Source of the DNA: Rhodothermus sp.
Lineage (GTDB): Bacteria > Bacteroidota > Rhodothermia > Rhodothermales > Rhodothermaceae
Direction: 5' to 3'
NCBI GenBank assembly: GCA_030950375.1
Contig: JAUZRN010000015.1
Span: forward strand, 1-64,000
DNA length: 64,000 nt
Below the pieces are notes generated by a model. That model saw only the letters and a list, made by a program, of their open reading frames with translations, did no database searches and had not been told where the DNA came from. The position numbers and the translations under genes were made by a program. Below, piece by piece: positions 1 to 64,000 of this stretch. Position 1 is the first letter of the stretch, and each line of letters starts with the position of its first letter.

Positions 1-147
1 GAACCTGACCCCATTTCGCTTTGCCCCGGGCATGATGCGGGTGTGCACGGCGCGTTCCAGGCCCTTCTCCAGACACACAAGCTTATCTTACACATAGCCG
101 GCCGGAGCCCCTCGGGTGCGAACTACAAAGCACAAAGGAGATGGGTT
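1..147. other. Left-edge non-coding leader
   Basis: No gene can be supported here. An open frame starting at 43 runs into the peptide gene, but its first 35 codons look like untranslated leader. The part from 112 is a near-exact copy of the leader of the second peptide gene, so this stretch probably holds the promoter and 5' UTR of the first peptide. Confidence 0.5.
112..140 (+). repeat. Leader repeat, copy A
   Basis: This 29-bp stretch, ending in ACTACAAAGCACAAAGGAG, recurs identically at 1928-1956. In both places it ends with the Shine-Dalgarno AAAGGAG a few bases before the start codon of a small secreted peptide. The sequence shows the repeat directly. A shared regulatory leader or a recent duplication of the leader is inference. 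Confidence 0.85.
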
Positions 148-363
148 ATGAGACAGCTACTGCTAATCTTAAGTGTATTGATAGGATTCAGTATCTCCTC
201 ATTTACCTTTTCGCCTCCAGAAGAAGCATGCCAGTGGGAGACAGATACCTGTCTGGTGATCATCCTTCAATATGAAGGGTTCTGGGAAATGATAATCCGC
301 TGCGATAATGGCTACCGAGATGAAATTATTCAGGAGGGAATCTGGGGATTCTGCCCGGAATAA
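148..363 (+). CDS. Small secreted Cys-containing peptide, paired with a beta-propeller
   Basis: A 71-residue protein. The start at 148 was chosen because AAAGGAG lies just upstream at the end of the leader repeat. Residues 1-20 (MRQLLLILSVLIGF...) form a signal-peptide-like hydrophobic segment. The mature part is acidic with four cysteines, in contexts ACQ, TCL, RCD and FCP. It overlaps the following propeller gene. By position it resembles the NVEALA-type peptides that precede 6-bladed propeller proteins in Bacteroidota, although the NVEALA motif is not seen in this copy. The function is unknown; a secreted ligand or structural peptide is possible. Confidence 0.6.
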   Translation: MRQLLLILSVLIGFSISSFTFSPPEEACQWETDTCLVIILQYEGFWEMIIRCDNGYRDEIIQEGIWGFCPE

Positions 364-1459
364 GGCTAACGTAGGCCCCGGTTTATGCCTGGGGCTCCTT
401 TTGCTGCTCTTTTTCGGGAAGCAATCTGGCCAGGGACAGCCTACATCGATCCTGTCGCCGGATCTGGTCCTGCCGGGCCATCTCTTTGCCCGCGCAGTAT
501 CGGTAGCGCTGGATCGCCATCAGCACATCCTGGTGGCAGATGCCGGCGCCTACCACATCGTGTACTTTAATGCCCAAGGGGTCCCGATCGACACGTTGGG
601 CCGCCGGGGCAACGGACCGGGCGAGTTTCAAACGCTGACACGTATTGCCACGTCTCCTGAGGGGGACTGGCTGTTCGTGCTGGAGGATATGCCTCGACGC
701 GTACATCGCTGGCGTCTGCATCCTGGCCTTCGCCACATCGACACCCGCACTTTTCCTTCACTGCCTCTTCCGGCCCACTGGCCGCTGGAGCTGTGGGCCA
801 TCAGCGCTGACACGCTGATTCTTCGTTTTGCAGCCAGTTTGATCGACGCAGGCTTTCATGGACTCTACCGCTATCAGTGGTCGAATCGGCAGCTTCGCCT
901 GCTGCTTTCGCTGCGTGAAAATGAGGTCATTCGCCGGGGAGGGCGGCGCACAATCTTTCCCTTTCTGGCGCGCCAACTGGTGGCCGTTCGGCCTCCCCAC
1001 GGCATAGCTCTGGCCTGGAGCGACAGCCTGCAGGTGGTGTTGCATGACCTGAACGGCCACGTGCAGGCGCGCCGTCGCTTCCGCGCGCCTTCGCCTCCTC
1101 CCCTGACCTCCGAAGACTGGGCCAGAGCACGTCGATTGGATGCCCGGTTCGCCTCGGCTGCCCTGCCCCGCCTCAAACGGACGCACTGGCCCTACATCGA
1201 CAATCTGCTGCTGGACGATGTCGGCAACATATGGGTACGGCTTACTCAGGGATGGCCGGACAAGCAGCTCCAAAGCACGCGTTACCTGGTGCTTACTCCT
1301 CGCGGCAATCTGCAGACGGTCGATCTGGAGGGCACTATTGACCTTGAGGTCGTGCAGAACGGCCGGGCGTTGGGCCTGCGACGAGAACCGGACGGTACCC
1401 GATCGGTGGTCGTTTTCTCACGGATTCGCCTGCGCCAGCAAGAGGCCACGCAAGAATAA
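308..1459 (+). CDS. 6-bladed beta-propeller protein (first copy)
   Basis: A 383-residue protein with a hydrophobic export segment near residues 24-36 (LCLGLLLLLFFG). The motif GRRGNGPGEFQTL near residues 97-109 is typical of the 6-bladed beta-propeller (NHL-like) proteins of Bacteroidota. It is probably exported to the periplasm or cell surface; the ligand is unknown. The start is uncertain: ATG at 308 overlaps the peptide gene by 56 nt and has no clear ribosome site, and ATG at 323 is also possible. Overlap with the peptide gene suggests translational coupling. A paralogue follows at 2196-3275. The fold is likely; the role is not known. Confidence 0.75.
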   Translation: MATEMKLFRRESGDSARNKANVGPGLCLGLLLLLFFGKQSGQGQPTSILSPDLVLPGHLFARAVSVALDRHQHILVADAGAYHIVYFNAQGVPIDTLGRRGNGPGEFQTLTRIATSPEGDWLFVLEDMPRRVHRWRLHPGLRHIDTRTFPSLPLPAHWPLELWAISADTLILRFAASLIDAGFHGLYRYQWSNRQLRLLLSLRENEVIRRGGRRTIFPFLARQLVAVRPPHGIALAWSDSLQVVLHDLNGHVQARRRFRAPSPPPLTSEDWARARRLDARFASAALPRLKRTHWPYIDNLLLDDVGNIWVRLTQGWPDKQLQSTRYLVLTPRGNLQTVDLEGTIDLEVVQNGRALGLRREPDGTRSVVVFSRIRLRQQEATQE

Positions 1460-1873
1460 TTAATTGACCGTCCCGACAAAGCGCAAACAGGACGCAAGCG
1501 ACACTCCGCTTACAGCGTGCCCAAGAGGCTCTGCCTGCCTTCTGCAGTGGGATTCACGTGCCCACACACGGTGCTGTGCTCTCTGCAGACCGGACGGGGA
1601 TTCATCCACTTTTCCTACAGGTCCCTGGAAAAAGCGCCTTTCTGCTCCCATCTTGCAATCCAAAGAACCACTCCCAGGATTTGACAAGTCGGGGCGCGCG
1701 GGCCCGCGTCCCTGCCAGCCCAGCATTTCCAAGACGCCGGCTGCATCCATCCTGCCCCCACGTATGCAGCCAGTGCGCCTGTCAACCGATGCGCCTTTCT
1801 TCCCATAAGCTGCTGAAATTTCAGCCATTCCTCCCCCATCGTCCCTCTTGACAAGGTGTGTGTGTGTTAATTA

Positions 1874-1906
1874 GGGGTGCGAGGCCGGTCGTCCGGCCCG
1901 CACCCC
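1874..1906. other. Strong hairpin in the leader of the second unit
   Basis: GGGGTGCG-A-GGCCGG pairs with CCGGCCCGCACCCC around a TCGT loop. This gives 14 base pairs with one bulged A at 1882. No T-run follows on either strand, so a rho-independent terminator is unlikely. It lies 58 bp before the second peptide start, consistent with a 5' UTR structure. Confidence 0.7.
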
Positions 1907-1927
1907 CGACGGCCGGCCCGGGATCCA

Positions 1928-1956
1928 TCGGGTGCGAACTACAAAGCACAAAGGAG
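1928..1956 (+). repeat. Leader repeat, copy B
   Basis: This is the second copy of the 29-bp leader at 112-140, again ending in AAAGGAG just before an ATG, here at 1964. The flanking sequence is only weakly similar between copies, which points to selection on the leader or to gene conversion rather than a young large duplication. Confidence 0.85.
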
Positions 1957-1963
1957 GTGCATC

Positions 1964-2186
1964 ATGAAGCGCCTGTTGCTTCCCATTGCCCTGATGCTCT
2001 CCAACCCGTAGAGACGTGGTCGCGAATGCCGTGGCGGTGATGACGCCTTCCGAAGCCTGTGCCGGTAGCTGTGCAGAGGCAAATTGTCCAGGAAGCGGTG
2101 CGCTTTGTTGCCGACAGGTTAAGTCGTATCTTTTTGGGTTAATCAAAGAAACCCAAGAGACTTACGAAAATCCTCCACAGGAATAA
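1964..2186 (+). pseudogene. Frameshifted secreted Cys-rich peptide (NVEALA-like)
   Basis: From the ATG at 1964, behind AAAGGAGG, the frame reads MKRLLLPIALMLSNP and then hits TAG at 2009. In the +1 frame a coherent peptide continues: RDVVANAVAVMTPSEACAGSC, then AEANCPGSGALCC and a tail ending at the TAA at 2184-2186. Removing one C from the CCC run near 2005-2007 joins the two parts. The joined protein would have a signal-like N-terminus, an ANAVAV stretch resembling the NVEALA motif, and five cysteines. The stop lies 9 nt before the propeller start, so the two would be coupled. It may be a real frameshift, programmed slippage or a sequencing error. Confidence 0.6.
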
Positions 2187-2195
2187 AAACAGCAC

Positions 2196-3275
2196 ATGCG
2201 CCGTCTTTCTCTGGTAGCCGGAAGTGTGCTCCTGCTGCTGGGGCTGGGCCTGTTGTGGACGCTTTCCTCTTCATCCAGTTTTTCAGGCCAGCCTGTGCCG
2301 TCCGATCGTCTTCCCTCCCCCCGTCCGCAAGCGCGCACCACACGGCAGGTCCAGCCGGTTATGCTGCAGCAGGTGCGCCTGTTCGGACGTGAGGCGCTCC
2401 TGTACACGGTAGACTTTATCCACGCCGGCCCCGAAGCGACCGTATATGTCCTGGACCGGGGCCGGCACCAGGTCCTCCGTTTTGATCTCAAGACGGGCCG
2501 CCTGCTGCAACGTTATGGAAAAGGTCCGGGAGAAGGGCCAGGCGAATTCCAGATGATTACCGACTTTAAAGTGGACCGGGCCGGGCGCGTCTACGTCTGC
2601 GATCCGGTGAATGCCCGCATCACGCTGTTCGCGCCGGACGGCCAACTTCTGGCCACCCTTTCGCTGGATCGTCCGCCCTACGGACTGGCCCTGATGGCCG
2701 ATGCGCTGCTGGTCATTCAGTTACTCCGGGCCCGCTCGGATGGTCTGTTTGAAGTGTACCGTCTGGAGCAGAAGCCTGATGGTGCCTACCGGCTACGCTT
2801 CCTGCGTCGCTTTGGGGAATTTCTAAAAAATCAGGCGGCCTTCAGTTTGCTACTGGATGGTCGCCTTACAGGCGCCGACAGTTTTTTCGTCTATGCCCCG
2901 CGACGCATCGGCTGGCTTACCGCGTTTTACCCGGACGGCCGCCTCCGCTTTCACCGGGAAACCATCGATCCGATCCCGATTCCACGCCTGGTGCGGCGCG
3001 GTGACGTGGAGCAGGTAGACCGCAAGGCGCCGATCGCCACCTACGAGTTGACCGTCGACGGCCCCCGTCTTTATACCTGGAGCAAGGGGCGCGACGGCCA
3101 GGCCTACGTGGACGTTTACAGTGCCTATACTGGAGACTATCAATTCTCACTCCCCCTCGACCTCAAAGGACTGATTGACGTCCAGGATTCTCTGATCTAT
3201 GCAGCCCACGACACCCTGGTCACGGTCTGGCGCTGGCGCCCTGCTGTGCCGGATTCGGAGGGAAGTAGCTCTTGA
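2196..3275 (+). CDS. 6-bladed beta-propeller protein (second copy)
   Basis: A 359-residue protein with an N-terminal hydrophobic anchor or signal (residues 5-24, LVAGSVLLLLGLGLLWTL). It has the family signature GKGPGEGPGEFQMI near residues 109-122, followed by blade-like repeats such as RAGRVYVCDPVNARITLF. Same family and same context as the protein at 308-1459: each follows a small secreted peptide behind the same leader. It is probably a lipid-free exported or membrane-tethered binding protein. The substrate is unknown. The start at 2196 is supported by close spacing to the peptide stop and by the export signal directly after it. Confidence 0.75.
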   Translation: MRRLSLVAGSVLLLLGLGLLWTLSSSSSFSGQPVPSDRLPSPRPQARTTRQVQPVMLQQVRLFGREALLYTVDFIHAGPEATVYVLDRGRHQVLRFDLKTGRLLQRYGKGPGEGPGEFQMITDFKVDRAGRVYVCDPVNARITLFAPDGQLLATLSLDRPPYGLALMADALLVIQLLRARSDGLFEVYRLEQKPDGAYRLRFLRRFGEFLKNQAAFSLLLDGRLTGADSFFVYAPRRIGWLTAFYPDGRLRFHRETIDPIPIPRLVRRGDVEQVDRKAPIATYELTVDGPRLYTWSKGRDGQAYVDVYSAYTGDYQFSLPLDLKGLIDVQDSLIYAAHDTLVTVWRWRPAVPDSEGSSS

Positions 3276-3449
3276 GTAAGGCAGCCTGTCCGTGTACGCG
3301 CTCGACGGATGTGGAGGCTGCTCCCCTCACGGAAAAGCCATAGAGCAAGGCCCTGGCGCACTCGTGGTCGGTAGCGTCCGTCACGGAAAACAGGGACCAT
3401 CAGTTCCTCTTCCTGAACAGCTACGCAGCAAGTGCCCCTTTCCTGCCCC
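3276..3449. other. Intergenic, convergent
   Basis: This 174-bp stretch separates the plus-strand propeller from the minus-strand coiled-coil gene. It contains two copies of TCACGGAAAA, near 3326 and 3380. No clear terminator with a T-run is visible. Confidence 0.4.
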
Positions 3450-3842
3450 TCACCGCAACAGAGCAAACAACGCCACAATCACCCCGATCTGCCCTGCCCA
3501 AAACACAAACATCCACCGAATCAACCGCGTATGTCCCTGGCTGATCTGCACCCGCAAACGCATCTCCACCTCCGCAAGACGCGTCTCCAGTTTCGCTACC
3601 TCTTCCGTAAGGCGCTTGTCCAGCACCGCAATCTGACGTTCCAGCTTCGACTCCACCCCCTGAATCTGACGCTCCAGACGTGCTCCCTCCTCCGTGACCC
3701 GACGCGCAAACCGCTCCTCTACGATTCCTAACAGGTTGTTCCGCTCATGACGGACTGCCTCATTGAGCAACGCAATCAATGCCTCGACCCCTGCCTCCCC
3801 CAGCTTTTCTCGTAATACTTTGGGTACGGTCAAAATCGCCAT
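3450..3842 (-). CDS. Coiled-coil protein with C-terminal membrane helix
   Basis: A 130-residue protein. Residues 1-35 contain a short helical head (MAILTVPKVLREKLGEAG). Residues 36-105 form a charged heptad-like coiled coil with repeated LERQ, LETRL and VEMRL blocks. Residues 108-129 (LIRWMFVFWAGQIGVIVALFAL) form one membrane helix. This layout matches the DUF1640/CCDC90-like small coiled-coil proteins of bacteria, often encoded next to toxin-like or mobile loci. It probably oligomerises at the inner membrane. No enzymatic motif is seen and the function is unknown. Confidence 0.65.
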   Translation of the reverse strand: MAILTVPKVLREKLGEAGVEALIALLNEAVRHERNNLLGIVEERFARRVTEEGARLERQIQGVESKLERQIAVLDKRLTEEVAKLETRLAEVEMRLRVQISQGHTRLIRWMFVFWAGQIGVIVALFALLR

Positions 3843-4265
3843 CGGATTTCTAAGAGAAGGGTGAACCGATAAAAGTTAAAAATCCGGCTCTTCTGCAGAA
3901 GGTTCCCTTCCAACGCTGACCGGTGATGGGATACCCGACGTTCTGCGGGACGCTCGCGCCATAGCCGTTGAGGGTCCCATTTTCGAGGTCCTCCTTGCCT
4001 ACCTGTTTCGCTGCGTATTGGGTTTTTAGCAATGAGGCCCCTCTCGCCGGATAGCAGCTGCTCCCGCAATCGCTCCGGCCACCTCGAAGGGCAATGCGAT
4101 AAGTTTGAGGCTGTCCGTACGCACAAACATGTTGCCTCTTTTTCTTTGTCGAACCAGAGGCATTTTTCGTTATGGTTCTTTTTATCCGAACAAAACAATT
4201 TCTTGATCTTTTATTGAAACTTATTTTCCTTTTACTTCACTTTTAGTCACCTGCGCGTCGGGACT
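3843..4265. other. 423-bp intergenic region upstream of the IclR gene
   Basis: The region has no convincing gene. On the minus strand between about 3900 and 4030 a frame reads like protein (KQVGKEDLENGTLNGYG) without a start signal or a recognised family, so it may be a gene fragment. From 4140 to 4250 the sequence turns AT-rich, as expected for the promoter of the IclR gene at 4266. Confidence 0.4.
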
Positions 4266-5018
4266 ATGCTACACACGATTGAAAAAGCCTGTAAAACGTT
4301 ACGTCTTTTCACCGAAGAGAAGCCGGAATGGGGCGTCACGGAATTAGCCCGTACGTTACGTATTCCCAAATCCAGCGCAGCAGGTATCCTATCGACCCTG
4401 GCGCATTACGGGCTGCTACGCCGAACGCCTTCGCGGAAATACCGATTGGGCTGGGAAATTCTGCGGCTGCACAGGCTGTTGGTGGAGACGTCCGAGTTTC
4501 GACAGCTGGCCCATCAGGAGATGGAGCGTCTGGTCCGAGAATACGGCGAAACGACGCATTTAGCTACGCTGGAAAATGGCATGGTAGTGTACATAGACAA
4601 AGTGGAAGGCTCGCGTTCTGTTCGGGTACACGTTACCGGTCTGGGCGTGCGCCTTCCCCCGCATGGAAGTGCGGTTGGCAAGATATTGCTGGCTTACCGT
4701 CCCTGGCCAGAGGTCCTGGAGATTATCCGGCGTCAGGGGCTCCCAGCGCTGACCCCCAACACCATTACCAAGCTGGAGCACCTGGAACAGGAGTTGATTC
4801 GGGTGCGTCAGCAGGGCTATGCGATTGATGAGGAAGAGGTGCTGCCTGAGCTATGCTGCGTGGCTGCGCCCATTCGTAACTACCTGCGGCAAACAATTGC
4901 AGCGATGAGCATCTCGGCCCCCTCCTACCGTTTTCGCCTCATGCGCGAGCGCTACACGCAGGCCGTCGTGGCCGCCTGCCAGCGCATTTCCAGGAAGCTG
5001 GGTTTTGCCTGTGGTTGA
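4266..5018 (+). CDS. IclR-family transcriptional regulator
   Basis: A 250-residue protein, the usual IclR length. Residues 1-60 form the winged helix-turn-helix (TELARTLRIPKSSAAGILSTL is the recognition region). Residues 75-245 form the effector-binding domain, with GMVVYIDKVEGSRSVRVH and the LPPHGSAVGKILLA block typical of the family. Many IclR members control aromatic degradation operons. This gene lies tail-to-tail with the 15-gene aromatic cluster, its stop 2 bp from the last gene, and is the only regulator nearby. It is therefore the likely controller of the hpaB promoter at about 18.1 kb, responding to an aromatic substrate or intermediate. The family is clear; the target is inferred. 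Confidence 0.9.
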   Translation: MLHTIEKACKTLRLFTEEKPEWGVTELARTLRIPKSSAAGILSTLAHYGLLRRTPSRKYRLGWEILRLHRLLVETSEFRQLAHQEMERLVREYGETTHLATLENGMVVYIDKVEGSRSVRVHVTGLGVRLPPHGSAVGKILLAYRPWPEVLEIIRRQGLPALTPNTITKLEHLEQELIRVRQQGYAIDEEEVLPELCCVAAPIRNYLRQTIAAMSISAPSYRFRLMRERYTQAVVAACQRISRKLGFACG

Positions 5019-5020
5019 TT

Positions 5021-5305
5021 TTACTGTTTACGCCGGACGGTTGTCTGTCTCTGAGGGGCTTCTTGTGCAGGCGTTGCTGAAGGCAATGTCCGCGCAATCA
5101 GTCCCAGGTTGGCCACCGCAAAGGGAGTCAGATAATTCAGCACCACCTTCCCTCCCAGAATCAGCGTCCAGTCCCCCTGGATGATCAGATCTCCCTGATT
5201 GAAAGCGGTCAACCAGGTACCTACAACCAGGGCAATCCAGCCAGTTCGCTTTAAATGCGGCGGGTAAAAGACCACCTGCATCAGTTGCTGCAAACGCGGC
5301 TTCAT
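5021..5305 (-). CDS. nrtS: NrtS-like small membrane transporter
   Basis: A 94-residue protein with two probable membrane helices, at residues 22-36 (GWIALVVGTWLTAFN) and about 48-70. The block VVGTWLTAFNQGDLI and the following LNYLTPFAVANLG match the pattern of NrtS, a small nitrate/nitrite transporter described in cyanobacteria. The last 20 residues are polar and variable. It starts 3 nt after the TPP-enzyme stop and is the last gene of the aromatic cluster. Nothing else for nitrogen metabolism is nearby, so here it may carry another anion, for example an organic acid. The family match is moderately sure; the substrate is open. Confidence 0.6.
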   Translation of the reverse strand: MKPRLQQLMQVVFYPPHLKRTGWIALVVGTWLTAFNQGDLIIQGDWTLILGGKVVLNYLTPFAVANLGLIARTLPSATPAQEAPQRQTTVRRKQ

Positions 5306-5308
5306 GGT

Positions 5309-7024
5309 TCAATAAACCGGCCGTTCCCGCTCCCCCTGCTGCGCTTCCAGCCAGGGCTGTACGGGTGGCATCTCTTCGATCATGGAGCGCACCGGCACTT
5401 CCAGCAACCAGGGGCGCCCTTGCTGAAAAAATTGGGTTACTTTACGGACCAACTGATCAGGATCCGTCACCCGAGCGGCCTCCACTCCCATACTCCGAGC
5501 CAGCTGTACGCTGTCAACCGGCCCTAAGCGAACCCCGAAATAACGTTTTCCATAATAGAGATGCTGTAGTGTCTGAATCCAGCCATAGGCATGGTTGGTC
5601 AGTTGGACAAACAGGACTGGTAGGTTGTAGCGCACAGCTGTTTCCAATTCGCCAGCGGCCATGGCCATGCTGCCTTCGGTGGTAAAGACCAGCACAGGCC
5701 GCTGCGGGCATGCCAGGGCAATCCCGATGCCAGCGGGAATGGCATAACCCATGGGCCCCACACCCCGCGGTAAAATGACGGTACGTCCGGGTCGATTGAG
5801 GGTCCAGTAAGCGGCCAGATAGGGCGTAGGCGTACCCGGATCGCCTACCACAATTACCTCGGCGTGAGCGGCAGCCAGGCGATGGATCAACTGTACGATA
5901 CGGCGCACCGAAAACTCTGGGCCCGCCCCTGTAAGTATGCCTTGTTTACGCACTTGCGTGATCTGCGCCATACGCTCCGCTTTTGGGATACTACCTGTCT
6001 GGCTCAGTGCATCAATCAGTTGTTCCAGCACCACGCGGGCGTCCCCAACAAGCGGTATAGCCCCCGGATAATTAGCACCTGCCCGTAAGGGATCGATGTC
6101 GATCTGTATGATCCGCGTTCCCTGTCGGGAAGGTGCCCGGAAACTCAACGTATCGGTCGCATTGGCACGTGTGCCTACCAACAGGACCACATCCGCCTGG
6201 GCGACATAGGCGTTGGTGGCGGGTTGTCCACCGTTCGCTCCGACCACACCCAGGTAGAGCGGATGCCTCTCCGACAGGGCGCCTTTACCATGGATAGTGG
6301 TGGCAATCGGCAACTGATAGGTCTCAGCCAGAGCCTGCAACACCGTATAGGCATTGGACCAGTGCACCCCTCCACCCGCCACAATTACCGGTTGTTGAGC
6401 GGTGGCAAGCCATCGGGCAGCCTGTTCAACCAGAGAGGGATCTGCCTCGGGGCGCCTTGTTGGAAGATCTGGCTTCCATGCACATGCAGCCGCCTCACAC
6501 CCCTCAGGCACGGAGGCTTCCCAGAGATTCTCCGGTATCACCAACGCACCTGGCGCAGGCCGCTGCGTTCCCAGCTGTTCCCAGAGCGCCCGAAAAAACC
6601 GGGGGAGTTGATGGACTTGCGCTACCCGATAAACGGCTTTCGCGGTACCCGCCAGCAAGGTGTCCACAGGAAACTCGGTCAGTGCGCCACTACCCCGACT
6701 GTCTTGATGAATGTCGCTGACTACAGCCAGTACAGGCACCGAAGCGGCATAGGCCTCCACAAGTCCACTGGCCAGGTAGGCCGCTCCCCCTCCGCTGGAA
6801 GCCTCGACAACCATACGTCGGCCGGTCACGCGAGCAGCTCCATCGGCCATATAGGCCGCATGCCGCTCATCACGGGTAACAATGTGTCGCAGCGATGGGT
6901 GGTGGCGCGACAGGGCGTCGTACAAGGCCACGCTCGTATCTCCGGGCAATCCAAAGACCAGCTGTACCCCTGCCTGCTTCAGCAATGCGATCAGGAGTTC
7001 CGCGCCTGTTTGCCCCCTTCTCAT
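5309..7024 (-). CDS. Thiamine-diphosphate-dependent enzyme (acetolactate synthase/benzoylformate decarboxylase type)
   Basis: A 571-residue protein with the three-domain TPP-enzyme layout. The PYR domain spans residues 1-170, with the catalytic Glu in RDERHAAYMADGAARV near residue 53. A central Rossmann-like domain covers 200-335, and the PP domain 375-545. The Mg/TPP motif normally reading GDG...NN is TEGSMAMAAGEL...LTNHAYG here: the Asp is replaced by Glu and the ligand Asn is kept. It probably decarboxylates a 2-oxo acid or joins one to an aldehyde. The standard catechol meta pathway does not need such an enzyme, so its substrate is unknown. Its start overlaps the FAH stop by 4 nt (ATGA). 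Confidence 0.8.
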   Translation of the reverse strand: MRRGQTGAELLIALLKQAGVQLVFGLPGDTSVALYDALSRHHPSLRHIVTRDERHAAYMADGAARVTGRRMVVEASSGGGAAYLASGLVEAYAASVPVLAVVSDIHQDSRGSGALTEFPVDTLLAGTAKAVYRVAQVHQLPRFFRALWEQLGTQRPAPGALVIPENLWEASVPEGCEAAACAWKPDLPTRRPEADPSLVEQAARWLATAQQPVIVAGGGVHWSNAYTVLQALAETYQLPIATTIHGKGALSERHPLYLGVVGANGGQPATNAYVAQADVVLLVGTRANATDTLSFRAPSRQGTRIIQIDIDPLRAGANYPGAIPLVGDARVVLEQLIDALSQTGSIPKAERMAQITQVRKQGILTGAGPEFSVRRIVQLIHRLAAAHAEVIVVGDPGTPTPYLAAYWTLNRPGRTVILPRGVGPMGYAIPAGIGIALACPQRPVLVFTTEGSMAMAAGELETAVRYNLPVLFVQLTNHAYGWIQTLQHLYYGKRYFGVRLGPVDSVQLARSMGVEAARVTDPDQLVRKVTQFFQQGRPWLLEVPVRSMIEEMPPVQPWLEAQQGERERPVY

Positions 7025-7980
7025 GGGTCGTCTTCACGCAACACCGGATTTTCCAACACGCCGATGCGCTCAATTTCAATACGCACCACGTCGCCCGGCT
7101 GAAGAAATCGGGGAGGCGTCCGGACAAAGCCAACCCCTGCCGGAGTACCCGTAGCAATCACGTCGCCAGGCTGCAACGTCATTACCTCCGAGAGACATGC
7201 GATAACCGTGGCTACCGAAAAGACCATTTCCGCCGTGGAGGCTTCCTGCATCACCTCTCCATTGAGCTGTAGCTGGATACGGAGTTTCTGGGGATCTGGA
7301 CATTCATCCGGCGTAACAATCCAGGGCCCCATCGGAGCAAAAGTATCGAACGCTTTGCCCAGCGTCCACTGGGACGTTTTGAACTGATAATCCCGGGCCG
7401 ACACATCATTGAAGATCGTGTAGCCAGCCACACAGCTCAGGGCCTCCTCCTCGGTTACATAACGCGTCCGACGTCCGATTACCACGGCCAGTTCTGCCTC
7501 AAAATCCACCTGGTTCGTGACGCGCGGCAGCCGGATAGGCTGCCTGTGGCCGATCAGACAGGAGGCAAACTTGGCAAAGACCTCAGGAAAAGAAGGAATG
7601 CCAACTCCGGCCTCATGCGCATGCGCTGGATAATTTCGTCCCAGACATAGCACTTTTTCAGGATGGCGCACCGGCGCGGCCAGTTGCAACGCGTGCAATG
7701 GTAACAACACACCGGTTGTTGTTAACAGCTCCGGGTCTTGTTGGTGCTTTTCCCGGAGAAAGGCTATCACTTCCTGAAGTAGCTGTATTCCTTCTGCTTC
7801 TCGCTGCAACAAAGTCTGCAAATCGGCAGGTAACAGCAACGCGGCCCAGAGGCGTGCGGTAGGGCTCGGCTGGTACCGCGCCCAGAGTGCTCCAGCCCGC
7901 TGGATATCCAGCACGTGTGCGTCGTCCCAGCACACGCCTGCCCGCAATTCTCCCCATCGCTGATACGTGAGCAATCGCAT
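7021..7980 (-). CDS. Fumarylacetoacetate hydrolase family enzyme
   Basis: A 319-residue protein. The N-terminal 100 residues are a variable cap; the FAH domain covers residues 105-315. The metal ligands are visible as VDFEAELAVVIG (two Glu) and FNDVSARD (Asp). The C-terminal GDVIATGTPAGVGFVRTPP block is typical of the isomerase/decarboxylase branch (HpaG/HpcE, FAHD1). Such enzymes decarboxylate or isomerise 2-oxo-dioates, or hydrolyse C-C bonds. In this cluster it could act on a homologous ring-cleavage product, or supply a decarboxylase for a carboxylated catechol. It lies 6 nt downstream of the hydratase gene, so it is co-transcribed. Confidence 0.85.
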   Translation of the reverse strand: MRLLTYQRWGELRAGVCWDDAHVLDIQRAGALWARYQPSPTARLWAALLLPADLQTLLQREAEGIQLLQEVIAFLREKHQQDPELLTTTGVLLPLHALQLAAPVRHPEKVLCLGRNYPAHAHEAGVGIPSFPEVFAKFASCLIGHRQPIRLPRVTNQVDFEAELAVVIGRRTRYVTEEEALSCVAGYTIFNDVSARDYQFKTSQWTLGKAFDTFAPMGPWIVTPDECPDPQKLRIQLQLNGEVMQEASTAEMVFSVATVIACLSEVMTLQPGDVIATGTPAGVGFVRTPPRFLQPGDVVRIEIERIGVLENPVLREDDP

Positions 7981-7986
7981 AGGTAT

Positions 7987-8793
7987 TTACTCAAAAACCA
8001 CAGTCAGTGGTGGGAATCCCTGCATACACAGGGTACACACATCCCCGCGAGCTACCGGAAACGAGGCGGCCAGGGCGCCGGAAAGCACAATATCGCCTGC
8101 TTTGAGACGTACCCCGTATTGGGACAACGTGTTCGCCAGCCAGGCCACAGCCCGTGCCGGATGGCCCAGACAGGCCGCACCAACCCCCTGGCTATGGAGG
8201 ACCCCGTTTTTGTAAAGCAGCATGCCTACCTGTTGCAGATCAAAAGTGCGGGCAGCCTGTTGCCAGGGTCCCAGTGTAAAAGCCCCAAAGGAAGCATTAT
8301 CTGCGACGGTATCATAAATGCGTATTCGCCAATCCCGAATGCGGCTATCCACAATCTCCAGACTGGCCGCAATGGCTTCCGTGGCGCCCAGCACCTCTTG
8401 TGGGGTAATGTTCGGTCCCTCCAGATCCTGTCCGAGCAAGAAAGCCAGCTCTCCTTCCAGACGAGGCTGCCAGAAGAGCTCAATCGGAATGGTAGCCTGG
8501 GTGCCGTGTGGTTCGAAATAGCGAGAAGCCCACAGATGCCCAAAATCAGGCTGATCGACTCCCATCTGCTGCTGCATGGCCAGCGAGGTCAGTCCGATCT
8601 TGTGGCCCAACACCTGCTCGCCTCGCTTCTTACGCAACGCTGTCCATGCCTGCTGGACGGCATACGCCACGTCGAGCTGAGTCAGGCCTGCCGTCTCGGA
8701 CAATGGCTCCACGGGCGCTCGTTGCTTTTCCCAGACAGCATCGAGCACCTCGGCCAGCTGAACGGCCACGGTTGTTATTGATTGGCCAGGCAT
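7987..8793 (-). CDS. 2-oxopent-4-enoate hydratase (DmpE/MhpD-like)
   Basis: A 268-residue protein of the hydratase/decarboxylase family. The metal ligands appear as PRLEGELAFLLG and SLEIVDSRIRDW. The SRIRDW form is the one usual in 2-hydroxypent-2,4-dienoate hydratases, so of the three paralogues here this is the best hydratase candidate. It would add water to 2-oxopent-4-enoate to give 4-hydroxy-2-oxovalerate for the aldolase. The start at 8793 overlaps the end of the semialdehyde dehydrogenase gene by 19 nt, indicating coupling. Confidence 0.8.
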   Translation of the reverse strand: MPGQSITTVAVQLAEVLDAVWEKQRAPVEPLSETAGLTQLDVAYAVQQAWTALRKKRGEQVLGHKIGLTSLAMQQQMGVDQPDFGHLWASRYFEPHGTQATIPIELFWQPRLEGELAFLLGQDLEGPNITPQEVLGATEAIAASLEIVDSRIRDWRIRIYDTVADNASFGAFTLGPWQQAARTFDLQQVGMLLYKNGVLHSQGVGAACLGHPARAVAWLANTLSQYGVRLKAGDIVLSGALAASFPVARGDVCTLCMQGFPPLTVVFE

Positions 8794-10277
8794 ATGTTTT
8801 TGATTTCGGTGTAGAATTCCAGGCTATACTGCCCGCCTTCCCGTCCAATGCCACTCTGTTTCATCCCGCCAAAAGGTACACGCAGATCCCGCACAAAGAA
8901 ATCGTTGACCCAGACTGTACCGGCTTCCAGGGCCTGGGCAACCCGCACAGCGCGGCCCGCATCGCGCGTCTGAACCACTGCCGACAATCCATAGGCTACC
9001 CCGTTAGCAATCGCAATAGCCTCTTCTTCTGTGTCGAACGGCAATACCGTGACGACCGGTCCGAAAATTTCTTCCTGGCAGACCCGGTCGGTGGGCTGCA
9101 CGCCTTCGATGATGGTGGGGTTGAGGAAATTCCCCTGGTCCAGGGGCGCGGGCAACACGGGACGATCACCGCCTATCAGCACACGCGCCCCCTGTTGGCG
9201 CGCCAGCTCAATGTAGAACTGCACCCGTTCCAGATGATCCGGGTGAATCAGCGCGCCCAGCGTCGTGTCGGGGTCAAACGGATCACCTGGCCGAATCCGC
9301 TCGCGGGTCGCCTGTATAAACTGCTCCAGGAACGTCTCATAGATGGGCCGCTGCACCAGCAACCGGGGACCGGCCAAGCAGAATTCCCCTTGATTGAAAA
9401 AGCTGGCCCGCAACGAAATCTGCACAGCGCGCTCCAGATCGGCATCGGCAAAAATAATATTGGCCCCTTTGCCGCCGAGCTCAAAGGAAAGACGCTTCAG
9501 CGTTGGCGCCGCTGCCTGCATGATGTGTTTTCCTGTGTTGCTTTCTCCCGTGAACGAAATCAGACGCACTCCGGGATGTTGTGTCAGCAAGGCGCCGGCT
9601 GAGTCAGGTCCGAACCCATGGACCACGTTAAAGACACCTGGCGGCAGCCCTGCTTCGTGGGCAAGCTGGGCCAACTTCCAGGCACCAATCGGAGTAAACT
9701 CGGCGGGTTTAAGCACAACCGTATTGCCAAAAGCCAGGGCGGGTCCCATCTTCCAGGTTGCCAGCAGCAATGGGACATTCCAGGGGGTAATCAATGCGGC
9801 TACGCCTACCGGCATGCGTTGCACATAATTGACGTAGCCATTATCCATGAGATAGGCTTCGGAGCCATGCGTTACGGCAAAATCCGCAAAGAACTCCAGA
9901 TTCCAGGCCACCCGCTCGATGTAGATCGCCGGATTGTTCTCGCGGATGGGGCGGCCTACATCATATGTTTCGATCCGGGCCAGCTCTTCAGCGTGTTCTC
10001 GAATGGCCTGAGCGAAACGATGCAGTAGCTCTCGGCGTTGCCGTGCAGGCATAGCCCGCCATTTGTCAAAAGCAGCCTGCGCCGCCGAAACAGCGGCTTC
10101 TACCTCTTCGGCCTTTCCCTCCGGCGCTTTGCCAATGACTTCGTTGGTGGCAGGATAATGGATTTCAAAATGACGTTGTCCTTCCACAAACTCGCCGTTG
10201 ATGTAGTGCTGGACGTTGAAGAAAGGAGGGCGGAGGGTTGCCTCCGTGACCTGTCCCTCGGCTTGTACCTGCGCCAT
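8775..10277 (-). CDS. 2-hydroxymuconic semialdehyde dehydrogenase (DmpC/XylG-like)
   Basis: A 500-residue NAD-dependent aldehyde dehydrogenase of full family length. Seen are the cofactor segment LITPWNVPLLLATWKMGPAL near residues 155-175, SFTGESNTGKHI near 240, the general base in SFELGGKGANII near residue 265, and the catalytic Cys in FFNQGEFCLAGPRLLVQ near residue 300. The closest functional class is hydroxymuconic semialdehyde dehydrogenase, given the surrounding meta-pathway genes. It oxidises 2-hydroxymuconate semialdehyde to 2-hydroxymuconate, opening the oxalocrotonate branch. No semialdehyde hydrolase for the alternative branch is seen in the cluster. HpaE (CHMS dehydrogenase) is an alternative. 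Confidence 0.85.
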   Translation of the reverse strand: MAQVQAEGQVTEATLRPPFFNVQHYINGEFVEGQRHFEIHYPATNEVIGKAPEGKAEEVEAAVSAAQAAFDKWRAMPARQRRELLHRFAQAIREHAEELARIETYDVGRPIRENNPAIYIERVAWNLEFFADFAVTHGSEAYLMDNGYVNYVQRMPVGVAALITPWNVPLLLATWKMGPALAFGNTVVLKPAEFTPIGAWKLAQLAHEAGLPPGVFNVVHGFGPDSAGALLTQHPGVRLISFTGESNTGKHIMQAAAPTLKRLSFELGGKGANIIFADADLERAVQISLRASFFNQGEFCLAGPRLLVQRPIYETFLEQFIQATRERIRPGDPFDPDTTLGALIHPDHLERVQFYIELARQQGARVLIGGDRPVLPAPLDQGNFLNPTIIEGVQPTDRVCQEEIFGPVVTVLPFDTEEEAIAIANGVAYGLSAVVQTRDAGRAVRVAQALEAGTVWVNDFFVRDLRVPFGGMKQSGIGREGGQYSLEFYTEIKNICLANQ

Positions 10278-10310
10278 AATGTATCCCGGTTTTGTTAGCT
10301 GGAAACAAAC

Positions 10311-11042
10311 TCAAGGAGTTAGCTGGCAGAGCAGAAGGTAGTTGTCCAGTTCGACCCGGAGCACTCCAGGCCGTGCCGGTTGCGCGCTCGTTGGTGATCC
10401 CATAAAGATGAACTGTCCGGCCTGTAGTCCTCCTACCTGCCGGGCGAGCCACTGAAGACGCTCTCCAGGATCCCCCAGTACAGCTACCTCGCCTTCCCCG
10501 ACACATACGCCGTCCAGAAACAGACGCAACGTCCCCGCACGGGGCCAGGCCGATAGTAGCTGCGTTCCCATCAAAAAGCCTCCCCCGGATGCATTATCAG
10601 CGACCACCTCGACCACTGAAAAGCGATAGTCCTTCCAGACGGAGTCCAGTACATCAAGCCCCAGAAAAATACCCCCGATCGCCTGCTCAGCCTGGTCAGG
10701 CGTACTCGAGGGGGGGATGGGCGCCCGCAACCAGACGACCAGTTCAGGTTCCATCCGAGGTTGCAGAAATTGCCCCAGCGATAAAGGACTTTCCTGGAGC
10801 ATTTCGGTTGTAATACGACCATAAATCGGGTGATCGATGCCCATTTGCTGTTGTTTGGCGGGGCTGAGTAAGCCCAGCTTATAGCCTTTGAGGGATACAG
10901 CAGATAGCCGTGTCGCCTGAACACGGTAAGCCCCGTTCAGATCGACCTGCCAGTCCCCTCCACGGCTGGTCAGTAGCGTGCGCGTCTGCCGCGCCCACTC
11001 AATGGCCTCTCGAAGCCTCTGTTCGTTTTGACGCAGCATCAT
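10311..11042 (-). CDS. 4-oxalocrotonate decarboxylase-like protein (first of two)
   Basis: A 243-residue member of the hydratase/decarboxylase family. It carries PRMEPELVVWL for two metal ligands, but the third ligand position reads GLDVLDSVWKDYRF, with Asp where the two paralogues have Glu. The following VVADNASGGGFLMG block is closer to 4-oxalocrotonate decarboxylases than to hydratases. It would decarboxylate 2-oxohex-3-enedioate to 2-oxopent-4-enoate. Its start lies inside the end of the tautomerase gene (44-nt overlap), which fits the tautomerase-decarboxylase pairing of meta operons. The shorter length and the changed ligand leave some doubt about activity. Confidence 0.75.
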   Translation of the reverse strand: MMLRQNEQRLREAIEWARQTRTLLTSRGGDWQVDLNGAYRVQATRLSAVSLKGYKLGLLSPAKQQQMGIDHPIYGRITTEMLQESPLSLGQFLQPRMEPELVVWLRAPIPPSSTPDQAEQAIGGIFLGLDVLDSVWKDYRFSVVEVVADNASGGGFLMGTQLLSAWPRAGTLRLFLDGVCVGEGEVAVLGDPGERLQWLARQVGGLQAGQFIFMGSPTSAQPARPGVLRVELDNYLLLCQLTP

Positions 11043-11229
11043 CTATCCGATCTGCCAGTGATTGGCCGCCAACAAACCAGTGCGTCGCAGGGACTTCCTG
11101 ATACACAACCCGCACGGTTTCCGCAGACACCCCGATCGTTTGTGCTGCGGTTTCAGACAGCGCGGCCGCCAGTTCCTGCAACTGCGCGGGCGTACGCCCT
11201 GCCCGCAGCGTGATGCGCAAGAGCAACAT
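10999..11229 (-). CDS. 4-oxalocrotonate tautomerase family protein lacking Pro1
   Basis: A 76-residue protein that aligns without gaps to 4-oxalocrotonate tautomerase. It begins MLLLRITLRAGRT: the residue after Met is Leu, not the catalytic Pro. The Arg11 (GRT) and Arg39 (TVRVVYQE) positions are kept, and the GHFGIGG loop reads HWFVGG. The start is firm: AGGAAAA precedes it and no in-frame Met-Pro lies upstream. The usual mechanism uses Pro1 as the general base, so this protein alone should be weak or inactive. It may be a partner subunit of the Pro1-containing mini-tautomerase at 15229-15378. The C-terminal 14 residues are an extension. Confidence 0.8.
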   Translation of the reverse strand: MLLLRITLRAGRTPAQLQELAAALSETAAQTIGVSAETVRVVYQEVPATHWFVGGQSLADRIDDAASKRTEASRGH

Positions 11230-11340
11230 AATCTTTTTCCTGGATGAAGGCCAACCGAGCAGGCCCCCTATACCTGGTCAGGAGGCCTTTGCGCCTGGCT
11301 CAATCCCTCTTGGTCTTTCTGTGCTGAATGCATAGCGCCT

Positions 11341-12108
11341 TCAGACAGCGCTCAAAAAAAGCGTGCCCAGGCCACCAAATTCTGCCACGTAGGTGTCCCC
11401 CGGCTGCACGGGATGGGCTCGGGTCAGTCCTCCCGTCAGCACCAGGCTACCTGCTGGAAGCGTCTGCCCCTGCTGGGTCAGTGTCTCCACCAGCCATTGC
11501 AGGGCAAGCAGCGGATGTCCCATCGCCTCGGCCCCCAGTCCTTGATCGATCGCCTGGCCATTGCGCCAGAGCCGCACCCCCACCAGCGCCAGATCAACCC
11601 GGCAGGGCCAACGCTGCGGAGGGCCCAGCCATACACGCGCCGCTGAGCTATTGTCCGCAGTATTATCTTCCAGTTGAAAAACGTACTGCTGATAGCGCGT
11701 GTCCACAATCTCCAAACAGGGATAGACCACCTCGATAGCCGCCTGCAAGGCGAGCCAGTCGGGTTTGCCCTCCAGCGTACGTCCCACATAGAGCGCAATC
11801 TCAGGCTCAATACGCGGGTGAATGAGCGCACTGCAGGCAAGCTGTGGCTGCGTTAGCAACATGCGGTCCAGCAAAACGCCATAATTAGGGCGGTCAATGC
11901 CCAGTTGGGCGCGCATGGCCGCGCTGGTAAATCCCAGTTTATATCCTATTGGGGTCCCCGCTTGCAGGGCTACCCGAGCCTGTTGCACCCGATAGGCTTC
12001 TTCCAGCGTCAGCGCATACTGCTGGGTAAGCGGCTGAATGGGACGCCGCTGCTGCTCCGCTTCATACAACCGGCGCGCCAGTACCTCAATAGTTGCCGCC
12101 TCCAGCAT
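11341..12108 (-). CDS. Hydratase/4-oxalocrotonate decarboxylase family protein (second decarboxylase type)
   Basis: A 255-residue protein, the third paralogue of this family in the cluster. The metal ligands are PRIEPEIALYVG and CLEIVDTRYQQY. The NTADNSSAARVWLG block resembles the DxxADNxSSxxFVLG region of 4-oxalocrotonate decarboxylases. It is thus likely the main decarboxylase, or a decarboxylase for a substituted substrate, while the one at 10311-11042 acts as partner. Hydratase and decarboxylase of this family are known to form complexes in Pseudomonas. It begins 6 nt after the flavin reductase stop. A gap of 111 nt separates it from the downstream tautomerase. Confidence 0.75.
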   Translation of the reverse strand: MLEAATIEVLARRLYEAEQQRRPIQPLTQQYALTLEEAYRVQQARVALQAGTPIGYKLGFTSAAMRAQLGIDRPNYGVLLDRMLLTQPQLACSALIHPRIEPEIALYVGRTLEGKPDWLALQAAIEVVYPCLEIVDTRYQQYVFQLEDNTADNSSAARVWLGPPQRWPCRVDLALVGVRLWRNGQAIDQGLGAEAMGHPLLALQWLVETLTQQGQTLPAGSLVLTGGLTRAHPVQPGDTYVAEFGGLGTLFLSAV

Positions 12109-12114
12109 CAGCCT

Positions 12115-12606
12115 TCAGGATTCCAGCACCAACCGCCCCAGTTTCCCCCTGCAAAAAACCAGGGGTTCCTGTTCTTCGTGGTAATCCATATACACCACAG
12201 ATCCGATGACCAGCACGTGGTCCCCGGCCTCATGCCGGTCTACCACATCGGCCACGATACGCACGACGGCCTGAGGCAACACCGGTGCCGCTGCCTTTTC
12301 CTCAAAGAAAATCTCCAAGTTACTGCCCTTCTTTCCTGCAAAATGCCAGCACAAGTCTTTCTGATTTTCAGATAATATATTGACACTATACTTATCGCTA
12401 CTACATATATATTTGTACATCTTAGTGTTCTTATCTATCGACACCAGAATTAAAAGTGGATCTAAAGATACTGAGATGAAAGAGTTCACGGTAATCCCAT
12501 GGATTCCCCGGGGCGTTTGCGTAAGCACAACGGTTACGCCGGTGGGGAATAGGGACATCCCCTTTCGGAAAAAACGTGCATCTATTTCTTTAATCGTTGC
12601 TTCCAT
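12115..12606 (-). CDS. hpaC: Flavin reductase (HpaC-like)
   Basis: A 163-residue flavin reductase-domain protein. It has FPTGVTVVLTQTP near residues 20-32, the NSFISVSLDPLLILVSI block for flavin binding, and GDHVLVIGSVVYMDYH near the C-terminus. These match the short-chain reductases that supply reduced FAD to two-component monooxygenases. Its partner is the HpaB-type oxygenase at 16505-18094. The gene is separated from the oxygenase by six other genes. It is clearly richer in A and T than its neighbours, especially between 12340 and 12480. Confidence 0.85.
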   Translation of the reverse strand: MEATIKEIDARFFRKGMSLFPTGVTVVLTQTPRGIHGITVNSFISVSLDPLLILVSIDKNTKMYKYICSSDKYSVNILSENQKDLCWHFAGKKGSNLEIFFEEKAAAPVLPQAVVRIVADVVDRHEAGDHVLVIGSVVYMDYHEEQEPLVFCRGKLGRLVLES

Positions 12607-12618
12607 TGTAGTGTATGT

Positions 12619-13164
12619 TTATTCGTAGTACCATCCCATGAGAGAGCGAGCTTGCTCAATTTGCTGTTGCAGCAAAAGTGATCGAATACGACTGGAAGAA
12701 ATGATCTTACCTGTATGATCACGTACTTTTACAAATTCTCTGACATTAAAATACCTGGCAAGTGTCTCCACATTTCCCTCTCTATTTTTTCCAAATTTAA
12801 AATCTTTTCCAACCCATATTTCTATAGGATTTACCCAGCTTATCCTCTTAATAAAATCATAAGCGCTTAATGCAGCATAAGCTCTGTCAAATACGACAAC
12901 GACGACATAGTCTGGACCAAACGCCGAAAGGCGTCGCAGCTTTTCAGGCAGCGGCGTTAGCAGGCGTGCTCCTTCAAACAGGGTGCGTGGTGGTGGATCA
13001 AAAGTCAAAATGACAAAAGGCACGCCGTGGTGCCAGGCGCGGCGTTGCGCCTGCCGTAGCAGGGCCTGGTGGCCACGGTGGACTCCATCAAAGGCCCCCA
13101 TTGTCAACACGGAAGCATCCAGGCGCAGAGGCCATCGGGTGGCAGTGTCGTAGCAGACTCGCAT
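12619..13164 (-). CDS. Stand-alone FAD synthetase domain (RibF N-terminal part)
   Basis: A 181-residue protein equal to the FMN adenylyltransferase half of RibF. GAFDGVHRGHQALL (residues 23-36) is the nucleotidyltransferase HxGH-type motif, TFDPPPRTLFEG follows, and SSSRIRSLLL near residue 158 matches the C-terminal domain motif. The riboflavin kinase domain of bifunctional RibF is missing; the protein simply stops after MGWYYE. Expected reaction: FMN plus ATP gives FAD. Placement between the aldolase and the flavin reductase suggests it supplies FAD for the HpaB/HpaC monooxygenase. A housekeeping RibF presumably lies elsewhere. Confidence 0.85.
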   Translation of the reverse strand: MRVCYDTATRWPLRLDASVLTMGAFDGVHRGHQALLRQAQRRAWHHGVPFVILTFDPPPRTLFEGARLLTPLPEKLRRLSAFGPDYVVVVVFDRAYAALSAYDFIKRISWVNPIEIWVGKDFKFGKNREGNVETLARYFNVREFVKVRDHTGKIISSSRIRSLLLQQQIEQARSLMGWYYE

Positions 13165-13171
13165 CCTCGCT

Positions 13172-14209
13172 TTACAGGGCTTCTTCCTGAGCGGCCAGCT
13201 CCGCAGCGACCCGCCAGATCCAGTCTTCCTGACCGGCCACCGCTTGCCGCCGGCCCAGTTCCATCAACACTTTTGTAGGATCAACGCCCAGTTGTTGTCC
13301 AATGCGTTTGGCATGGAGCAGAAACGTCGAGTATACGCCCGCATAGCCTATAATCAGCGCATCTCGATCGATTACAGGTTGCCGTGGCATTATTGGCGCC
13401 AGCACAAATTCAGCCGCATCCATGATTTTGAATAGATCGATCCCGGTAGCAAGGCCGGCTTTTTCCAGCACGGCGACCAGCACTTCGGTCGCGGCATTTC
13501 CTGCACCTGCGCCGAATCCCCGCAGCGTTCCATCGATCTGGTCAGCGCCTGCTGCCAGTGCCGCCAGCGTATTGCCAATCGCCAGCCCGAGATTATTGTG
13601 CGCGTGAAACCCCACCTGAATCTCCAGTGCTTCTTTGAGGGCCTTGACCCGTGCATAGACTTCATGGGGAAGCATCGCACCGGCCGAGTCCACCACATAG
13701 ACACAGTCGGCCCCATAGCGTTGCATGAGCAACGCCTGCTCCTGCAGCACTTCGGGCGGCCGCATATGGGCCATCATCAAAAATCCGATCGCTTCCAACC
13801 CCATCTCCTTGGCAATGCCAAAATGCTGCTCGCTGATGTCGGCTTCGGTGCACATGGTCGCAATGCGTAACACCGAAACACCACGCGCCACCGCCTCCTT
13901 AAGCTCGCGCCGGGTGCCAATACCTGGAAGAAGCAGGGCGGCAATGCGTGCTTGCTGGACAACCGAAGCGACCTCCTCAATCAGCACCCATTCCGGCTCG
14001 CGCGAAAAGCCATATTGAATTGAAGCCCCCCCCAGTCCGTCTCCATGACTGACTTCAATGACCGGAACGCCCGCGGCATCCAGTGCTTGAGCGATCTGCC
14101 GCACCTGTTGCCGCGTGTACTGATGCCGCATGGCATGCGAGCCATCCCGCAGCGTGGTATCCGTCAAACGAGGCGGCTCTCGCCGGGTCAACGATGCCAG
14201 GTTCAACAT
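13172..14209 (-). CDS. dmpG: 4-hydroxy-2-oxovalerate aldolase (DmpG-like)
   Basis: A 345-residue HMG-CoA lyase-like TIM-barrel aldolase. [17 protein letters not shown] (residues 16-32) holds the family's first metal-site Asp and active-site residues. [20 protein letters not shown] contains the two metal-binding His. The C-terminal segment ([18 protein letters not shown]) matches the communication domain that contacts the dehydrogenase. It splits 4-hydroxy-2-oxovalerate to pyruvate and acetaldehyde and channels the aldehyde to the dehydrogenase encoded just upstream. The start overlaps the dehydrogenase stop by 7 nt, as in most bacteria with this complex. Confidence 0.93.
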
Positions 14210-15129
14210 ACGAGGGTTCCCTCCCGCTTTAAAAGTTCACGGGCAAAGAGATTCCCGACCTGCCAGGCAGCGGCGGTCATAATATCCAGATTGCCAGCAT
14301 ATCGAGGAAGAAAGTCCCCCGCCCCTTCTACTTCCAACAGGCAGGTTACTACCACCCGTCGCCCCCAGGGGGTCTCCAGCGTATCGAACAGCGGTTCCGC
14401 CTTCAGCCGATAACCTGGCACATAGGCTTGCACCTGGGCTTCCATCTGACGGATCGAGGCCACCACAGCCTCCCGGTCAAGCTGATCGAGCGAATCCACT
14501 TCGGGTATCACGTAGACCGTATTGGTCATGAGAATTGGAGGATCTGCAGGATTGAGAATGATCAGCGCTTTGCCCCGTTGCGCTCCCCCAATCGCTTCAA
14601 GGCCGCGTGCTGTCGTAAAGGTGAACTCATCAATGTTCTGGCGCGTCCCGGGCCCTGCGGACCGGCTGGCAACCGTTGAGACAATCTCCGCATACTGTAC
14701 AGGATAGACCCGATGTACGGCATAGACCATCGGGATGGTTGCCTGTCCACCACAGGTGATCAGATTTACATTATCGGCTTCCAGATGCGCGCCCAGGTTG
14801 ACTGGTGGGACCACATAGGGCCCCCGAGCCGCTGGGGTTAAATCAACCGCTATCTTACCGGCTTCTCGCAAAAGAGGCGCATGCCGCACATGCGCCTTAG
14901 CACTGGTTGCATCAAACACCAACCGAATTTCCGGATCTTCCAGAATTGCCTGAATACCTTCGTGCGAGGTGTCAATGCCCAGCTCACGTGCCCGCGCCAA
15001 ACCTGGTGAATCAGGATAAATCCCCACCATCAACGCCAATTTCATATAGCCAGGATTTTTACAAATTTTATACATTAAATCTGTACCAATATTGCCTGGT
15101 CCAATAATCGCTACTTTGACTTTATCCAT
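14203..15129 (-). CDS. dmpF: Acetaldehyde dehydrogenase, acylating (DmpF-like)
   Basis: A 308-residue protein, the usual family length. The N-terminus has the Rossmann motif ([14 protein letters not shown], residues 5-18). The catalytic Cys is in [17 protein letters not shown] near residue 131. The conserved block [20 protein letters not shown] follows. It converts acetaldehyde and CoA with NAD to acetyl-CoA, working as a channelling complex with the aldolase encoded immediately downstream. This pair supports a catechol-type meta pathway rather than the homoprotocatechuate pathway, which ends in succinic semialdehyde. Confidence 0.95.
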
Positions 15130-15228
15130 TTTTAACTAACGATTCCTACCTACTCCTGACACAGGGAGAACATAAGAAGACTCACGCACCCTCATCAATA
15201 TGCTTGTTCTCCTATCAAGAACGACATA

Positions 15229-15378
15229 TTATTCTGTATTAACTTGATAAAAAACTATATGGATACGATCGGAGCTCACTTTCAGGATCTCCTTGATCTG
15301 CTCTCTGATTCGCTGCGCCAACTGTTTGCGAACCTCGGGTGGAAGCGGTCGGTCTGTGAGGACTTCAACGAGCGGCAT
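15229..15378 (-). CDS. Mini 4-oxalocrotonate tautomerase-like protein with Pro1
   Basis: A 49-residue frame, start ATG at 15378-15376, stop TAA at 15231-15229. It reads MPLVEVLTDRPLPPEV, then RKQLAQRIREQIKEILKVSS and DRIHIVFYQVNTE. The Met-Pro start, the beta-alpha-beta pattern and the spacing match 4-oxalocrotonate tautomerase residues 1-48 without gaps. Positions 11 and 39 are Leu and His instead of Arg, and the C-terminal arm (residues 49-62) is missing. It lies between the extradiol dioxygenase and acetaldehyde dehydrogenase genes in the same orientation. It may pair with the Pro1-less protein at 10999-11229. The ribosome site is weak (CGGAA), so expression needs proof. Confidence 0.65.
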   Translation of the reverse strand: MPLVEVLTDRPLPPEVRKQLAQRIREQIKEILKVSSDRIHIVFYQVNTE

Positions 15379-15413
15379 CGTTCCGTGCGGGGTCTCAAGC
15401 AGGATACAGGATA

Positions 15414-15452
15414 CCCCGGAGTAGGCCCAAAAACGAACCGCCTACTCCGGGG
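15414..15452. other. Perfect 12-bp hairpin between dioxygenase and mini-tautomerase genes
   Basis: CCCCGGAGTAGG at 15414-15425 pairs perfectly with CCTACTCCGGGG at 15441-15452 around a 15-nt loop. No T-run follows on the minus strand (the next bases read TATCCTG), so it is not a standard terminator. It lies 18 nt after the dioxygenase stop and may protect the 3' end of the upstream hpaB-dioxygenase mRNA or attenuate downstream reading. Confidence 0.75.
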
Positions 15453-15469
15453 CGTCGCTCCTTCCCGGG

Positions 15470-16474
15470 CTATAGAGCCTCCTCTTCTGCTTTCTTAACG
15501 GCAGCTTCTTCCTTAACAGGCGGGGTACCATAGCGGAAGTATTCCGCAGGCAGTTCTCCACCCCACCAGATAATGCCACGATCCAACACGTCTTCAGTCC
15601 ACTTCACAGGCTTCCAGTCGGGATCGAAGATCAGATAGCCTGGATCGCCAAAGAGCTCGACGCGATTGCCCCCCGGCTCAAACACGTACATGAAATACGC
15701 CTGGCTGATACCGTGTTTGCCCGGACCGGCTTCAATCGTGATGTCATGCTCGCGCAGGGCATCCGCCAGGTTAGCTACATCCTGGGGGAATCCGTACCAA
15801 TAGCAAATGTGATGCAGCCGGCCTTTAGCCCCCTGTGCATCTCGCATAAAAGCGATTTCGTGCACCAGTGGGCTCACGCTCAACCACACACCCGCCCATG
15901 TACCATTGTTGAGTTCAATGTACTCCCGCACCCGGAAGCCCAATACCTGCACCAGAAAGTCCTTGTTAGGCTCTACACGTTCGGCCAACAGGTTTACATG
16001 GTCCAGCCGACGCACCGGCACCCCACGCAACGGGCGCTTACTGGGACGATTGAGAAGTTTCGACTGCTTATCGGCGGGGGCCTCGTAGTAATCTACCTCC
16101 CAGAGCAACTCCATGGGGTGCCCGTCCGGGGTAACAAATTGATAAGCCGGGCCATGCCCATGATCTCCATCAATCCATCCACGTCCCAGTCCTGCGGCCT
16201 CAATAGCCTTGACCCGACGCTCCAGTGCTGCCGGCGAGGTCGTCCGCCAGGCCACATGCCCCAACCGCGGCGTCGGCCCCTCGGTAAGCTTCAGCGTATG
16301 GTGATAGAAGTCTTCATAAGCCCGCAGATAAACTGACTGTCCGACCGTCTCGGTCACCTCCAGCCCCAGCATATCCCGGAAAAACCAGAGCGACTCCTCT
16401 GGCTTGGGCGTAATCAACTCGACATGAGCCAGCTGAGCTACCTCGAACAGGGGTTCCATTTGCTTGGCTTCCAT
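15470..16474 (-). CDS. Extradiol ring-cleavage dioxygenase (catechol 2,3-dioxygenase type)
   Basis: A 334-residue two-domain vicinal-oxygen-chelate dioxygenase. The N-terminal domain spans residues 12-130, the catalytic domain about 152-280. The Fe(II) ligands are seen as RRLDHVNLL (His), RLHHICYW (His) and GNRVELFGD (Glu). It would cleave catechol next to the hydroxyls to 2-hydroxymuconate semialdehyde. The start at 16474 is supported by AGGAGGT four bases upstream. The C-terminal 25 residues are a charged tail ([13 protein letters not shown]) beyond the usual family end. It is second in the operon, 30 nt after the monooxygenase gene. Action on a substituted catechol is possible. Confidence 0.9.
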
Positions 16475-16504
16475 AGCACCTCCTGGTTTGGTTTTTATTT
16501 TCGT

Positions 16505-18094
16505 TCACTTTTGCTTTCCATTGCTGAATATATTGATATCTTCTGGATTTATCAGATCGGGAACGACCCAGCCATCCAGGTCATACTCCTGAAGACATTG
16601 CTCTGCAAATCCTTTATATTGATCTACCTTTCCTGATGCCATCGAGGCTAACAACACTTCTAATCGAATATTTTCATGATTACCTGCATAATTACGTTCA
16701 TATAGTTCATGTCTTCCACCAAACTCACTACCTATTGCATCCCATATCAGCTTCATCAATTTGATCCGTTTCTCTGCTGTATAGCCGTTTGTGCCGCGTA
16801 CGTACTTCTCCAGAAACTCCCGAATAACCGGATTCTTCAGGTCTTTGACATGGGAGGGCAGATAAATGAGGGCACTGGCCAGGTCCTGCATGAAAATTTC
16901 TCGGATGCGTGGATAGGCTACCGTCGCAAACACCCGATAGGCCAGTCCGTAATCCAGATTGGGCAACACATAGTCGTCTATCCAGGGCATGGGTGTCCGC
17001 GCCATGGCATCGGTAATGGCCCAGAAGAGATTGCGCCAGGCCAGCACTTCACCTACGCGAACTTGCACGCCCCGAAAGTCTTTCGAACCGGTGGCCTCAA
17101 CCCCCATCAATAGCAACCCGGCCAGAAAATCCAGCTTGACCGCCAGCCGCGTGCACCCATGAAACGTAAAACGTGGAATAAACCCAGAAAGCGGGAAGAA
17201 TTCGTTTACCTTATCCACATCCCCGTAAACAAACACATTCTCCCACGGCACCAGCACCTTGTCAAATACAAAGATAGCGTCATTCTCGTCGAGCCGACTC
17301 GAAAGCGGATAATCAAACGGACTGCCTACCGCTTCCGCCATAAATTCGTACGAGGGGCGCGAGATCAACTTCACACCCGGCGCATTCATTGGTACACAGA
17401 TGATCAGAGCCAGCCGCCGATCTTTGATGGGCAAGGGACCATAATGTGCAATGAAATTATAGTGCGTTAATGCGGAACCCGTAGCTACAACTTTTGCCCC
17501 ACTGACCACAATCCCTGCATCGGTTTCCTTCTCTACATGCATGTACACATCCATGACTTCCTCCGGCGGCCGATTGCGGTCCACCGGTGGATTCACAATG
17601 GCATGGTTCCAGTACAACAGTTTTTCCTGGGTCTCCCGGTACCAGCGACGGGCGTTTTCCTGGAAGGGCTCATAAAAGGCCGCATTCGCGCCCAAGGTCC
17701 CTACAAACGAAGCTTTGTAATCGGGGCTACGCCCCATCCAACCGTACGTAATGCGCTGCCACGCGGCAATCGCATCCCGGGCATGGACCAGATCCTCCGC
17801 GCTTTTCGGGGCCTTGAAAAACCAGTGCGTGTAGCCCCCATTACCCGTGTCCGTCTCCGTGCGAATTACGGCTCCCTGTTCGGGATCATGCACGGCATCA
17901 TATAGGCGGGCAATCATGCGTGCCGCATTGCGAAAAGCCGGATGCTGTGTGACATCTTTTACGCGTTCGCCATACACATACACCTCACGCCCGTCCCTTA
18001 AACTCTCCAGATATTCCTCCCCGGTCATAGGACGAGTAACCGGACGGGTGTTGTCGTAGGCATCATAGCGAGCGGTCTTCTCAGAAACGCCCAT
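16505..18094 (-). CDS. hpaB: FAD-dependent phenol/4-hydroxyphenylacetate 3-monooxygenase, oxygenase subunit (HpaB type)
   Basis: A 529-residue protein of the HpaB/PheA family. Seen are [20 protein letters not shown] (residues 23-42), [20 protein letters not shown] near 92-111, the flavin region around [20 protein letters not shown], and [16 protein letters not shown]. These enzymes use reduced FAD from HpaC to hydroxylate a phenol ortho to its OH. Since the downstream genes end in acetaldehyde and pyruvate, the substrate is more likely phenol or a simple alkylphenol than 4-hydroxyphenylacetate. It is the first gene of the cluster, behind a repeat-rich control region. The last 100 codons are AT-richer than the rest. 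Confidence 0.9.
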
Positions 18095-18182
18095 GGCTTT
18101 TCTCTGTTTGGTTTATTGTGTTTTTCTTGAAGAGACGGTAATCCACAGACCTTCAGTATGGCAAGGCATCTGTTTGGACATT

Positions 18183-18243
18183 CCGAACAATTGATTTTCT
18201 CTGGGCTGAAAAAGCGAAGTGTCCCAAATAACCGAACAGTTGA
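18183..18243. promoter_or_regulatory. Direct repeats CCGAACARTTGA upstream of hpaB
   Basis: CCGAACAATTGA at 18183-18194 and CCGAACAGTTGA at 18232-18243 differ by one base and have starts 49 bp apart. They lie about 90 and 140 bp upstream of the hpaB start. They could be operator sites for the IclR-type regulator encoded at 4266-5018; that link is inference. Confidence 0.45.
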
Positions 18244-18348
18244 GCCCCTATCTGGAATCTGCAGAGATGCAAACAGACACCGCAAACGCAACCATCAATT
18301 GCTTCTGTGCCCCGGCATATTCAAGGAAATTGTTTAAACAAAGTTCTG

Positions 18349-18448
18349 GTGCATCCTGTCAGATGGAATCTTATCACAAGGCCGTCAGCAAGCGTGAGGT
18401 GACGATCCCGAACGATGTGCATCCTACCGGATGAAATCTTATCACAAG
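18349..18448. repeat. Two CRISPR-like 32-bp repeats flanking a 36-bp spacer
   Basis: The copies at 18349-18380 and 18417-18448 match at 28 of 32 positions. Both begin GTGCATCCT and end GATGRAATCTTATCACAAG. A short inverted repeat (CATCC...GGATG in the second copy) sits in the middle, and the spacing is exactly 36 bp (18381-18416). This geometry fits a two-repeat, degenerate CRISPR unit. No cas gene and no third repeat are seen, so tandem operator sites are an equal alternative. Confidence 0.5.
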
Positions 18449-18582
18449 AGCAGGGGCTTAACAGCGCTCCGCACGGTTTCACTCAACGCTTTTCTTTATC
18501 TTTTACGGGTGGTTGCTCTTGAGCAAAGCGATGGCGTCCGTTTTAAGCCTCCCCGGGTGATTTCCCTGAACGACCGGGCGTT

Positions 18583-19056
18583 ATGCGAAGGACGTGTATC
18601 GGCTGGCAGGCGGTCGTATTATCGGCCGGGTTGCTGATAGGCGCCCATCCGTTAGCCGCTCAACCCGGCATCAGTTTGCTGACAGGTCCGGTTCGCGGTA
18701 CCATTGGCGCTGAACTTAGCCTACATTTATCCCCCTACACGGCGCTGACGCTGTCTGCCACAACAGCCTGCTGGAAGTCCGGACAGGATCGTCCCAACTT
18801 TCTGCTGGGCGGACTACAGCTTTTCTTCAAGCCAGAGGGTAACCGCTGGCTCCTGGCAGCCTATGCCGGCACGATGCAACGTGGCGATGTCTATCTTCCG
18901 GTAGGCGGGCTTACCGGAGGCTTCGAGTGGCAAGCAACGCCGCACTGGTCTTTCAGTGCGGAAATAGGTATAGGGGTCACCATTGGTGTGCTGCTCATAG
19001 CAGCGATTCCTCTTCCTTTTTCGCTTGTAGCTGCCCGGATTCGATATCGCCTTTAG
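18583..19056 (+). CDS. Small outer-membrane beta-barrel-like protein, unknown
   Basis: A 157-residue protein with a signal peptide (residues 8-25, WQAVVLSAGLLIGAHPLAAQ). The mature part alternates short hydrophobic strands with Gly-rich turns and ends in RIRYRL, as small outer-membrane barrels of Bacteroidota do. A hydrophobic stretch near residues 128-147 (IGVTIGVLLIAAIPLPFSLV) is unusual for a barrel and might be a membrane helix. No family is recognised. The gene is alone between the aromatic cluster and a convergent propeller gene. Confidence 0.6.
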   Translation: MRRTCIGWQAVVLSAGLLIGAHPLAAQPGISLLTGPVRGTIGAELSLHLSPYTALTLSATTACWKSGQDRPNFLLGGLQLFFKPEGNRWLLAAYAGTMQRGDVYLPVGGLTGGFEWQATPHWSFSAEIGIGVTIGVLLIAAIPLPFSLVAARIRYRL

Positions 19057-19116
19057 CTGGTCCTTCGTCCGCCTCCCACCTACCGATACCCTGCTGCCTC
19101 CAAACGGGTGGCGGGT

Positions 19117-22080
19117 TTACAGGCGCTCGGTCGCTGGCTCGGGATAGGGTACAGTACGTGGCCGGCGACCTGGGCGGACAACCAGGTGGCCACGGGCAGC
19201 GACACGATCCCGGACCAGCTCTATCGTGTAGGTGCCAGGCGGCAGGTAGTAGCGTCCGTTGTCGGCTGCTTTTACCTGCGTCTTCTCATCGCGTCGGGCA
19301 TTAAAGGCCGCCACCTGCGTGCTATCGATCGTCAGGTCGTACACCGGATAGTTAAGGCCCACTTCAGCCGTGTCTATCCGCGTAGCCAGTAAGAGGCTGT
19401 CTTCGGTCAGCACCCGGATCGTTACCGGACCAGCCGCCTGGCTATAGTACGGAATCCGCACAGCGGGCGTGTCGGGCGGCATCCAGACGGCCCGGAGGCG
19501 TCCCCAGTCTGGATTATGCCGGACTGTATCGATGACAAACACGTGCAGCGGCCGTTGCAACAGCTCCGGCGTAAGTTGCTCGATCTCCTCCAGATCAGCT
19601 ACATAGAGCGAGCGTCCATGCGTAGCGACAACTAAATCTCGTTCCCTTTTGTGAATCACCAGATCATGCACGGGGGCATGCGGCAATCCTTCGTAAAAGG
19701 GCATAAACGAGCGTCCACCGTCGAGCGACACGTAAAGGCCTCCGTCGGTACCCACGTAGAGGATATTCGGGTTATAGGGATCCTCGCGCACTACATTGAT
19801 GGGTTCGTAGGGCAAGTCCGTTCCGATTCGTTCCCAGCTCTGCCCATAGTCTTCCGAGCGATAGAGATACGGCGTAAAATCATCCCAGCGATAGCCGTTG
19901 AGTGCTACATAGACACGGCTTTCTACATGCTGCGAGGGCTCGACGTGACTCACCCAGAGATGCTGGGGCAGATCGTCCGAGATGCGCGTCCAGGTAACGC
20001 CTCCATCTCGGGTCACGTGCACCAGTCCATCGTCACTCCCTACATAGATGAGCCCAAAGCGAAGTACCGATTCAGCAATTGTTGTGAGCGTACCATAGGG
20101 GACATCCCCTTTACGACCGCCCCGTGTCAGATCGCCGGAAATTGTCTCCCAGTCATCCCCGCGATTGAAAGAGCGGTGGAGCTTGTTCGAGCCCAGGTAT
20201 AGAATATCGGGATGATGTCGTGACAGAAAGATCGGCGTTTCCCAGTTGAACCGCAGCGGCGTTTCACCCAGTTTATGCCGGGGCTTGATAGGCACCCGTC
20301 GGCCTGTCCGCCGCTCGATTCGGAAATAATTGCCGAACTGAAAGCCCGTATAGACAATATCGTTTGTACGTGGATCGACCTGCACCTGCATGCCATCGCC
20401 TCCCAGCAATCGTTCGTAGGGATAGCGACCTTCGGCATACCATGCATAGCTGAACTTGTAGGTGCTGGGTCCTACCCAGACGCCGTTATCCTGCAGACCG
20501 CCATAGACGTTGTAAGGCCGAGCACTATCGACCGCTACCGAGTAGAACTGTCCTACAGGTGGCGTGTTGGCTTTGAACCAGGTTCTCCCGCCATCGTAGG
20601 TCAAGTTCACCCCACCATCGTTGCCATTGACCAGATGGCCGGGCCGGTCCGGATTGATCCAGAGGGCATGATGATCCACATGCACGTTTTCCTCGTTGAT
20701 TGAACGCCAGGTGCGCCCTCCGTCGTCCGATACCAGAAGGGGCACGCCCAGAATGTAGACGTGATCGGGATCGTTTGGATCGACGCGGATCTGGCCAAAG
20801 TAATAGCCATAGGAGAAATACACATTATCCAGATAGCCCTCGTGCGTGCGTTTCCAGGTGCGTCCGCCGTCATCCGAGCGATACACTTCGGCCCCGATAA
20901 CCGGCGTCTCAAACAGCTCACGATTCGCATCGGTCAGATAGTCATAGAGGGCCCGAGGCTTGATCTCGCCGCGTCGCACCATGGCTTTTACTTTTTGGGC
21001 GGTGTACTCGCGCGGGAAGCCGTTTTCTCGCAGAAAAGCCTCCAGGGAGTCGTCCGATAGGGCCAGAAAGGCTTCGCGACGCATTTCCAGAAAGTCTTCC
21101 TTGGTCAGTGCGGGTTTTTCCTTCTTTTCTTCGGGCCGATGGTACTGGTTGTCCAGCAACGCATAGAGAATCTGTGGATTTCTGGGATAAATGGCCAGCC
21201 CGATGCGTCCCACTCCCGCACCCGTGGGGAAACCACTACCTTCTACGTTAAGACGCTGCCAGGTCTCTCCCCCATCGGTTGACTTGAAGATGCCAGAGCC
21301 CGGCCCTGCTTCGACGAAGTTCCAGGCGCGGCGTTCTCGATGCCACATAGCCGCATAGAGGATATCGGGGTTCGTGGGATCCAGGACCAGGTCGATGGCG
21401 CCAGTATTTTCGTCTACATAGAGCACACGTCGCCAGGTACGCCCGCCATCTGTCGTCTTATAGACGCCACGTTCGGGATTCGGCGAATACAGATGGCCGA
21501 TGGCCGCTACCCAGACCGTGTTCGGATCCTGCGGATGAATCACTATACGGCCGATATGGTGGGTTTCGGCCAGCCCCAGATGCTCCCAGGTGTGTCCTCC
21601 ATCTGTAGAACGATAGACCCCTGTTCCGGCATAAGACGAACGGCTGGAGTTACTTTCGCCGGTGCCCACCCAGATGACCTCACCGTGCTTCCAGTCCACC
21701 GCAATATCCCCGATGGTCATGGTCGCTTCCCGATCGAAAAGCGGCTGAAAAGAAATACCGTTGTTTTCGGTTTTCCAGAGTCCTCCTGAGGCATAGGCCA
21801 CATAGAATCTGGTAGGATCGGCTGGATCGACGTCAACATCCACCACACGACCGCTCATGATCGTCGGGCCAATGCTGCGCAACGGCACGTTACGTACCAG
21901 CGAGCGTTCTACCCGGGCCATGCGCTCCTGAAACGACCGCAATCGAACTTCAGCAGGTGTGGGTGGAACCGGCGCCTGCTCCTGCGCCAGTGCCGTCATC
22001 CATACCAGACCCAACAGCAGTCCCCAGAGGCTACCCGATCGATTGACTTTAGGCTTGTTCATGGTTGTGCTATATTTCAT
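19117..22080 (-). CDS. Sortilin/VPS10-type BNR-repeat beta-propeller protein
   Basis: A 987-residue exported protein. Many Asp-box/BNR repeats are visible, each of the form STDGGHTWEHL, TTDGGRTWRRV, SDDGGRTWKRT or SLDGGRSFMPF, spread over residues 100-860. This gives the large 10-bladed propeller of the VPS10/sortilin class often annotated in Rhodothermota and Bacteroidota as exo-sialidase-like or glycosyl-hydrolase-like. The C-terminal 120 residues form a separate beta domain. The Met at 22062 (MNKPKVNRSG), in front of a clear signal peptide, is a better start than 22080, which lies only 9 nt from the divergent neighbour. The substrate is unknown; catalytic activity is not established for this class. 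Confidence 0.85.
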   Translation of the reverse strand: MKYSTTMNKPKVNRSGSLWGLLLGLVWMTALAQEQAPVPPTPAEVRLRSFQERMARVERSLVRNVPLRSIGPTIMSGRVVDVDVDPADPTRFYVAYASGGLWKTENNGISFQPLFDREATMTIGDIAVDWKHGEVIWVGTGESNSSRSSYAGTGVYRSTDGGHTWEHLGLAETHHIGRIVIHPQDPNTVWVAAIGHLYSPNPERGVYKTTDGGRTWRRVLYVDENTGAIDLVLDPTNPDILYAAMWHRERRAWNFVEAGPGSGIFKSTDGGETWQRLNVEGSGFPTGAGVGRIGLAIYPRNPQILYALLDNQYHRPEEKKEKPALTKEDFLEMRREAFLALSDDSLEAFLRENGFPREYTAQKVKAMVRRGEIKPRALYDYLTDANRELFETPVIGAEVYRSDDGGRTWKRTHEGYLDNVYFSYGYYFGQIRVDPNDPDHVYILGVPLLVSDDGGRTWRSINEENVHVDHHALWINPDRPGHLVNGNDGGVNLTYDGGRTWFKANTPPVGQFYSVAVDSARPYNVYGGLQDNGVWVGPSTYKFSYAWYAEGRYPYERLLGGDGMQVQVDPRTNDIVYTGFQFGNYFRIERRTGRRVPIKPRHKLGETPLRFNWETPIFLSRHHPDILYLGSNKLHRSFNRGDDWETISGDLTRGGRKGDVPYGTLTTIAESVLRFGLIYVGSDDGLVHVTRDGGVTWTRISDDLPQHLWVSHVEPSQHVESRVYVALNGYRWDDFTPYLYRSEDYGQSWERIGTDLPYEPINVVREDPYNPNILYVGTDGGLYVSLDGGRSFMPFYEGLPHAPVHDLVIHKRERDLVVATHGRSLYVADLEEIEQLTPELLQRPLHVFVIDTVRHNPDWGRLRAVWMPPDTPAVRIPYYSQAAGPVTIRVLTEDSLLLATRIDTAEVGLNYPVYDLTIDSTQVAAFNARRDEKTQVKAADNGRYYLPPGTYTIELVRDRVAARGHLVVRPGRRPRTVPYPEPATERL

Positions 22081-22089
22081 TCGGCCGGG

Positions 22090-22587
22090 ATGAGCAGAAA
22101 CTACAAGAATGATTTATTTTTTGCCATGCCACTACGCGTTCCAGAAGTGATCACTGCGCCACCTCGTATGGCTGGCTTGCTCCCCCTGCACACGCGTGCC
22201 TTTGCGCTGGCATTGCAGACGGCACGACGTTCACTGGCACGCCGCAGCCGGTTGATGCGGCTGGTTGTGCAGGCCTCACGCCAGTTAGCCCGACGCAAGG
22301 TTGCCCTGGCTCAGGTATGGCGCGAGCTACATACTTTGCTCCGTCTGGTACAGGCCTGGATGCGACGTGAGTATCAGGTGATTCCGTGGCGTTCGTTGCT
22401 CTATGGAGTAGCTGCACTGGCCTATTTTGTCAATCCAGTTGACCTGCTACCCGACGCTTTGCCGGGTCTGGGGCTTGTCGACGACGTGGCCGTCATTGCA
22501 GCAGTTGCCCGTGCCATTCGCAGCGACCTTGATCGCTTCCGGCAATGGGAAGCCGTACAACGCCATCCTAACCCCCACTGCCTATGA
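22090..22587 (+). CDS. YkvA-family (DUF1232) membrane protein
   Basis: A 165-residue protein; an alternative start lies at 22126 (MPLRVPEV). The DUF1232 core is at residues 97-150: IPWRSLLYGVAALAYFVNPVDLLPDALPGLGLVDDVAVI, shown here in part. The NPxDLLPD and GxxDD elements are typical. It probably has one or two membrane helices. The gene overlaps crcB by 4 nt (ATGA), so it is co-translated with the fluoride exporter. Its biochemical role is unknown, and the CrcB link suggests a part in ion homeostasis. Note: the core is described from positions 97-135. Confidence 0.8.
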   Translation: MSRNYKNDLFFAMPLRVPEVITAPPRMAGLLPLHTRAFALALQTARRSLARRSRLMRLVVQASRQLARRKVALAQVWRELHTLLRLVQAWMRREYQVIPWRSLLYGVAALAYFVNPVDLLPDALPGLGLVDDVAVIAAVARAIRSDLDRFRQWEAVQRHPNPHCL

Positions 22588-22973
22588 AGGCGCTATTGAT
22601 CGCCCTGGGGGGTGCCCTCGGAGCGCTTTCTCGCTACGCCCTCTCGGGCCTGATCTATGCCTGGCTGGGACCCACCTTTCCCTGGGGAACACTGGTGGTC
22701 AACCTGACGGGCTGCTACGGACTGGGCCTGCTGTGGGCTCTTTCAGAAACCCTCCCGATGCCAGCTTCGATATCGCCGCTGGTGTTTGTGGGATTCTTCG
22801 GGGCATTCACGACATTTTCCACCTACGGGCTCGAAAGCTTTAACCTGCTGCGCGACGGAGAGCTGTTGCGGGGACTGCTGAACCTGCTGGGTAGCAGTCT
22901 GGCCGGTTTGCTGTGTGTTGCGTTGGGTTTTCTAACGGCTCGCCTGGTGCTTTATCTGGAAAGGGTGCCATGA
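22584..22973 (+). CDS. crcB: Fluoride exporter CrcB/Fluc
   Basis: A 129-residue, four-helix membrane protein of usual Fluc length. The hallmarks are GGALGALSRYALSGL (residues 9-23), WGTLVVNLTGCYGLGLLW with the conserved Asn, and FFGAFTTFSTYGLESF with the Phe-box and TFST. It forms dual-topology dimers that export fluoride. It overlaps YkvA upstream and DUF190 downstream, each by ATGA. CrcB-DUF190 pairs are widespread. No fluoride riboswitch could be recognised in front of the operon. Confidence 0.95.
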   Translation: MKALLIALGGALGALSRYALSGLIYAWLGPTFPWGTLVVNLTGCYGLGLLWALSETLPMPASISPLVFVGFFGAFTTFSTYGLESFNLLRDGELLRGLLNLLGSSLAGLLCVALGFLTARLVLYLERVP

Positions 22974-23314
22974 TCAAGCTACCTGCCGAAGGGGTCCTGC
23001 TGCGCATTTTTATTGGCGAGACCGACCGCTATCACGGACGGCCGCTCTACGAACAAATTGTGCTCAAAGCCCGTGAGCTGAACCTGGCCGGCGCTACCGT
23101 ACTACGTGGCATTATGGGCTTTGGCGCCTCCAGCCGCATGCACACGGCTAAATGGCTGCGGCTTTCAGAAGATCTGCCCGTTGTGGTGGAAATCGTTGAT
23201 ACAGAAGCGAATATCCAAAAGCTCTTACCTTTTCTGGATGAAGTCGTACAAGAGGGACTCATTACCATGGAGAAGGCTTATGTTATCCGCTATCCTCACC
23301 GCTCGGAAGATTAA
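22970..23314 (+). CDS. DUF190-family protein
   Basis: A 114-residue protein from the ATG at 22970 (MIKLPAEGVLLRIFIGETDR). This start overlaps the crcB stop by 4 nt and matches the family N-terminus, so it was preferred to the upstream in-frame extension. The conserved core includes ETDRYHGRPLYEQIV, ATVLRGIMGFGASSRMH and LPVVVEIVDTEANI, a PII-like ferredoxin fold. DUF190 proteins accompany CrcB in many genomes and are thought to regulate or assist it; ligand binding is not established here. Confidence 0.9.
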   Translation: MIKLPAEGVLLRIFIGETDRYHGRPLYEQIVLKARELNLAGATVLRGIMGFGASSRMHTAKWLRLSEDLPVVVEIVDTEANIQKLLPFLDEVVQEGLITMEKAYVIRYPHRSED

Positions 23315-24911
23315 ACACGCCGGCTTCCTGTTGATCACCCTGCTGTGGGTGATTCCGACGCAAGCCCAGGAGACGGTCGACACGCTGGCCATCCGTCTCA
23401 TCCGCGAAGAGGGGCTGACGCGAAGCCAGGTCATGGAAACGATATTCTGGCTGACCGACGTGTACGGCCCGCGGCTCACTGGCTCGCCTCAGCTCGACAG
23501 TGCGATGGCCTGGGCTGCGCGTCGGCTGGCTGGCTGGGGCCTGAACGTACACCGTGAGCCGTGGGGACCGTTCGGGCGGGGCTGGATGCTGCATCATGTG
23601 CGGGTTGAGGTGACAGCTCCGGTCACTTTCCCGGTGCTTGCCTACCCGAAAGCCTGGTCGCCCGATATTGACGGACCGGTCACGGCCGAGGTAGTGCGTT
23701 TCGATGTGGAGGATACCAGCGCGTTCGCTGCCTATCGCGGCAAACTACGCGGTAAGATCGTGTTGCTGGAACCTCCACGTCCGCTTGAAGAACCCTTTAA
23801 ACCGCTGGCGCGACGGCGCGATGCCGAAGACCTGTTGGCCCTGGCAAACGCAGCCCATCCCGAAGGCGGGGGGCGCCGCTACAGTGCTGCTGCCCTACGA
23901 CGACTGGAACTGGCCCAGCGACGTCTCCAGTTTCTCTACGAAGAACAGCCCCTGGCTATCCTGGACCGCAACTTCCGGGGGGATTACGGGACCGTTTTCG
24001 TATCGGCAGCGCGCGTGCCCACTCCACCGGGTACCCCCTGGTATGAACGTCCCGGCCCCTGGACACCGGGGATCACGGTCATCCCACAGTTTACGGTGGC
24101 TGTAGAACATTACAATCGCATCTATCGCCTGCTCGAACGCGGCTTCCGTGTGGAGATGACGCTGGATCTGGACGTGTCCTTCTACGACAGCGATCCCTAC
24201 GAATACAACCTGATCGCCGAACTTCCGGGCACCGATCCCCGGATCGGCGATGAAATTGTCATGCTCGGAGCCCATTTCGACTCGTGGCATGCCGGCACTG
24301 GGGCCACCGACAACGCAGCCGGCTCGGCGGTCATGATGGAAGCCATGCGCATCCTGAAAGTGGTGTATGAACAGCTCGGCCGCGGACCACGCCGCACCAT
24401 CCGACTGGCGCTCTGGACAGGCGAAGAACAGGGGCTACTGGGCTCGCGGGCCTATGTCCATCAACACTTCGCCGAACTACGCGGATGGGGGCAGCCACCC
24501 GCTCGCCTCAAGCCCGCCCATGCAAAATTTTCCGTCTATTTCAACCTTGACAACGGTGGCGGCAAAATCCGGGGTATCTACCTGCAGGGCAATGAAGCCG
24601 TAGCCCCGATTTTCCGGGCCTGGCTGGCCCCCTTCCACGATCTGGGCGCGGCCACGCTTTCATTACGCAACACAGGCGGCACAGACCATCTGTCATTCGA
24701 TGCCGTCGGCCTGCCCGGCTTCCAGTTTATTCAGGACCACCTGGCCTATGGCACACGCACCCACCACTCCAACATGGATGTCTTCGACCATGTGATCGAG
24801 GAGGACCTGAAGCAGGCCGCTACCATCATTGCTGCCTTCGCCTACCATGCCGCTGAACGCGACGAACGCATTCCACGTAAGCCCCTACCAATATCCGAAG
24901 GCACTCGCTAA
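23280..24911 (+). CDS. Secreted M28-family metallopeptidase
   Basis: A 543-residue protein from the ATG at 23280 (MLSAILTARKIKHAGFLL), chosen because a signal peptide ending near TQAQ follows. A PA-like domain occupies about residues 130-290. The M28 metal ligands are seen: AHFDSWHAGTGATDNAAG (His, Asp), WTGEEQGLLGSRAY (Glu pair) and GTDHLSFDAVG with the later HHSNMD (His). It is an aminopeptidase or carboxypeptidase, probably periplasmic or secreted. Its start overlaps the DUF190 gene by 35 nt, so it is read with the CrcB operon, although no functional link is obvious. Confidence 0.88.
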   Translation: MLSAILTARKIKHAGFLLITLLWVIPTQAQETVDTLAIRLIREEGLTRSQVMETIFWLTDVYGPRLTGSPQLDSAMAWAARRLAGWGLNVHREPWGPFGRGWMLHHVRVEVTAPVTFPVLAYPKAWSPDIDGPVTAEVVRFDVEDTSAFAAYRGKLRGKIVLLEPPRPLEEPFKPLARRRDAEDLLALANAAHPEGGGRRYSAAALRRLELAQRRLQFLYEEQPLAILDRNFRGDYGTVFVSAARVPTPPGTPWYERPGPWTPGITVIPQFTVAVEHYNRIYRLLERGFRVEMTLDLDVSFYDSDPYEYNLIAELPGTDPRIGDEIVMLGAHFDSWHAGTGATDNAAGSAVMMEAMRILKVVYEQLGRGPRRTIRLALWTGEEQGLLGSRAYVHQHFAELRGWGQPPARLKPAHAKFSVYFNLDNGGGKIRGIYLQGNEAVAPIFRAWLAPFHDLGAATLSLRNTGGTDHLSFDAVGLPGFQFIQDHLAYGTRTHHSNMDVFDHVIEEDLKQAATIIAAFAYHAAERDERIPRKPLPISEGTR

Positions 24912-24956
24912 CCCGACCGAAAGAACTGCACATCGGAGCATCTGCTAATTGTTAAT

Positions 24957-24986
24957 GGGCGAGCCCAAGGGCTCGCCCTCCTTTTT
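24957..24986 (+). terminator. Terminator after the peptidase gene
   Basis: GGGCGAGCC and GGCTCGCCC form a 9-bp stem around CAAG, followed by TCCTTTTT. The T-run lies on the plus strand, so it ends the CrcB-DUF190-peptidase transcript. Confidence 0.85.
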
Positions 24987-25059
24987 CGACAAACGCAGCT
25001 CCGACAACCCAGAGAAAAAAACCCGCTCCCGTTTTCCAAGCCGCACAGCAACAGCCAAC

Positions 25060-26172
25060 TCACGAAGCACGGGCATCCTGCGGAGCCGCCACTTCAACGG
25101 GCTTCATAGGATACACGAGGAGCGTCTGGGTCGGATAGGCGAACTCAATCCCCTCCTGCGCAAAGCGCTCAAACAGTGCCAGGTTGATAGCCTGTTGAAT
25201 ATCCATGTACAGCGTATAGTCCGGTTCAAGGACCCAGTAGACCACTTCAAAATTAAGCGAAGACGGCCCAAATTCCTTGAAGTGGGCGCGATCAAAACGC
25301 GTACGCTCCTGTGCCTCGACGATCTCGCGAATAATCTGCGGAATTTTTTCCAGCTTCTCCTTGGGCGTCTGATAAACTACCCCTACCGTAAAGACAATAC
25401 GTCGCTCTCGCATGCGTTTATAGTTGCGAATGCGGCTGTTGAGCAGGTCACTGTTACCGAATACCAGCTGCTCTCCTGTAAGGCTGCGAATGCGCGTGGA
25501 TTTCAGGCCGATATGTTCGACCGTTCCCATGTAGTTGTCGACAATAATAAAATCGCCCACCACAAAGGGTTTGTCCAGCACAATGGAAAGCGAAGCGAAC
25601 AGGTCTCCCAGAATATTTTGCACTGCCAGACCGATGGCCACCCCCGCAATCCCGACGCTCGCGACCAGCGCCGTGATGTCCACCCCAAAATTGTCCAGCG
25701 CCACCAGTAACACGACCGTCCAGAGGGCCAGCCGCCCGATGAAGCCCAGCGCCTGCATTGAAGTGACAGCAGCCGGATCTTCTTCGAGCTTCTGTTGACG
25801 GTAGCGCTCAACATAGAAGGTAATGAGCCCACTGCCCCAGCGAATAACCTGCAGCAATAACAGTACAAAAGCGATACGTCCACCCCACTGAAGGATCGGC
25901 CGAGGCAACTGCACGATCGCTACGGCCGCGTAGAAAGCAAGCCCGACCAGGAAATAGGCCCGCGTCTGACGCAGGACGTTAGCAATGACGTTGTCGATGT
26001 TCGTGCGCGTACGCTTGGCCAGGACCTCAAGCTTTCTGGTCAGTATGCGCTGTATGCTAATAAAAACCACCGCCAGTGTTGCCCATACGCCAAGGGCTTT
26101 GAGCCAGTCCAGTAGCGGCACGCCAGCGATCATCGTCTGGCCCCATTCACCCAGCTGCCATCCGAAAAGCAT
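25060..26172 (-). CDS. MscS-family mechanosensitive channel
   Basis: A 370-residue protein. Membrane helices lie at about residues 25-42, 72-88, 92-112 and 138-160. The pore-lining helix is the Gly/Ala-rich ALVASVGIAGVAIGLAVQNI near 170-190. The MscS beta domain follows with GDFIIVDNYMGTVEHIGLKS, the conserved turn into the cytoplasmic vestibule. The C-terminus has the small alpha/beta domain ending near TQTLLVYPMK. It releases solutes on osmotic downshock. It stands alone and shares a divergent promoter region with the acidic-tailed protein at 26306. Confidence 0.92.
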   Translation of the reverse strand: MLFGWQLGEWGQTMIAGVPLLDWLKALGVWATLAVVFISIQRILTRKLEVLAKRTRTNIDNVIANVLRQTRAYFLVGLAFYAAVAIVQLPRPILQWGGRIAFVLLLLQVIRWGSGLITFYVERYRQQKLEEDPAAVTSMQALGFIGRLALWTVVLLVALDNFGVDITALVASVGIAGVAIGLAVQNILGDLFASLSIVLDKPFVVGDFIIVDNYMGTVEHIGLKSTRIRSLTGEQLVFGNSDLLNSRIRNYKRMRERRIVFTVGVVYQTPKEKLEKIPQIIREIVEAQERTRFDRAHFKEFGPSSLNFEVVYWVLEPDYTLYMDIQQAINLALFERFAQEGIEFAYPTQTLLVYPMKPVEVAAPQDARAS

Positions 26173-26305
26173 GATCTTCTGCTGTCCGTTTCGGCGTTCC
26201 TGTACGCGAAAAAATATAAGGGATCCACGAGAAGAGCGGAACAGGGATTTTTTTGTTGCGGTTGATGCTGCTGCTCTTTCCGGGGATCTGCTGAAGCGAC
26301 GTCGT

Positions 26306-26794
26306 ATGGAACCGGTCAGTGACTATCAACCCGAACGCCGCATTGGCCCTACGGTCTCTCGAGACAAATGGCTTAACCATGCCAAGAACAAGCTGGCACG
26401 GGGCTATGTGCTTATTGTTGGCACAGAGCGACGCAACGCCAACTTTTATCTGCGGGGAAAAGGGTACGAAATGTGTCCCTACGACATTGCCCAGGCCATG
26501 ATCAAGCAGGGGTTGGTGGTGCAAACCGGCAAGCATCACCTTGGCCTTATTTATGAGCTGGTGCCGGAGCTCAAGGCGGAGCTGCAACAGCGCCATCGCC
26601 CACGCCAGCCCGAAACGCCAGAGCCCGATACCATGGAAACCATCCTGGGTGGCCTGGAAGACGAGGCCGAACCCATCACTATCGAAGAAGAACTGGACGA
26701 AACAATAGATGAAGAAGCGGAGGACGAGGCCTTAGATAAGGAGTCAGGAGATGAAGAAACGCCTGACGACTTAGTGGATGACCCGAGAGCTTAA
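26306..26794 (+). CDS. Unknown small protein with an acidic tail
   Basis: A 162-residue protein from the ATG at 26306 (MEPVSDYQPERR). Upstream in-frame sequence overlaps the MscS gene and looks non-coding. Residues 1-95 form a basic, compact domain (SRDKWLNHAKNKLARGYVLI, then YDIAQAMIKQGLVVQTG). The final 65 residues are almost purely acidic (EEELDETIDEEAEDEAL). No family is recognised. The layout recalls nucleic-acid-mimic or chaperone-like tails. It ends 6 nt from the convergent ligase gene. Confidence 0.65.
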   Translation: MEPVSDYQPERRIGPTVSRDKWLNHAKNKLARGYVLIVGTERRNANFYLRGKGYEMCPYDIAQAMIKQGLVVQTGKHHLGLIYELVPELKAELQQRHRPRQPETPEPDTMETILGGLEDEAEPITIEEELDETIDEEAEDEALDKESGDEETPDDLVDDPRA

Positions 26795-26800
26795 CACCTA

Positions 26801-28630
26801 CTACTCCTCGGTCAAGTCTGCTTCAACCACCAGCCCCACCAACTGGTCGCTGTGCACGACCAGCAGGGCCCGATCCGGTCCAGCCTGTGCCTGCAATAAC
26901 CGTCGTGCCTCCTCCAGGGAAGTCTCAGGTGTCAGGGTGATCGGATGAGGATTCATAATGGTCGATACTGGTTCTTGGGCCTGCCCTTCCTGTTGTAAAG
27001 CCTGTTGTACGCGCTCGCGACTGACCAATCCAACAGGTCGGTGGCGTGCATCCTCGACAGGTACAAAGCGCAGCTGCTTCCACTCCATGAGCGCCGCTAC
27101 AAAAAGTAGCGGCTCGTCCTCCTGCACAGTGACCAGATCCGTTGTCATCACGTGTTCCACGCGACGGCTGACCTGCGCTTCGCGCTCGCGTACTGTCTCC
27201 AGCTGCGCAAGCGCCCAGCAATGCACTGGCCGGTTTTCCTGCTGATACGCCTGCATGGTAAGCACCAGCGCTTCCAGACGTTCAGCACGACTGCCCCGTC
27301 CTTTCAGGGCAGCCAGTGAGCGCAACTGCCATTCGGCACCGTTCTGTCCGCTTGCTACCCGTTCCTGAATGATGCCCAGGTAGTGTGTGATGTCTGCTGG
27401 ATCGATAGCCAGACGCTGCAATCCTGCCCGTGCCAGCGGCAATAGCTCCTCCAGAATCAGTCGCGGCGCCGGCCAGCGCGTTCCATCCAGCCAGGTTAAC
27501 TGACTGCCCAGTCCCAGGCGGGCAGCGGCGATGAAGTTGCCCCGGACCTCATCAAAATCGATCCGCCGGGTTAGCTCTGGCTCCCGATGCGCCAGCTCCA
27601 GCACCAGTCCGACCCAGAACGCGGCATTGGCCACTGCGTCGGCCGTTGTCGGTCCGGAGGGCAGCACGCGGTTTTCGATACGCAGATGCGGGCGCCCTCC
27701 GGCCACCCCATAACAGGCCCGGTTCCAGCGATAGACCGTGCTATTGAAGAGCCGAAGCGCCTGCAGGTGAGGAACGTCGCCCTGTTCCAACACCTGCAGG
27801 GCATCTTCAAATGGGGAGGCCGGTGCCAGCAGCATTCGAAAACGTGCCAGATCTTCCTGATAGATTTCCAGCACCGACTCCCGCACCCAATCTGTGCCAA
27901 AGTGCACGCGTGGACTCATCTCTCGCAGATACAGGTTACCTCCCCGCGTATCAATCGCCTGGCGAAAGACAGCAATGCGCGTTTCGTGCCAGAGCCGTTT
28001 CCCGAAAAGCACCGGCGCATTAGCGCCCGCGGCCAGCACCGGCGCCACCGCTACCTGAGCCGCGTTGTAAAACTGGGCAAAGGCATCCGGGTCAACCTGC
28101 AAGTGCACCTGAAAGCTGGCATTACATCCCTCGACCATAATCGAATCCAGCTGCACGAACAGCTCATCAATACCTGTGATTTGCAACTGAACAGGCCCCC
28201 CACGCATGCGAAGGATCGCTTCATTGAGCTGCCGATACCGCGGCAACGGCATCATATTGTCCAGCGTCAGATCAGACAGATGAACAGTAGGCAGAATACC
28301 GCAGAGTACGTACCCGATCTGGTATTGTTGGGCCAGCTGTTGCACATAGTCCAGATGCCTGCGCAACTGATTCTCCAACCGACAAAATGCATTGTGCTGT
28401 AGCAACAAGGGATCAAGATTAAGCTCCAGGTTAAAACGGGTCAATTCAGCAACCAGATGCGCATCCGTATGCTGCTGCAGTATCTGGGCAGCTAAAGGCG
28501 CGGGATTCCCTCCGGGCTCTACCAGAAAAAGCTCTTGCTCGGCACCAATGCGATGGATGCCCGACTCAATCCAGCCGGCCTCCAGCATCCAGGCCAGCGC
28601 TTCAAGATCGTTCAACAATGCGGTGATCAT
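26801..28630 (-). CDS. Glutamate-cysteine ligase (GCS2) fused to CBS domains
   Basis: A 609-residue protein. Residues 1-400 form a GCS2-type ligase domain, with IGAEQELFLVEPGG (residues 27-40), ELTRFNLELNLDP near 62-74, and LRIENRVLPSGPTTADAVAN. After a helical linker, residues 485-609 carry two CBS motifs: VEHVMTTDLVTVQEDEPL and VSTIMNPHPITLTPETSL. The ligase domain would join glutamate and an amine, cysteine in the classic case. CBS pairs usually sense adenine nucleotides, so the ligase may be energy-regulated. The product could be glutathione precursor or another gamma-glutamyl compound; no gshB-like gene is nearby. Confidence 0.85.
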   Translation of the reverse strand: MITALLNDLEALAWMLEAGWIESGIHRIGAEQELFLVEPGGNPAPLAAQILQQHTDAHLVAELTRFNLELNLDPLLLQHNAFCRLENQLRRHLDYVQQLAQQYQIGYVLCGILPTVHLSDLTLDNMMPLPRYRQLNEAILRMRGGPVQLQITGIDELFVQLDSIMVEGCNASFQVHLQVDPDAFAQFYNAAQVAVAPVLAAGANAPVLFGKRLWHETRIAVFRQAIDTRGGNLYLREMSPRVHFGTDWVRESVLEIYQEDLARFRMLLAPASPFEDALQVLEQGDVPHLQALRLFNSTVYRWNRACYGVAGGRPHLRIENRVLPSGPTTADAVANAAFWVGLVLELAHREPELTRRIDFDEVRGNFIAAARLGLGSQLTWLDGTRWPAPRLILEELLPLARAGLQRLAIDPADITHYLGIIQERVASGQNGAEWQLRSLAALKGRGSRAERLEALVLTMQAYQQENRPVHCWALAQLETVREREAQVSRRVEHVMTTDLVTVQEDEPLLFVAALMEWKQLRFVPVEDARHRPVGLVSRERVQQALQQEGQAQEPVSTIMNPHPITLTPETSLEEARRLLQAQAGPDRALLVVHSDQLVGLVVEADLTEE

Positions 28631-28745
28631 TGAAATGTAACCGGTCCGTTAAGAATTTGTCGCGCCAATTTTTTGCTTGCCTCTGTTGAAGGTAGCAGAT
28701 AACATAAACAAGATCTTTTCAAAAAACTGGTCGATTGTGATTGCC

Positions 28746-31610
28746 ATGCGAAACGGCCTATTGCTTCTGCTGAGCTGTCTGGTCTGGACGACGGCGCACG
28801 CGCAGCATGCTACGCTTCAGGGACGTGTATTGGACGCGCGCACCGGCGAGCCATTGCCCGGGGCTAACGTGGTGATTCCAGCACTCAACCAGGGAGCAGC
28901 GACCGACGTCGATGGTCTGTATCGTATTGAAAATATACCACCCGGTACCTACGAAGTCGTGGCCCGCTTCGTGGGCTATCGAGAAGGTAACGTCGAGGTG
29001 ACCCTGACTCCCGGTGCCACGGTCACCCAGGACTTCGCGCTGGAAGAAGACTTGCTTCAGCTTGAAGAGGTGGTGGTCACCGGCCAGGGCACCAGCATTG
29101 CGCGGCGTAAGCTGGCCACCGATGTAGCAGTGCTCACCGCCCGCGACATCGAAGAGGCTCCGGTGTTGTCCGTAGATCAGTTGTTACAGGGGCGCGTCGC
29201 CGGCGCTACCATTCGTCTGCAAAGTGCCCAGCCGGGACAGGCGGCTTTGATCGACTTTCGAGGTATCACGAGCGTCATTGGCAGTCAAACGCCGGTCATT
29301 TACATTGATGGGATCCGCGTCGACACCGAACTGGGGACCAGCTTGAGCCTGGGAGGGGAACTGACCTCTGCCTTAGCTGAGCTGATTACCAGCGATATCG
29401 AACGGATAGAAATCACCCGCGGAGGAGCTGCAAGTACCCTCTACGGTTCGGACGCAGCCTCCGGTGTCATTCAGATCTTTACCAAACGAGGACAGGCCGG
29501 TCGTTCTACCGTGACCATCCGCACAGAGCTGGGCTTTGATCAGCCAGAAACCCGCTTTTTAAAAGATACAGGCTTTTCATTTCCACAGACACGTGAAGAT
29601 CCCAACGATCCCAACTATGGCAAAACGAACTTCATCCGTGACCAATTTCTGAAAAACGGATTCTATCAAAACTACTATGTAGGCTTCTCGGGCGGCTCGC
29701 CCACCTTTACCTATAACGTAAGTGGTCGCCTGCAGAATGACACGGGCGTGCAACCCAAGAACGAAAACACCCTGTACGCCTTACGCGCCAACTTGCAGGC
29801 CAGCGTACGGCCCAACGTAGAGGTTTCGTTCTCTGGTTCCTACGTGCGCTCTCAGTTTCAGCGCCTGTTTAATGGTCAGTCGATCTTTGATCCGCTGACC
29901 ACATTCGAAGTGGGCGATGCGCTGTTTTTCAGCGGAGCTGAAACCTTCGAAGAAGCCCTGCGCATCTTCTTATTGCCCGATGTCAATGAAGGCGTGCACC
30001 GCTTCACGGCAGGTTCTACCATTCGTTTTACCCCTTCCCGTCTCTTTTCCACCAGATTAACAGTAGGCATTGACATGCGCGCCAACGAGCAGCGCGTCTT
30101 CCTGCCTATAGAATTCGAACCCGTCTCGGGTGATCGTGGCGAGCTAAACCGATACAACCGTGATTTCTCTGTGGTTACTCTGGAATATGTAGGCACAATC
30201 AACTACCCCCAGCGGGGGGCGATCGCCTCAACCTTTACCTTCGGCGTCCAGGGTTTCCGCGAAGATGAAAGCATCATTACAGCTACAGGCACCACATTTG
30301 CCCTCCCCGGAACCGAAGACTTAGACGAGGCAGCGACCGTTACGGCGGAGGAAACGCGAACGCAGATCTTCAATGGCGGCATCTTCTTCCAGGAGCAGCT
30401 TAGCCTGTATGACCGCCTTTTCCTGGAAGCCGGGCTGCGCCTGGATGGCAACAGTGCCTTTGGCAAAGAGGTCGGATTACAGGCTTATCCGAAAGTCGGC
30501 CTTTCCTATAACATCCATGAAGAGCGCTTCTGGCACAACACACTACGCACCCTGATACCTGTGCTCAAATTGCGGCTGGCCTATGGGGAAACCGGCAAAT
30601 TCCCCTCCCCCTTTGCACGCGATATTACCTTCCAGGCTACGCCCTTCCGAGGAGAAAGCGCCCCGCGTTTCGACAATCCAGGAAACCCTGAACTGAAGCC
30701 AGAACGAACAGCCACCCTGGAGGGTGGATTTGATGCGCTGCTTTTCCAGAATCGGATCAGCCTGAACCTGACGTTCTATCGAGCACGTACAAAAGATGCG
30801 CTGCTGTTCGTACCCGAGCAACCTGTCACTGGAAAAGGTACCCAGTTACGGAATGTAGGTACCATTGAAAATACGGGCGTCGAACTTGCAGCCGAAATCT
30901 ATGTGTTCAACCGACGCGATCTCCAGTGGTCCATCGGGCTCACTTACCATGGCTTCCGCAATCGCATGGTTGATATGGGCGGTGCCCCACCGTTTGCCAT
31001 TTTTGAACCCTGGCAGCGGGTAGAAGAAGGGCATCCTGTAGGAGAGTGGTACGTAACCGTGCCTATCGACACCAATGGAGATGGATTGCCCGATGATTCT
31101 GAGTTTCAGTTTATTGGAAAGACGCCCTATCCCACCAAAACGGGATCAATTTCCACAACCCTCACGCTGTTCAACAATCGGCTCCAGTTTTATGCCTTAG
31201 CGGATTGGGCTACAGGTAGCCTTGTCGCCGACTATGGCAGCGCATGGGCTTCATTCAATGGTATCGAACGCACGGTTTTCCCCACCCGCTATGACCTTGA
31301 TGGTAATGAAATTGGCAAGTTTCGCTATCGTGAAGCGTTTATAGCGCTGCTCAAAAACGGAGATTACCTGAAAATCCGGGAGCTCTCACTCCGTTACCGC
31401 GTGCCGCGTACCTTGCTGCAAAACCTTCCGGTACAACGCGCCAGTATCAGCTTCAGCGTCCGCAACGTGTATACATTTGCCAAGCAGGACCTGGTTGATC
31501 CGGAACTGGTGGGATGGGCCGCCCCGGGCGACCTGCAACTGGGTGGTGTTCAGAGCATCACCCTGTCGCCACCTCGCCAGTTCCGCTTTGCGGTACAGGT
31601 AACCCTCTAA
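28746..31610 (+). CDS. SusC/RagA-type TonB-dependent outer-membrane transporter (first)
   Basis: A 954-residue protein from the ATG at 28746, which gives a proper signal peptide (MRNGLLLLLSCLVWTTAHAQ). An upstream TTG at 28677 is less likely. A carboxypeptidase-like domain (residues 24-100, GRVLDARTGEPLPGANVVI) precedes the plug with the SusC signature LEEVVVTGQGTSIARRKLA and IDFRGITSVIGSQTPVIYIDG. The barrel ends in QFRFAVQVTL. It is followed 29 nt later by its SusD partner. The pair takes up an oligomer, glycan or peptide, but no enzyme gene next to it reveals the substrate. Confidence 0.92.
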   Translation: MRNGLLLLLSCLVWTTAHAQHATLQGRVLDARTGEPLPGANVVIPALNQGAATDVDGLYRIENIPPGTYEVVARFVGYREGNVEVTLTPGATVTQDFALEEDLLQLEEVVVTGQGTSIARRKLATDVAVLTARDIEEAPVLSVDQLLQGRVAGATIRLQSAQPGQAALIDFRGITSVIGSQTPVIYIDGIRVDTELGTSLSLGGELTSALAELITSDIERIEITRGGAASTLYGSDAASGVIQIFTKRGQAGRSTVTIRTELGFDQPETRFLKDTGFSFPQTREDPNDPNYGKTNFIRDQFLKNGFYQNYYVGFSGGSPTFTYNVSGRLQNDTGVQPKNENTLYALRANLQASVRPNVEVSFSGSYVRSQFQRLFNGQSIFDPLTTFEVGDALFFSGAETFEEALRIFLLPDVNEGVHRFTAGSTIRFTPSRLFSTRLTVGIDMRANEQRVFLPIEFEPVSGDRGELNRYNRDFSVVTLEYVGTINYPQRGAIASTFTFGVQGFREDESIITATGTTFALPGTEDLDEAATVTAEETRTQIFNGGIFFQEQLSLYDRLFLEAGLRLDGNSAFGKEVGLQAYPKVGLSYNIHEERFWHNTLRTLIPVLKLRLAYGETGKFPSPFARDITFQATPFRGESAPRFDNPGNPELKPERTATLEGGFDALLFQNRISLNLTFYRARTKDALLFVPEQPVTGKGTQLRNVGTIENTGVELAAEIYVFNRRDLQWSIGLTYHGFRNRMVDMGGAPPFAIFEPWQRVEEGHPVGEWYVTVPIDTNGDGLPDDSEFQFIGKTPYPTKTGSISTTLTLFNNRLQFYALADWATGSLVADYGSAWASFNGIERTVFPTRYDLDGNEIGKFRYREAFIALLKNGDYLKIRELSLRYRVPRTLLQNLPVQRASISFSVRNVYTFAKQDLVDPELVGWAAPGDLQLGGVQSITLSPPRQFRFAVQVTL

Positions 31611-31639
31611 CCCGACAGGTAAACCATCTGGTTCAAGCG

Positions 31640-33130
31640 ATGCGACGCACGATTCGTCTGATTGGACTGTCAGCGGGCCTATTCCTGCTGGGTTTCTATG
31701 GATCAGGATGTGATTTCCTGGATCCTACGCGCGTTGAGAACCCACGTACCACGTTGGAAGATTTCCAGAAAGCACCCGAACCTGTAAAGGCGCTGCTGCC
31801 AGGCTTACGCGCCCAGTTTGCCCGCGCGCTGGGTGCTGTAGTGGTCATCACGGAATTTGTGACGGACAACTTCTCCATCAACGGGACGGGCCTGGGCGGC
31901 ACGGTTTATGACTTCCCTCGCGACATCAAACCGGTCGATATGGACCGAACCAGTCGCTTTACTGGTCCTTATTGGAACCTGCAGGAACTCCGAGCCCTGG
32001 CAGATTTCTTGATTAACGAAGTCGCCCCGGCAGACGAACGAGCCACCCCAGAACAATTGGCCGAGGCCCACTACTATCGGGGGATGGCTTACCTGATGTT
32101 AGGGGAGAATTTTGTGGCGGTTCCGGTGGAACCTGATGGACTACCTGTACCCGCGGCTCAGCTCCTGGCGCAAGCCATCAGCGATCTGGAACAGGCCCTG
32201 GGCACCAATGCCCAGTTACCCGATGGGGTGTTACTGGATCTGGCCGCCCGGGCCGCACTGGCCCGCGCGCATCGGGCCCTGGGACATCCCAATCTGGCCG
32301 ACCAGTATGCCCAGCAGGTGCTTGCTGCGGATCCCCTCTTCCTCTTTGCGCAAGGATTCGATGCCAGTTCCATCGACAATGCGCCCTGGGCCTACCTGGT
32401 GGCACGGGCCCTACAGGAAATGCAACCCCTCCCCCGGCTTGATTTTCTGGATCCCAAGTATATTGACCGCGAAAGCCCGATACCGGTCGCCAAGGCCGAA
32501 GAAATGCTCCTGATCCGGGCCGAGGTTGCGCTGGCGAATGGCGATGAAACGGCTGCCCGCAATTTCATGAAAGCAGCCCGTTCGCTGGCTGCTTCACGTC
32601 CGGTTGCTGAATTTCAGGATGATGACCCGCGCCTGGATAATGACCTGAATCCTCGCCCCCGTAGCTCATCGATCCTGATTGCCGATGAGCCCGGGGCTCC
32701 GTTCCGAGCAGGCCTGGTCAAAGATCGCCCGGGCCTGGTTACCGTCCCTTTGATCTCAGCTACCTCCGTCACCGATGACGATATCGATGCGGCCAGTGGC
32801 ACCGAGCTTGTCCGGCTGCTGTACTTAATGCGCCAGGAAATTTTATTCCTGGAGGCCCGACGCATGCACGACTTAGGGATTCGCCTCCCCGTTATGTTAC
32901 GTGAAATCAATACCAACCCCAACATCAATGATGGTGACCTCGGCACCCGGGTCTTTGTGCCCGACTATATCCCACCTGCCAACGAGATGGACCTGTATGA
33001 TCCCCTGATTCTCTATGACGAGCAGGGCAACTTGCTCACGAATGAAGTCACGATCCGTGTGGACATGAATCGTGTGCTGGCAGAATCGCGTGGGTTGGTC
33101 GTGCAAAATCCGCTATTACCCGGTCAGTAA
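31640..33130 (+). CDS. SusD/RagB-type surface lipoprotein (first)
   Basis: A 496-residue protein from the ATG at 31640. The lipobox GSGCDFLDP (Cys near residue 24) marks a lipoprotein. TPR-like helices include AEAHYYRGMAYLMLGENFVA and the C-terminal block MRQEILFLEARRMHDLGIRLP, which corresponds to the SusD family C-terminus. It covers the SusC barrel and binds substrate. The gene is co-transcribed with the SusC gene and closed by a strong terminator at 33154-33191. Confidence 0.85.
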   Translation: MRRTIRLIGLSAGLFLLGFYGSGCDFLDPTRVENPRTTLEDFQKAPEPVKALLPGLRAQFARALGAVVVITEFVTDNFSINGTGLGGTVYDFPRDIKPVDMDRTSRFTGPYWNLQELRALADFLINEVAPADERATPEQLAEAHYYRGMAYLMLGENFVAVPVEPDGLPVPAAQLLAQAISDLEQALGTNAQLPDGVLLDLAARAALARAHRALGHPNLADQYAQQVLAADPLFLFAQGFDASSIDNAPWAYLVARALQEMQPLPRLDFLDPKYIDRESPIPVAKAEEMLLIRAEVALANGDETAARNFMKAARSLAASRPVAEFQDDDPRLDNDLNPRPRSSSILIADEPGAPFRAGLVKDRPGLVTVPLISATSVTDDDIDAASGTELVRLLYLMRQEILFLEARRMHDLGIRLPVMLREINTNPNINDGDLGTRVFVPDYIPPANEMDLYDPLILYDEQGNLLTNEVTIRVDMNRVLAESRGLVVQNPLLPGQ

Positions 33131-33153
33131 TATTTCGATCCTCAAGGAATTTC

Positions 33154-33191
33154 CAACGCCCGGCCTCTACAACAGCCGGGCGTTGTTTTTT
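33154..33191 (+). terminator. Terminator after the first SusCD pair
   Basis: CAACGCCCGGC pairs with GCCGGGCGTTG (11 bp) around a 10-nt loop, followed by TTTTTT. It ends the SusC-SusD transcript, 24 bp after the SusD stop. Confidence 0.92.
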
Positions 33192-33254
33192 GAAACCTCT
33201 AACCGGACGGCTTCGTTTTGGGGATCGCAAGACACATCGGCCAAGCGGGTGCAG

Positions 33255-34892
33255 ATGGTGCTCCGGCGATTATCATTCCTGATTGGACTGTCCGTATTGG
33301 TCGCTGTCCAGGCCTTTGCCCAGTACGCGCTGTCTGATACGCTACGGGTGCAGCAATTGCTGGTGCGCAGCCTGACCTACCTGGAAGTTGGCCAGCCAGA
33401 TAAAGCCATTCCGCTGCTCGAAGAGGCCCTGGAGCTGCTCCCGAACACCCCGGCCCTACTGAGCACCCTGGGACGTGCCTATCGCCAGCAAAACGACCTG
33501 CGTACGGCTCGCTTCTATGCCGAAAGAGCCTGTCGGCAGGCGCCGCAGGAGATCAGCTACTGCCACGAGTGGCTCAACCTGCTTGAGGCTACCGGCGAAA
33601 CGGCAGCGCTCCAGAAGGCGATCCACTTTATGCACCGGTACCATCCCGAGGCTCCCTCTGTACTGCAATGGCAGGCCCGCTGGGCCCAGCAGCGCGGGGA
33701 TCTTAGAACGGCCCGTCGACTCTACGAACAGCTGCGCGACCGCTACGGCGCCGACACCAGCCTGTACCGAGTGCTCTGGCCGCTGCAACTGGCTACGGGC
33801 GACTCGCTGGCTGCCCAGCATACCCTGGAAGCCTTGCTGTCTCTGGAACCGACCAATCCACACCTGTGGCGTACACTGGGTACCCTCTACCTGCATCAGG
33901 GCTTCCGCGAAAAAGCTCGCTGGGCACTGGAACGCACCCTACGACTTGATCCTCAAGATACCTTGGCCGCACACCTGCTGGCCCGGCTGGAACCCTATCC
34001 ATCGACCCCGGAAGCCCTGCTGGCCCGTGCGCGCTACCTGATTACGCAACAACCCACAGACCCACAGGCCCTTCAGGAAGCACGTGTCCTGCTGCAGGAC
34101 GTGCTGCGTCAGGACTCAACCCACGTCGCAGCCCTTCGCCTGCTGGCCCGCCTGTACCGCGATCGGCATCCCGAATGGGCAGCTGCGTTGCTCATGCGCA
34201 GCCTGCAATACGATCCCCGCGACTTATCCACCTGGAGTGCAGCCGCGCACTCCTGGCTGGAAGCCGGGATGCCTCGACGCAGCGCACAGGTGGCCGAAGA
34301 AGGTCTGTTTCTCTTTCCGGACCAGCCTGCACTGTTACGGCTGGCTGCCTACGCCTACCTTTCACTGGGCAAACCTGACGCCGCCCTTCCCTTTGTGGAG
34401 ACCTTTCTGAAGCACCTGCCCGAATGGTCCGAACAGTCCACAGAAACGGCTGCGGAGTTTCACGCACTGCAGGGGCACCTGCTGGCCCGTCTGCAACAAC
34501 CCGAGGCTGCACGCGCAGCTTGCCAGCAGGCACGGCAGCAGGGCGGCCCTCTGCCCGCCGTACGCCTCCATTGCGCTGTGGTAGCCTGGCTGGCCGACCA
34601 TTCCGAAAGTGCTCTCGAGGAAGCCGCTACCACCCTCCCGGCCCAACCTGAACCCTGGATGCCGGAGACGCTCGGCTGGTTGTATTTACAGGCCGGACGA
34701 CCTGAACAGGCCCGGGCAGTGCTCCAGCAGGCGCTGCAGACCGGCCAGGCCGGTCCCCTTACCTATGCCTACCTGGGCGAAGCACTGGCCCGCATGGGAC
34801 ACCAGGACGAAGCCCGACGTATCTGGCGAGAAGGGCTTCGAAAAGACCCGAATCACCCCTACCTCCAACGCCTCCTCACCACGCATCAATGA
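33255..34892 (+). CDS. Secreted TPR-repeat protein
   Basis: A 545-residue protein from the ATG at 33255, where a signal peptide follows (LSFLIGLSVLVAVQAFAQ). The rest is built of tetratricopeptide repeats, for example YLEVGQPDKAIPLLEEALEL, LYLHQGFREKARWALERTLR and LYLQAGRPEQARAVLQQALQ. It is probably a periplasmic scaffold. The next gene starts 11 nt after its stop, so the TPR protein, the DUF4292 lipoprotein and the EnvC-like factor form one operon. This set suggests a shared job at the envelope. Confidence 0.8.
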   Translation: MVLRRLSFLIGLSVLVAVQAFAQYALSDTLRVQQLLVRSLTYLEVGQPDKAIPLLEEALELLPNTPALLSTLGRAYRQQNDLRTARFYAERACRQAPQEISYCHEWLNLLEATGETAALQKAIHFMHRYHPEAPSVLQWQARWAQQRGDLRTARRLYEQLRDRYGADTSLYRVLWPLQLATGDSLAAQHTLEALLSLEPTNPHLWRTLGTLYLHQGFREKARWALERTLRLDPQDTLAAHLLARLEPYPSTPEALLARARYLITQQPTDPQALQEARVLLQDVLRQDSTHVAALRLLARLYRDRHPEWAAALLMRSLQYDPRDLSTWSAAAHSWLEAGMPRRSAQVAEEGLFLFPDQPALLRLAAYAYLSLGKPDAALPFVETFLKHLPEWSEQSTETAAEFHALQGHLLARLQQPEAARAACQQARQQGGPLPAVRLHCAVVAWLADHSESALEEAATTLPAQPEPWMPETLGWLYLQAGRPEQARAVLQQALQTGQAGPLTYAYLGEALARMGHQDEARRIWREGLRKDPNHPYLQRLLTTHQ

Positions 34893-34903
34893 GCCGCTGA
34901 ACC

Positions 34904-35695
34904 ATGCGCCCGCCCTGGTTTCTCTTTGTATTATCAGCTGGCCTGTTACTGGGCGGATGCGCCCGTGGTCCACGCTTCGCTGACCGTCCCCACCTGCCTG
35001 CCCGTTTCCCCTATCATTCCGCCGAACAGATTCGCTACCAGCTCCGTCTGCCGCTTGACACCCTCTACGCGTTTACCGGTCAGGCCAGACTGCAGTTGCG
35101 TACATCGGAAGGCACCGATAACCTCTCGGCCACTATCGTTGCCCGCCGGCACGACTCACTCCTGATCCGCCTGAGCCCTGGCTGGGGCATCGAGGCCGCA
35201 CGCCTGTTGATTACCCCCGACAGTGTGCTGCTGCATGACCGCATCCATCATCGGCTGTATACAGGCACGCGTGCCGATCCGGCCGTACGTCGGCTACCGC
35301 TGCTGACTGAAAGCGATCCGTTTCTGAGTCTGCTGGGCGCCCTCTATCCGCCCCCCGGCCGCTGGCATGTAAGCGCCGACTCCAGTTATTATTATCTGAG
35401 TGACCCTGTGGGACAGCACCGATATGTCGTGGACCCGGCCCGGTGGCGCGTCGTTCGCTACGAACGCTATGACCCGGTCGGCACGCTTGTTGAAGCTTAC
35501 CGCTTCGAAGCGTTCGATCGGTTTGGCCGGTTATTTCTCCCACGCCGGCTGCAGCTCGAACGCCCCGACCTTGGCGTGACCGTCCGCCTGTACTACCGCA
35601 CGATACAGTTAAACCCGCCGGAGCTACCGTTTGCCTGGCATCCAGACGAACGCACGCGCCGCATTCCTTTTCAAGCCCTGCGGGAACGACCATGA
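34904..35695 (+). CDS. DUF4292 outer-membrane lipoprotein
   Basis: A 263-residue lipoprotein: LLLGGCARGP gives the lipobox Cys near residue 19. The body has the DUF4292 pattern, with FTGQARLQLRTSEGTDNLSA, LIRLSPGWGIEAARLLITPDS and HRLYTGT, a LolA/LolB-like beta half-barrel by analogy. The family is confined mainly to Bacteroidota and allies. It overlaps the EnvC-like gene by 4 nt (ATGA). A role in lipoprotein or lipid handling is inference from the fold. Confidence 0.8.
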   Translation: MRPPWFLFVLSAGLLLGGCARGPRFADRPHLPARFPYHSAEQIRYQLRLPLDTLYAFTGQARLQLRTSEGTDNLSATIVARRHDSLLIRLSPGWGIEAARLLITPDSVLLHDRIHHRLYTGTRADPAVRRLPLLTESDPFLSLLGALYPPPGRWHVSADSSYYYLSDPVGQHRYVVDPARWRVVRYERYDPVGTLVEAYRFEAFDRFGRLFLPRRLQLERPDLGVTVRLYYRTIQLNPPELPFAWHPDERTRRIPFQALRERP

Positions 35696-36882
35696 AGCGG
35701 TTGCTTCTATGCCTGTTGCTCACGCTGAGCGCATCGACCGCGCTGGCCCAGTCCACCCAGAATCGCACGGAAATTGAGCGTCGCCTCCAGGCGCTTCGTG
35801 AACAGATCCGTCAAGAGGAAGCAAGACTGGCCGAAACGACTGAAGCTGAGGCAGCTACGCTGCAAACGCTCGAAAGCATTGAACGTCAGATCGCCATTCG
35901 ACGCGAACTGATCCGGAGCTACCGGCAACGCCTGGAGGAGCTGGCCCGCACGATCGACTCATTGCAACAGGCTGCCCGGGCACTTAGCCAAGAAATCGAA
36001 AAACTGAAAGCCCAGTATCGCCGCCGGGCGCTACATGCTTACAAGTATGGTCGCATGCATGACCTGGCCTTGCTCCTTTCAGCACAATCTATCAACCAGA
36101 TGCTCATTCGGGCCCGCTACCTGGGCCGTTTTGCGCGTCAGCGTCAGGCCAAGCTTGAAGCGATCCAGCAGGCAACGGCCGCCCTGGAAGCACGCCGGCA
36201 GCAGCTTCTGGCCGCACAACAGGAAACCGAGCAGTTACTTCAGGAAGCCGAAGCCGAACGGCAACGGCTGGCCCGCCTGGAGCGCGAGCGCCGTCGCGTG
36301 ATTCAAGCACTGCGCGCCCAGCGCATTTCGCTGGAGCAATCCCTGGCACAAAAACGCCAGGCGGCACGCGAACTGGAATCCCGCATCCGGGCATTGCTGG
36401 CGGCCGAACGGGAGCGCCGGCGTGCCCGCGAAGCGACCGATCCATCGGCGGCCGTAGCTTTTGCCGAACTGACTGGATCGTTTGAACAAAACCGGGGACG
36501 CCTGCCCTGGCCCGCTGAAGGCGCCGTGGTAGAGCCTTTTGGTGAAGTCGTCAATCCCATTTATGGCACGCGCACGCCCAATCCTGGGATTCTGATTGCT
36601 ACGGCACCGCAGGCCGAAGTACGTGCTGTCTTCGACGGCCGCGTGATCGCCATTGATGCCATGCCTGAGTACGGGACGTACATCCTCATCCAGCACGGCG
36701 AATACCAGACCTTCTACAGCAACCTGTCGCTTGTGTACGTATCGATCGGCCAGCCGGTCCGGGCCGGACAGATCATCGGACGCGCCGGTACCGAGGCCGA
36801 ACCCAAACGCGCCGGCGTGTTCTTTTCACTCTTCCGAGGCGGCGAGGTGCTGAATCCCATGCCCTGGTTACGCCCCCGCTGA
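35692..36882 (+). CDS. EnvC-like murein hydrolase activator (degenerate M23)
   Basis: A 396-residue exported protein: signal peptide (LLLCLLLTLSASTALA), then two long coiled-coil segments (residues 25-115 and 145-250), then an M23/LytM domain (residues 270-396). The zinc ligands of active M23 enzymes are missing: the HxGxD position reads NPGILIA, and the HxH position reads TFYSNLSL. This layout is that of EnvC, which activates amidases rather than cutting peptidoglycan. It is encoded last in the TPR-DUF4292-EnvC operon. The amidase partner is not in the window. Confidence 0.85.
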   Translation: MKRLLLCLLLTLSASTALAQSTQNRTEIERRLQALREQIRQEEARLAETTEAEAATLQTLESIERQIAIRRELIRSYRQRLEELARTIDSLQQAARALSQEIEKLKAQYRRRALHAYKYGRMHDLALLLSAQSINQMLIRARYLGRFARQRQAKLEAIQQATAALEARRQQLLAAQQETEQLLQEAEAERQRLARLERERRRVIQALRAQRISLEQSLAQKRQAARELESRIRALLAAERERRRAREATDPSAAVAFAELTGSFEQNRGRLPWPAEGAVVEPFGEVVNPIYGTRTPNPGILIATAPQAEVRAVFDGRVIAIDAMPEYGTYILIQHGEYQTFYSNLSLVYVSIGQPVRAGQIIGRAGTEAEPKRAGVFFSLFRGGEVLNPMPWLRPR

Positions 36883-36995
36883 TTCCTTTCCGTGATTTCA
36901 CATAAGCTTGCCGGAGAATCCAGGCAAATGCGCAGAGCAGCGGTTATTTTTGGAAGGTTTGGAGTATCCATGCAAAAACCCCCTGCAGATCAGAT

Positions 36996-38420
36996 ATGGC
37001 TAACAACGCCCGCTACGATGTGGTCGTCATCGGCTCCGGTCCCGGCGGCTACGAAACCGCCATCCGGGCCGCTCAACTCGGCTTTAAAACGGCCATTATC
37101 GAAAAAAACAAGCTCGGGGGCGTCTGCCTCAATATCGGTTGCATTCCTACGAAAGCGCTGCTGAAAAGCGCCGAAATGATGGCCGAGGCCCGTAACCTGA
37201 CGGCTTATGGGCTGAAGCTCAACGGCGAGGTGGTGCCCGACTTTGCCCAGGTGATCGAGCGCAGCCGAGCCGTCGCCGAAAAAATGAGCCGGGGGGTGGC
37301 CTTCCTGATGAAGAAAAACAAGATCGAGGTTATCTGGGGACAGGCGCGGCTGGTAGGCAAAGGCAAGATCGACGTGCAGCCGTCTGTGAACATGGAGGGT
37401 GAAAAAATCGGTGAGCCGCGCACCCTCGAAGCCACCCACATTATTCTGGCGACCGGAGCCCGTGCCCGTCAGATCCCGGCACTACCCGTCGATGGCAAAA
37501 AGATCATTACCTACAAGGAAGCGCTGCTCCAGAAGGAACAGCCCAGGCGGCTGGTGATCGTCGGAGCCGGCGCCATCGGGGTCGAGTTTGCTTACTTCTA
37601 CCATCACATGGGCACGGAGGTCACGCTCATCGAGCTGATGGATCGTATTGTCCCGGTCGAAGACGCCGACATCTCAAAAGAGCTGGAACGGGCCTATCGA
37701 AAGATGGGCATCAAGGTGATGACCGGCGCCCAGGTGGAATCGGTTGATACGAAAGGTAAAGAGCTGAAAGTCCGGGTTAAAACGAAAAAAGGCGAAACAA
37801 CTATTAAAACCGATCAGGTACTCTCGGCCGTGGGAGTTGTCGGGAATATTGAAGACCTGGGACTGGAAGAGCTGGGGGTCGAAACCAAGCCCGGTCAGAT
37901 CATTGTGGACCAGTTTTACCGCACGAACGTCGAAGGCCTCTATGCCATCGGCGACGTGGCCGGACCGCCCTGGCTTGCCCACAAAGCCAGCCACGAAGGC
38001 ATTCTCTGTGTGGAAAAAATCGCTGGCAAAGTAGTGCAACCCCTCAATTATAACAACATTCCGGGCTGTACCTACTGCCAGCCGCAGATTGCCTCGGTGG
38101 GCTACACCGAAGAAAAGGCACGGGAAGCTGGCTACGATATCAAAGTGGGTAAATTCCCCTTCACGGCATCTGGCAAAGCCACAGCCCTGGGGCATACCGA
38201 GGGCTTTGTGAAGGTGATCTTCGACGCCAAGTACGGCGAATTCCTCGGCTGCCACATCATCGGCCACGACGCGACCGAGTTGATTGCTGAGGCCGTCACG
38301 GCGCGGACGCTGGAGACTACTTTCCATGAAATCATCGAGTCCATCCACCCCCACCCGACGCTCTCGGAAGCGATCATGGAGGCAGCCCGCGCCGCCATTG
38401 GCGAGCCCATTAACATCTGA
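36996..38420 (+). CDS. lpdA: Dihydrolipoyl dehydrogenase
   Basis: A 474-residue flavoprotein disulfide reductase. The FAD motif GSGPGGYETAIRAAQLG (residues 13-29), the redox pair GGVCLNIGCIPTKALL, the NAD motif VGAGAIGVEFAYFYHHMG, the second FAD motif YAIGDVAGPPWLAHKA and the C-terminal HPHPTLSEA with the catalytic His are all present. It reoxidises dihydrolipoamide in 2-oxo-acid dehydrogenase complexes or the glycine cleavage system. It stands alone with its own terminator, so it probably serves several complexes. Confidence 0.97.
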   Translation: MANNARYDVVVIGSGPGGYETAIRAAQLGFKTAIIEKNKLGGVCLNIGCIPTKALLKSAEMMAEARNLTAYGLKLNGEVVPDFAQVIERSRAVAEKMSRGVAFLMKKNKIEVIWGQARLVGKGKIDVQPSVNMEGEKIGEPRTLEATHIILATGARARQIPALPVDGKKIITYKEALLQKEQPRRLVIVGAGAIGVEFAYFYHHMGTEVTLIELMDRIVPVEDADISKELERAYRKMGIKVMTGAQVESVDTKGKELKVRVKTKKGETTIKTDQVLSAVGVVGNIEDLGLEELGVETKPGQIIVDQFYRTNVEGLYAIGDVAGPPWLAHKASHEGILCVEKIAGKVVQPLNYNNIPGCTYCQPQIASVGYTEEKAREAGYDIKVGKFPFTASGKATALGHTEGFVKVIFDAKYGEFLGCHIIGHDATELIAEAVTARTLETTFHEIIESIHPHPTLSEAIMEAARAAIGEPINI

Positions 38421-38445
38421 GCCGATCCACGCATTGCCCCGTCAG

Positions 38446-38475
38446 GCCCCGGCTCAAACGCGCCGGGGCTTTTTG
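38446..38475 (+). terminator. Terminator after lpdA
   Basis: GCCCCGGC pairs with GCCGGGGC around an 8-nt loop, followed by TTTTTG. It lies 25 bp after the lpdA stop. Confidence 0.9.
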
Positions 38476-38534
38476 TTTGTATATTTTCAGCAAATTTCAG
38501 CAAAGGCTTCACGGAACAACCTGCCACGCCAGCC

Positions 38535-39362
38535 ATGCGTCGCTTTACGCTGCTAAGCCTGCTGATGCTTGCGGCAAGTTGCCGGCCGCAACCAGAAACC
38601 CCGCGTCCGATCGCGTGGACTACCCTGCCTCCGCCCGGTTACGAAGTACTGGACCTGAGCTATGCCTACAACGATTCAACCATCTACTGGCCAACCGCTG
38701 AAGGCTTTCAACTTCGCATCGACCACCGCGGCTACACAGAAGCAGGCTATTACTACGAAGCCAACACCTTCTGTACGGCCGAACACGGAGGCACGCACAT
38801 AGATGCCCCGGTGCACTTTGCGGAAGGCAAGTGGAGTGTAGACGAAATCCCGCTCACGCAGCTCATGGGGCCAGCCATCGTCATTGATGTGTCGGAAAAA
38901 GCGCTGAACGACCGCGATTACCAGATTCAGGTGGCCGACTTTGAAGCCTGGGAGGCTGAGCACGGCCCCATTCCGGAAGGTGCCATCATCCTGCTACGCA
39001 CCGGCTACGGCCGCTTCTGGCCCAACCGCGCACACTATATGGGCACCGACGCACGTGGCCCAGAAGCAGTTGCCTACCTGCATTTCCCCGGCCTGCATCC
39101 CGAAGCTGCCCGCTGGTTGCTTGCAAACCGCCGGCCTAAAGCGGTCGGCATTGATACCCCCAGCATTGATTATGGGCAGTCTACTCGCTTTGAAACCCAT
39201 CAGGTGCTCTTTGCCGAAAACGTCCCCGTTTTCGAGAACGTTGCCCAGCTGGATCGCCTGCCATCACGCGGTACACTGCTCATTGCACTCCCCATGAAGA
39301 TCTGGCGTGGAAGCGGCGGTCCCCTGCGCATCCTGGCCCTGGTACCCACAACCACAGGCTAA
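38535..39362 (+). CDS. Cyclase-family (kynurenine-formamidase-like) lipoprotein
   Basis: A 275-residue protein with an N-terminal lipobox (LLMLAASCRPQ, Cys near residue 16). The cyclase/KynB metal motif is AEHGGTHIDAPVHF near residues 84-97, with further conserved parts ILLRTGYGRFWPN and VGIDTPSIDYGQS. Family members hydrolyse N-formylkynurenine or act on related amides and lactones with zinc or manganese. Surface anchoring by a lipid is unusual for a kynurenine formamidase, so another extracellular substrate is likely. Confidence 0.85.
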   Translation: MRRFTLLSLLMLAASCRPQPETPRPIAWTTLPPPGYEVLDLSYAYNDSTIYWPTAEGFQLRIDHRGYTEAGYYYEANTFCTAEHGGTHIDAPVHFAEGKWSVDEIPLTQLMGPAIVIDVSEKALNDRDYQIQVADFEAWEAEHGPIPEGAIILLRTGYGRFWPNRAHYMGTDARGPEAVAYLHFPGLHPEAARWLLANRRPKAVGIDTPSIDYGQSTRFETHQVLFAENVPVFENVAQLDRLPSRGTLLIALPMKIWRGSGGPLRILALVPTTTG

Positions 39363-39544
39363 TAACCCTACTCGGGGTATCCCATTTTAAGACTACAATA
39401 TCCCTATTTTCTATCCCAACGGTTGCTACGACCAACTGAACGGTCGGGAAAAGTTGCTCTCTGGTTTTTTCATATTTTGACTTTTTCTTCAGAAAAGGCT
39501 ATTTAGCCCTCATTCTACACGTGTGTCACAAACCATGGGGTATT
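39363..39544. other. Promoter region of the second SusCD pair
   Basis: This 182-bp stretch becomes AT-rich toward 39460-39520. No operator repeat or riboswitch is recognisable. It separates the cyclase gene from the second SusC gene in the same direction. Confidence 0.4.
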
Positions 39545-42535
39545 ATGCGTTCTTGGTTGTTGGCTTGGCTGTTTATCTGGGCCCTTCCGGCCCTTCCTGC
39601 ATGGAGTCAACGTATTGTTGAAGGAACCGTTGTCGATGCCCGATCGGGCGCTCCTCTTCCAGGCGTTAGCATTGTGCTGAAAGGCACGATGCAGGGGACC
39701 ACCACAGATGTGGACGGGCATTTCTCTATTGAATTGCCCATGGGCCCCCAGGTCCTGGTCTTTTCCTTTGTGGGCTATCGCACGCAGGAGGTAACTGTCT
39801 CGCCCGAGATAACCTCCTTAACGATTCGCTTAGAAGAAGATGTGCTGGGGCTTGAAGAAGTGGTGGTCACCGGCCTGGCTACTTCGGTGCGACGGAGTAA
39901 CCTGGCGCATGCCGTTGCCACCATCAACGCAGCGGAGCTGGCTGAGATAACCGCCCAGCCCACACTGGACGCTGCGCTCAGTGGAAAAGTTACTGGTGCG
40001 TATATCAGTGCTTACAGTGGCGCGCCTGGTGGTGGGTTATCCATCAAGCTGCGAGGCATCTCCACCATTAACGGAAATGCCCAGCCACTGTTTGTCGTCG
40101 ACGGTGTGCTGATCGACAACTCCCAGATCCAGAGCGGCGTCGATGCGGTCACCAATGCCACAGGCGGAGGTAGCGGGATCGCCCAGGATAACCCGGTGAA
40201 CCGTATTGCCGATCTAAACCCGGAGGATATCGAATCGGTAGAGATTCTTAAGGGCGCTTCCGCGGCAGCCTTATATGGAGCGCGCGCCTCCAACGGCGTG
40301 GTGATCATTCGAACGAAGCGAGGACGACCGGGACAGACCGTCGTACGCATCCGACAGGAAGTGGGTTTTAATGAAATCTCCAAACGGTTGGGAACCCGTA
40401 CCTTTACCGAAGAGACCGCTCTGGAATTCTTTGGTCCGAAAGGCTTGGAAGAGTTTCGGGCCGCCGTAAACGGCCGGGGTTTTTACGACTACGAAGATCT
40501 GCTCTATGGGCATCGCGGGCTGTTATACCGGACCAGTCTATCGGTCAGTGGCGGCACCGAGCGCACCCAGTTCTACGCTTCGGGCCTGCTGCATAACGAA
40601 GAAGGTATTGTCCGTCGTACAGGTTATGACAAATACAGCCTTCGCCTCAATTTAAGCCATCGTCTGACCGACCGTATTCACCTCGAAATGACAACCAACT
40701 ACGTCCGCGCCGCCACCCGACGGGGCCTGACCGGCAATGATAACTCGGGCACTACCTTTGGCATCTCGCTCGCAGCTACCCCTAACTTTGTCTATCTCCT
40801 GCCTGACGAAAACGGCATTTACCCGGACCACCCCTTCAACTCGGCCAATCCGCTGCAGACAGCCGCTTTGATGAAAAACGAGGAGACCGTAAACCGCTTT
40901 ATTGGTTCTGGACGCTTACGGATCAACCTGTTACGTCAGGCCCGCCAGGCCTTACAGGTTATTCTGGAAGGTGGGACCGACTTCTACAACCTGGAAAATG
41001 ATGCCCGCTTTCCGGTTGAGCTTCAGTTTGAGCGGCTCAACGTAGATGGCCGCGGCCCGGGCACCCTTATCCTGCGCGAAGCCAACACCTTCAACACCAA
41101 CTGGCGCCTGCTTCTGGTTCATACCTGGACACCGGCCACCCTGGATTTTACGCTGACCTCACAGGGTGGGCTGACCGGTGCAAACTTTGACCAGAACCAG
41201 TTGCTCTTTGTGGCTGACGGCCTTGTGCCCGGTCAGCAGAACCTGGACCAGGCATCGACGATCTCTCAGGAACAAACGCGTCAGTTTCAGCGAGACCGCA
41301 GCTTCTTCTTCCAGGAAGAAGCCAACTGGGCCGATCGCCTGATTGTAACGGTGGGCCTTCGAGGAGATAAAAGCTCAATCAACGGTAACGTCAACCGATT
41401 CTTCCTGTACCCTAAAGCCTCCGTGGCCATCAATTTGCATCAATTCCCGTTCTGGCGCTGGCCGGCCATTGACCAGTTGAAACTACGGTTGGCCTGGGGC
41501 CAGACCGGCAATATTGCTGGTTTTGGTATCAAGTATACTTCTTTTGATCCCACCGTCATTGGCGGTCAGGCTGGATCCATCATCAGTCCGCGACGCGGAT
41601 TTGAAAATGTAAAACCGGAACGGCAAACGGAGCTTGAAGGTGGGATCGACGTAGCCCTTTTCAACGGGCGGGCCGCCCTGGAATTTACGCTTTATCGTAA
41701 GGTCATCACTGATCTGCTGCTCCAACGTGAAGTAGAGCCGTCTACCGGTTTCGGGCTGGAAACCTTCAATGGCGGTGAGCTGGAAAACGTGGGGCTGGAA
41801 ATAGGCCTTTCGCTGATTCCGGTCGATCGCCCTGACCTGCGCTGGATCAGCCAGCTCCGATTCTGGACCAACCGTGCAACGGTTACCCGACTGCCTGTTC
41901 CTCCGTTTCGTGCTCTGGGCGGCGGCTTTGGAGCCACACTGGGCGAAATTCGCATTGAAGAGGGGCAGAGTCCCACCCAGATTGTGGGGATTGACGACAT
42001 CGATGGAGATGGCCGTCCTGACGGCGTATTTAAGCTGGGGGATGTCGCCCCCAAGTTTCAGCTATCCCTCTCGAATGAATGGTACATTGCACGCCGTTTG
42101 ACCCTTTCCGTGCTGGCCCACTGGAAATACGGGGGGGATAACCTGAACCTGACCATGCTGTTATATGATCTGTTTGGCACCAGCCCGGACTTCGACAAAG
42201 ATGACGACGGGGATGGCATTCCGAACGGCGTCGAACGGGTCAGTCTACTGGGGGTCTCGGCACGTCCCTTTGTACAGAATGCTTCCTATTTCCGCATTCG
42301 GGAAATAGGACTGTACTACGATGTGCCCCTGAAGCGTCTCTGGCCCACCCTGGGTCAGACGGTGCGCCGGCTTCGCATCGGTATCTCAGCCCGCAATCCC
42401 ATAACCATCACGCCTTACGCCAGCTATGATCCGGAAGTGAATAACTTTGGCACGCAACCAGTCGCTGATGGTGTGGAGGTGACCCCCTACCCTGCTTACC
42501 GGACTTTCCTGTTTTACCTGGGTTTTGAACTCTAA
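39545..42535 (+). CDS. SusC/RagA-type TonB-dependent outer-membrane transporter (second)
   Basis: A 996-residue protein from the ATG at 39545 (MRSWLLAWLFIWALPALPAW), where the signal peptide begins; a GTG at 39521 is possible. It has the carboxypeptidase-like domain (GTVVDARSGAPLPGVSIVLKG), the LGLEEVVVTGLATSVRRSNL signature, and plug motifs KLRGISTINGNAQPLFVVDG and GASAAALYGARASNGVVII. The barrel ends in FLFYLGFEL. A DxDxDG-type stretch (DIDGDGRPDG) lies in a late extracellular loop. Its SusD partner starts 11 nt downstream. Confidence 0.92.
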   Translation: MRSWLLAWLFIWALPALPAWSQRIVEGTVVDARSGAPLPGVSIVLKGTMQGTTTDVDGHFSIELPMGPQVLVFSFVGYRTQEVTVSPEITSLTIRLEEDVLGLEEVVVTGLATSVRRSNLAHAVATINAAELAEITAQPTLDAALSGKVTGAYISAYSGAPGGGLSIKLRGISTINGNAQPLFVVDGVLIDNSQIQSGVDAVTNATGGGSGIAQDNPVNRIADLNPEDIESVEILKGASAAALYGARASNGVVIIRTKRGRPGQTVVRIRQEVGFNEISKRLGTRTFTEETALEFFGPKGLEEFRAAVNGRGFYDYEDLLYGHRGLLYRTSLSVSGGTERTQFYASGLLHNEEGIVRRTGYDKYSLRLNLSHRLTDRIHLEMTTNYVRAATRRGLTGNDNSGTTFGISLAATPNFVYLLPDENGIYPDHPFNSANPLQTAALMKNEETVNRFIGSGRLRINLLRQARQALQVILEGGTDFYNLENDARFPVELQFERLNVDGRGPGTLILREANTFNTNWRLLLVHTWTPATLDFTLTSQGGLTGANFDQNQLLFVADGLVPGQQNLDQASTISQEQTRQFQRDRSFFFQEEANWADRLIVTVGLRGDKSSINGNVNRFFLYPKASVAINLHQFPFWRWPAIDQLKLRLAWGQTGNIAGFGIKYTSFDPTVIGGQAGSIISPRRGFENVKPERQTELEGGIDVALFNGRAALEFTLYRKVITDLLLQREVEPSTGFGLETFNGGELENVGLEIGLSLIPVDRPDLRWISQLRFWTNRATVTRLPVPPFRALGGGFGATLGEIRIEEGQSPTQIVGIDDIDGDGRPDGVFKLGDVAPKFQLSLSNEWYIARRLTLSVLAHWKYGGDNLNLTMLLYDLFGTSPDFDKDDDGDGIPNGVERVSLLGVSARPFVQNASYFRIREIGLYYDVPLKRLWPTLGQTVRRLRIGISARNPITITPYASYDPEVNNFGTQPVADGVEVTPYPAYRTFLFYLGFEL

Positions 42536-42546
42536 CACATTCAGCC

Positions 42547-43872
42547 ATGCTTATGAAACGTCTGACCTGCTATATCGCGCTATTGACGCTGCTCCTCTGG
42601 ACGAGCGGCTGCGATTTGTTGACGATTGAGGATCGCCCGGATCCCAATGGGCCCAGTTTAGAGGATCTGCTGCAGAATCCGACACGCGCCAAACTTGCCA
42701 ACCTGGCCACGGGGATCGAATCGGCCAGCCGTTTTGAATTAAACATTTACCTGATCGATGTCGGCATGATCGGCCGAGAATACTGGCGCTTTTCGTCCGC
42801 AGATCCTCGCTTTACCGGTGATCTGCTGGGCAAAGGAACGGCCGTGCTGGACAACAACACGTTCTATATCACACGTCCCTGGGGCGCACGTTACCGTGTC
42901 GTGCGGAACGCGCACATATTACTGGAGGCGCTTTCCAACGCAGCCGACCTGAGCGACGCCGAAAAACGTGCCCTGGCCGGCTTTGCTAAAACCTTTATCG
43001 CGTATCAGTTACTTTTGAATCTGAATCTGACCTACGACAACGGCATTCGGGTCGATGTCTCCGGTCCTGAACCAGGACCCATTGTTTCGCGCACCGAAGC
43101 GCTGGCCTCTATCGCCAGCCTGCTGGATGAGGCTGCTCAGGACCTGTCGGCCGGAGGCGATGCGTTTCCTTTTCCGCTGTCGTCGGGCTTCGCGGGTTTT
43201 AACACCCCGGCCACATTCCGTCAATTCAACCGCGCCCTGGCCGCACGTGTCGCTGCTTACCGTGAGCAATTTGAGCAGGTGTTGACGTTGCTGGCCGATT
43301 CCTTCTACGATCCGGAGGGAGATCTGAAAACGGGCGTCTACCATAGTTTTTCTACAGCAGCAGGCGACATGGTCAATCCGCTCTTTTTTGACCCCAATGC
43401 ACCGGCTGGAGATGCACTGGTCGCCCATCCTTCTTTCGCTGCGGAAATTGAACCCGGCGATCAACGCCTGAGCAAAGTGGTGCTTCGGGAAGAACCGGCC
43501 TCGCTGGATGGACTTACTTCTAACTATGGTTTTTATGTCTATCCTGCGGCTGACGCGCCAATCCCAATCATCCGCAATGCCGAATTGATCTTACTGGCCG
43601 CCGAAGCCCATATTCAGCTGGGGAATCTGACCACGGCCGTGTCGTTACTCAACCGTATCCGTAACGCCGCAGGCCTTCCGGACTATGCCGGCCCGCTGAC
43701 GCAGGACGCTCTGATTGACGAAATGCTTCGCCAGCGTCGTTATGAGCTCTACGGCGAAGGGCATCGCTGGATTGATCTGCGGCGCTATAACCGGCTGGAA
43801 GAGCTACCCATCGATCGGCCTGGGGACGACGTCTGGCGTCAGTTTCCCATTCCGGCCACCGAAAATCTATAA
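42547..43872 (+). CDS. SusD/RagB-type surface lipoprotein (second)
   Basis: A 441-residue lipoprotein: LLLWTSGCDLLTI gives the lipobox Cys near residue 22. The C-terminal half is typical of SusD: ELILLAAEAHIQLGNLTTAV, LLNRIRNAAGLPDY and the ending LRQRRYELYGEGHRWIDLRR, which is the family signature. It pairs with the SusC-type transporter just upstream. No hydrolase adjoins, so the nutrient is unknown. A strong terminator follows at 43903. Confidence 0.93.
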   Translation: MLMKRLTCYIALLTLLLWTSGCDLLTIEDRPDPNGPSLEDLLQNPTRAKLANLATGIESASRFELNIYLIDVGMIGREYWRFSSADPRFTGDLLGKGTAVLDNNTFYITRPWGARYRVVRNAHILLEALSNAADLSDAEKRALAGFAKTFIAYQLLLNLNLTYDNGIRVDVSGPEPGPIVSRTEALASIASLLDEAAQDLSAGGDAFPFPLSSGFAGFNTPATFRQFNRALAARVAAYREQFEQVLTLLADSFYDPEGDLKTGVYHSFSTAAGDMVNPLFFDPNAPAGDALVAHPSFAAEIEPGDQRLSKVVLREEPASLDGLTSNYGFYVYPAADAPIPIIRNAELILLAAEAHIQLGNLTTAVSLLNRIRNAAGLPDYAGPLTQDALIDEMLRQRRYELYGEGHRWIDLRRYNRLEELPIDRPGDDVWRQFPIPATENL

Positions 43873-43902
43873 CCGAAGATTGTAGGTAGGCTTTCAGCAG
43901 AG

Positions 43903-43934
43903 GCCGGGACCTCATTCAGGTCCCGGCTTTTTTT
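43903..43934 (+). terminator. Terminator after the second SusCD pair
   Basis: GCCGGGACCT pairs with AGGTCCCGGC around CATTC, followed by seven T. It lies 30 bp after the SusD stop. Confidence 0.93.
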
Positions 43935-44078
43935 AGTGAGGCCCTCCCATAGCTGCCGGCTACGACATCACACTCCAGAGAAGCTGTAGCTTTCAGCGGG
44001 TCTGAGGCTGTCCGCCTGCAACGGTAACCGTTGGCGACCTGTCCGTAGTAGATTGTGCTGTCTCCTCCCGGGTATAAA

Positions 44079-44116
44079 CATGCAGGGCTGCCGGCGGTAG
44101 CTGGCAGCCCTGCATG
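44079..44116 (-). terminator. Long hairpin after the acyl-CoA dehydrogenase gene
   Basis: CATGCAGGGCTGCC and GGCAGCCCTGCATG pair perfectly over 14 bp around a 10-nt loop. On the minus strand the stem is followed by TTTATA. It lies 21 bp beyond the acyl-CoA dehydrogenase stop, so termination or 3'-end protection of that mRNA is likely. Confidence 0.7.
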
Positions 44117-44137
44117 GAGGCATCCCCGAAACAACCG

Positions 44138-46159
44138 CTACGCTTTCGACCGAGCAGGCGACGATTCTGCAGGAGCTCCATCCCCGCCTGTTGTCACGTA
44201 GCGGTCACCAGGGAACTGCTTGATATATTCCTTCTGCACCGGCTTACCGGTCCCTTTAGCCACTGGCGAAGCCTCGTGGATATAGTAGTCCTGGTTGGGC
44301 AGCGTATCGACATAACGCAGCGTAGCCTGCGCAGCCCGGCGCATGCTGGCATCTCCGTTACGACGCAGCAGCCCCAGATTCTGCTGAATCCGAATCTCCA
44401 ACAGATCAAACAGGTGTTCAAAAGCGGCCCGGTCTTTCTCAAAGGCGACCCCTGAAGCGCCCTGGCGCAGCTGCCTATCCATGTCTGAAAGTGCAGCACT
44501 CAGCGCAAACAGATACATGGCATTATCGGCCAATCGTGCCTGCTGCGCCTGTCGGGCCACGATGGCATCTCCCTCCCACTTACTCAGCAGCTTGAAATAG
44601 TGCGTATGCTGTTGCACCAGGCGGGCCAGCCGGTCAGCCCAGGGACGCAGACTCGGATGCACGCGGCGAATGCGAGGGGCTTCGGGACGAATCCCCAGAA
44701 AGAGTTCCGCTGCCAGCGGAACAGCCCGCCGCAAAAGCGCTGGGTTAAATGCATTGCGCACAATACGCTGCAGGTTTTCTACCGGCGACTGATCGCGATC
44801 CCATCCCAGCGCCTGCTTGATGGCCAGCATCTGTTCGGCCAGCTGCTTGCCCCCATAGCCAAAGATATATGACTGCATGACTTCATTAGCCCCCTCCACA
44901 ATGCGATGGATGCGATGATCACGCCAGACCCGCTCCATTTCATTTTCGGTCATATAGCCTTCGCCGCCCATGATCTGCAGGGCTTCGTCGATCACCTCCC
45001 ACCCCATCTGCGAGCAGAAGACCTTTGTGGCGGCCGTCTCCAGCATAATATCTGGATCATGCCGGTCAAGCATCCCGGTGGTCATGTACAACAGGGCCCG
45101 CATGCCATAGGTCAGGGCCGCCATTTTGGCAATTTTCTGCTGAATAGCCTCAAAGTCAGCAATCGGACGCCCAAACTGATAGCGCGTCTGGGCCCACTTT
45201 GTGCTCTGCTCCATCGCCCAGGTCGCACCTCCCAGAACACCGGCCGAAAGCGTGCAACGCCCGTAGTTCAGGCAGCTCAGGGCTACATTCAACCCCTTGC
45301 CCTCTTTGTGAAGCAAGTTTTCACGCGGCACCTTCACATTGGTAAAGCGAATGCGCGCCTGCCAGGTCCCCCGAATGCCGGCCTTGCTACGATTCTTTTC
45401 GAACACGTCCACACCTTCCATGTCGGGTGTGACGATCAGGGCCGTCACCCGGTCTTCCTCTTTACCCGTTTTCGGGTTCTTCAGGCGTTGCTTGGCCATC
45501 ACCGTCAACACGCCGGCCAGCGCCCCTGAGGTGGACCACTTCTTCTCACCATTCAGAATGTAATACTTCCCGTCTTCACTCAGCTCACAGCGCGTCTGCT
45601 GTCCCGCTGCATCTGAGCCCACATTGGGCTCCGACAGACAGAAAGCGGCCAGCTTTTCCCGCGCGACAATCGGAAGATATTTCCGCTTCTGCTCCTCCGT
45701 CCCGAATAGCATGATGGCCTTGCAGCCAATCGACTGATGCGCTGAGACGACCACTGCCGTCGAGGCACAATAACGGCCGATCAGCTCCAACACCCGGTTG
45801 TAGCTGGTTACCCCCAGTCCCAGCCCACCGTACTCTTCGGGGATGGTCAAGCCCATTACGCCCAGTTCAAAAAGCCGCTCAAAAACCCAGTCAGGGATAT
45901 ACTGCTCCTGATCGATCAGAATGGACGGATGCTCGTTCTTGAGATAGTCTTCCAGCCGGGCCAGCAACGCATCACACTTTTCTCGCTCTTCTCGGGACGC
46001 TTCCGGATACGGAAAGACCAGGTCTTCGCGAAAACGTCCCCAGAAAAGGTTTTTCATGAATCCCATCTCTTCGGGCTCAGGGCCCAGCATAGCCTCAATC
46101 TCTTCGATCATCCGGCGATCTTCCGCCGAAATGCCTTTTAGACGGCTCAGTAACGACAT
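44138..46159 (-). CDS. Acyl-CoA dehydrogenase with C-terminal extension
   Basis: A 673-residue protein, longer than the classic 380-residue enzymes. Residues 60-470 hold the acyl-CoA dehydrogenase core: FCLSEPNVGSDAAGQQT for flavin and substrate, KKWSTSGALAGVLTVMAKQR, and RIHRIVEGANEVMQSYIFG with the probable catalytic Glu. The last 200 residues form an all-helical extension like that of very-long-chain acyl-CoA dehydrogenases. It starts beta-oxidation of fatty acyl-CoA. The gene stands alone, divergent from pyrF. Confidence 0.92.
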   Translation of the reverse strand: MSLLSRLKGISAEDRRMIEEIEAMLGPEPEEMGFMKNLFWGRFREDLVFPYPEASREEREKCDALLARLEDYLKNEHPSILIDQEQYIPDWVFERLFELGVMGLTIPEEYGGLGLGVTSYNRVLELIGRYCASTAVVVSAHQSIGCKAIMLFGTEEQKRKYLPIVAREKLAAFCLSEPNVGSDAAGQQTRCELSEDGKYYILNGEKKWSTSGALAGVLTVMAKQRLKNPKTGKEEDRVTALIVTPDMEGVDVFEKNRSKAGIRGTWQARIRFTNVKVPRENLLHKEGKGLNVALSCLNYGRCTLSAGVLGGATWAMEQSTKWAQTRYQFGRPIADFEAIQQKIAKMAALTYGMRALLYMTTGMLDRHDPDIMLETAATKVFCSQMGWEVIDEALQIMGGEGYMTENEMERVWRDHRIHRIVEGANEVMQSYIFGYGGKQLAEQMLAIKQALGWDRDQSPVENLQRIVRNAFNPALLRRAVPLAAELFLGIRPEAPRIRRVHPSLRPWADRLARLVQQHTHYFKLLSKWEGDAIVARQAQQARLADNAMYLFALSAALSDMDRQLRQGASGVAFEKDRAAFEHLFDLLEIRIQQNLGLLRRNGDASMRRAAQATLRYVDTLPNQDYYIHEASPVAKGTGKPVQKEYIKQFPGDRYVTTGGDGAPAESSPARSKA

Positions 46160-46369
46160 GGCTACTCACGGTTTGATTGCAACGGTCAGGAAAGCGCTTC
46201 CGGTTCAGGTCAGGCAAAAAAAGCGCCTGATACCGACGCATCGGAGCCAACCGGCTTAGAAAAACGAGGGTTCCGTTCCCTGGTACTGAACTTCTGAATT
46301 TTCCAGGCAATTCGCACAGGCTTACAGGATGTCCACCGTATTTTTGGATAGACCAAGGCCGTTGTACGT
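46160..46369. other. Divergent promoter region, acyl-CoA dehydrogenase / pyrF
   Basis: This 210-bp stretch lies between two divergent genes. No operator or RNA element is recognisable; open frames crossing it extend out of the neighbouring genes. Confidence 0.4.
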
Positions 46370-47185
46370 ATGTTTACCGACCGACTGCGCGCACTGCAGC
46401 GCCTGAAACAGACCGTACTCTGTGTAGGACTGGATCCCGACCCGGCCCGACTCCCTCGTCCCCTTCGGCGGGAATCCGATAGGGCCACAGCCATACGCAC
46501 TTTTCTAAAGCAGATCATCGACGCGACGCGGCATGTGGCCTGTGCATACAAGCTTAACCTGGCCTTTTTTGAGGCACTCGGCCGGGATGGCTGGTCGGTG
46601 CTGGAAGCCACGTTGCAGCACATATCTGATGATGCGCTCACGATAGCCGACGGCAAACGCGGCGATATCGGCTCATCGGCTCGGTTTTATGCCCGTGCCG
46701 TTTTTGAACTGCTGTCGTTCGATGCCTGCACAGTTTCCCCTTATATGGGACGTGATGCGGTTGCCCCCTTTCTGGCATACAAAGAGCGCGCGACCTTCGT
46801 GCTTACTCGTACGTCCAACCCGAGTGCCCAGGACTTCCAGGATCGTCGCTGTGGCAATGAACCGCTGTATCTGGCCGTTGCTCGAACTGCTGTGCGCTGG
46901 CATCAGGAGTTGCCCGGTACCGTCGGTCTGGTGGTAGGTGCCACCGATCCCTATGCCCTGGCTGCTGTGCACCTGGCCTGCCCGGGCCTGCCCCTCCTGA
47001 TTCCCGGCATCGGCGCGCAGGGTGGCGCGATTGAACCCATTCTGCAGGTCGCTCGACGCAGCCCGGTTCTGGTCAACAGTAGTCGCCAGATCCTCTATGC
47101 CTCGGATCGTGACGACTTTGCCGAGGCAGCCGCTCGTGCTGCTGAAACGCTACGCGATCAGTTAAAGGAGGCATGTCCCTCCTGA
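46370..47185 (+). CDS. pyrF: Orotidine 5'-phosphate decarboxylase (type 2)
   Basis: A 271-residue protein of the longer type-2 class. The catalytic DxKxxD motif is in TIADGKRGDIGSSARFY near residues 91-107. TVLCVGLDPDPARLP near the N-terminus binds substrate, and LLIPGIGAQGG near residues 209-219 is the phosphate-binding loop. It decarboxylates OMP to UMP in pyrimidine synthesis. DUF2851 follows 43 nt downstream, probably in the same transcript. Confidence 0.95.
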   Translation: MFTDRLRALQRLKQTVLCVGLDPDPARLPRPLRRESDRATAIRTFLKQIIDATRHVACAYKLNLAFFEALGRDGWSVLEATLQHISDDALTIADGKRGDIGSSARFYARAVFELLSFDACTVSPYMGRDAVAPFLAYKERATFVLTRTSNPSAQDFQDRRCGNEPLYLAVARTAVRWHQELPGTVGLVVGATDPYALAAVHLACPGLPLLIPGIGAQGGAIEPILQVARRSPVLVNSSRQILYASDRDDFAEAAARAAETLRDQLKEACPS

Positions 47186-47228
47186 AGTTGCAGTCGGGTG
47201 GGGACGGTGTCTTTATCTCAAAAAAATC

Positions 47229-48497
47229 ATGTCTACCCGTCCTCCCGAAGCGCTTCTGCACGACCTCTGGGCACATGGGCTTTTTTCTGAGAAACCACTG
47301 CAGACCACGACCGGTGAACCGATCCGTATTGTGCATCCGGGAGAAGCCAACCCTGACGCGGGCCCTGACTTTTTAAATGCCTGCCTGCTGATTGATGGCA
47401 CGCGCTGGTATGGAAGTATTGAGCTGCACATTCGTTCATCGGCATGGAAGGCGCACGGCCATCATCGGGATCCACGCTACAACAGTGTCATCCTGCACGT
47501 CGTGCTCGAAGCCGATGCAACTACCGGTTCTCTGCAACGTGCAGATGGTACCCGACTCCCCGAACTGGTGTTGGCCCCTTACCTCCCTCATTCCCTTCGC
47601 TCATTGCTCTACACCTTCTACCGTCGTGCTCATAAGCCCCTCCCCTGTGCAGCCCAATGGCACCTGGTACCCGAGCCGGTACGCATGCGCTGGCTGGATA
47701 CGCTGGGACGTACCCGCCTCCAGCAACGAGCCCAACACGTTCAGGCGCTTCTGAGCCAAACTCCATCAGACCAGGTACTCTATGAGCTGCTCATGATGGC
47801 GCTGGGGTATGCAGCCAACGCAGAACCGATGCGGTTGCTAACCCGGCGACTACCTCTCGCGATGCTACGGGCCTTGCCTACCCTTCCAGACGTCGAGGCG
47901 GTTCTACTGGGCACAGCCGGCCTGCTCGAAACCCTGCGTCCGGACCGTCTGCTCACCGCCGAACACTGGAAGGTGTTACGCCTCCGTTTTGGCCAGTGGC
48001 AGCAACAATGGGGGCTTGTTCCCCTGCCGGCCCTGCTATGGCAGCAGGGCCGGCAGCGTCCGGCCAACCGTCCCGTGCGCCGTCTGCTACAGGCTGCCGG
48101 CTGGCTGGCTCCCGGCGGCTGGCTCCGCCAGCATCCCATAGCGCAACTCGAAGCGGCACTCCACCATCCCCATCCCCTGCGTCGCTTACGCCGGCTACTT
48201 CGCTCCCCCAGCTCCCACATCCCACTGGGCCGACAACGCACCGACATTCTTCTGATCAATGCCCTTCTCCCATTTCTGCTGGCCCGCAACCCGGATTATC
48301 ACGATCAGCTTGTCCGGCTCCTGCAGACAATGCCGGCCGAACGGGACCGGATTACCCAACGCTTTGCCCAACTATCCTGCCAGGCCGCCACTGCCTTCGA
48401 CTCGCAGGCGCTCCATCAGCTCTATCGAGCGTACTGTCAGCGCTGGCATTGTCTGCACTGTGAAATTGGTCGATATTTGATGGATCGTGCTTCGTAA
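47229..48497 (+). CDS. DUF2851-family protein
   Basis: A 422-residue soluble protein. The N-terminal segment LLHDLWAHGLFSEKPLQTTT and IVHPGEANPDAGPDFLNACL, followed by WYGSIELHIRSSAWKAHGH with HRDPRYNSVILHVVLEAD, matches the DUF2851 family common in Bacteroidota. The GPDF and HxxxWxxHxHxxDPxYxxVxLHV pattern looks like a catalytic or nucleic-acid site, but no activity has been assigned to my knowledge. The C-terminus ends with a small Cys pair (HCLHCEIGRYL). Confidence 0.85.
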   Translation: MSTRPPEALLHDLWAHGLFSEKPLQTTTGEPIRIVHPGEANPDAGPDFLNACLLIDGTRWYGSIELHIRSSAWKAHGHHRDPRYNSVILHVVLEADATTGSLQRADGTRLPELVLAPYLPHSLRSLLYTFYRRAHKPLPCAAQWHLVPEPVRMRWLDTLGRTRLQQRAQHVQALLSQTPSDQVLYELLMMALGYAANAEPMRLLTRRLPLAMLRALPTLPDVEAVLLGTAGLLETLRPDRLLTAEHWKVLRLRFGQWQQQWGLVPLPALLWQQGRQRPANRPVRRLLQAAGWLAPGGWLRQHPIAQLEAALHHPHPLRRLRRLLRSPSSHIPLGRQRTDILLINALLPFLLARNPDYHDQLVRLLQTMPAERDRITQRFAQLSCQAATAFDSQALHQLYRAYCQRWHCLHCEIGRYLMDRAS

Positions 48498-48564
48498 GTC
48501 ATCCGGGGGATTTTAGAAACTGCATTTTCAGTCGATTACCGAAGGAGCTACCCGAAGTCTCTAC

Positions 48565-49515
48565 ATGTTCGATGCAAAAACGATGCGTTCCCCCGGGCCA
48601 TCGCTCACGATGCCGAAGTCTCTGACACCGTCAGGCCGACCAGTCCCGGCCACGCGTTTTCAAGCGAATCTCAATGTTCGCTTCCCGCCACTGCCACGCA
48701 CAGCCAGCGAAGTAGCTCGGCTGCTCAGCGACGACAGTGCCGAACCCAATCTGGAAAAACTCATCGAAATCGTCCATGCTGACCCGATCGTTACCCAGCT
48801 GGTACTGCGGCGCATCAACTCAGCTTATTATGGACTGAGACGCCGTGTGACCGAAATTCAGAAGGCCATCGCCCTGTTGGGTTTTCTTGAGGTCAGTAAC
48901 ATCGTACTGACCGCGGCCATGTTGCAGCTACGAGAGGCGGTCTCCAACCCTGAGCAAGCCCACATTTTCGAGGACCTGATGCGTTTGAGCGTCGGAGGCG
49001 CCATCTATGCCCAACGGCTGGCACAATGGCTGCAGTTGTGCTGGTCCCGCCGAGTCTTCACGGCTGGCCTTCTGCATACCAGTGGTCGTCTGATCCTGCT
49101 GTATAACCGGCCCGACGATTACGAAGCACTCTGGTACACAAACGAGAACGGTGCCCTTCCTTCGGCCGAGGCCGAGCGTACGATTTTTGGTGTCAGCTAT
49201 CTGGAGCTGAACGAACAGGCCGCTCAGGAATGGAACCTTCCGGAAATGCTGGGATTGCTTCTGGGCCGGCTAGAAACCCCCAAAGATCTGTCCGATCCAG
49301 ACCTGCAATTGCAGGCGGCGCTGGTGGCTACGGGTAGTGCCGTCGCCGAGCAGTTGCATCTGGCCCGTAATGATACCGTTACCTTACCTCCTCAGGCCCG
49401 TCTTCTGTTAGGGTACACGCTGACCGAGGCCCAGATGTGCAAGCGACTTCTGGAAGTGCGCGACGAAGTGGATCGCTATCTGCACATGCTTCTGCAGGGC
49501 AACGGCAATGCTTAG
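48565..49515 (+). CDS. HDOD-domain signalling protein
   Basis: A 316-residue protein. After a 40-residue variable start comes an HDOD domain (residues 45-250): FPPLPRTASEVARLLSDD, the IVHADPIVTQLVLRRINSAY block and AIALLGFLEVSNIVLTAAML. HDOD proteins are non-catalytic HD relatives that act in signalling, motility or stress regulation. The start could also be the ATG at 48610 (MPKSLTPSG). Its stop overlaps the convergent TonB receptor stop by 4 nt. Confidence 0.88.
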   Translation: MFDAKTMRSPGPSLTMPKSLTPSGRPVPATRFQANLNVRFPPLPRTASEVARLLSDDSAEPNLEKLIEIVHADPIVTQLVLRRINSAYYGLRRRVTEIQKAIALLGFLEVSNIVLTAAMLQLREAVSNPEQAHIFEDLMRLSVGGAIYAQRLAQWLQLCWSRRVFTAGLLHTSGRLILLYNRPDDYEALWYTNENGALPSAEAERTIFGVSYLELNEQAAQEWNLPEMLGLLLGRLETPKDLSDPDLQLQAALVATGSAVAEQLHLARNDTVTLPPQARLLLGYTLTEAQMCKRLLEVRDEVDRYLHMLLQGNGNA

Positions 49516-51512
49516 AACCACACCTGCACCCCCAGACGCAGCTCACGGCCCGGTCCGGGCAGGCCGAGCTGCGACCATATAGCCGTATTCATTACGTTGT
49601 TAATGCGTACAAATCCTTCTACCTGACCTGCCTCCACCGGTAGCCGGTAAGCCAACCGTATATGCAGAAGCCAGGCATCGGGCAGGGGTTGGAGCTGGTT
49701 CGCCTCGTCCAGGGCCCAGGCCTGTCCCCGGTAGTGTAGCTGCACCAGAGGAGCCAGCCCCAGCCCCGGCGTGCGACGGAGCGTCAGCGTCGCTAACCAG
49801 GCTGGTTTTTCTACCAGCGGGCGATCCGGCCCGGGTACAAACGCACGGCTGCGCAAACCGGCCATATGCCCTTCAAGCTGCCAGCTACGAGGAAGCATCC
49901 ATCCGAGTCGGGCCTCAAAGCCGTAGACCTGGCTTCCCTCCAGGTTAATGCGCAGTCGCTTACGCTCGCCAGCTACCACTACGGTACGCTGATCAATTGT
50001 GTCGAAGGTGCGGTTGACGTATCCAATCAGCTCTGCATAGCTTTGTGTGGAAAACAGACGCAGACCGGCCTCGGCAATCCAGACTGTCTCGGAGCGCAGC
50101 GCAGGGTTTACCAGAAACCGCCCCAGTGCTCCACTGAATAGCTCACGCATGGTCGGAAACCGCACTTTGCGCGAAGCGGCCACGAATCCTTCCACGCCTT
50201 CCTGCCAGACCCGGCGTAAGCCCACCCCCAGGCTCCAGGCATGCATGGGACCGCGCGAAGGCTTATCGCCGGTTTCCGGTGTCAACATCGCGTCGTAGCT
50301 GAAGCCTACCATCCCCTGCATGCGCGATCCGAAAGAGCGTCTCAGCTCGACACCCGCGCTCAACAGATGCTGCTGGTAGTACAGGACAGGCGGAGACAAC
50401 ACTGCCGGTTGGCCGGTCGCCTCATAGGCATATATCCGCTGGCCACGCCGGCTGCCTACCCAGTTGAGTGCCAGCTGCCACTGCACCATGCCAACAGGCC
50501 GTCGCCATACCAGCCGTCCACCTGCAATCCAGTCTGCGTCTTCTTCCCGTACCGTACGCGTTTTATAGTACACATCCTGGTACTGATCTATCCGCTGTCG
50601 GAACACGCCTCCCCAGAAAGCACCTTCCACCCGTCCCCCCTGTACATCTCGCTCACCACTTACAATCACCAGCGTATGTTGTTGTAACGGATAACGCCAG
50701 TAACGCACCGACGCGTTCAATGGATTGAGATGGCTTTCCGGCGCCACACCCTGCATTCCCTGCATGTAAAAGAGCGTTACACCGATCCGACGGCCGGCAC
50801 GTCCTGTCTGCACCCGGGACAACAGATGAAAGAGGCGGCGATCCGTGTTGGTTCGCAGCTTCGGATCCGGCTGGCTATAGGGGAGATCCACCTCCGGTAG
50901 CGGCAGCCCGCTGCGATACGCATAGCCTGCCCCCACGGTATAAGCGATACGGCCTGTATGTGCCAGATGTACCACACTCGCCTGCATGGAAGCAGGAGCC
51001 CCTCCCCACACACTTATTTCAGTTAGCCGTCCTGGATGCGCCAGCAAGCGTGAACGCAGGCTCAGCACACCGGCAGCCGCGTTGGTCCCATACAGGACCG
51101 AAGCATTGCCTGGAATCAGCGTAATACCTCCCAGTACAGCGACCGGGACCAGATCCAGATCGTACCGATAATCCCAGGGAATGGTCAACAACGCGCCATC
51201 CAGGAAAAGCGCCACCTGCCGCTCGCCACTCCCCCGTGGATAGAACAGCGTCTCCCCTCGCGAATTCGTCTGGACCGATACACCGGGAAGCAGGTAAGTA
51301 ATCTCCGAGGCGCTGGTGGCATCCTCCATGGCCAGTTCGGCCAGCGAGACACGCCAGACCGAAGATAGCCGGGGATCCATCTCCTCCCCATGTTCCAACG
51401 TAATCACGACCGGATCCAACGCATACGTCCGGATTGTATCGGCCACAGGCTGTCCTTCGACCACCCCGGCCGCCACAAACCCTATCATCCAGAACCGCTT
51501 CCAGTGTTGCAT
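49512..51512 (-). CDS. TonB-dependent receptor
   Basis: A 666-residue outer-membrane receptor with a signal peptide ending near AAGVVEGQ. The plug covers residues 45-150 (ITYLLPGVSVQTNSRGETLF, YPRGSGERQVALFLDGALL, and GITLIPGNASVLYGTNAAAG). A 22-strand-type barrel follows, ending GRELRLGVQVWF with the terminal Phe. It lacks the carboxypeptidase-like domain of SusC proteins, so it is more like a siderophore, vitamin or metal receptor. The ligand is unknown. A lipoprotein gene lies 33 nt upstream in the same direction. Confidence 0.9.
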   Translation of the reverse strand: MQHWKRFWMIGFVAAGVVEGQPVADTIRTYALDPVVITLEHGEEMDPRLSSVWRVSLAELAMEDATSASEITYLLPGVSVQTNSRGETLFYPRGSGERQVALFLDGALLTIPWDYRYDLDLVPVAVLGGITLIPGNASVLYGTNAAAGVLSLRSRLLAHPGRLTEISVWGGAPASMQASVVHLAHTGRIAYTVGAGYAYRSGLPLPEVDLPYSQPDPKLRTNTDRRLFHLLSRVQTGRAGRRIGVTLFYMQGMQGVAPESHLNPLNASVRYWRYPLQQHTLVIVSGERDVQGGRVEGAFWGGVFRQRIDQYQDVYYKTRTVREEDADWIAGGRLVWRRPVGMVQWQLALNWVGSRRGQRIYAYEATGQPAVLSPPVLYYQQHLLSAGVELRRSFGSRMQGMVGFSYDAMLTPETGDKPSRGPMHAWSLGVGLRRVWQEGVEGFVAASRKVRFPTMRELFSGALGRFLVNPALRSETVWIAEAGLRLFSTQSYAELIGYVNRTFDTIDQRTVVVAGERKRLRINLEGSQVYGFEARLGWMLPRSWQLEGHMAGLRSRAFVPGPDRPLVEKPAWLATLTLRRTPGLGLAPLVQLHYRGQAWALDEANQLQPLPDAWLLHIRLAYRLPVEAGQVEGFVRINNVMNTAIWSQLGLPGPGRELRLGVQVWF

Positions 51513-51545
51513 ATATCCCCTGCCTTCCGAAGCAAGCGACGATAT

Positions 51546-52094
51546 TCAGGAAAGCCGGGCCGCCAGAGAGCGTACGACCTGTAGCGGCGGAAGGGTCCGT
51601 TCGTTCAGCTGCCGGGCATACTGCGGCGGGATTACGTAGAAAAAGAAACGCGGCCCCACCGATACAGGCGCACGGGCCTGGAGAGCCGGCGCGACGTGCT
51701 GGACGACCGCCCAGGCTACTGCGGCATATTGCTGCAGAAGCGCCTCATGAAGTGCTGTAATGGCTCCCAGGGTCCGGTTAGCCAGCCGGTAATCGTCTGG
51801 ATGGGCCGCTACGTTTGCTATCCAGTGTTCAAACACCAGCACCGCCCGCTGGTGTGCCCCCAGCACCTCCTCATACTGGGCCACATAAGGCGCCAGGACT
51901 TCATAGCGTCGGGCCAGCAGCCGCAGTGTCTCAATTTCAGCCAGCGCCTGCTCCAGGTCCTGCGCGGCTTGCTCACTGGCTGCCTCAATCTGCGTCAGCG
52001 TCTGCGCTACCCCACCCGGATAGCCGTAAAATCGGCATCCGGTCACGCTCGTCAGCACCAACAACAGTCCACCAAGTCCAAGAAATCGCGTCAT
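51546..52094 (-). CDS. Unknown helical lipoprotein
   Basis: A 182-residue lipoprotein: LVLTSVTGCRFYG gives the lipobox (Cys at residue 20). The rest is mostly helical with a coiled-coil-like part (residues 30-65, TQIEAASEQAAQDLEQALAE). No family is recognised. It precedes the TonB receptor gene in the same direction and may be its accessory surface lipoprotein. Confidence 0.65.
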   Translation of the reverse strand: MTRFLGLGGLLLVLTSVTGCRFYGYPGGVAQTLTQIEAASEQAAQDLEQALAEIETLRLLARRYEVLAPYVAQYEEVLGAHQRAVLVFEHWIANVAAHPDDYRLANRTLGAITALHEALLQQYAAVAWAVVQHVAPALQARAPVSVGPRFFFYVIPPQYARQLNERTLPPLQVVRSLAARLS

Positions 52095-52145
52095 AGCCTG
52101 CTAAACAATTTGGTACCACAATCACACTGTTATCCAGAACTTCCT

Positions 52146-52186
52146 AAAAAGCACCGGCAAAAGGAAGGGGCTCTTCCGTTTTGCCG
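52146..52186 (-). terminator. Terminator after the glg operon
   Basis: On the minus strand CGGCAAAACGGAA pairs with TTCCTTTTGCCG (one bulged C), followed by GTGCTTTTT. It lies 28 bp after the small gene at 52214-52441 and ends the glgA-glgC transcript. The plus strand also has a T-run after the stem. Confidence 0.8.
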
Positions 52187-52213
52187 AACTTTTTGCACGG
52201 GCGCCACTTCCGC

Positions 52214-52441
52214 TTAACTGCCCAGTGCGAACCCTGCCTCTGGTCGCTCAATCCCTTCCGCATTCCGCGCCAGCCATTGCCGGAGCTGTTCCGCATCCTG
52301 ACCTTTCAGTCGAAGCGTATACAGCTCTGCGTTTTCCTTACTCGGTATCGCAAACGTCACCACTAATCCTCCCTTTTCTTCGCGAAAAAACAGGACCCGA
52401 TCAATGTTGATCGTATACGTACCGGCCCGTACCAGCAGCAT
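52214..52441 (-). CDS. Small conserved-looking protein downstream of glgC
   Basis: A 75-residue soluble protein (MLLVRAGTYTINIDRVLFFR at the start, then KGQDAEQLRQWLARNAEGIE). The predicted pattern is several beta strands followed by a helix, like a small PH- or DUF-type domain. It starts 11 nt after glgC, so it is co-transcribed with the glycogen genes. No family is recognised and no function is claimed. Confidence 0.6.
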   Translation of the reverse strand: MLLVRAGTYTINIDRVLFFREEKGGLVVTFAIPSKENAELYTLRLKGQDAEQLRQWLARNAEGIERPEAGFALGS

Positions 52442-52452
52442 CGTGTCCTCCG

Positions 52453-53772
52453 TTAAATGATCGTTCCGTCTTCAATCCGGGCGTTTTTGGGCAACACAAC
52501 AATACCGTCACGAATGTAAAAATTAGGTCCTTCGCCTTCTTGCACCTGATCCCGGTTCTTGATCACGCAGCGTCGCCCGATGCTGACGTTTTTGTCAATA
52601 ATAGCGCCCTCTACATACGATTCCTCACCAATACCTGGATTTTCCGGACCCTCCACCGGATCGCGCAGGCTCGGGTCATGCCACGGGTAATAGTCAGCGC
52701 CCATCATCACCACGTTTTTAACCGTGGCATTTTCCCGGATGACCGATCGTATGCCAATTACCGAGTTGACGATCTGACTGTTGATAATCACGCTGCCTTC
52801 TGCGATAATCGAATCCTGCACAAACGAGCTCTGCACTTTTGCCGGCGGTAGCATCCGCGCGTTTGTATAAATGGGCATCTGGGGATTATACATATCAAAG
52901 GGTGGATGCCGCTGTGCCAGCATCAGATTGGCTTCATAGAACGAACGGATCGTTCCAATATCACTCCAGTATCCCGTAAACGGGTAGCTCACCACCCGGT
53001 ATTGTTGAATCGCCTTGGGAATGATCTGTTTACCAAAATCGTGGTCCATCTGGTACTGCTCCAGCAGGGTACGCAGTACCGTCCGGTTAAAGACGTAGAT
53101 CCCCATCGAAGCCAGGTAGATGCGTCCCTGAGCGGCCATCTCAGGCGACACCGGGCTTTCTTTACCGGCCAGCTCATGCAACGGCGGTTTCTCGTAGAAC
53201 TCGGTAATAAGGCCTTCCTCGCTGGTTTTCAGAATACCGAAGGCCGGTGCTTCCTCAGCACGTACCGGAATGGTAGCAATGGTAATGTCTGCCTGCATGG
53301 ATCGGTGATGCGTCAGCAGAAACCGATAGTCCATCAGATAGAGCTGATCCCCCGAGAGAATCAGCACGTAGTCATGCCGGAAGACGCCGATATGTGCCAT
53401 GCTGCGACGTACAGCATCGGCCGTTCCCTGAAACCACTCGCGTGAGGAGGGAGTCTGCTCAGCCGCCAGAATGGTTACAAAACCGGTTCGGAACCGATCG
53501 AAACGATAGGTCTGCGCTATATGTCGGTTCAGGCTGGCCGAGTTAAACTGAGTGAGCACAAAAATTCGGTTGATCCCCGAATTAATACAGTTGGAGATGG
53601 GAATGTCGATAAGCCGATACTTGCCAGCCAGTGGAACAGCAGGCTTGGAACGTTTAAGCGTCAGGGGGAACAAGCGTGTTCCGGCGCCCCCTCCCAGGAT
53701 GATGGCAATGGTTCGCTCGTTGATCCGGAGCGTTTCCAGATCCGGCTCTGCAGCCAGTTGTACCTGTTCCAT
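52453..53772 (-). CDS. glgC: Glucose-1-phosphate adenylyltransferase
   Basis: A 439-residue ADP-glucose pyrophosphorylase. The nucleotide loop is ILGGGAGTRLFPLTLKRSKP (residues 25-44). PLAGKYRLIDIPISNCINSG, LILSGDQLYLMDYR with the catalytic Asp, and ITEFYEKPP follow. The C-terminal third is the left-handed beta helix (IIAEGSVIINSQIVNSVIG). It makes ADP-glucose for the glycogen synthase encoded just upstream, 30 nt away. The N-terminal 20 residues are an extension. Confidence 0.96.
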   Translation of the reverse strand: MEQVQLAAEPDLETLRINERTIAIILGGGAGTRLFPLTLKRSKPAVPLAGKYRLIDIPISNCINSGINRIFVLTQFNSASLNRHIAQTYRFDRFRTGFVTILAAEQTPSSREWFQGTADAVRRSMAHIGVFRHDYVLILSGDQLYLMDYRFLLTHHRSMQADITIATIPVRAEEAPAFGILKTSEEGLITEFYEKPPLHELAGKESPVSPEMAAQGRIYLASMGIYVFNRTVLRTLLEQYQMDHDFGKQIIPKAIQQYRVVSYPFTGYWSDIGTIRSFYEANLMLAQRHPPFDMYNPQMPIYTNARMLPPAKVQSSFVQDSIIAEGSVIINSQIVNSVIGIRSVIRENATVKNVVMMGADYYPWHDPSLRDPVEGPENPGIGEESYVEGAIIDKNVSIGRRCVIKNRDQVQEGEGPNFYIRDGIVVLPKNARIEDGTII

Positions 53773-53802
53773 AATGCCTGAGCTATGCGTTAAACTATAA
53801 AT

Positions 53803-55272
53803 TCAGGAAGTGACCGGCACAAGACTCCGGTACAGCTCCAGATATTCCTGCGTTGGTCGATTCCAGGACCAGTCCTGTTGCATGCCGTTACGCTGAAGCA
53901 TACGCCACTGCTCGGGACGATGATAGACGGTCAGGGCCCGCCGGATAGCCTGAAGAAAGGCGCGCGGGGTGAACGTCTCAAAGCGAAAGCCAGTGCCCTG
54001 TTGTCGATGAGGGTCCCAGGGTTCTACCGTATCACGCAGCCCGCCCACGGCATGCACGATAGGGACCGTACCGTAGGTCATCGCATACATCTGATTCAGC
54101 CCACAGGGCTCCACGCGCGAAGGCATCAGCAGGATGTCCCCTGCGGCATAGAGCTGATGCGCCAGCGTATTGTTGAACTCAAACCGGAGGATCAGTCGAG
54201 GAAAGCCGCCAGGACGAACCATGCGACAACGCAGGTCCTCCAATGCGGCCTGGTAGGCGGGCATTCCCGTCCCCAACACCACGACGGACACGTCCAGTTG
54301 ATGCATCAGCAGCTGTTCCAGTCCGGCCACCAGCAGCTCGACGCCTTTTTCCCGCATGAGTCGGCCAATAAACACCAGCAGGGGTCTATCAAAGCGAAGC
54401 CCCATCGCCTTACATAGGGCTGCTTTATTTGCTGCCTTGCCCGCGAGTTCGTCGACCGAGTAATTGGCAAAGATGAGTGGATCGGTAGCCGGATTCCAGA
54501 TATCTGGATCGATCCCATTGAGGATGCCCCGCATCTTGGGAGCCACCTGTTGAAACACACCCTGCAACCCTGCCGCCATGTCGTCGCGTTCCTGTAACTC
54601 TCGGGCATATCCCGGACTGACCGTGGTCACTGCATCGGCCCAGAGTAGTCCGGCTTTCAAGGCGTTGAGTTGCCCCTGATGTTGCAGGGCTTCGGGCTGT
54701 GCTACCGGCACGCCGATTTCCTCCCAAACCTGCCAGTCGTAACGTCCCTGATGTTCGGCATTATGTACTGTGAACACTATGGGCAGCTCGGCCAGTTCAC
54801 GACAGGTTGGATCTTCGCGCAACCAGACCGGCAGCAACGCCGTGTGATGGTCGTGCAGATGCAACAGGTCGGGTGCGATCACGCCGGCTTTCAGCACATC
54901 CAGCACCCCGCGCTGAAAGACAAAGAATCGATCGGCCTGATCGGGAAAATCCAGTCCGGTAGCCGGATCCTGATACACGCCAGGCCGTCCAAAATATACG
55001 GGCTCCTCCAGCAGGTAAACAGGAAAGCCAAGCACTTCGGCGGCCTGTAGCCAGAGGCGATATCCAAGCTGCTGATCTCGATAGCGCAGCGTTCCCTCAT
55101 AGACCAGCTGCAACGCTTCTTCTTTCACCTGCGCATCGCCAAAGCGTGGCATCAGCACGGCAGCATCAATACCGGCCCGCCGTAAGAACTTGGGCAAAGC
55201 CCCCAGCACATCGCCCAGCCCTCCGACTTTGGCGATCGGAGCGCACTCAAAGGCTATATGCAGTACGTACAT
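53803..55272 (-). CDS. glgA: Glycogen synthase
   Basis: A 489-residue GT5 glycosyltransferase. The ADP-glucose loop KVGGLGDVLGALPKFLRRAG lies at residues 15-34 (Val replaces the usual Thr of KTGGLGD). LHLHDHHTALLPVWL, VFTVHNAEHQGRYDW and the C-terminal EPCGLNQMYAMTYGTVPIVH with the catalytic Glu are present. It elongates alpha-1,4-glucan. First gene of the glgA-glgC-small protein operon, divergent from the DUF4175 gene. Confidence 0.95.
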   Translation of the reverse strand: MYVLHIAFECAPIAKVGGLGDVLGALPKFLRRAGIDAAVLMPRFGDAQVKEEALQLVYEGTLRYRDQQLGYRLWLQAAEVLGFPVYLLEEPVYFGRPGVYQDPATGLDFPDQADRFFVFQRGVLDVLKAGVIAPDLLHLHDHHTALLPVWLREDPTCRELAELPIVFTVHNAEHQGRYDWQVWEEIGVPVAQPEALQHQGQLNALKAGLLWADAVTTVSPGYARELQERDDMAAGLQGVFQQVAPKMRGILNGIDPDIWNPATDPLIFANYSVDELAGKAANKAALCKAMGLRFDRPLLVFIGRLMREKGVELLVAGLEQLLMHQLDVSVVVLGTGMPAYQAALEDLRCRMVRPGGFPRLILRFEFNNTLAHQLYAAGDILLMPSRVEPCGLNQMYAMTYGTVPIVHAVGGLRDTVEPWDPHRQQGTGFRFETFTPRAFLQAIRRALTVYHRPEQWRMLQRNGMQQDWSWNRPTQEYLELYRSLVPVTS

Positions 55273-55411
55273 ATCCGCCCTGTAACTTTGGATGCCTTCC
55301 TTAACAAAGATAAATCGTACGGGCCTATCCGCGACCGTTTAAATACAAAAACTTTGTTACACTACCGAAACCGACGATGGGCCCCGGGGTACATGCCGAA
55401 GAGCCCACAAC

Positions 55412-58400
55412 ATGACGATGGCTTCCCAGACCCACACAGCTACCGCTTTGCTACAGCAGCGGCTGGCCCGTACGCGGCGGCGGCTCCATATAGCCCATCT
55501 ACTGCAAGGTAGCCTGCAGGCTCTTGGAGGGCTGACTCTGCTATGGAGCCTGGCGGCCCTGCTGGAAGCCCTGCTGTGGCTTCCCACCGGTCTGCGTACG
55601 GGAATCTTCTGGGGGCTCGTGGCCGGGTCTATCGGACTGCTGGGCTGGACGATCGGCCGGCCATGGCTGCGGCTGCGTCGTCTGAGCAATGAACATCTGG
55701 CCCAGCAAATTGGCCAGCACTTTCCAGAGATTGCAGATCGCCTGGTCAATTTACTTCAGCTCGAAGCAGGCCGTCGGAGTACGGCTCCGGATGTATTACT
55801 ACAACGCGCCCGGGCACAACTGGTCCAACAGATCGCGCCGATACCCTTCGAGCAGATGGTGGTGCTTCGTCCCTCGCCCCGGCTCCTTTCGATGGCGCTG
55901 CTTCCGCTGCTGCTCATGGGCACGCTGCTGTTACTTGCACCCGATGTGTTCCGAGATGCTTTTGCCCGACTGCTGACGCCAGGCCGCTCCTTCGAGCGGC
56001 CCCTGCCTTTCATGCTGACAGTAAAACCGGGTACTACTGAGCTGGCCCGCGGCGATACGCTGCACATTGCAGTCGCGCTTTCCGGTGCACAATGGCCGAC
56101 TCAACTCACGCTTCAGCTTCGCTACGCCGGAGAGGTACGTGCGGAAACATTCTTGTTGACCCCGGATACCGCAGGCCACGCCCGCTTTACGCTTCCCAAC
56201 CTGCAACGTCCATTAACCTATCAGGTAGTGGCCCCCCCGCTTACCTCTCCCTGGTACAGGGTAAAACTCCGAGAGCGTCCCCTGGTCCGACGCCTGCAGC
56301 TAACGTTACACTATCCTTCCTATACGGGCCTGCCTCCGCAGACGCTCCCCCCCGACGTGGGCAACGTCTCGGCCCTGCCCGGCACTCAGATCAGCCTGGA
56401 GGTGCTGACTGGCGCGGCTCCTGTTGCTGCTGCCCAGCTGCACTTTGATGACGGAACTACCGTACCGCTGACGCTCCACGACAGCTTGGCTACTGGATCA
56501 TTCACGCTACGACGGCCCGGCCAGTACTGGATTGAATTGCGCACACCGGACAGCCTCACCAACCCCGAACCGGTGCGCTACACGCTGGAGCTGGTGCCGG
56601 ACGATCCGCCCACGATTACGTTGCTCCAACCCAAAGCAACCCACATGCTCGACGATGCCCTGCAGGCTCCGCTGCAGGTACAGGTACACGACGACTTTGG
56701 CTTTACAGCGCTGCGGCTCTACTGGCGCCTGGCCGAAAGCACCTTCCGCATACCGGAAACCGACTTTTCCAGCCGACCGCTTCCGCTGGCCATCCCCCGC
56801 CCGCTCAATCAAGAAATCCAGCAACAGTGGGATCTACGTGCTGAGGGTCTGGACCTGGTACCCGGTGATGTGGTCGAATACTACCTGCAGGTGTGGGACA
56901 ACGATCAAATCTCTGGCCCGAAGACGGCCCGTACGCCTCTCCAATACCTGCGACTTCCATCGCTGGCTGAACGGTATGAGATGCTGGACGCCGCCCAGGA
57001 TGACGTCGCCGAACGGCTGGAGTCGGTGCGTGAGCAAGCCGAACAGCTCCGCACCACCTTCCAGGAACTACGCCAGACCATCCAGCGCACCCGGCAGGCA
57101 GGATGGGACGAGCAACAACAGGCCGAACAACTCCGCCGACAGCAGGAGGCGCTTGAAGCACAGGTAGAGATGCTTACCCGCCAGCTTGAGCAGATCACCC
57201 GCGAGATGGCCACCAACCGGCTGGTCAGCGACGAAACGCTCGAGCTGTATCGGGAGCTGCAGCGCGTCATCCAGGAAATTCAATCCCCGGAGCTACGCGA
57301 AGCTCTTGAAAAGCTACAGGAGGCGTTGCAAGCGCTCGACCTGCCTCGCATGCTGCAAAACATGGAGCAGGTCGCATTCAACGAAGCACAATTCCGTGAG
57401 CGTATCGAGCGGGCTCTGGAGCTGTTTAAGCGCTTGCGTACTCAGCAACAGCTCGAAGAGGCTGCCCGTCGCGCCGAGGAACTGGCTCGCCTTCAGGAGC
57501 GCCTGGCCGAGCGCACTGCACAGCTTGAGCGCCAGCAAAACGCCTCTCAGACGGGATCATCTGCCTCAGATACCACTGTCCGTTCCAATCCCGAAGTATT
57601 GGCTCGCCAGCAAGAACGGGCCAGTCAGGAAGCTCGTCAGCTGGAAGCCCTGCTGGAAGCGGTGCAACGCCAGATGGAGATGCTACGCGGAATGCCACGC
57701 CAGGCCATGGATTCACTGCTCCAGCGTTTTCGCCAGCAGCAGCTTCCTGAACGGATGCAACAGAATGCCCAGCAGCTTCGACAGGGCAATTTCTCCGGGG
57801 CCCGTCAAGGACAGCAACAGATGGAACAGCAGCTGGAGCAGCTGGCCACGCGTCTGGAACACCTGAGGCAGCAGTTGGAAGGTACGCAGCGCCAGATCAA
57901 CGCGGCCGGTCTGCGCCAGGCCCTGCGGCACGTACTACTGCTTTCTGAATCCCAGGAAGCGTTGCGGCACGAGGTGCAGGCTCTGCGTACAGAACGGGCC
58001 GCCGCCCCGATGGCCCGTCGTCAGGAACAACTGATGCAGGGCACACGCACCGTCACCGATTCACTGCGCCAGCTTGCCCGCCGCATTCCCCAGATGGAAC
58101 GTGCTGTGCAACAGACGGCGGTCGAGGCCATCCAGGCAATGGCGCATGCCATCACAACGCTGACCGAAGGCAGCCCCCGGAGGGCGGGCAGCTACCAGAC
58201 GGCCGCTATGATGCACCTGAACGAGCTGGCGCGCATGCTGGCCGATCTGCTTGATCAGCTCCAGCGTCAGCAAAGTATGGGAGCCCTGTCGCTGGGACAA
58301 ATGATCGAACAGCTCCAGCGCATGGCTGGCCAACAACAACAGCTCAATGAGCAGATTCAGCAACTGCTCAACGATATTCAAGGAACCCGTCTGGTTACTG

Positions 58401-58846
58401 ATCAACTCGAACGCATGCGCCAGCTTGCCCGTCAGCAGGAAGCAATCCGTCGCCAGCTGCTGCAGCTCGCACGCAACCGTGAAGCCCGTCGGCGTCTGCT
58501 GGGCGACCTTGACGCACTGGCGCGCCAGATGGAAGAAACGGTTCAGGAGCTGCGGCGCGGCCAGATCAACCGGCAGACGATTGAACGTCAGCGCCGGATT
58601 CTTATTCGACTCCTGGAGGCCCAGCATTCCATCCGCGAACAGGAACAGGAACGTCGCCGCCAGAGCCGTCCGGGCGAAGACGTTGTGCGCGAAAGCCCAC
58701 CTGAATTGTCCCCCCGTCAGGAGCTCGACCGCCTGCGCCGTGCCCTGATCGATGCGCTCGAGAGTGGCTATGCGCCCGACTACGAAGCACTCATCAAACG
58801 CTACTTCGAACTGCTCGAACGTCTGCAGCGCTCAGACGATCGCTAA
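55412..58846 (+). CDS. DUF4175 membrane protein with very long coiled coil
   Basis: A 1144-residue protein. Membrane helices lie near residues 35-54, 62-80 and 152-172 (LLSMALLPLLLMGTLLLLAP). Residues 180-520 form a beta-rich periplasmic part with Ig-like segments. Residues 525-1140 are an extremely Gln/Arg/Leu-rich coiled coil (repeats such as QQQLEEAARRAEELARLQER). This is the layout of the DUF4175 family of Bacteroidota and Proteobacteria. The function is unknown; a large envelope scaffold is likely. The Gln-rich part is low in complexity, which makes frame errors hard to spot. Confidence 0.85.
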   Translation: MTMASQTHTATALLQQRLARTRRRLHIAHLLQGSLQALGGLTLLWSLAALLEALLWLPTGLRTGIFWGLVAGSIGLLGWTIGRPWLRLRRLSNEHLAQQIGQHFPEIADRLVNLLQLEAGRRSTAPDVLLQRARAQLVQQIAPIPFEQMVVLRPSPRLLSMALLPLLLMGTLLLLAPDVFRDAFARLLTPGRSFERPLPFMLTVKPGTTELARGDTLHIAVALSGAQWPTQLTLQLRYAGEVRAETFLLTPDTAGHARFTLPNLQRPLTYQVVAPPLTSPWYRVKLRERPLVRRLQLTLHYPSYTGLPPQTLPPDVGNVSALPGTQISLEVLTGAAPVAAAQLHFDDGTTVPLTLHDSLATGSFTLRRPGQYWIELRTPDSLTNPEPVRYTLELVPDDPPTITLLQPKATHMLDDALQAPLQVQVHDDFGFTALRLYWRLAESTFRIPETDFSSRPLPLAIPRPLNQEIQQQWDLRAEGLDLVPGDVVEYYLQVWDNDQISGPKTARTPLQYLRLPSLAERYEMLDAAQDDVAERLESVREQAEQLRTTFQELRQTIQRTRQAGWDEQQQAEQLRRQQEALEAQVEMLTRQLEQITREMATNRLVSDETLELYRELQRVIQEIQSPELREALEKLQEALQALDLPRMLQNMEQVAFNEAQFRERIERALELFKRLRTQQQLEEAARRAEELARLQERLAERTAQLERQQNASQTGSSASDTTVRSNPEVLARQQERASQEARQLEALLEAVQRQMEMLRGMPRQAMDSLLQRFRQQQLPERMQQNAQQLRQGNFSGARQGQQQMEQQLEQLATRLEHLRQQLEGTQRQINAAGLRQALRHVLLLSESQEALRHEVQALRTERAAAPMARRQEQLMQGTRTVTDSLRQLARRIPQMERAVQQTAVEAIQAMAHAITTLTEGSPRRAGSYQTAAMMHLNELARMLADLLDQLQRQQSMGALSLGQMIEQLQRMAGQQQQLNEQIQQLLNDIQGTRLVTDQLERMRQLARQQEAIRRQLLQLARNREARRRLLGDLDALARQMEETVQELRRGQINRQTIERQRRILIRLLEAQHSIREQEQERRRQSRPGEDVVRESPPELSPRQELDRLRRALIDALESGYAPDYEALIKRYFELLERLQRSDDR

Positions 58847-58967
58847 CGTATTGTAAACACCGGTAATCAAGCGGCATTGCGCCGTCCTGCCTTCAGACGT
58901 CAAGCGCTCCGTGGCTTTGTCAGTTACACAACTAACTGCTCAGTTGCGTACTTTTGCGATCCTGCCT

Positions 58968-60122
58968 CTAAAGCCGGTAAAACTGTTTGCCGGCCAGCTG
59001 GCGCACCAGCCCTTTGAATTCGAGCTGCAGGAGATAGACCAGCGCCGTCGAAGGGTCCAGTCCGGTACGCTCGCACAGCACATCGATGTGGAGAGGTTCG
59101 GGCTCCAGCGCATCGTAAAGTTGTCGTTCCAGGCCACTCAGCGAAGGTGGCGACGGCGGCTCCGATGTTGCCGGTGTCCTGCCCATACCCAGCACCTCCA
59201 ACACATCGTCCGGTGAGCAAACAAGCCGGGCCAGGCTGTCGCGAATGAGCCGGTTCGTACCGGCACTGGCTGGATTGTGCAGGGCCCCCGGAATGGCCAA
59301 CACGTCGCGATCCTGCTCCAGAGCCAGACGCGCGGTGATGAGCGCGCCGCCCCGTTCATACGCTTCGACGATAAGCACAGCCCGCGCCAACCCACTGATC
59401 AGCCGATTGCGACGGGGAAAGTTCGGGGCATCGGGCGCCGCTCCCAGCGGAAGCTCGGAAAGGAGTGCACCCTGCGTCATAATGGCCTGGGCCAGAGGCG
59501 CATGCCGTGCAGGATAGAAACGATCGACACCAGAACCCAGCACGGCCAGCGTGCGACCGTCCGCTTCTAACGCCCCCCGATGCGCAGCCGCATCAATGCC
59601 ATAGGCCAGGCCGCTGATCACCGTCACCCCTTCCCGCGCCAGCGCAGCCGCAAACTTCCGAGCCGTCCGCAGCCCGTAATCGGTGGGACGGCGCGTGCCT
59701 ACAATGGCCACTGCGTTGCTGTCTTCAGGCGCGAGCGTCCCTCGTACCCAGAGCAGAGCCGGCGGGTCATAGATCTGGCGCAACAGCGGAGGAAAACGTG
59801 CATCCCAGGCCGGGATCAAAGTAGCCCCAACGCGCTCAGCCCGTTCAAACTGTGCATCAACTGCATCCCAGTCGTCAAACGAGGCGATGCGACGAGCTGT
59901 CTGCGCACCAATGCCCGGTACCTGTACCAGGGCGGCCACCGATGCCTGCAGAGCAGCCTGCGCCGAGCCAAAACGGGCCAGTAATGCCCGGATACGGCCA
60001 GGGCCCACACCCGGCACCAGCGTCAGCGCCACCAGCGCTCGAAGTTCCTCAGCCGGATCGTCGGGGACGGCATTGAACGCTGGCTCCTCGCCTTCCTCGA
60101 ACTGAAACAGCTCAGCAGACAC
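58968..60122 (-). CDS. dprA: DNA processing protein DprA
   Basis: A 384-residue protein. The N-terminal helix-hairpin-helix-like part (residues 30-80, LVPGVGPGRIRALLARFGSA) precedes the Rossmann-like DprA domain: AIVGTRRPTDYGLRTARKFA, VISGLAYGIDAAAHRGAL, LAVLGSGVDRFYPARHAPLA and FPRRNRLISGLARAVLIVEA. The C-terminal 60 residues are a winged helix (LDPSTALVYLLQLEFKGLVR). It loads RecA on incoming single-stranded DNA in natural transformation. It follows obg by 42 nt. Confidence 0.95.
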   Translation of the reverse strand: MSAELFQFEEGEEPAFNAVPDDPAEELRALVALTLVPGVGPGRIRALLARFGSAQAALQASVAALVQVPGIGAQTARRIASFDDWDAVDAQFERAERVGATLIPAWDARFPPLLRQIYDPPALLWVRGTLAPEDSNAVAIVGTRRPTDYGLRTARKFAAALAREGVTVISGLAYGIDAAAHRGALEADGRTLAVLGSGVDRFYPARHAPLAQAIMTQGALLSELPLGAAPDAPNFPRRNRLISGLARAVLIVEAYERGGALITARLALEQDRDVLAIPGALHNPASAGTNRLIRDSLARLVCSPDDVLEVLGMGRTPATSEPPSPPSLSGLERQLYDALEPEPLHIDVLCERTGLDPSTALVYLLQLEFKGLVRQLAGKQFYRL

Positions 60123-60164
60123 GATCTAATACTTTTCCATAAAGACCCCGACCGGCGAGGTCTG

Positions 60165-61187
60165 TTACGTGGCGGCCTCAGCTCCCGCTTGCACCGCTTG
60201 CAACTGCTGCCAGAGTCCTTCCTTCAATGCTTCCAGCCCGATCCGAGCTACGGCGCTGACCGGATAGATCGGTACCCCCTCCGGCAGTTCGGCCTTTACC
60301 TCAACCATCCGGCCTGCCCGCTCAGACTCCGGCAACAGATCCAACTTGGTCAGCGCAATCGCCCGGGGTTTTTTGAGCAGGGCTGGATTGAACGCCTCCA
60401 GCTCTCCCAACAGCGTCTGATAAACCCGACCAGGGGCCTCCTCAACGATGGGAATGACGAATAACAGAATAGCGTTACGTTCAATATGCTTTAGAAAGCG
60501 AATGCCAAGTCCTCGTCCCTCGTGGGCCCCTTCAATGATACCAGGCAGGTCGGCCATCACAAAGGAGCGGAATTCCCCCACGTACACCATACCCAGCGCA
60601 GGCTCCAACGTGGTGAACGGGTAATCAGCAATCTTCGGGCGTGCGGCAGAAATAGACGAAATCAGCGTACTTTTACCTGCATTGGGGAATCCCACCAGCC
60701 CCACGTCGGCCAGCAGCTTCAACTCCAGCGTGATGTTTTTCTCCTCACCAGGTTCACCGGGCTGGGCATAAAGCGGCGCCTGGTTTGTAGACGACTTGAA
60801 ATGGGCGTTCCCCTTGCCACCTCGTCCTCCTCGGGCCAGCAGCAAGCGCTGCCCCGGCCGCAGCACCTCGCCAATAACCTCACCCGTCTCCGTAAGCTTG
60901 GCCACCGTACCCAGTGGTACCCGAAGGATCACATCGCGACCGTTTCGCCCCTTTTTGTTTTTACCAGAGCCCGGCCTTCCGTCTTCGGCAAAATGGTGAC
61001 GGTTGTATCGCAAATCCAACAACGTATACAGATGGGGATCCCCTTCCAGATAGACCGACCCCCCATCGCCGCCATCACCGCCAGCCGGCCCTCCCTTAGG
61101 AACGTACTTCTCGCGCCGAAATGCGACAGCACCGGCACCGCCCTTTCCACTTCGTACCGTAATGGTAACGTAATCGACAAACTTCAT
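60165..61187 (-). CDS. obg: Ribosome-assembly GTPase Obg/CgtA
   Basis: A 340-residue protein from the ATG at 61187 (MKFVDYVTITVRSGKGGAG), the family's usual start; a longer frame upstream would add 34 non-conserved residues and overlap the rnhA leader. The Gly-rich Obg fold covers residues 1-158 (REKYVPKGGPAGGDGGDGGS). The G domain follows: GFPNAGKSTLIS (G1), DLPGIIEGAHEGRGLG (G3) and LTKLDLLPES (G4). It acts in 50S maturation and stress control. It is divergent from rnhA, 85 bp away. Confidence 0.96.
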   Translation of the reverse strand: MKFVDYVTITVRSGKGGAGAVAFRREKYVPKGGPAGGDGGDGGSVYLEGDPHLYTLLDLRYNRHHFAEDGRPGSGKNKKGRNGRDVILRVPLGTVAKLTETGEVIGEVLRPGQRLLLARGGRGGKGNAHFKSSTNQAPLYAQPGEPGEEKNITLELKLLADVGLVGFPNAGKSTLISSISAARPKIADYPFTTLEPALGMVYVGEFRSFVMADLPGIIEGAHEGRGLGIRFLKHIERNAILLFVIPIVEEAPGRVYQTLLGELEAFNPALLKKPRAIALTKLDLLPESERAGRMVEVKAELPEGVPIYPVSAVARIGLEALKEGLWQQLQAVQAGAEAAT

Positions 61188-61272
61188 CGCCTTCCCTGCG
61201 TTCGTTTTGCATGCTGCTGAACGCCTGGCCGCTGACGAAGTTTTACCGGGCTGCAAAAGCCTTCTTGACGCC

Positions 61273-61767
61273 ATGAGCTCCCCCCGCAAACACGTGGTGA
61301 TCTACACCGATGGTGCCTGCAGCGGCAATCCCGGCCCGGGTGGCTGGGCAGCCCTGCTACGTTACAACCATCATGAAAAGGTGTTGACCGGGACGGCAGC
61401 ACATACAACAAACAATCGCATGGAGCTCACAGCCGTCATTGAAGCCCTTCGGGCGCTGAAAGAACCCTGTCAGGTGGATCTTTACACAGACAGCAACTAT
61501 ATCGTACGTGCCTTTCAGAAGGGCTGGCTGGAACGATGGCAGCGCAATGGGTGGCGCACGTCCCGAAAGCAACCCGTTGAAAACCAGGACCTTTGGCGTC
61601 AGCTGCTGGAACTCACGCGCCGGCATGACGTGCGTTTTCGGAAAGTGAAAGGGCATGCCAACGATCCGCTGAATAACCGGGTCGACCAGCTGGCTGTTGA
61701 AGCGATGCGCCGCGCTTACCCTCACCCCCTTCCCGCTGATCCAGCGACGCAGACGGCTGCGGAATAG
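61273..61767 (+). CDS. rnhA: Ribonuclease HI
   Basis: A 164-residue protein from the ATG at 61273 (MSSPRKHVVIYTDGACSGNP). The four acidic catalytic residues are visible: YTDGACSGNPGPGGW (Asp), RMELTAVIEAL (Glu), LYTDSNYIVRAF (Asp) and NNRVDQLAVEAM (Asp). The basic handle (KGWLERWQRNGWRTSRKQPV) is present, as in E. coli RNase HI. It cuts RNA in RNA-DNA hybrids. The Mut7-C gene begins 3 nt after its stop, so both are read together. Confidence 0.97.
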   Translation: MSSPRKHVVIYTDGACSGNPGPGGWAALLRYNHHEKVLTGTAAHTTNNRMELTAVIEALRALKEPCQVDLYTDSNYIVRAFQKGWLERWQRNGWRTSRKQPVENQDLWRQLLELTRRHDVRFRKVKGHANDPLNNRVDQLAVEAMRRAYPHPLPADPATQTAAE

Positions 61768-61770
61768 ATC

Positions 61771-62523
61771 ATGCGCACGCTCTGGCTTCGATTTTATGCC
61801 AACCTGAATGACTTTCTACCCACTCGTTGGAAGCAACGCACCTTCAAGCTGGGGGTTCTTGGACACCCCACGGTTCGGGAGCTCCTTGTGCAGCTCAATG
61901 TGCCCCCTCCGGAGGTTGCCCTGATTCTTAGTGACGGACAGCCCGTCGATTTTGACTATCGCCCGGAGGAAGGCGAGCGACTGTGTTTTTATCCAATCTT
62001 TTATCATTTACTACCAGCCACACCACTCCACACGCTTCCGCCGGAGCGTCCTCCTCGTTTTTTGCTTGATACCCATCTGGGACGACTGGCGCGCTACCTG
62101 CGCATGCTGGGATTCGACGCAGCACACCTATCGGATCCAGACCCAGGTGATGCCGCATTAGCTCGCCGGGCAGGCGAAGATGGTCGGGTGCTGTTAACAC
62201 GAGACCGGCGTCTTCTGGCCCGTAAGGCCGTCCGCTATGGGTATTTCGTACGGGCCACCGCACCGAAGGCCCAACTGATAGAGGTGCTGGAGCGATTCGA
62301 TCTGCATGCGTTTGTCGATCCATTCAGTCGCTGCATGTGCTGTAACGTGTTGCTGGAGCCAGCCGATGCGGAAGCTATAGCCGACCGGCTACCGTCGGAC
62401 GTACGCACCCGACACACCGTGTTTTACCACTGTCCGGCCTGTGGACGCATCTACTGGGAAGGCTCGCATCATGCCCGGATGCAGCGCCTGATCCATCAGG
62501 TCATGCGCGGCAACGCCTCCTGA
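61771..62523 (+). CDS. Mut7-C RNase-domain protein with ubiquitin-like N-terminus
   Basis: A 250-residue protein. Residues 1-85 form the Mut7-C ubiquitin-like domain (LGHPTVRELLVQLNVPPPEV). Residues 92-245 form the Mut7-C PIN-like RNase domain: RFLLDTHLGRLARYLRMLGF, RVLLTRDRRLLARKAVRYGY, and a zinc ribbon CMCCNVLLEPAD...CPACGRIYW. Family members are predicted RNases acting in RNA turnover. It is co-transcribed with rnhA, so two RNA-cutting enzymes share an operon. Its 3' end overlaps the convergent YigZ gene by 28 nt. Confidence 0.9.
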   Translation: MRTLWLRFYANLNDFLPTRWKQRTFKLGVLGHPTVRELLVQLNVPPPEVALILSDGQPVDFDYRPEEGERLCFYPIFYHLLPATPLHTLPPERPPRFLLDTHLGRLARYLRMLGFDAAHLSDPDPGDAALARRAGEDGRVLLTRDRRLLARKAVRYGYFVRATAPKAQLIEVLERFDLHAFVDPFSRCMCCNVLLEPADAEAIADRLPSDVRTRHTVFYHCPACGRIYWEGSHHARMQRLIHQVMRGNAS

Positions 62524-63149
62524 GGTGTACACTGTCCACGTCCGGCCAGCGCTTCGACGAATGCTTTCGCAAAAGCAGAGGCGCTCGAACGCGGCACCTC
62601 AACAAGCAGTTCGGTTTCGGTATCGTAGCGGGTTGCGCCAATGCGGGCTCCCGTGCGCTCAATCAACCGCATAACCGGCGCCGTGTCTCCGTAGGCAAAG
62701 CGCAACCGAAAACGTACAGTGACAACACGTTCAGCCACCGGGGCCTGGTCCAGCGCCCGTGCGGCCACTTCGCCGTAGGACCGGATCAATCCACCCCGTC
62801 CCAGCTTGATTCCCCCAAAATAGCGCGTCACCACCACCAGCGTATTCGTCAGCTGGCGCGCTTCGATCTGCCGCAGGATAGGCAGTCCGGCCGTCCCAGA
62901 AGGCTCGCCGTCGTCATGGTAACGAAATACCTCGCCCTCTGGCCCCAGACGATAGGCCGTGCAGTGATGGGTAGCGGCGTGCTCTCGACGGCGCACCGCT
63001 ACAATGGCTTTCGTGGCTTCGGCCTCGGTCTCTACCGGAAAAACCTCGGCAATAAAGCGAGAGCCTTTTATGCGCAGCTCAGCCCGTGCCGTGCCGGCCA
63101 CCACCCGATACGTATCCTCCGCGTTGCTGTTCATGACAGGGACGTGCAA
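62496..63149 (-). CDS. YigZ/IMPACT-family protein
   Basis: A 217-residue protein. The IMPACT N-terminal domain (residues 20-130) has KGSRFIAEVFPVETEAEATK, HHCTAYRLGPEGEVFRYHDDGEPSGTAG (in part) and TRYFGGIKLGRGGLIRSYGE. The C-terminal domain (140-205) is the ferredoxin-like DUF1949 fold. Bacterial members bind ribosomes or nucleotides; the precise role is not settled. A start at the second Met (residue 6) is possible. Its end overlaps the Mut7-C gene. Confidence 0.9.
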   Translation of the reverse strand: MHVPVMNSNAEDTYRVVAGTARAELRIKGSRFIAEVFPVETEAEATKAIVAVRRREHAATHHCTAYRLGPEGEVFRYHDDGEPSGTAGLPILRQIEARQLTNTLVVVTRYFGGIKLGRGGLIRSYGEVAARALDQAPVAERVVTVRFRLRFAYGDTAPVMRLIERTGARIGATRYDTETELLVEVPRSSASAFAKAFVEALAGRGQCTPQEALPRMT

Positions 63150-64000
63150 TTCATAACAGCGCTTACGCTACTTCATCTGGAAGCGTTTAGTTTCTGAGAG
63201 CTACGTACGATCAAACAATGACAGTAAGACGCATTGCAGATGGCCTCCTGTATCGCCAGGTTGTTGGGCGGAACCGTTACATTGCTGGCCCGCGTGGAAA
63301 AGCCCGAATGGACGGTGTCCTGGTCCAACACGCAACGGTGTGACCGCGCGGGCCGCCTCTGGTTTGTCGAAACAAGCTTGTATCCCAACCAGCTGGTAGA
63401 CTTCAACCCGAAGATGACCGCGTTTTTCGGCGACCTGAATCTGCATGGCGGTGGAGCCACTCGGCACATGTTCTTCTACGCCTTCACGTGTACGCGTTGC
63501 GCCCATGCCAACCCGATTGTTTGCGTCCGACTGCCGGAGGCATGCGTTCTCGGATTACGCTGACGCTATCGCTGGCGATCACGGCAGGAGCGGGCGCTAC
63601 GTCGATCATCCTCACTAACCTACACAGCCGGCTCTGCTGGGCCGACCTGCCCATAAGGCTTTTTCGAGAATGTCCGTTACACAAACGCAGGGTTGGCTGA
63701 CAATCTGGAGATTACCCGATATGTGTCGATCAAACATGAGCTCCCCCTGCAGATCATGCTACAGCTTACAGCGATGCAATGGCAGAGATTGCGCTGGCGG
63801 TATGCGCTGGCGACAATAGCCGCCTGGCAAGAAAGCCCGGGAGCGACAGACGAGCGCGCCTGAATGGTCTCAGCATGCAACGTCTGGGATGCGTTCCACA
63901 GCCCATCCGGTACCCACCGGGCCGCTGCAATGGACTGCCGCAGACCGCAGTGGCTGCATCGTGCTACGCCATCGCCCATGCAGCCACTGAGGATACCTGG
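63150..64000. other. Decayed region at the right edge
   Basis: These 850 bp hold pieces of coding sequence in several frames but no intact gene. The clearest is the Vgb-like fragment at 63234-63563. A signal-peptide-like start (MRSRITLTLSLAITAGAGAT, at 63542) follows in another frame, then a protein-like stretch between 63660 and 63860 (ENVRYTNAGLADNLEITRY) ending in TGA. Repeated frame changes suggest old, degraded genes. Confidence 0.5.
63234..63563 (+). pseudogene. Remnant of a Vgb/streptogramin-lyase-like beta-propeller
   Basis: The frame contains DRAGRLWFVETSLYPNQLVD, followed by FNPKMTAFFGDLNLHGGG and ATRHMFFY. This strongly resembles the WFxETG-PNxLVxFDP and SGGGTxRHM blocks near the C-terminus of virginiamycin-B-lyase-type propellers. 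Only about 75 residues of the fold are present, there is no start signal, and the residues after FFY drift from the family pattern. It is best read as a broken 3' fragment of a once larger gene. The relation to an enzyme that cuts streptogramins is only structural. Confidence 0.5.

Follow-up and report, generated by a model that had tools for sequence, protein, structure and literature searches.

Two units of a putative Rhodothermus regulon: exported cysteine-containing peptides and six-bladed propellers behind a shared promoter/pseudoknot-type leader

Bacteroidota encode six-bladed propellers classified in Pfam as DUF5128 (PF17170), an example being BF0058 of B. fragilis (PDB 4raa). In Bacteroides, the short, exported, Cys-containing NVEALA peptides (PF14055) are said to adjoin propellers; to our knowledge such propeller/peptide neighbors have no known function, and a literature search on NVEALA and on operons of propellers and peptides yielded nothing of use. 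H-type pseudoknots occur in structured 5′ leaders such as the preQ1 and SAM-II riboswitches. In the hifA/hifB promoter of Haemophilus influenzae, a TA repeat separates the −35 and −10 boxes (PMC2651432), and in NHLRC2 and plant SOQ1, thioredoxin-like and NHL propeller domains are joined in one chain (PMC6107167).

The locus described here recalls each of these systems in part. We analyzed a window of 64,000 nucleotides from the heat-loving bacterium Rhodothermus (genome G000); the window is the start of one contig (C15) of an assembly with 68 contigs. Its propellers resemble DUF5128 in profile and fold, but in Rhodothermus such propellers are linked to Cys-containing peptides, and some of them also to a predicted pseudoknot leader. 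As in NHLRC2 and SOQ1, a thioredoxin fold can be found beside a six-bladed NHL propeller; in Rhodothermus, however, the genes are separate, a single-Cys CGPS motif replaces CCINC, an additional Cys-containing peptide is present, and the window's own units have no thioredoxin-fold gene. The leader resembles hifA/hifB in that a dinucleotide repeat of differing lengths separates two promoter-like boxes, although here the repeat is GT, it recurs in many paralogous promoters, and switching is a candidate only. With preQ1 and SAM-II it shares a stem and, on its predicted fold, a loop-to-downstream pairing beside the ribosome site, but it has no known ligand, and an Rfam scan of positions 1 to 3400 (E up to 5) returned chance matches only and no described family. 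Our preferred explanation, which we hold with about even confidence, is that the locus comprises two units of a regulon that Rhodothermus uses for small exported proteins, full-length units having a shared promoter/pseudoknot leader, a peptide, and a cognate propeller. Its features are as follows.

1 to 140, plus strand: partial leader of unit 1 (covariance-model match, E 0.003), a repeat shared with contig C57
112 to 140, plus strand: first 29-bp leader copy, bearing the Shine-Dalgarno sequence AAAGGAG
148 to 363, plus strand: peptide B, 71 amino acids, hydrophobic N terminus, 4 Cys, C terminus ...GFCPE, reading frame open
308 to 1459, plus strand: propeller 1, start at 308 or 320, six-bladed NHL type
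1813 to 1824, no strand assigned: palindrome CTGAAATTTCAG, the middle two bases differing among copies (CTGAAnnTTCAG)
1848 to 1872, plus strand: promoter-like boxes, with TTGACA at 1848 to 1853, a 13-nt GT-repeat spacer at 1854 to 1866, and TTAATT at 1867 to 1872
1883 to 1893, plus strand: 5′ arm of stem P1, GGCCGGTCGTC, 11 pairs, compensatory changes in 4
1899 to 1905, plus strand: loop segment CGCACCC, the predicted 5′ arm of pseudoknot pairing P2, nearly invariant
1908 to 1918, plus strand: 3′ arm of stem P1, GACGGCCGGCC, pairing with 1883 to 1893
1928 to 1956, plus strand: second 29-bp leader copy; GGGTGCG (1930 to 1936) is the predicted 3′ arm of P2, with the Shine-Dalgarno sequence next
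1964 to 2186, plus strand: peptide A remnant, with ATG at 1964, 15 codons, TAG at 2009 to 2011, and the remainder in another frame
2196 to 3275, plus strand: propeller 2, 359 amino acids, N-terminal hydrophobic helix (2 to 25), then a six-bladed NHL-type propeller

The preliminary description had reported two units, each with a short exported Cys-containing peptide and an exported six-bladed propeller behind an identical 29-bp leader with the ribosome site. The two leader copies are indeed exact, where shuffled sequence gives a mean of 0, and both large open reading frames are six-bladed NHL-type propellers. Propeller 2 scored 33.8 bits against PF17170 (gathering cut-off, 22.9); the top Foldseek matches of its AlphaFold2 model (pLDDT 87.8) in the PDB were the NHL domains of Brat, Thin, and TRIM2/71, with 4raa at rank 18, and its intact gene has 97% identity with the orthologue in genome G006. 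Propeller 1, at 20.9 bits, falls just under the cut-off but joins the remaining propellers in an iterated profile; its DNA is 79% identical to the orthologue in G003, and its start overlaps the peptide B gene by 44 to 56 nt. The peptide part of the earlier account holds for unit 1, which on its reading frames is intact, with complete peptide and propeller genes, but not for unit 2. Alignment with the orthologue on contig C95 of G006 and with the intact C3/C21 paralogue of this genome revealed a 32-nt deletion at 2001/2002 in the peptide A gene, which has removed the signal-peptide core and shifted the frame, so that the gene is, by all appearances, dead. Nor are the window's two peptides versions of one another; they fall into separate groups, A and B, the latter with further members in C57, G003, G005, and G006.

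“Leader” is too modest a word for what precedes unit 2. The 29 bp are the 3′ end of an element of about 150 nt, complete in unit 2 only (1813 to 1966), which runs in order through the palindrome, TTGACA, (GT)n, TTAATT, the structured RNA, and the 29-bp leader itself. In unit 1, the 3′ part of this element is joined to different upstream sequence, with neither the TTGACA-(GT)n promoter nor the CGCACCC pseudoknot partner, and expression of that unit probably depends on transcription from upstream.

The leader transcript can, on its predicted pairing, form an H-type pseudoknot in which the P1 loop pairs with GGGTGCG before the ribosome site. In the alignment, 96.2% of cells are paired in this fold, against 25 to 39% when it is slid. 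P1 has 4 pairs and 10 cells in which both sides have changed, and its covariation score was matched by 2 of 500 shuffles, a test that is inflated by related sequences. P2 (CGCACCC with GGGTGCG) is paired in 98.5% of cells with almost no variation, and covariation therefore backs P1 only; plain RNAalifold on 8 leaders gave no compensatory pairs. A local hairpin (GGGTGCG.GGCCGG/TCGT/CCGGCC.CGCACCC) was rejected as the main fold, being without covariation and breaking down in divergent copies, but it may compete with P1. Alternatively, the inverted repeat may work as DNA.

Upstream of the structured part, TTGACA and TTAATT were taken as −35 and −10 boxes by eye, with a spacer often far from any known optimum. 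The (GT)n spacer ranges from 9 to 27 nt over full copies and orthologues, in odd lengths only and thus in two-base steps; the orthologous leaders on C53 of G000 and C75 of G006 are 99% identical outside the repeat, with spacers of 11 and 25 nt. We regard this spacer as a candidate phase-variation switch. The palindrome, about 30 bp upstream of TTGACA, is a candidate activator site; as a genome-wide operator, CTGAAnnTTCAG was weak (7 sites, 3 of them inside leaders). A small minus-strand ORF over the promoter (MGEEWLKFQ...) has stops in several copies and was judged noncoding.

Further leader copies do exist in Rhodothermus, which supports the common mode of expression proposed in the preliminary description: a covariance model placed the leader ahead of exported small proteins at 24 places in five of the seven species, and at none in 53 genomes of other genera. 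An exact-pattern scan of contigs outside Rhodothermus gave one archaeal match, within an unrelated coding region, which we judged to be chance. The genes behind the leader are peptide-propeller pairs, Gly-rich hydrophobic, bacteriocin-like peptides with an ABC transporter (a unit that includes a DUF5687-like permease), and lipoproteins, one unit pairing a lipoprotein with a small membrane protein.

Pairing of peptide and propeller is general, but propellers without peptides also occur. In this genome, where the stretches around matches were examined, an exported Cys-containing peptide lies upstream of the propeller at 14 of 19 loci and three or four loci have no recognizable peptide, as judged by our own rules (ORF, Shine-Dalgarno sequence, hydrophobicity) rather than by a trained gene caller. 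Propellers C and D, both in G003, lack a peptide of their own, a state that propeller 2 of the window shares, and some loci carry two peptides followed by two propellers. A C-terminal Glu ends 31 of 39 peptides, against a background of 5.5% (5 of 8 clusters; P about 2e-5). We rejected the idea that this is a by-product of the next gene's Shine-Dalgarno sequence because GAA and GAG are both used, with overlaps and with gaps. The peptides matched nothing in Pfam, NCBIfam, PADLOC, or bacteriocin family models. Both PF17170 and PF14055 matched in a control genome, Bacteroides ihuae, whereas PF14055 matched in none of the seven Rhodothermus genomes, which rules out NVEALA membership. At some loci a third gene encodes a putatively membrane-anchored protein whose thioredoxin fold was recognized by fold search; a sequence-profile search of the PDB with this gene gave no match, and it adjoins propellers outside the genus too.

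Under the preferred explanation, the length of the GT repeat would tune or switch the promoter, and the pseudoknot would govern ribosome access to the Shine-Dalgarno sequence. The peptide would leave via Sec and gain disulfides in the envelope, at some loci with the membrane-anchored thioredoxin-fold protein added, and its own propeller would bind it there, with the conserved C-terminal Glu as part of the recognition. The window would then hold one complete unit, whose leader is limited to its 3′ part, and one with a full leader, an intact propeller, and a dead peptide. As for use, we infer that a cognate pair of secreted peptide and envelope partner is most likely. Antagonism with self-protection is possible, since the same leader drives the bacteriocin-like Gly-rich peptides with their ABC transporter. 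Against our explanation we count the conservation of orthologous peptides across species (dN/dS 0.05 to 0.37 for the mature part, where computable), as they vary less than is typical for arms-race toxins. A bolder version, in which many dispersed units of secreted Cys-containing peptides, each with an NHL propeller that recognizes the peptide's C-terminal Glu, and bacteriocin-like units form a phase-variable, pseudoknot-controlled, Rhodothermus-specific arsenal with a homogenized leader cassette, we consider unlikely.

A plainer possibility, which we hold only tentatively, is a paralogous envelope family: a fixed surface or periplasmic peptide-propeller complex (for display, adhesion, signaling, or redox) behind an ordinary strong promoter, with GT length and RNA fold neutral and copied by duplication. 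Purifying selection on peptide and propeller genes alike would suit such a family, as would the thioredoxin-fold partner gene and the fusion of the corresponding domains in NHLRC2 and SOQ1 (PMC6107167), both of which were among the PDB profile matches. It sits poorly with the compensatory changes in P1, with unrelated products behind the same leader, and with propeller copy numbers that run from 0 to 26 among species.

That patchy distribution is better suited to a bacteriocin/immunity arsenal, a reading that is likewise somewhat doubtful, in which the peptide would be a toxin against relatives, the propeller its immunity partner, and unit 2 an orphan immunity gene. The intact propeller beside a dead peptide, the peptide-less propellers of G003, and the leader held in common with the Gly-rich peptide/transporter and lipoprotein/small membrane protein units all point this way. 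However, no bacteriocin, PADLOC, or NCBIfam model was matched, immunity proteins of the propeller type (about 360 amino acids) would be unusual, dN/dS is low, and the window's units have no export gene, the Sec route being assumed.

The preliminary description had itself proposed a cassette system, with a constant leader and a hypervariable peptide exchanged by recombination, and this we think improbable. Leaders are alike within a genome even before unrelated units (96% for G2a/G2b; 100% outside the GT repeat for C22/C182 of G6), which suggests promoter copying, and one junction of propD and leader is followed by a B2-type unit in G003 and a B1-type unit on C57 of G000. To this extent the cassette idea stands, as homogenized leaders with the same leader half before different units, but no recombination mechanism emerged: the C57 junction lies inside the 140-bp repeat that also makes up the first bases of the window, where an assembly error is possible, and no integrase, attC, or invertase was noticed in the stretches examined around matches. 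Integron cassettes carry attC 3′ of each ORF and rely on an integrase, whereas the Rhodothermus leader is 5′ of its ORFs and dispersed over contigs. Diversification of the peptide fails because orthologous peptides are conserved; the window's two belong to old, separate groups, one of them dead. Least probable of all is a small repeat, either mobile or REP-like, that carries a promoter by chance, its position before genes selected and its structure part of the element's own biology, for although identical copies precede unrelated operons and repeats lie at contig ends, nearly all copies examined are co-oriented and directly 5′ of a start codon with a Shine-Dalgarno sequence, and none was seen away from genes.

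For the family, 26 propellers in one genome, one control element in common, a C-terminal residue that the peptides share, and a recurrent thioredoxin-fold partner offer concrete handles on function. The leader is an RNA/promoter motif with no Rfam match here, whatever the GT repeat does; if that repeat switches expression, it would represent promoter phase variation over a multigene family of exported peptides in a thermophile.

We found that the 29-bp leader sequence TCGGGTGCGAACTACAAAGCACAAAGGAG occurs in two exact copies in the window, with none expected from shuffled sequence, which agrees with a preliminary description that placed the same leader ahead of two peptide-propeller units. The features concerned are as follows.

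112-140: first copy of the 29-bp leader (unit 1)
148-363: peptide gene of unit 1 (71 aa), 3′ of the first copy and overlapping the propeller gene
308 or 320 to 1459: propeller gene of unit 1, overlapping the peptide gene
1928-1956: second copy of the leader (unit 2)
2196-3275: propeller gene of unit 2, 3′ of the second copy and preceded by a supposed peptide gene

The unit 1 peptide gene and both propeller genes stand as described; the unit 2 peptide gene is broken. Its frame runs from the ATG at 1964 to a stop at 2009-2011, and alignment with an orthologue in a close relative (G006, contig C95) and a paralogue in the same genome (G000, C3/C21) revealed a 32-nt deletion at 2001/2002. The paralogous peptide is intact, as is the orthologous one (84 aa; 91% DNA identity across window positions 1700-3677). 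Propeller 2 is intact and 97% identical to its G006 counterpart. In another species, G003, the unit 1 orthologue has a truncated peptide and an internal stop in the propeller. Given this damage, and the dead unit 2 peptide beside an intact propeller, single members of units, judged from sequence, often decay. Downstream of both units (4266-5018) lies an IclR-type regulator beside aromatic-degradation-like genes.

A genome search for more copies of the leader had been proposed; further ones, some exact and others nearly so, were found in G000 and also in two sister species, and their alignment showed the 29 bp to be part of a larger element of ~150 nt. This reads, 5′ to 3′, palindrome CTGAAnnTTCAG, CATTCCTCCCCCATCGTCCCTC, TTGACA, a GT repeat, TTAATT, a G+C-rich structured stretch, CATCGGGTGCGAAC, Shine-Dalgarno, and ATG. 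A covariance model built from 8 copies gave 24 hits in Rhodothermus, spread over 5 of the 7 species (counting both C3 and C21, overlapping contig ends of one G000 copy), and 0 among 53 genomes from other genera of the order. The unit 1 leader is a weak match (E 0.003), in which the 3′ part of the element is joined to another upstream sequence; unit 1 may be transcribed from upstream. Its syntenic counterpart in G003 sits after propeller D, and unit order near contigs C8, C57, and C15 is uncertain because the draft assemblies break within these repeats. A minus-strand frame at 1615-1854 (MGEEWLKFQ..MGRKAHRL..) reads away from the promoter, its DNA being conserved in many leaders; it has stops in several leader copies and is probably noncoding.

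Across 20 aligned copies, an 11-bp stem, P1 (1883-1893 with 1908-1918), is formed in 94.8% of cells, with two-sided changes in four pairs, and is well supported by this comparison. In 98.5% of cells, the loop CGCACCC (1899-1905) is able to pair with GGGTGCG (1930-1936), which belongs to the 29-bp leader. This pseudoknot, P2, is likely real, falling short of proof because the pairing segments are too conserved. The full structure is 96.2% paired, versus 25 to 39% when slid, and its covariation score was equalled by 2 of 500 shuffles. In the divergent copies on C53 and C39, stem sequences are very different, yet the stem and the CGCACCC/GGGTGCG pair are kept. A competing local hairpin had 0 covariation and was rejected as the main fold. 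A scan of window positions 1-3400 against Rfam gave no match for the leader RNA.

The gap between TTGACA and TTAATT (boxes assigned by eye) ranges from 9 to 27 nt, odd every time, because GT number differs. Orthologous leaders on G000 C53 and G006 C75 are 99% identical outside the repeat, with gaps of 11 versus 25 nt, a comparison between species, with a single genome taken for each. In Haemophilus influenzae, a TA repeat between the -35 and -10 boxes of hifA/hifB alters their spacing and so switches fimbriae (PMC2651432); the Rhodothermus repeat, however, is GT, and switching is only a candidate role. G000 also has a second promoter family, TTGACA-n5-(GT)n-TATCTTA, which precedes near-identical genes beginning MSATQKIGLGLLLLTLSWS and lies close to contig ends in all three cases:

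C10:162402 (L101): second-family promoter
C33:65763 (L102): second-family promoter
C51:546 (L103): second-family promoter

Most leader-driven genes encode exported products. Behind the leaders we found propellers with peptide A or peptide B, and further peptide-propeller pairs in G002 and on C53 and C39. On G000 C42 (L042) and G006 C22 (L011), a hydrophobic Gly-rich peptide (GIGA..GTAIGC) is followed by a DUF5687-like ABC-2 permease, a bacteriocin-like layout; C42 has a second leader at the contig end. On G006 C182 (L012) and C207 (L050), lipoproteins, one with a hydrophobic C terminus rich in Gly/Ala, precede a small membrane protein. Leaders G2a and G2b are 96% identical and G6 C22A and C182 100% outside the GT repeat, with unrelated genes downstream. 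That leaders before unrelated genes are often closest to others of their own genome (the close relatives G000 and G006 do not separate cleanly) points to copying or conversion of the leader.

PF17170 propeller matches number 26 in G000, 25 in G006, 15 in G003, 14 in G005, 3 in G002, 1 in G004, and 0 in G001. Of the 19 G000 propeller loci that lie wholly inside a contig, 14 have an ORF for an exported Cys-containing peptide immediately 5′ of the propeller; a remnant that is probably frameshifted is present at one locus and a 32-aa ORF lacking Cys at another, while three have no recognised peptide, with starts and peptides called by simple ORF, Shine-Dalgarno, and hydrophobicity rules. Loci C7 and C60a carry two peptides and then two propellers. 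We gathered 39 peptides, a set with some redundancy between species; Glu is the last residue in 31 of them, 14 ending in Pro-Glu (background, 5.5% of long ORFs); Glu-ending peptides form the majority in 5 of 8 similarity clusters (p about 2e-5). The Shine-Dalgarno of the following gene does not account for this. Two propeller genes (L010:12415-13506 and L083 on G000 C17) have a GC3 of 0.27 to 0.29, compared with approximately 0.67 in relatives, which suggests recent import. Several loci also encode a protein that is anchored in the membrane and has two motifs, CGPS with a single Cys and a TP cis-proline motif; its AF2 model (pLDDT 79.5) resembles DsbE/ResA-type thioredoxin folds. Of 114 genomes from the order, 25 encode relatives of this protein, which adjoin propellers wherever inspected; in G042, a Cys-containing peptide lies upstream.

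The peptide had been thought to diversify, an idea that the comparison does not support. Mature-peptide dN/dS between orthologues is 0.05 to 0.37 where computable (propellers are similar); orthologous peptides are conserved and the diversity lies between old paralogues. We envisage that the peptide is exported via Sec, that disulfide bonds form in it, and that each would be bound by its own propeller with participation of the C-terminal Glu, while the leader RNA would control translation and GT-repeat length would tune transcription. The bacteriocin-like units found in company with the pairs, and the dead peptides alongside living propellers, suggest that the pairs serve antagonism with self-protection; a plain envelope complex of peptide and propeller explains the data about as well. 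The reading best supported is that exported small proteins, many of them paired with a propeller, share one control element.

Follow-up and report, generated by a model that had tools for sequence, protein, structure and literature searches.

A stand-alone FMN adenylyltransferase gene in a phenol-type degradation cluster of Rhodothermus, predicted to supply FAD to an HpaB-family monooxygenase

We propose, with a probability of about 0.8, that a short gene in a Rhodothermus sp. degradation cluster encodes a monofunctional FMN adenylyltransferase (window FADS) that is dedicated to the FAD supply of that cluster. The window is the whole 64,000-nucleotide stretch of DNA that was analysed. A sequence-only reading had suggested a dedicated FAD supply, and this is the reading best supported by the work below: the module is intact, an ordinary RibF is present elsewhere in the genome, the gene belongs to a lone subfamily found beside HpaB-family monooxygenases, and there is a precedent in Geobacillus thermodenitrificans NG80-2. 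The genes of the cluster are, in order of transcription and with a gap of about 340 bp between the dioxygenase and the acylating aldehyde dehydrogenase:

16505..18094, minus strand: HpaB/PheA1-type FAD-dependent monooxygenase (TIGR02310, 730.4 bits, below the cut-off of 885.2; best PDB match 4oo2)
15470..16474, minus strand: catechol 2,3-dioxygenase (TIGR03211, 352 bits, cut-off 320)
14203..15129, minus strand: acetaldehyde dehydrogenase, acylating (above the NCBIfam cut-off)
13172..14209, minus strand: 4-hydroxy-2-oxovalerate aldolase (above the NCBIfam cut-off)
12619..13164, minus strand: lone FMN adenylyltransferase (RibF-N/FAD_syn, without a riboflavin kinase domain), 181 aa
12115..12606, minus strand: flavin reductase (Flavin_Reduct; best PDB match PheA2, 1rz0)
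11341..12108, minus strand: FAA-hydrolase-fold hydratase/decarboxylase
10311..11042, minus strand: FAA-hydrolase-fold protein
8775..10277, minus strand: aldehyde dehydrogenase (HpaE/2-hydroxymuconic semialdehyde type)
7987..8793, minus strand: 2-oxopent-4-enoate hydratase-like protein
7021..7980, minus strand: FAA hydrolase family protein
5309..7024, minus strand: thiamine-diphosphate-dependent enzyme, acetolactate synthase/decarboxylase superfamily
4266..5018, plus strand: IclR-family regulator, at the far end of the cluster and on the opposite strand

The FADS open reading frame occupies exactly 12619-13164, from ATG to TAA, 7 bp downstream of the aldolase gene and 12 bp upstream of the flavin reductase gene, with both neighbours on the same strand. 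PF06574 (FAD_syn) covers residues 17-157 (2.7e-37; 128.4 bits against a curated cut-off of 27), and the profile search of the window proteins listed no Flavokinase match for it. Without the C-terminal PF01687 riboflavin kinase domain the protein falls outside the bifunctional RibF family, and the earlier claim that only the adenylyltransferase half is encoded here is borne out. An AlphaFold model built on a 40-row alignment has a mean pLDDT of 96.2 and a pTM of 0.91. Its closest fold match is the FAD synthetase of Corynebacterium ammoniagenes (CaFADS; Foldseek 2.9e-15), with a TM score of 0.88 over the query and 30% identity; the sequence aligns to residues 3-186 of the 338 in CaFADS, which form the adenylyltransferase module. 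All of the close fold matches are FAD synthetases; 3op1 is a pneumococcal protein of the same fold that is titled a macrolide-efflux protein.

The catalytic motifs HxGH, GxD/N and SS[TS]xxR are present (H29, H32, D121, S156-S158 and R161), and the catalytic residues are retained in its homologs. In CaFADS, H28, H31 and N125 are reported as essential, and the change N125D as abolishing FAD formation (PMC3509593, excerpt). Window FADS has Asp at the N125 equivalent and Pro at the H57 equivalent. Asp is the commonest residue at the former site in the bifunctional RibFs that we collected (81 of 88) and belongs to the published [DN] consensus (PMC2573891, section 12), so it is no sign of inactivity. 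At motif N2 the protein reads FDPPP and thus departs from the F-x-P-[HQ]-P consensus of PMC2573891, which was drawn from bifunctional enzymes. This is variation common to the subfamily, with the fold kept: it bars membership of the ordinary RibF modules, not of PF06574. Window FADS is a complete predicted FMN adenylyltransferase module, and nothing more.

The neighbouring genes point to the pathway that would use the FAD. Catechol 2,3-dioxygenase, the aldolase and the acylating aldehyde dehydrogenase, which together mark catechol meta-cleavage, all score above their cut-offs. The top PDB match of the oxygenase, 4oo2, is a chlorophenol-4-monooxygenase and that of the reductase, 1rz0, is PheA2, component B of phenol 2-hydroxylase. 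Since the oxygenase scores below the cut-off for HpaB-2 (TIGR02310, 4-hydroxyphenylacetate 3-monooxygenase), whilst the dioxygenase exceeds its own and the reductase matches PheA2, a phenol-type route into catechol meta-cleavage fits the cluster better than a 4-hydroxyphenylacetate route, and the substrate is probably a phenol. The gene does lie among those for an FAD-dependent monooxygenase and its reductase, whilst the hpaBC label first given to the cluster has given way to a phenol/catechol type. We infer that the cluster genes are co-transcribed. Three FAA-hydrolase-fold, hydratase-like paralogs lie within 7987-12108, two of them weak in Pfam (33 and 36 bits). Scans of the window for Rfam families, tRNAs, promoters and terminators, and ribosome sites returned nothing useful.

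The genome is 3.03 Mb long and 99.6% complete. Searched for a full RibF elsewhere, it yielded two FAD_syn domains and, with PF01687, a single Flavokinase domain. The latter is fused to the second FAD_syn on contig 23 (C23:35174-36061, an open frame of 318 aa), giving one ordinary bifunctional RibF. Within the assembly, this excludes window FADS as the only RibF. The lone and bifunctional types coexist in all eight of the other genomes checked. Two of the seven genomes of the family carry the lone gene: the window genome and a second genome of the genus, where a syntenic cluster has the same gene order. FADS is 88% identical between the two, alongside 97% for HpaB, 99% for the dioxygenase, 94% for the acylating dehydrogenase, 93% for the aldolase and 89% for the reductase. 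Such conservation, together with the catalytic residues being kept in its homologs, is far beyond chance.

We surveyed other genomes for lone FADS genes beside such monooxygenases, and the arrangement recurs well outside the window genome. An HpaB-family gene is present in the cluster at 34 of 37 lone loci (12 of 12 on plasmids, 8 of 8 on genome contigs, 12 of 15 in Bacilli, and one of one each in Hyphomicrobiales and in the second Rhodothermus-genus genome), a count that includes related loci and near copies (L015/L016, L136/L137), which are not independent events. As a control, we inspected the surroundings of ten bifunctional RibF genes, of which nine belong to the same Bacilli genomes and one to the window genome; no HpaB-family gene lies near any of them.

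For plasmids, tblastn matched 106 records, the top 18 of which resemble lone FADS; at all 12 of those 18 that were examined (H1, H3, H5, H6, H8, H13, H14, H15, H17, H7, H11 and H16), an HpaB-family gene lies within about 5 kb, as does a flavin reductase. Five plasmid records (H8-H12) share a FADS match of the same identity and span. On plasmids of Sphingobium YC-XJ3 and Sphingopyxis YC-JH3 (L018, L173), an HpaB-FADS-flavin reductase trio with IclR and LysR regulators lies between IS6100 copies and looks like a mobile unit. An Aminobacter plasmid encodes a 324-aa protein (L175:3854-4828) with an FAD_syn of the ordinary EPHP type and no recognisable Flavokinase. Genes for a flavin reductase and an HpaB-family protein lie close by, and the association may have arisen here a second time, independently. 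Among the best 80 of 593 stretches in the genome-contig scan, eight are lone (L023-L030), 71 are long frames and one, L070, is a broken frame. The HpaB-family gene lies within 8 kb at six of the eight lone loci and farther along the contig at L026 and L028. The genome of L023, Bacillus sp. OV166, has seven FAD-synthetase-type matches, of which one is lone and the other six have frames of 275-323 aa.

A profile built from ten lone proteins separates lone from bifunctional FADS. Among the matches listed for 299 Bacilli genomes, it gave 16 lone copies in 15 genomes at 190-254 bits, the other matches listed scoring at most 140.4 bits and having frames of at least 290 aa. For twelve of the 15 copies outside the seed genome, an HpaB-family gene lies no more than 9 kb away. 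One other copy (L142) sits on a 5-kb contig, too short to judge for HpaB, where a catechol 2,3-dioxygenase adjoins it. The other two, L145 and L148, have no HpaB-family gene within 9 kb; their neighbours are ammonium-transporter genes and an acyl-CoA-dehydrogenase-family gene, and they possibly serve another flavin-hungry system. We do not claim this neighbour as an oxygenase: it is FadE16-like (231 and 233 bits, cut-off 600), and its DszC/HsaA matches are weak. In Hyphomicrobiales, two of 347 genomes carry lone FADS; one is the seed and the other has HpaB and the reductase alongside. At E 1e-46, none was found in 394 Actinomycetes or 274 Gammaproteobacteria, which is a weak negative in each case, as neither set contained a known positive and scoring was confined to the few highest-ranked candidates of each genome. 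A phage search with FADS matched 24 records, and the five listed were weak or RibF-like.

In a tree of 34 lone and 52 bifunctional N-modules, all of the lone sequences fall on one side of a branch with an SH-aLRT support of 98. The tree is unrooted and was made by a quick method, with SH-aLRT values and no bootstrap; of the 88 bifunctional rows it includes 52, L070 being dropped for its broken frame and roughly one contig row in two being taken. On the strength of this single branch we reject several independent truncations of RibF. Residues were counted in 34 lone and all 88 bifunctional sequences (L150 seems frame-shifted at its start, and its intact part was used). Four columns set the two groups apart most strongly. 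Position 58 is Pro in 33 lone sequences and Ser in one, against His in 73 bifunctional sequences, Gln in 13, and Tyr and Asn in one each. Position 24 is Ala in the lone group and mostly Asn in the bifunctional one; Pro113 occurs in 34 of 34 lone sequences and Cys149 in 31 of 34. The CaFADS equivalent of position 58, H57, is reported to line a positively charged cavity (PMC3509593, excerpt). Distances between FADS proteins follow those between their HpaB partners (Mantel r 0.67 over 30 loci; the largest of 2000 permutations gave 0.195), also in Bacilli alone (r 0.83 over 19 loci; permutation maximum 0.50, with 0 of 2000 reaching r). The correlated loci span three quite different HpaB types (window-like, L017-like and L023-like). 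A wider reading, which we hold at a little short of even odds, is that many HpaB-family (group D) monooxygenase systems, spread over at least three bacterial groups, include as a third component an FMN adenylyltransferase of one old, separately evolving, kinase-less subfamily. This subfamily would have its own pocket residues and be tuned to act free of the control that the kinase module exerts in RibF.

The same clade-specific residues in and near the pocket (positions 24, 58, 113 and 149) could instead mean that the protein adenylylates another flavin or a pathway acid, or that it is a flavin-sensing regulator. The directly catalytic residues are kept, however, the close fold matches are all FAD synthetases, and FAD supply is the role reported for the NG80-2 enzyme, so that we regard a different acceptor or a regulatory role as very improbable.

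The base composition around the gene may bear on its history. Between 12000 and 13000 the window has 44-50% GC, against mostly 56-60% in the cluster; this segment takes in the latter half of FADS and a large part of the reductase gene. Codons 91-150 of FADS have a GC3 as low as 0.20-0.23, whilst that of the first half of the gene is ordinary. Given a Thermus cluster of like backbone that lacks FADS and has a divergent reductase (below), FADS and the reductase may have entered a shared backbone as a pair. We treat this as a lead, which the low GC3 over the end of FADS and the start of the reductase fits and the GC3 of the first half does not. A similar drop occurs at 16655-16744, where a single block of 30 codons towards the 3' end of the HpaB gene has a GC3 of 0.10. 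The low GC3 of the second half, together with the absent C-terminal half, might also suggest that a RibF duplicate without function is decaying here. That explanation is scarcely credible and we reject it: the frame is intact and conserved in the second genome with its catalytic residues, its branch contains no bifunctional sequence, and the gene recurs next to HpaB.

FADS is an accessory to such pathways and is dispensable, since it is missing from an otherwise closely similar cluster on a Thermus thermophilus plasmid. Its proteins are 70% (HpaB), 75% (dioxygenase), 77% (acylating dehydrogenase), 73% (aldolase) and 67% (aldehyde dehydrogenase) identical to those of the window, the reductase 42%. 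No FADS match was found in the Thermus cluster, where an NAD(P)-dependent oxidoreductase (dehydrogenase) occupies the slot, and no lone FADS in an alphaproteobacterium with an 808-bit HpaB-2. A strict pathway requirement for FADS can thus be discarded.

We suggest the following role. When the cluster is expressed, the RibF elsewhere would make FMN, and window FADS would convert extra FMN to FAD (FMN + ATP -> FAD + PPi). The PheA2-like reductase would need FAD as a substrate, and perhaps also as a bound cofactor, and would pass FADH2 to the HpaB/PheA1-type oxygenase, giving a catechol for meta-cleavage. PheA2 itself is described as having a tightly bound FAD, with a Kd of about 10 nM, and as using a second FAD as substrate (PMC6165268, excerpt). 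As it lacks the kinase half, window FADS would shift the FAD:FMN ratio upwards and produce no additional FMN. In CaFADS the kinase module reportedly makes the adenylyltransferase module bind FMN less well (PMC7017516, excerpt), and a lone module may therefore be less restrained, escaping that control. By analogy, both the FAD demand of PheA2 and the kinase restraint of CaFADS would apply to the window system. We infer that the enzyme is active and that its FAD serves the cluster oxygenase. Against this reading, tblastn found no flavin reductase at ten of the 12 loci with an L023-type HpaB, and none was identified among the six to eight ORFs examined at one of these, L136.

The same chemistry could bring a different benefit, in which removal of free FMN limits the output of FMNH2 by the flavin-promiscuous reductase; FMNH2 would be useless to the oxygenase and would autoxidise to peroxide. 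PheA2 and HpaC are indeed reported to reduce FMN and also riboflavin (PMC6165268, excerpt), and FADS adjoins the reductase gene both here and at the alphaproteobacterial loci examined. Yet the Thermus cluster works without FADS, and in Bacilli FADS often adjoins HpaB instead, and we hold FMN removal to be an unlikely benefit.

If FAD supply is the role, bacteria often ship a cofactor-making enzyme along with a cofactor-hungry oxygenase. This would bear on the possible underperformance of two-component monooxygenases when only the oxygenase and reductase are moved to a new host, and lone FADS would offer a ready-made, single-domain predicted FAD booster with diagnostic residues.

The closest known system is the anthranilate 3-hydroxylase of NG80-2, in which a cluster-borne FMN adenylyltransferase and an FAD reductase are described as providing FAD to the hydroxylase (Liu et al. 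2010, via an excerpt of the review PMC4539516). By gene content the window is alike, one cluster combining an FMN adenylyltransferase with a flavin reductase and an oxygenase of the HpaB family; its substrate, unlike that of NG80-2, is probably a phenol and not anthranilate. The three NG80-2 proteins were reportedly tested in vitro by Liu in 2010. L136-type Bacilli loci match the NG80-2 anthranilate pathway by gene content: L136 has an HpaB-1, lone FADS, 3-hydroxyanthranilate dioxygenase (264 bits, cut-off 220), an amidohydrolase, a RidA-type protein and meta-cleavage genes. The NG80-2 enzyme is named riboflavin kinase/FMN adenylyltransferase in the review excerpt (PMC4539516), whilst NG80-2 is counted as having a type-I FADS plus a lone FMNAT in Table 1 of PMC2972280, section 5 of which gives five genomes with lone FMNATs alongside type-I FADS in the 2010 count, the excerpt naming no role for them.

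Window FADS resembles the N-terminal FMNAT module of type-I RibF (CaFADS, 2x0k; TmFADS, 1mrz) in fold, in HxGH, GxD/N and SSxxxR, and at about 30-43% identity, but differs in having no riboflavin kinase module, in FxPPP for FxP[HQ]P and in its separate branch. Plastid AtRibF1 and AtRibF2 are likewise RibF-derived FAD synthetases without detected kinase activity (PMC2972280, excerpt), but they retain a divergent C-terminal module and are of cyanobacterial origin. As in the PheA1/PheA2 phenol 2-hydroxylase, a monooxygenase and a flavin reductase feed catechol cleavage, and PheA2 is the top PDB match of the window reductase. The main text of the two-component review PMC6165268 lacks the terms 'FAD synth' and 'ribF', and our literature search, which subscription papers mostly lay outside, met the FADS-oxygenase arrangement nowhere besides the NG80-2 review. 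The idea of a cluster-borne FAD supply is thus already known from NG80-2; as far as our searches show, what is new within that literature is its spread, its single branch and its signature residues.
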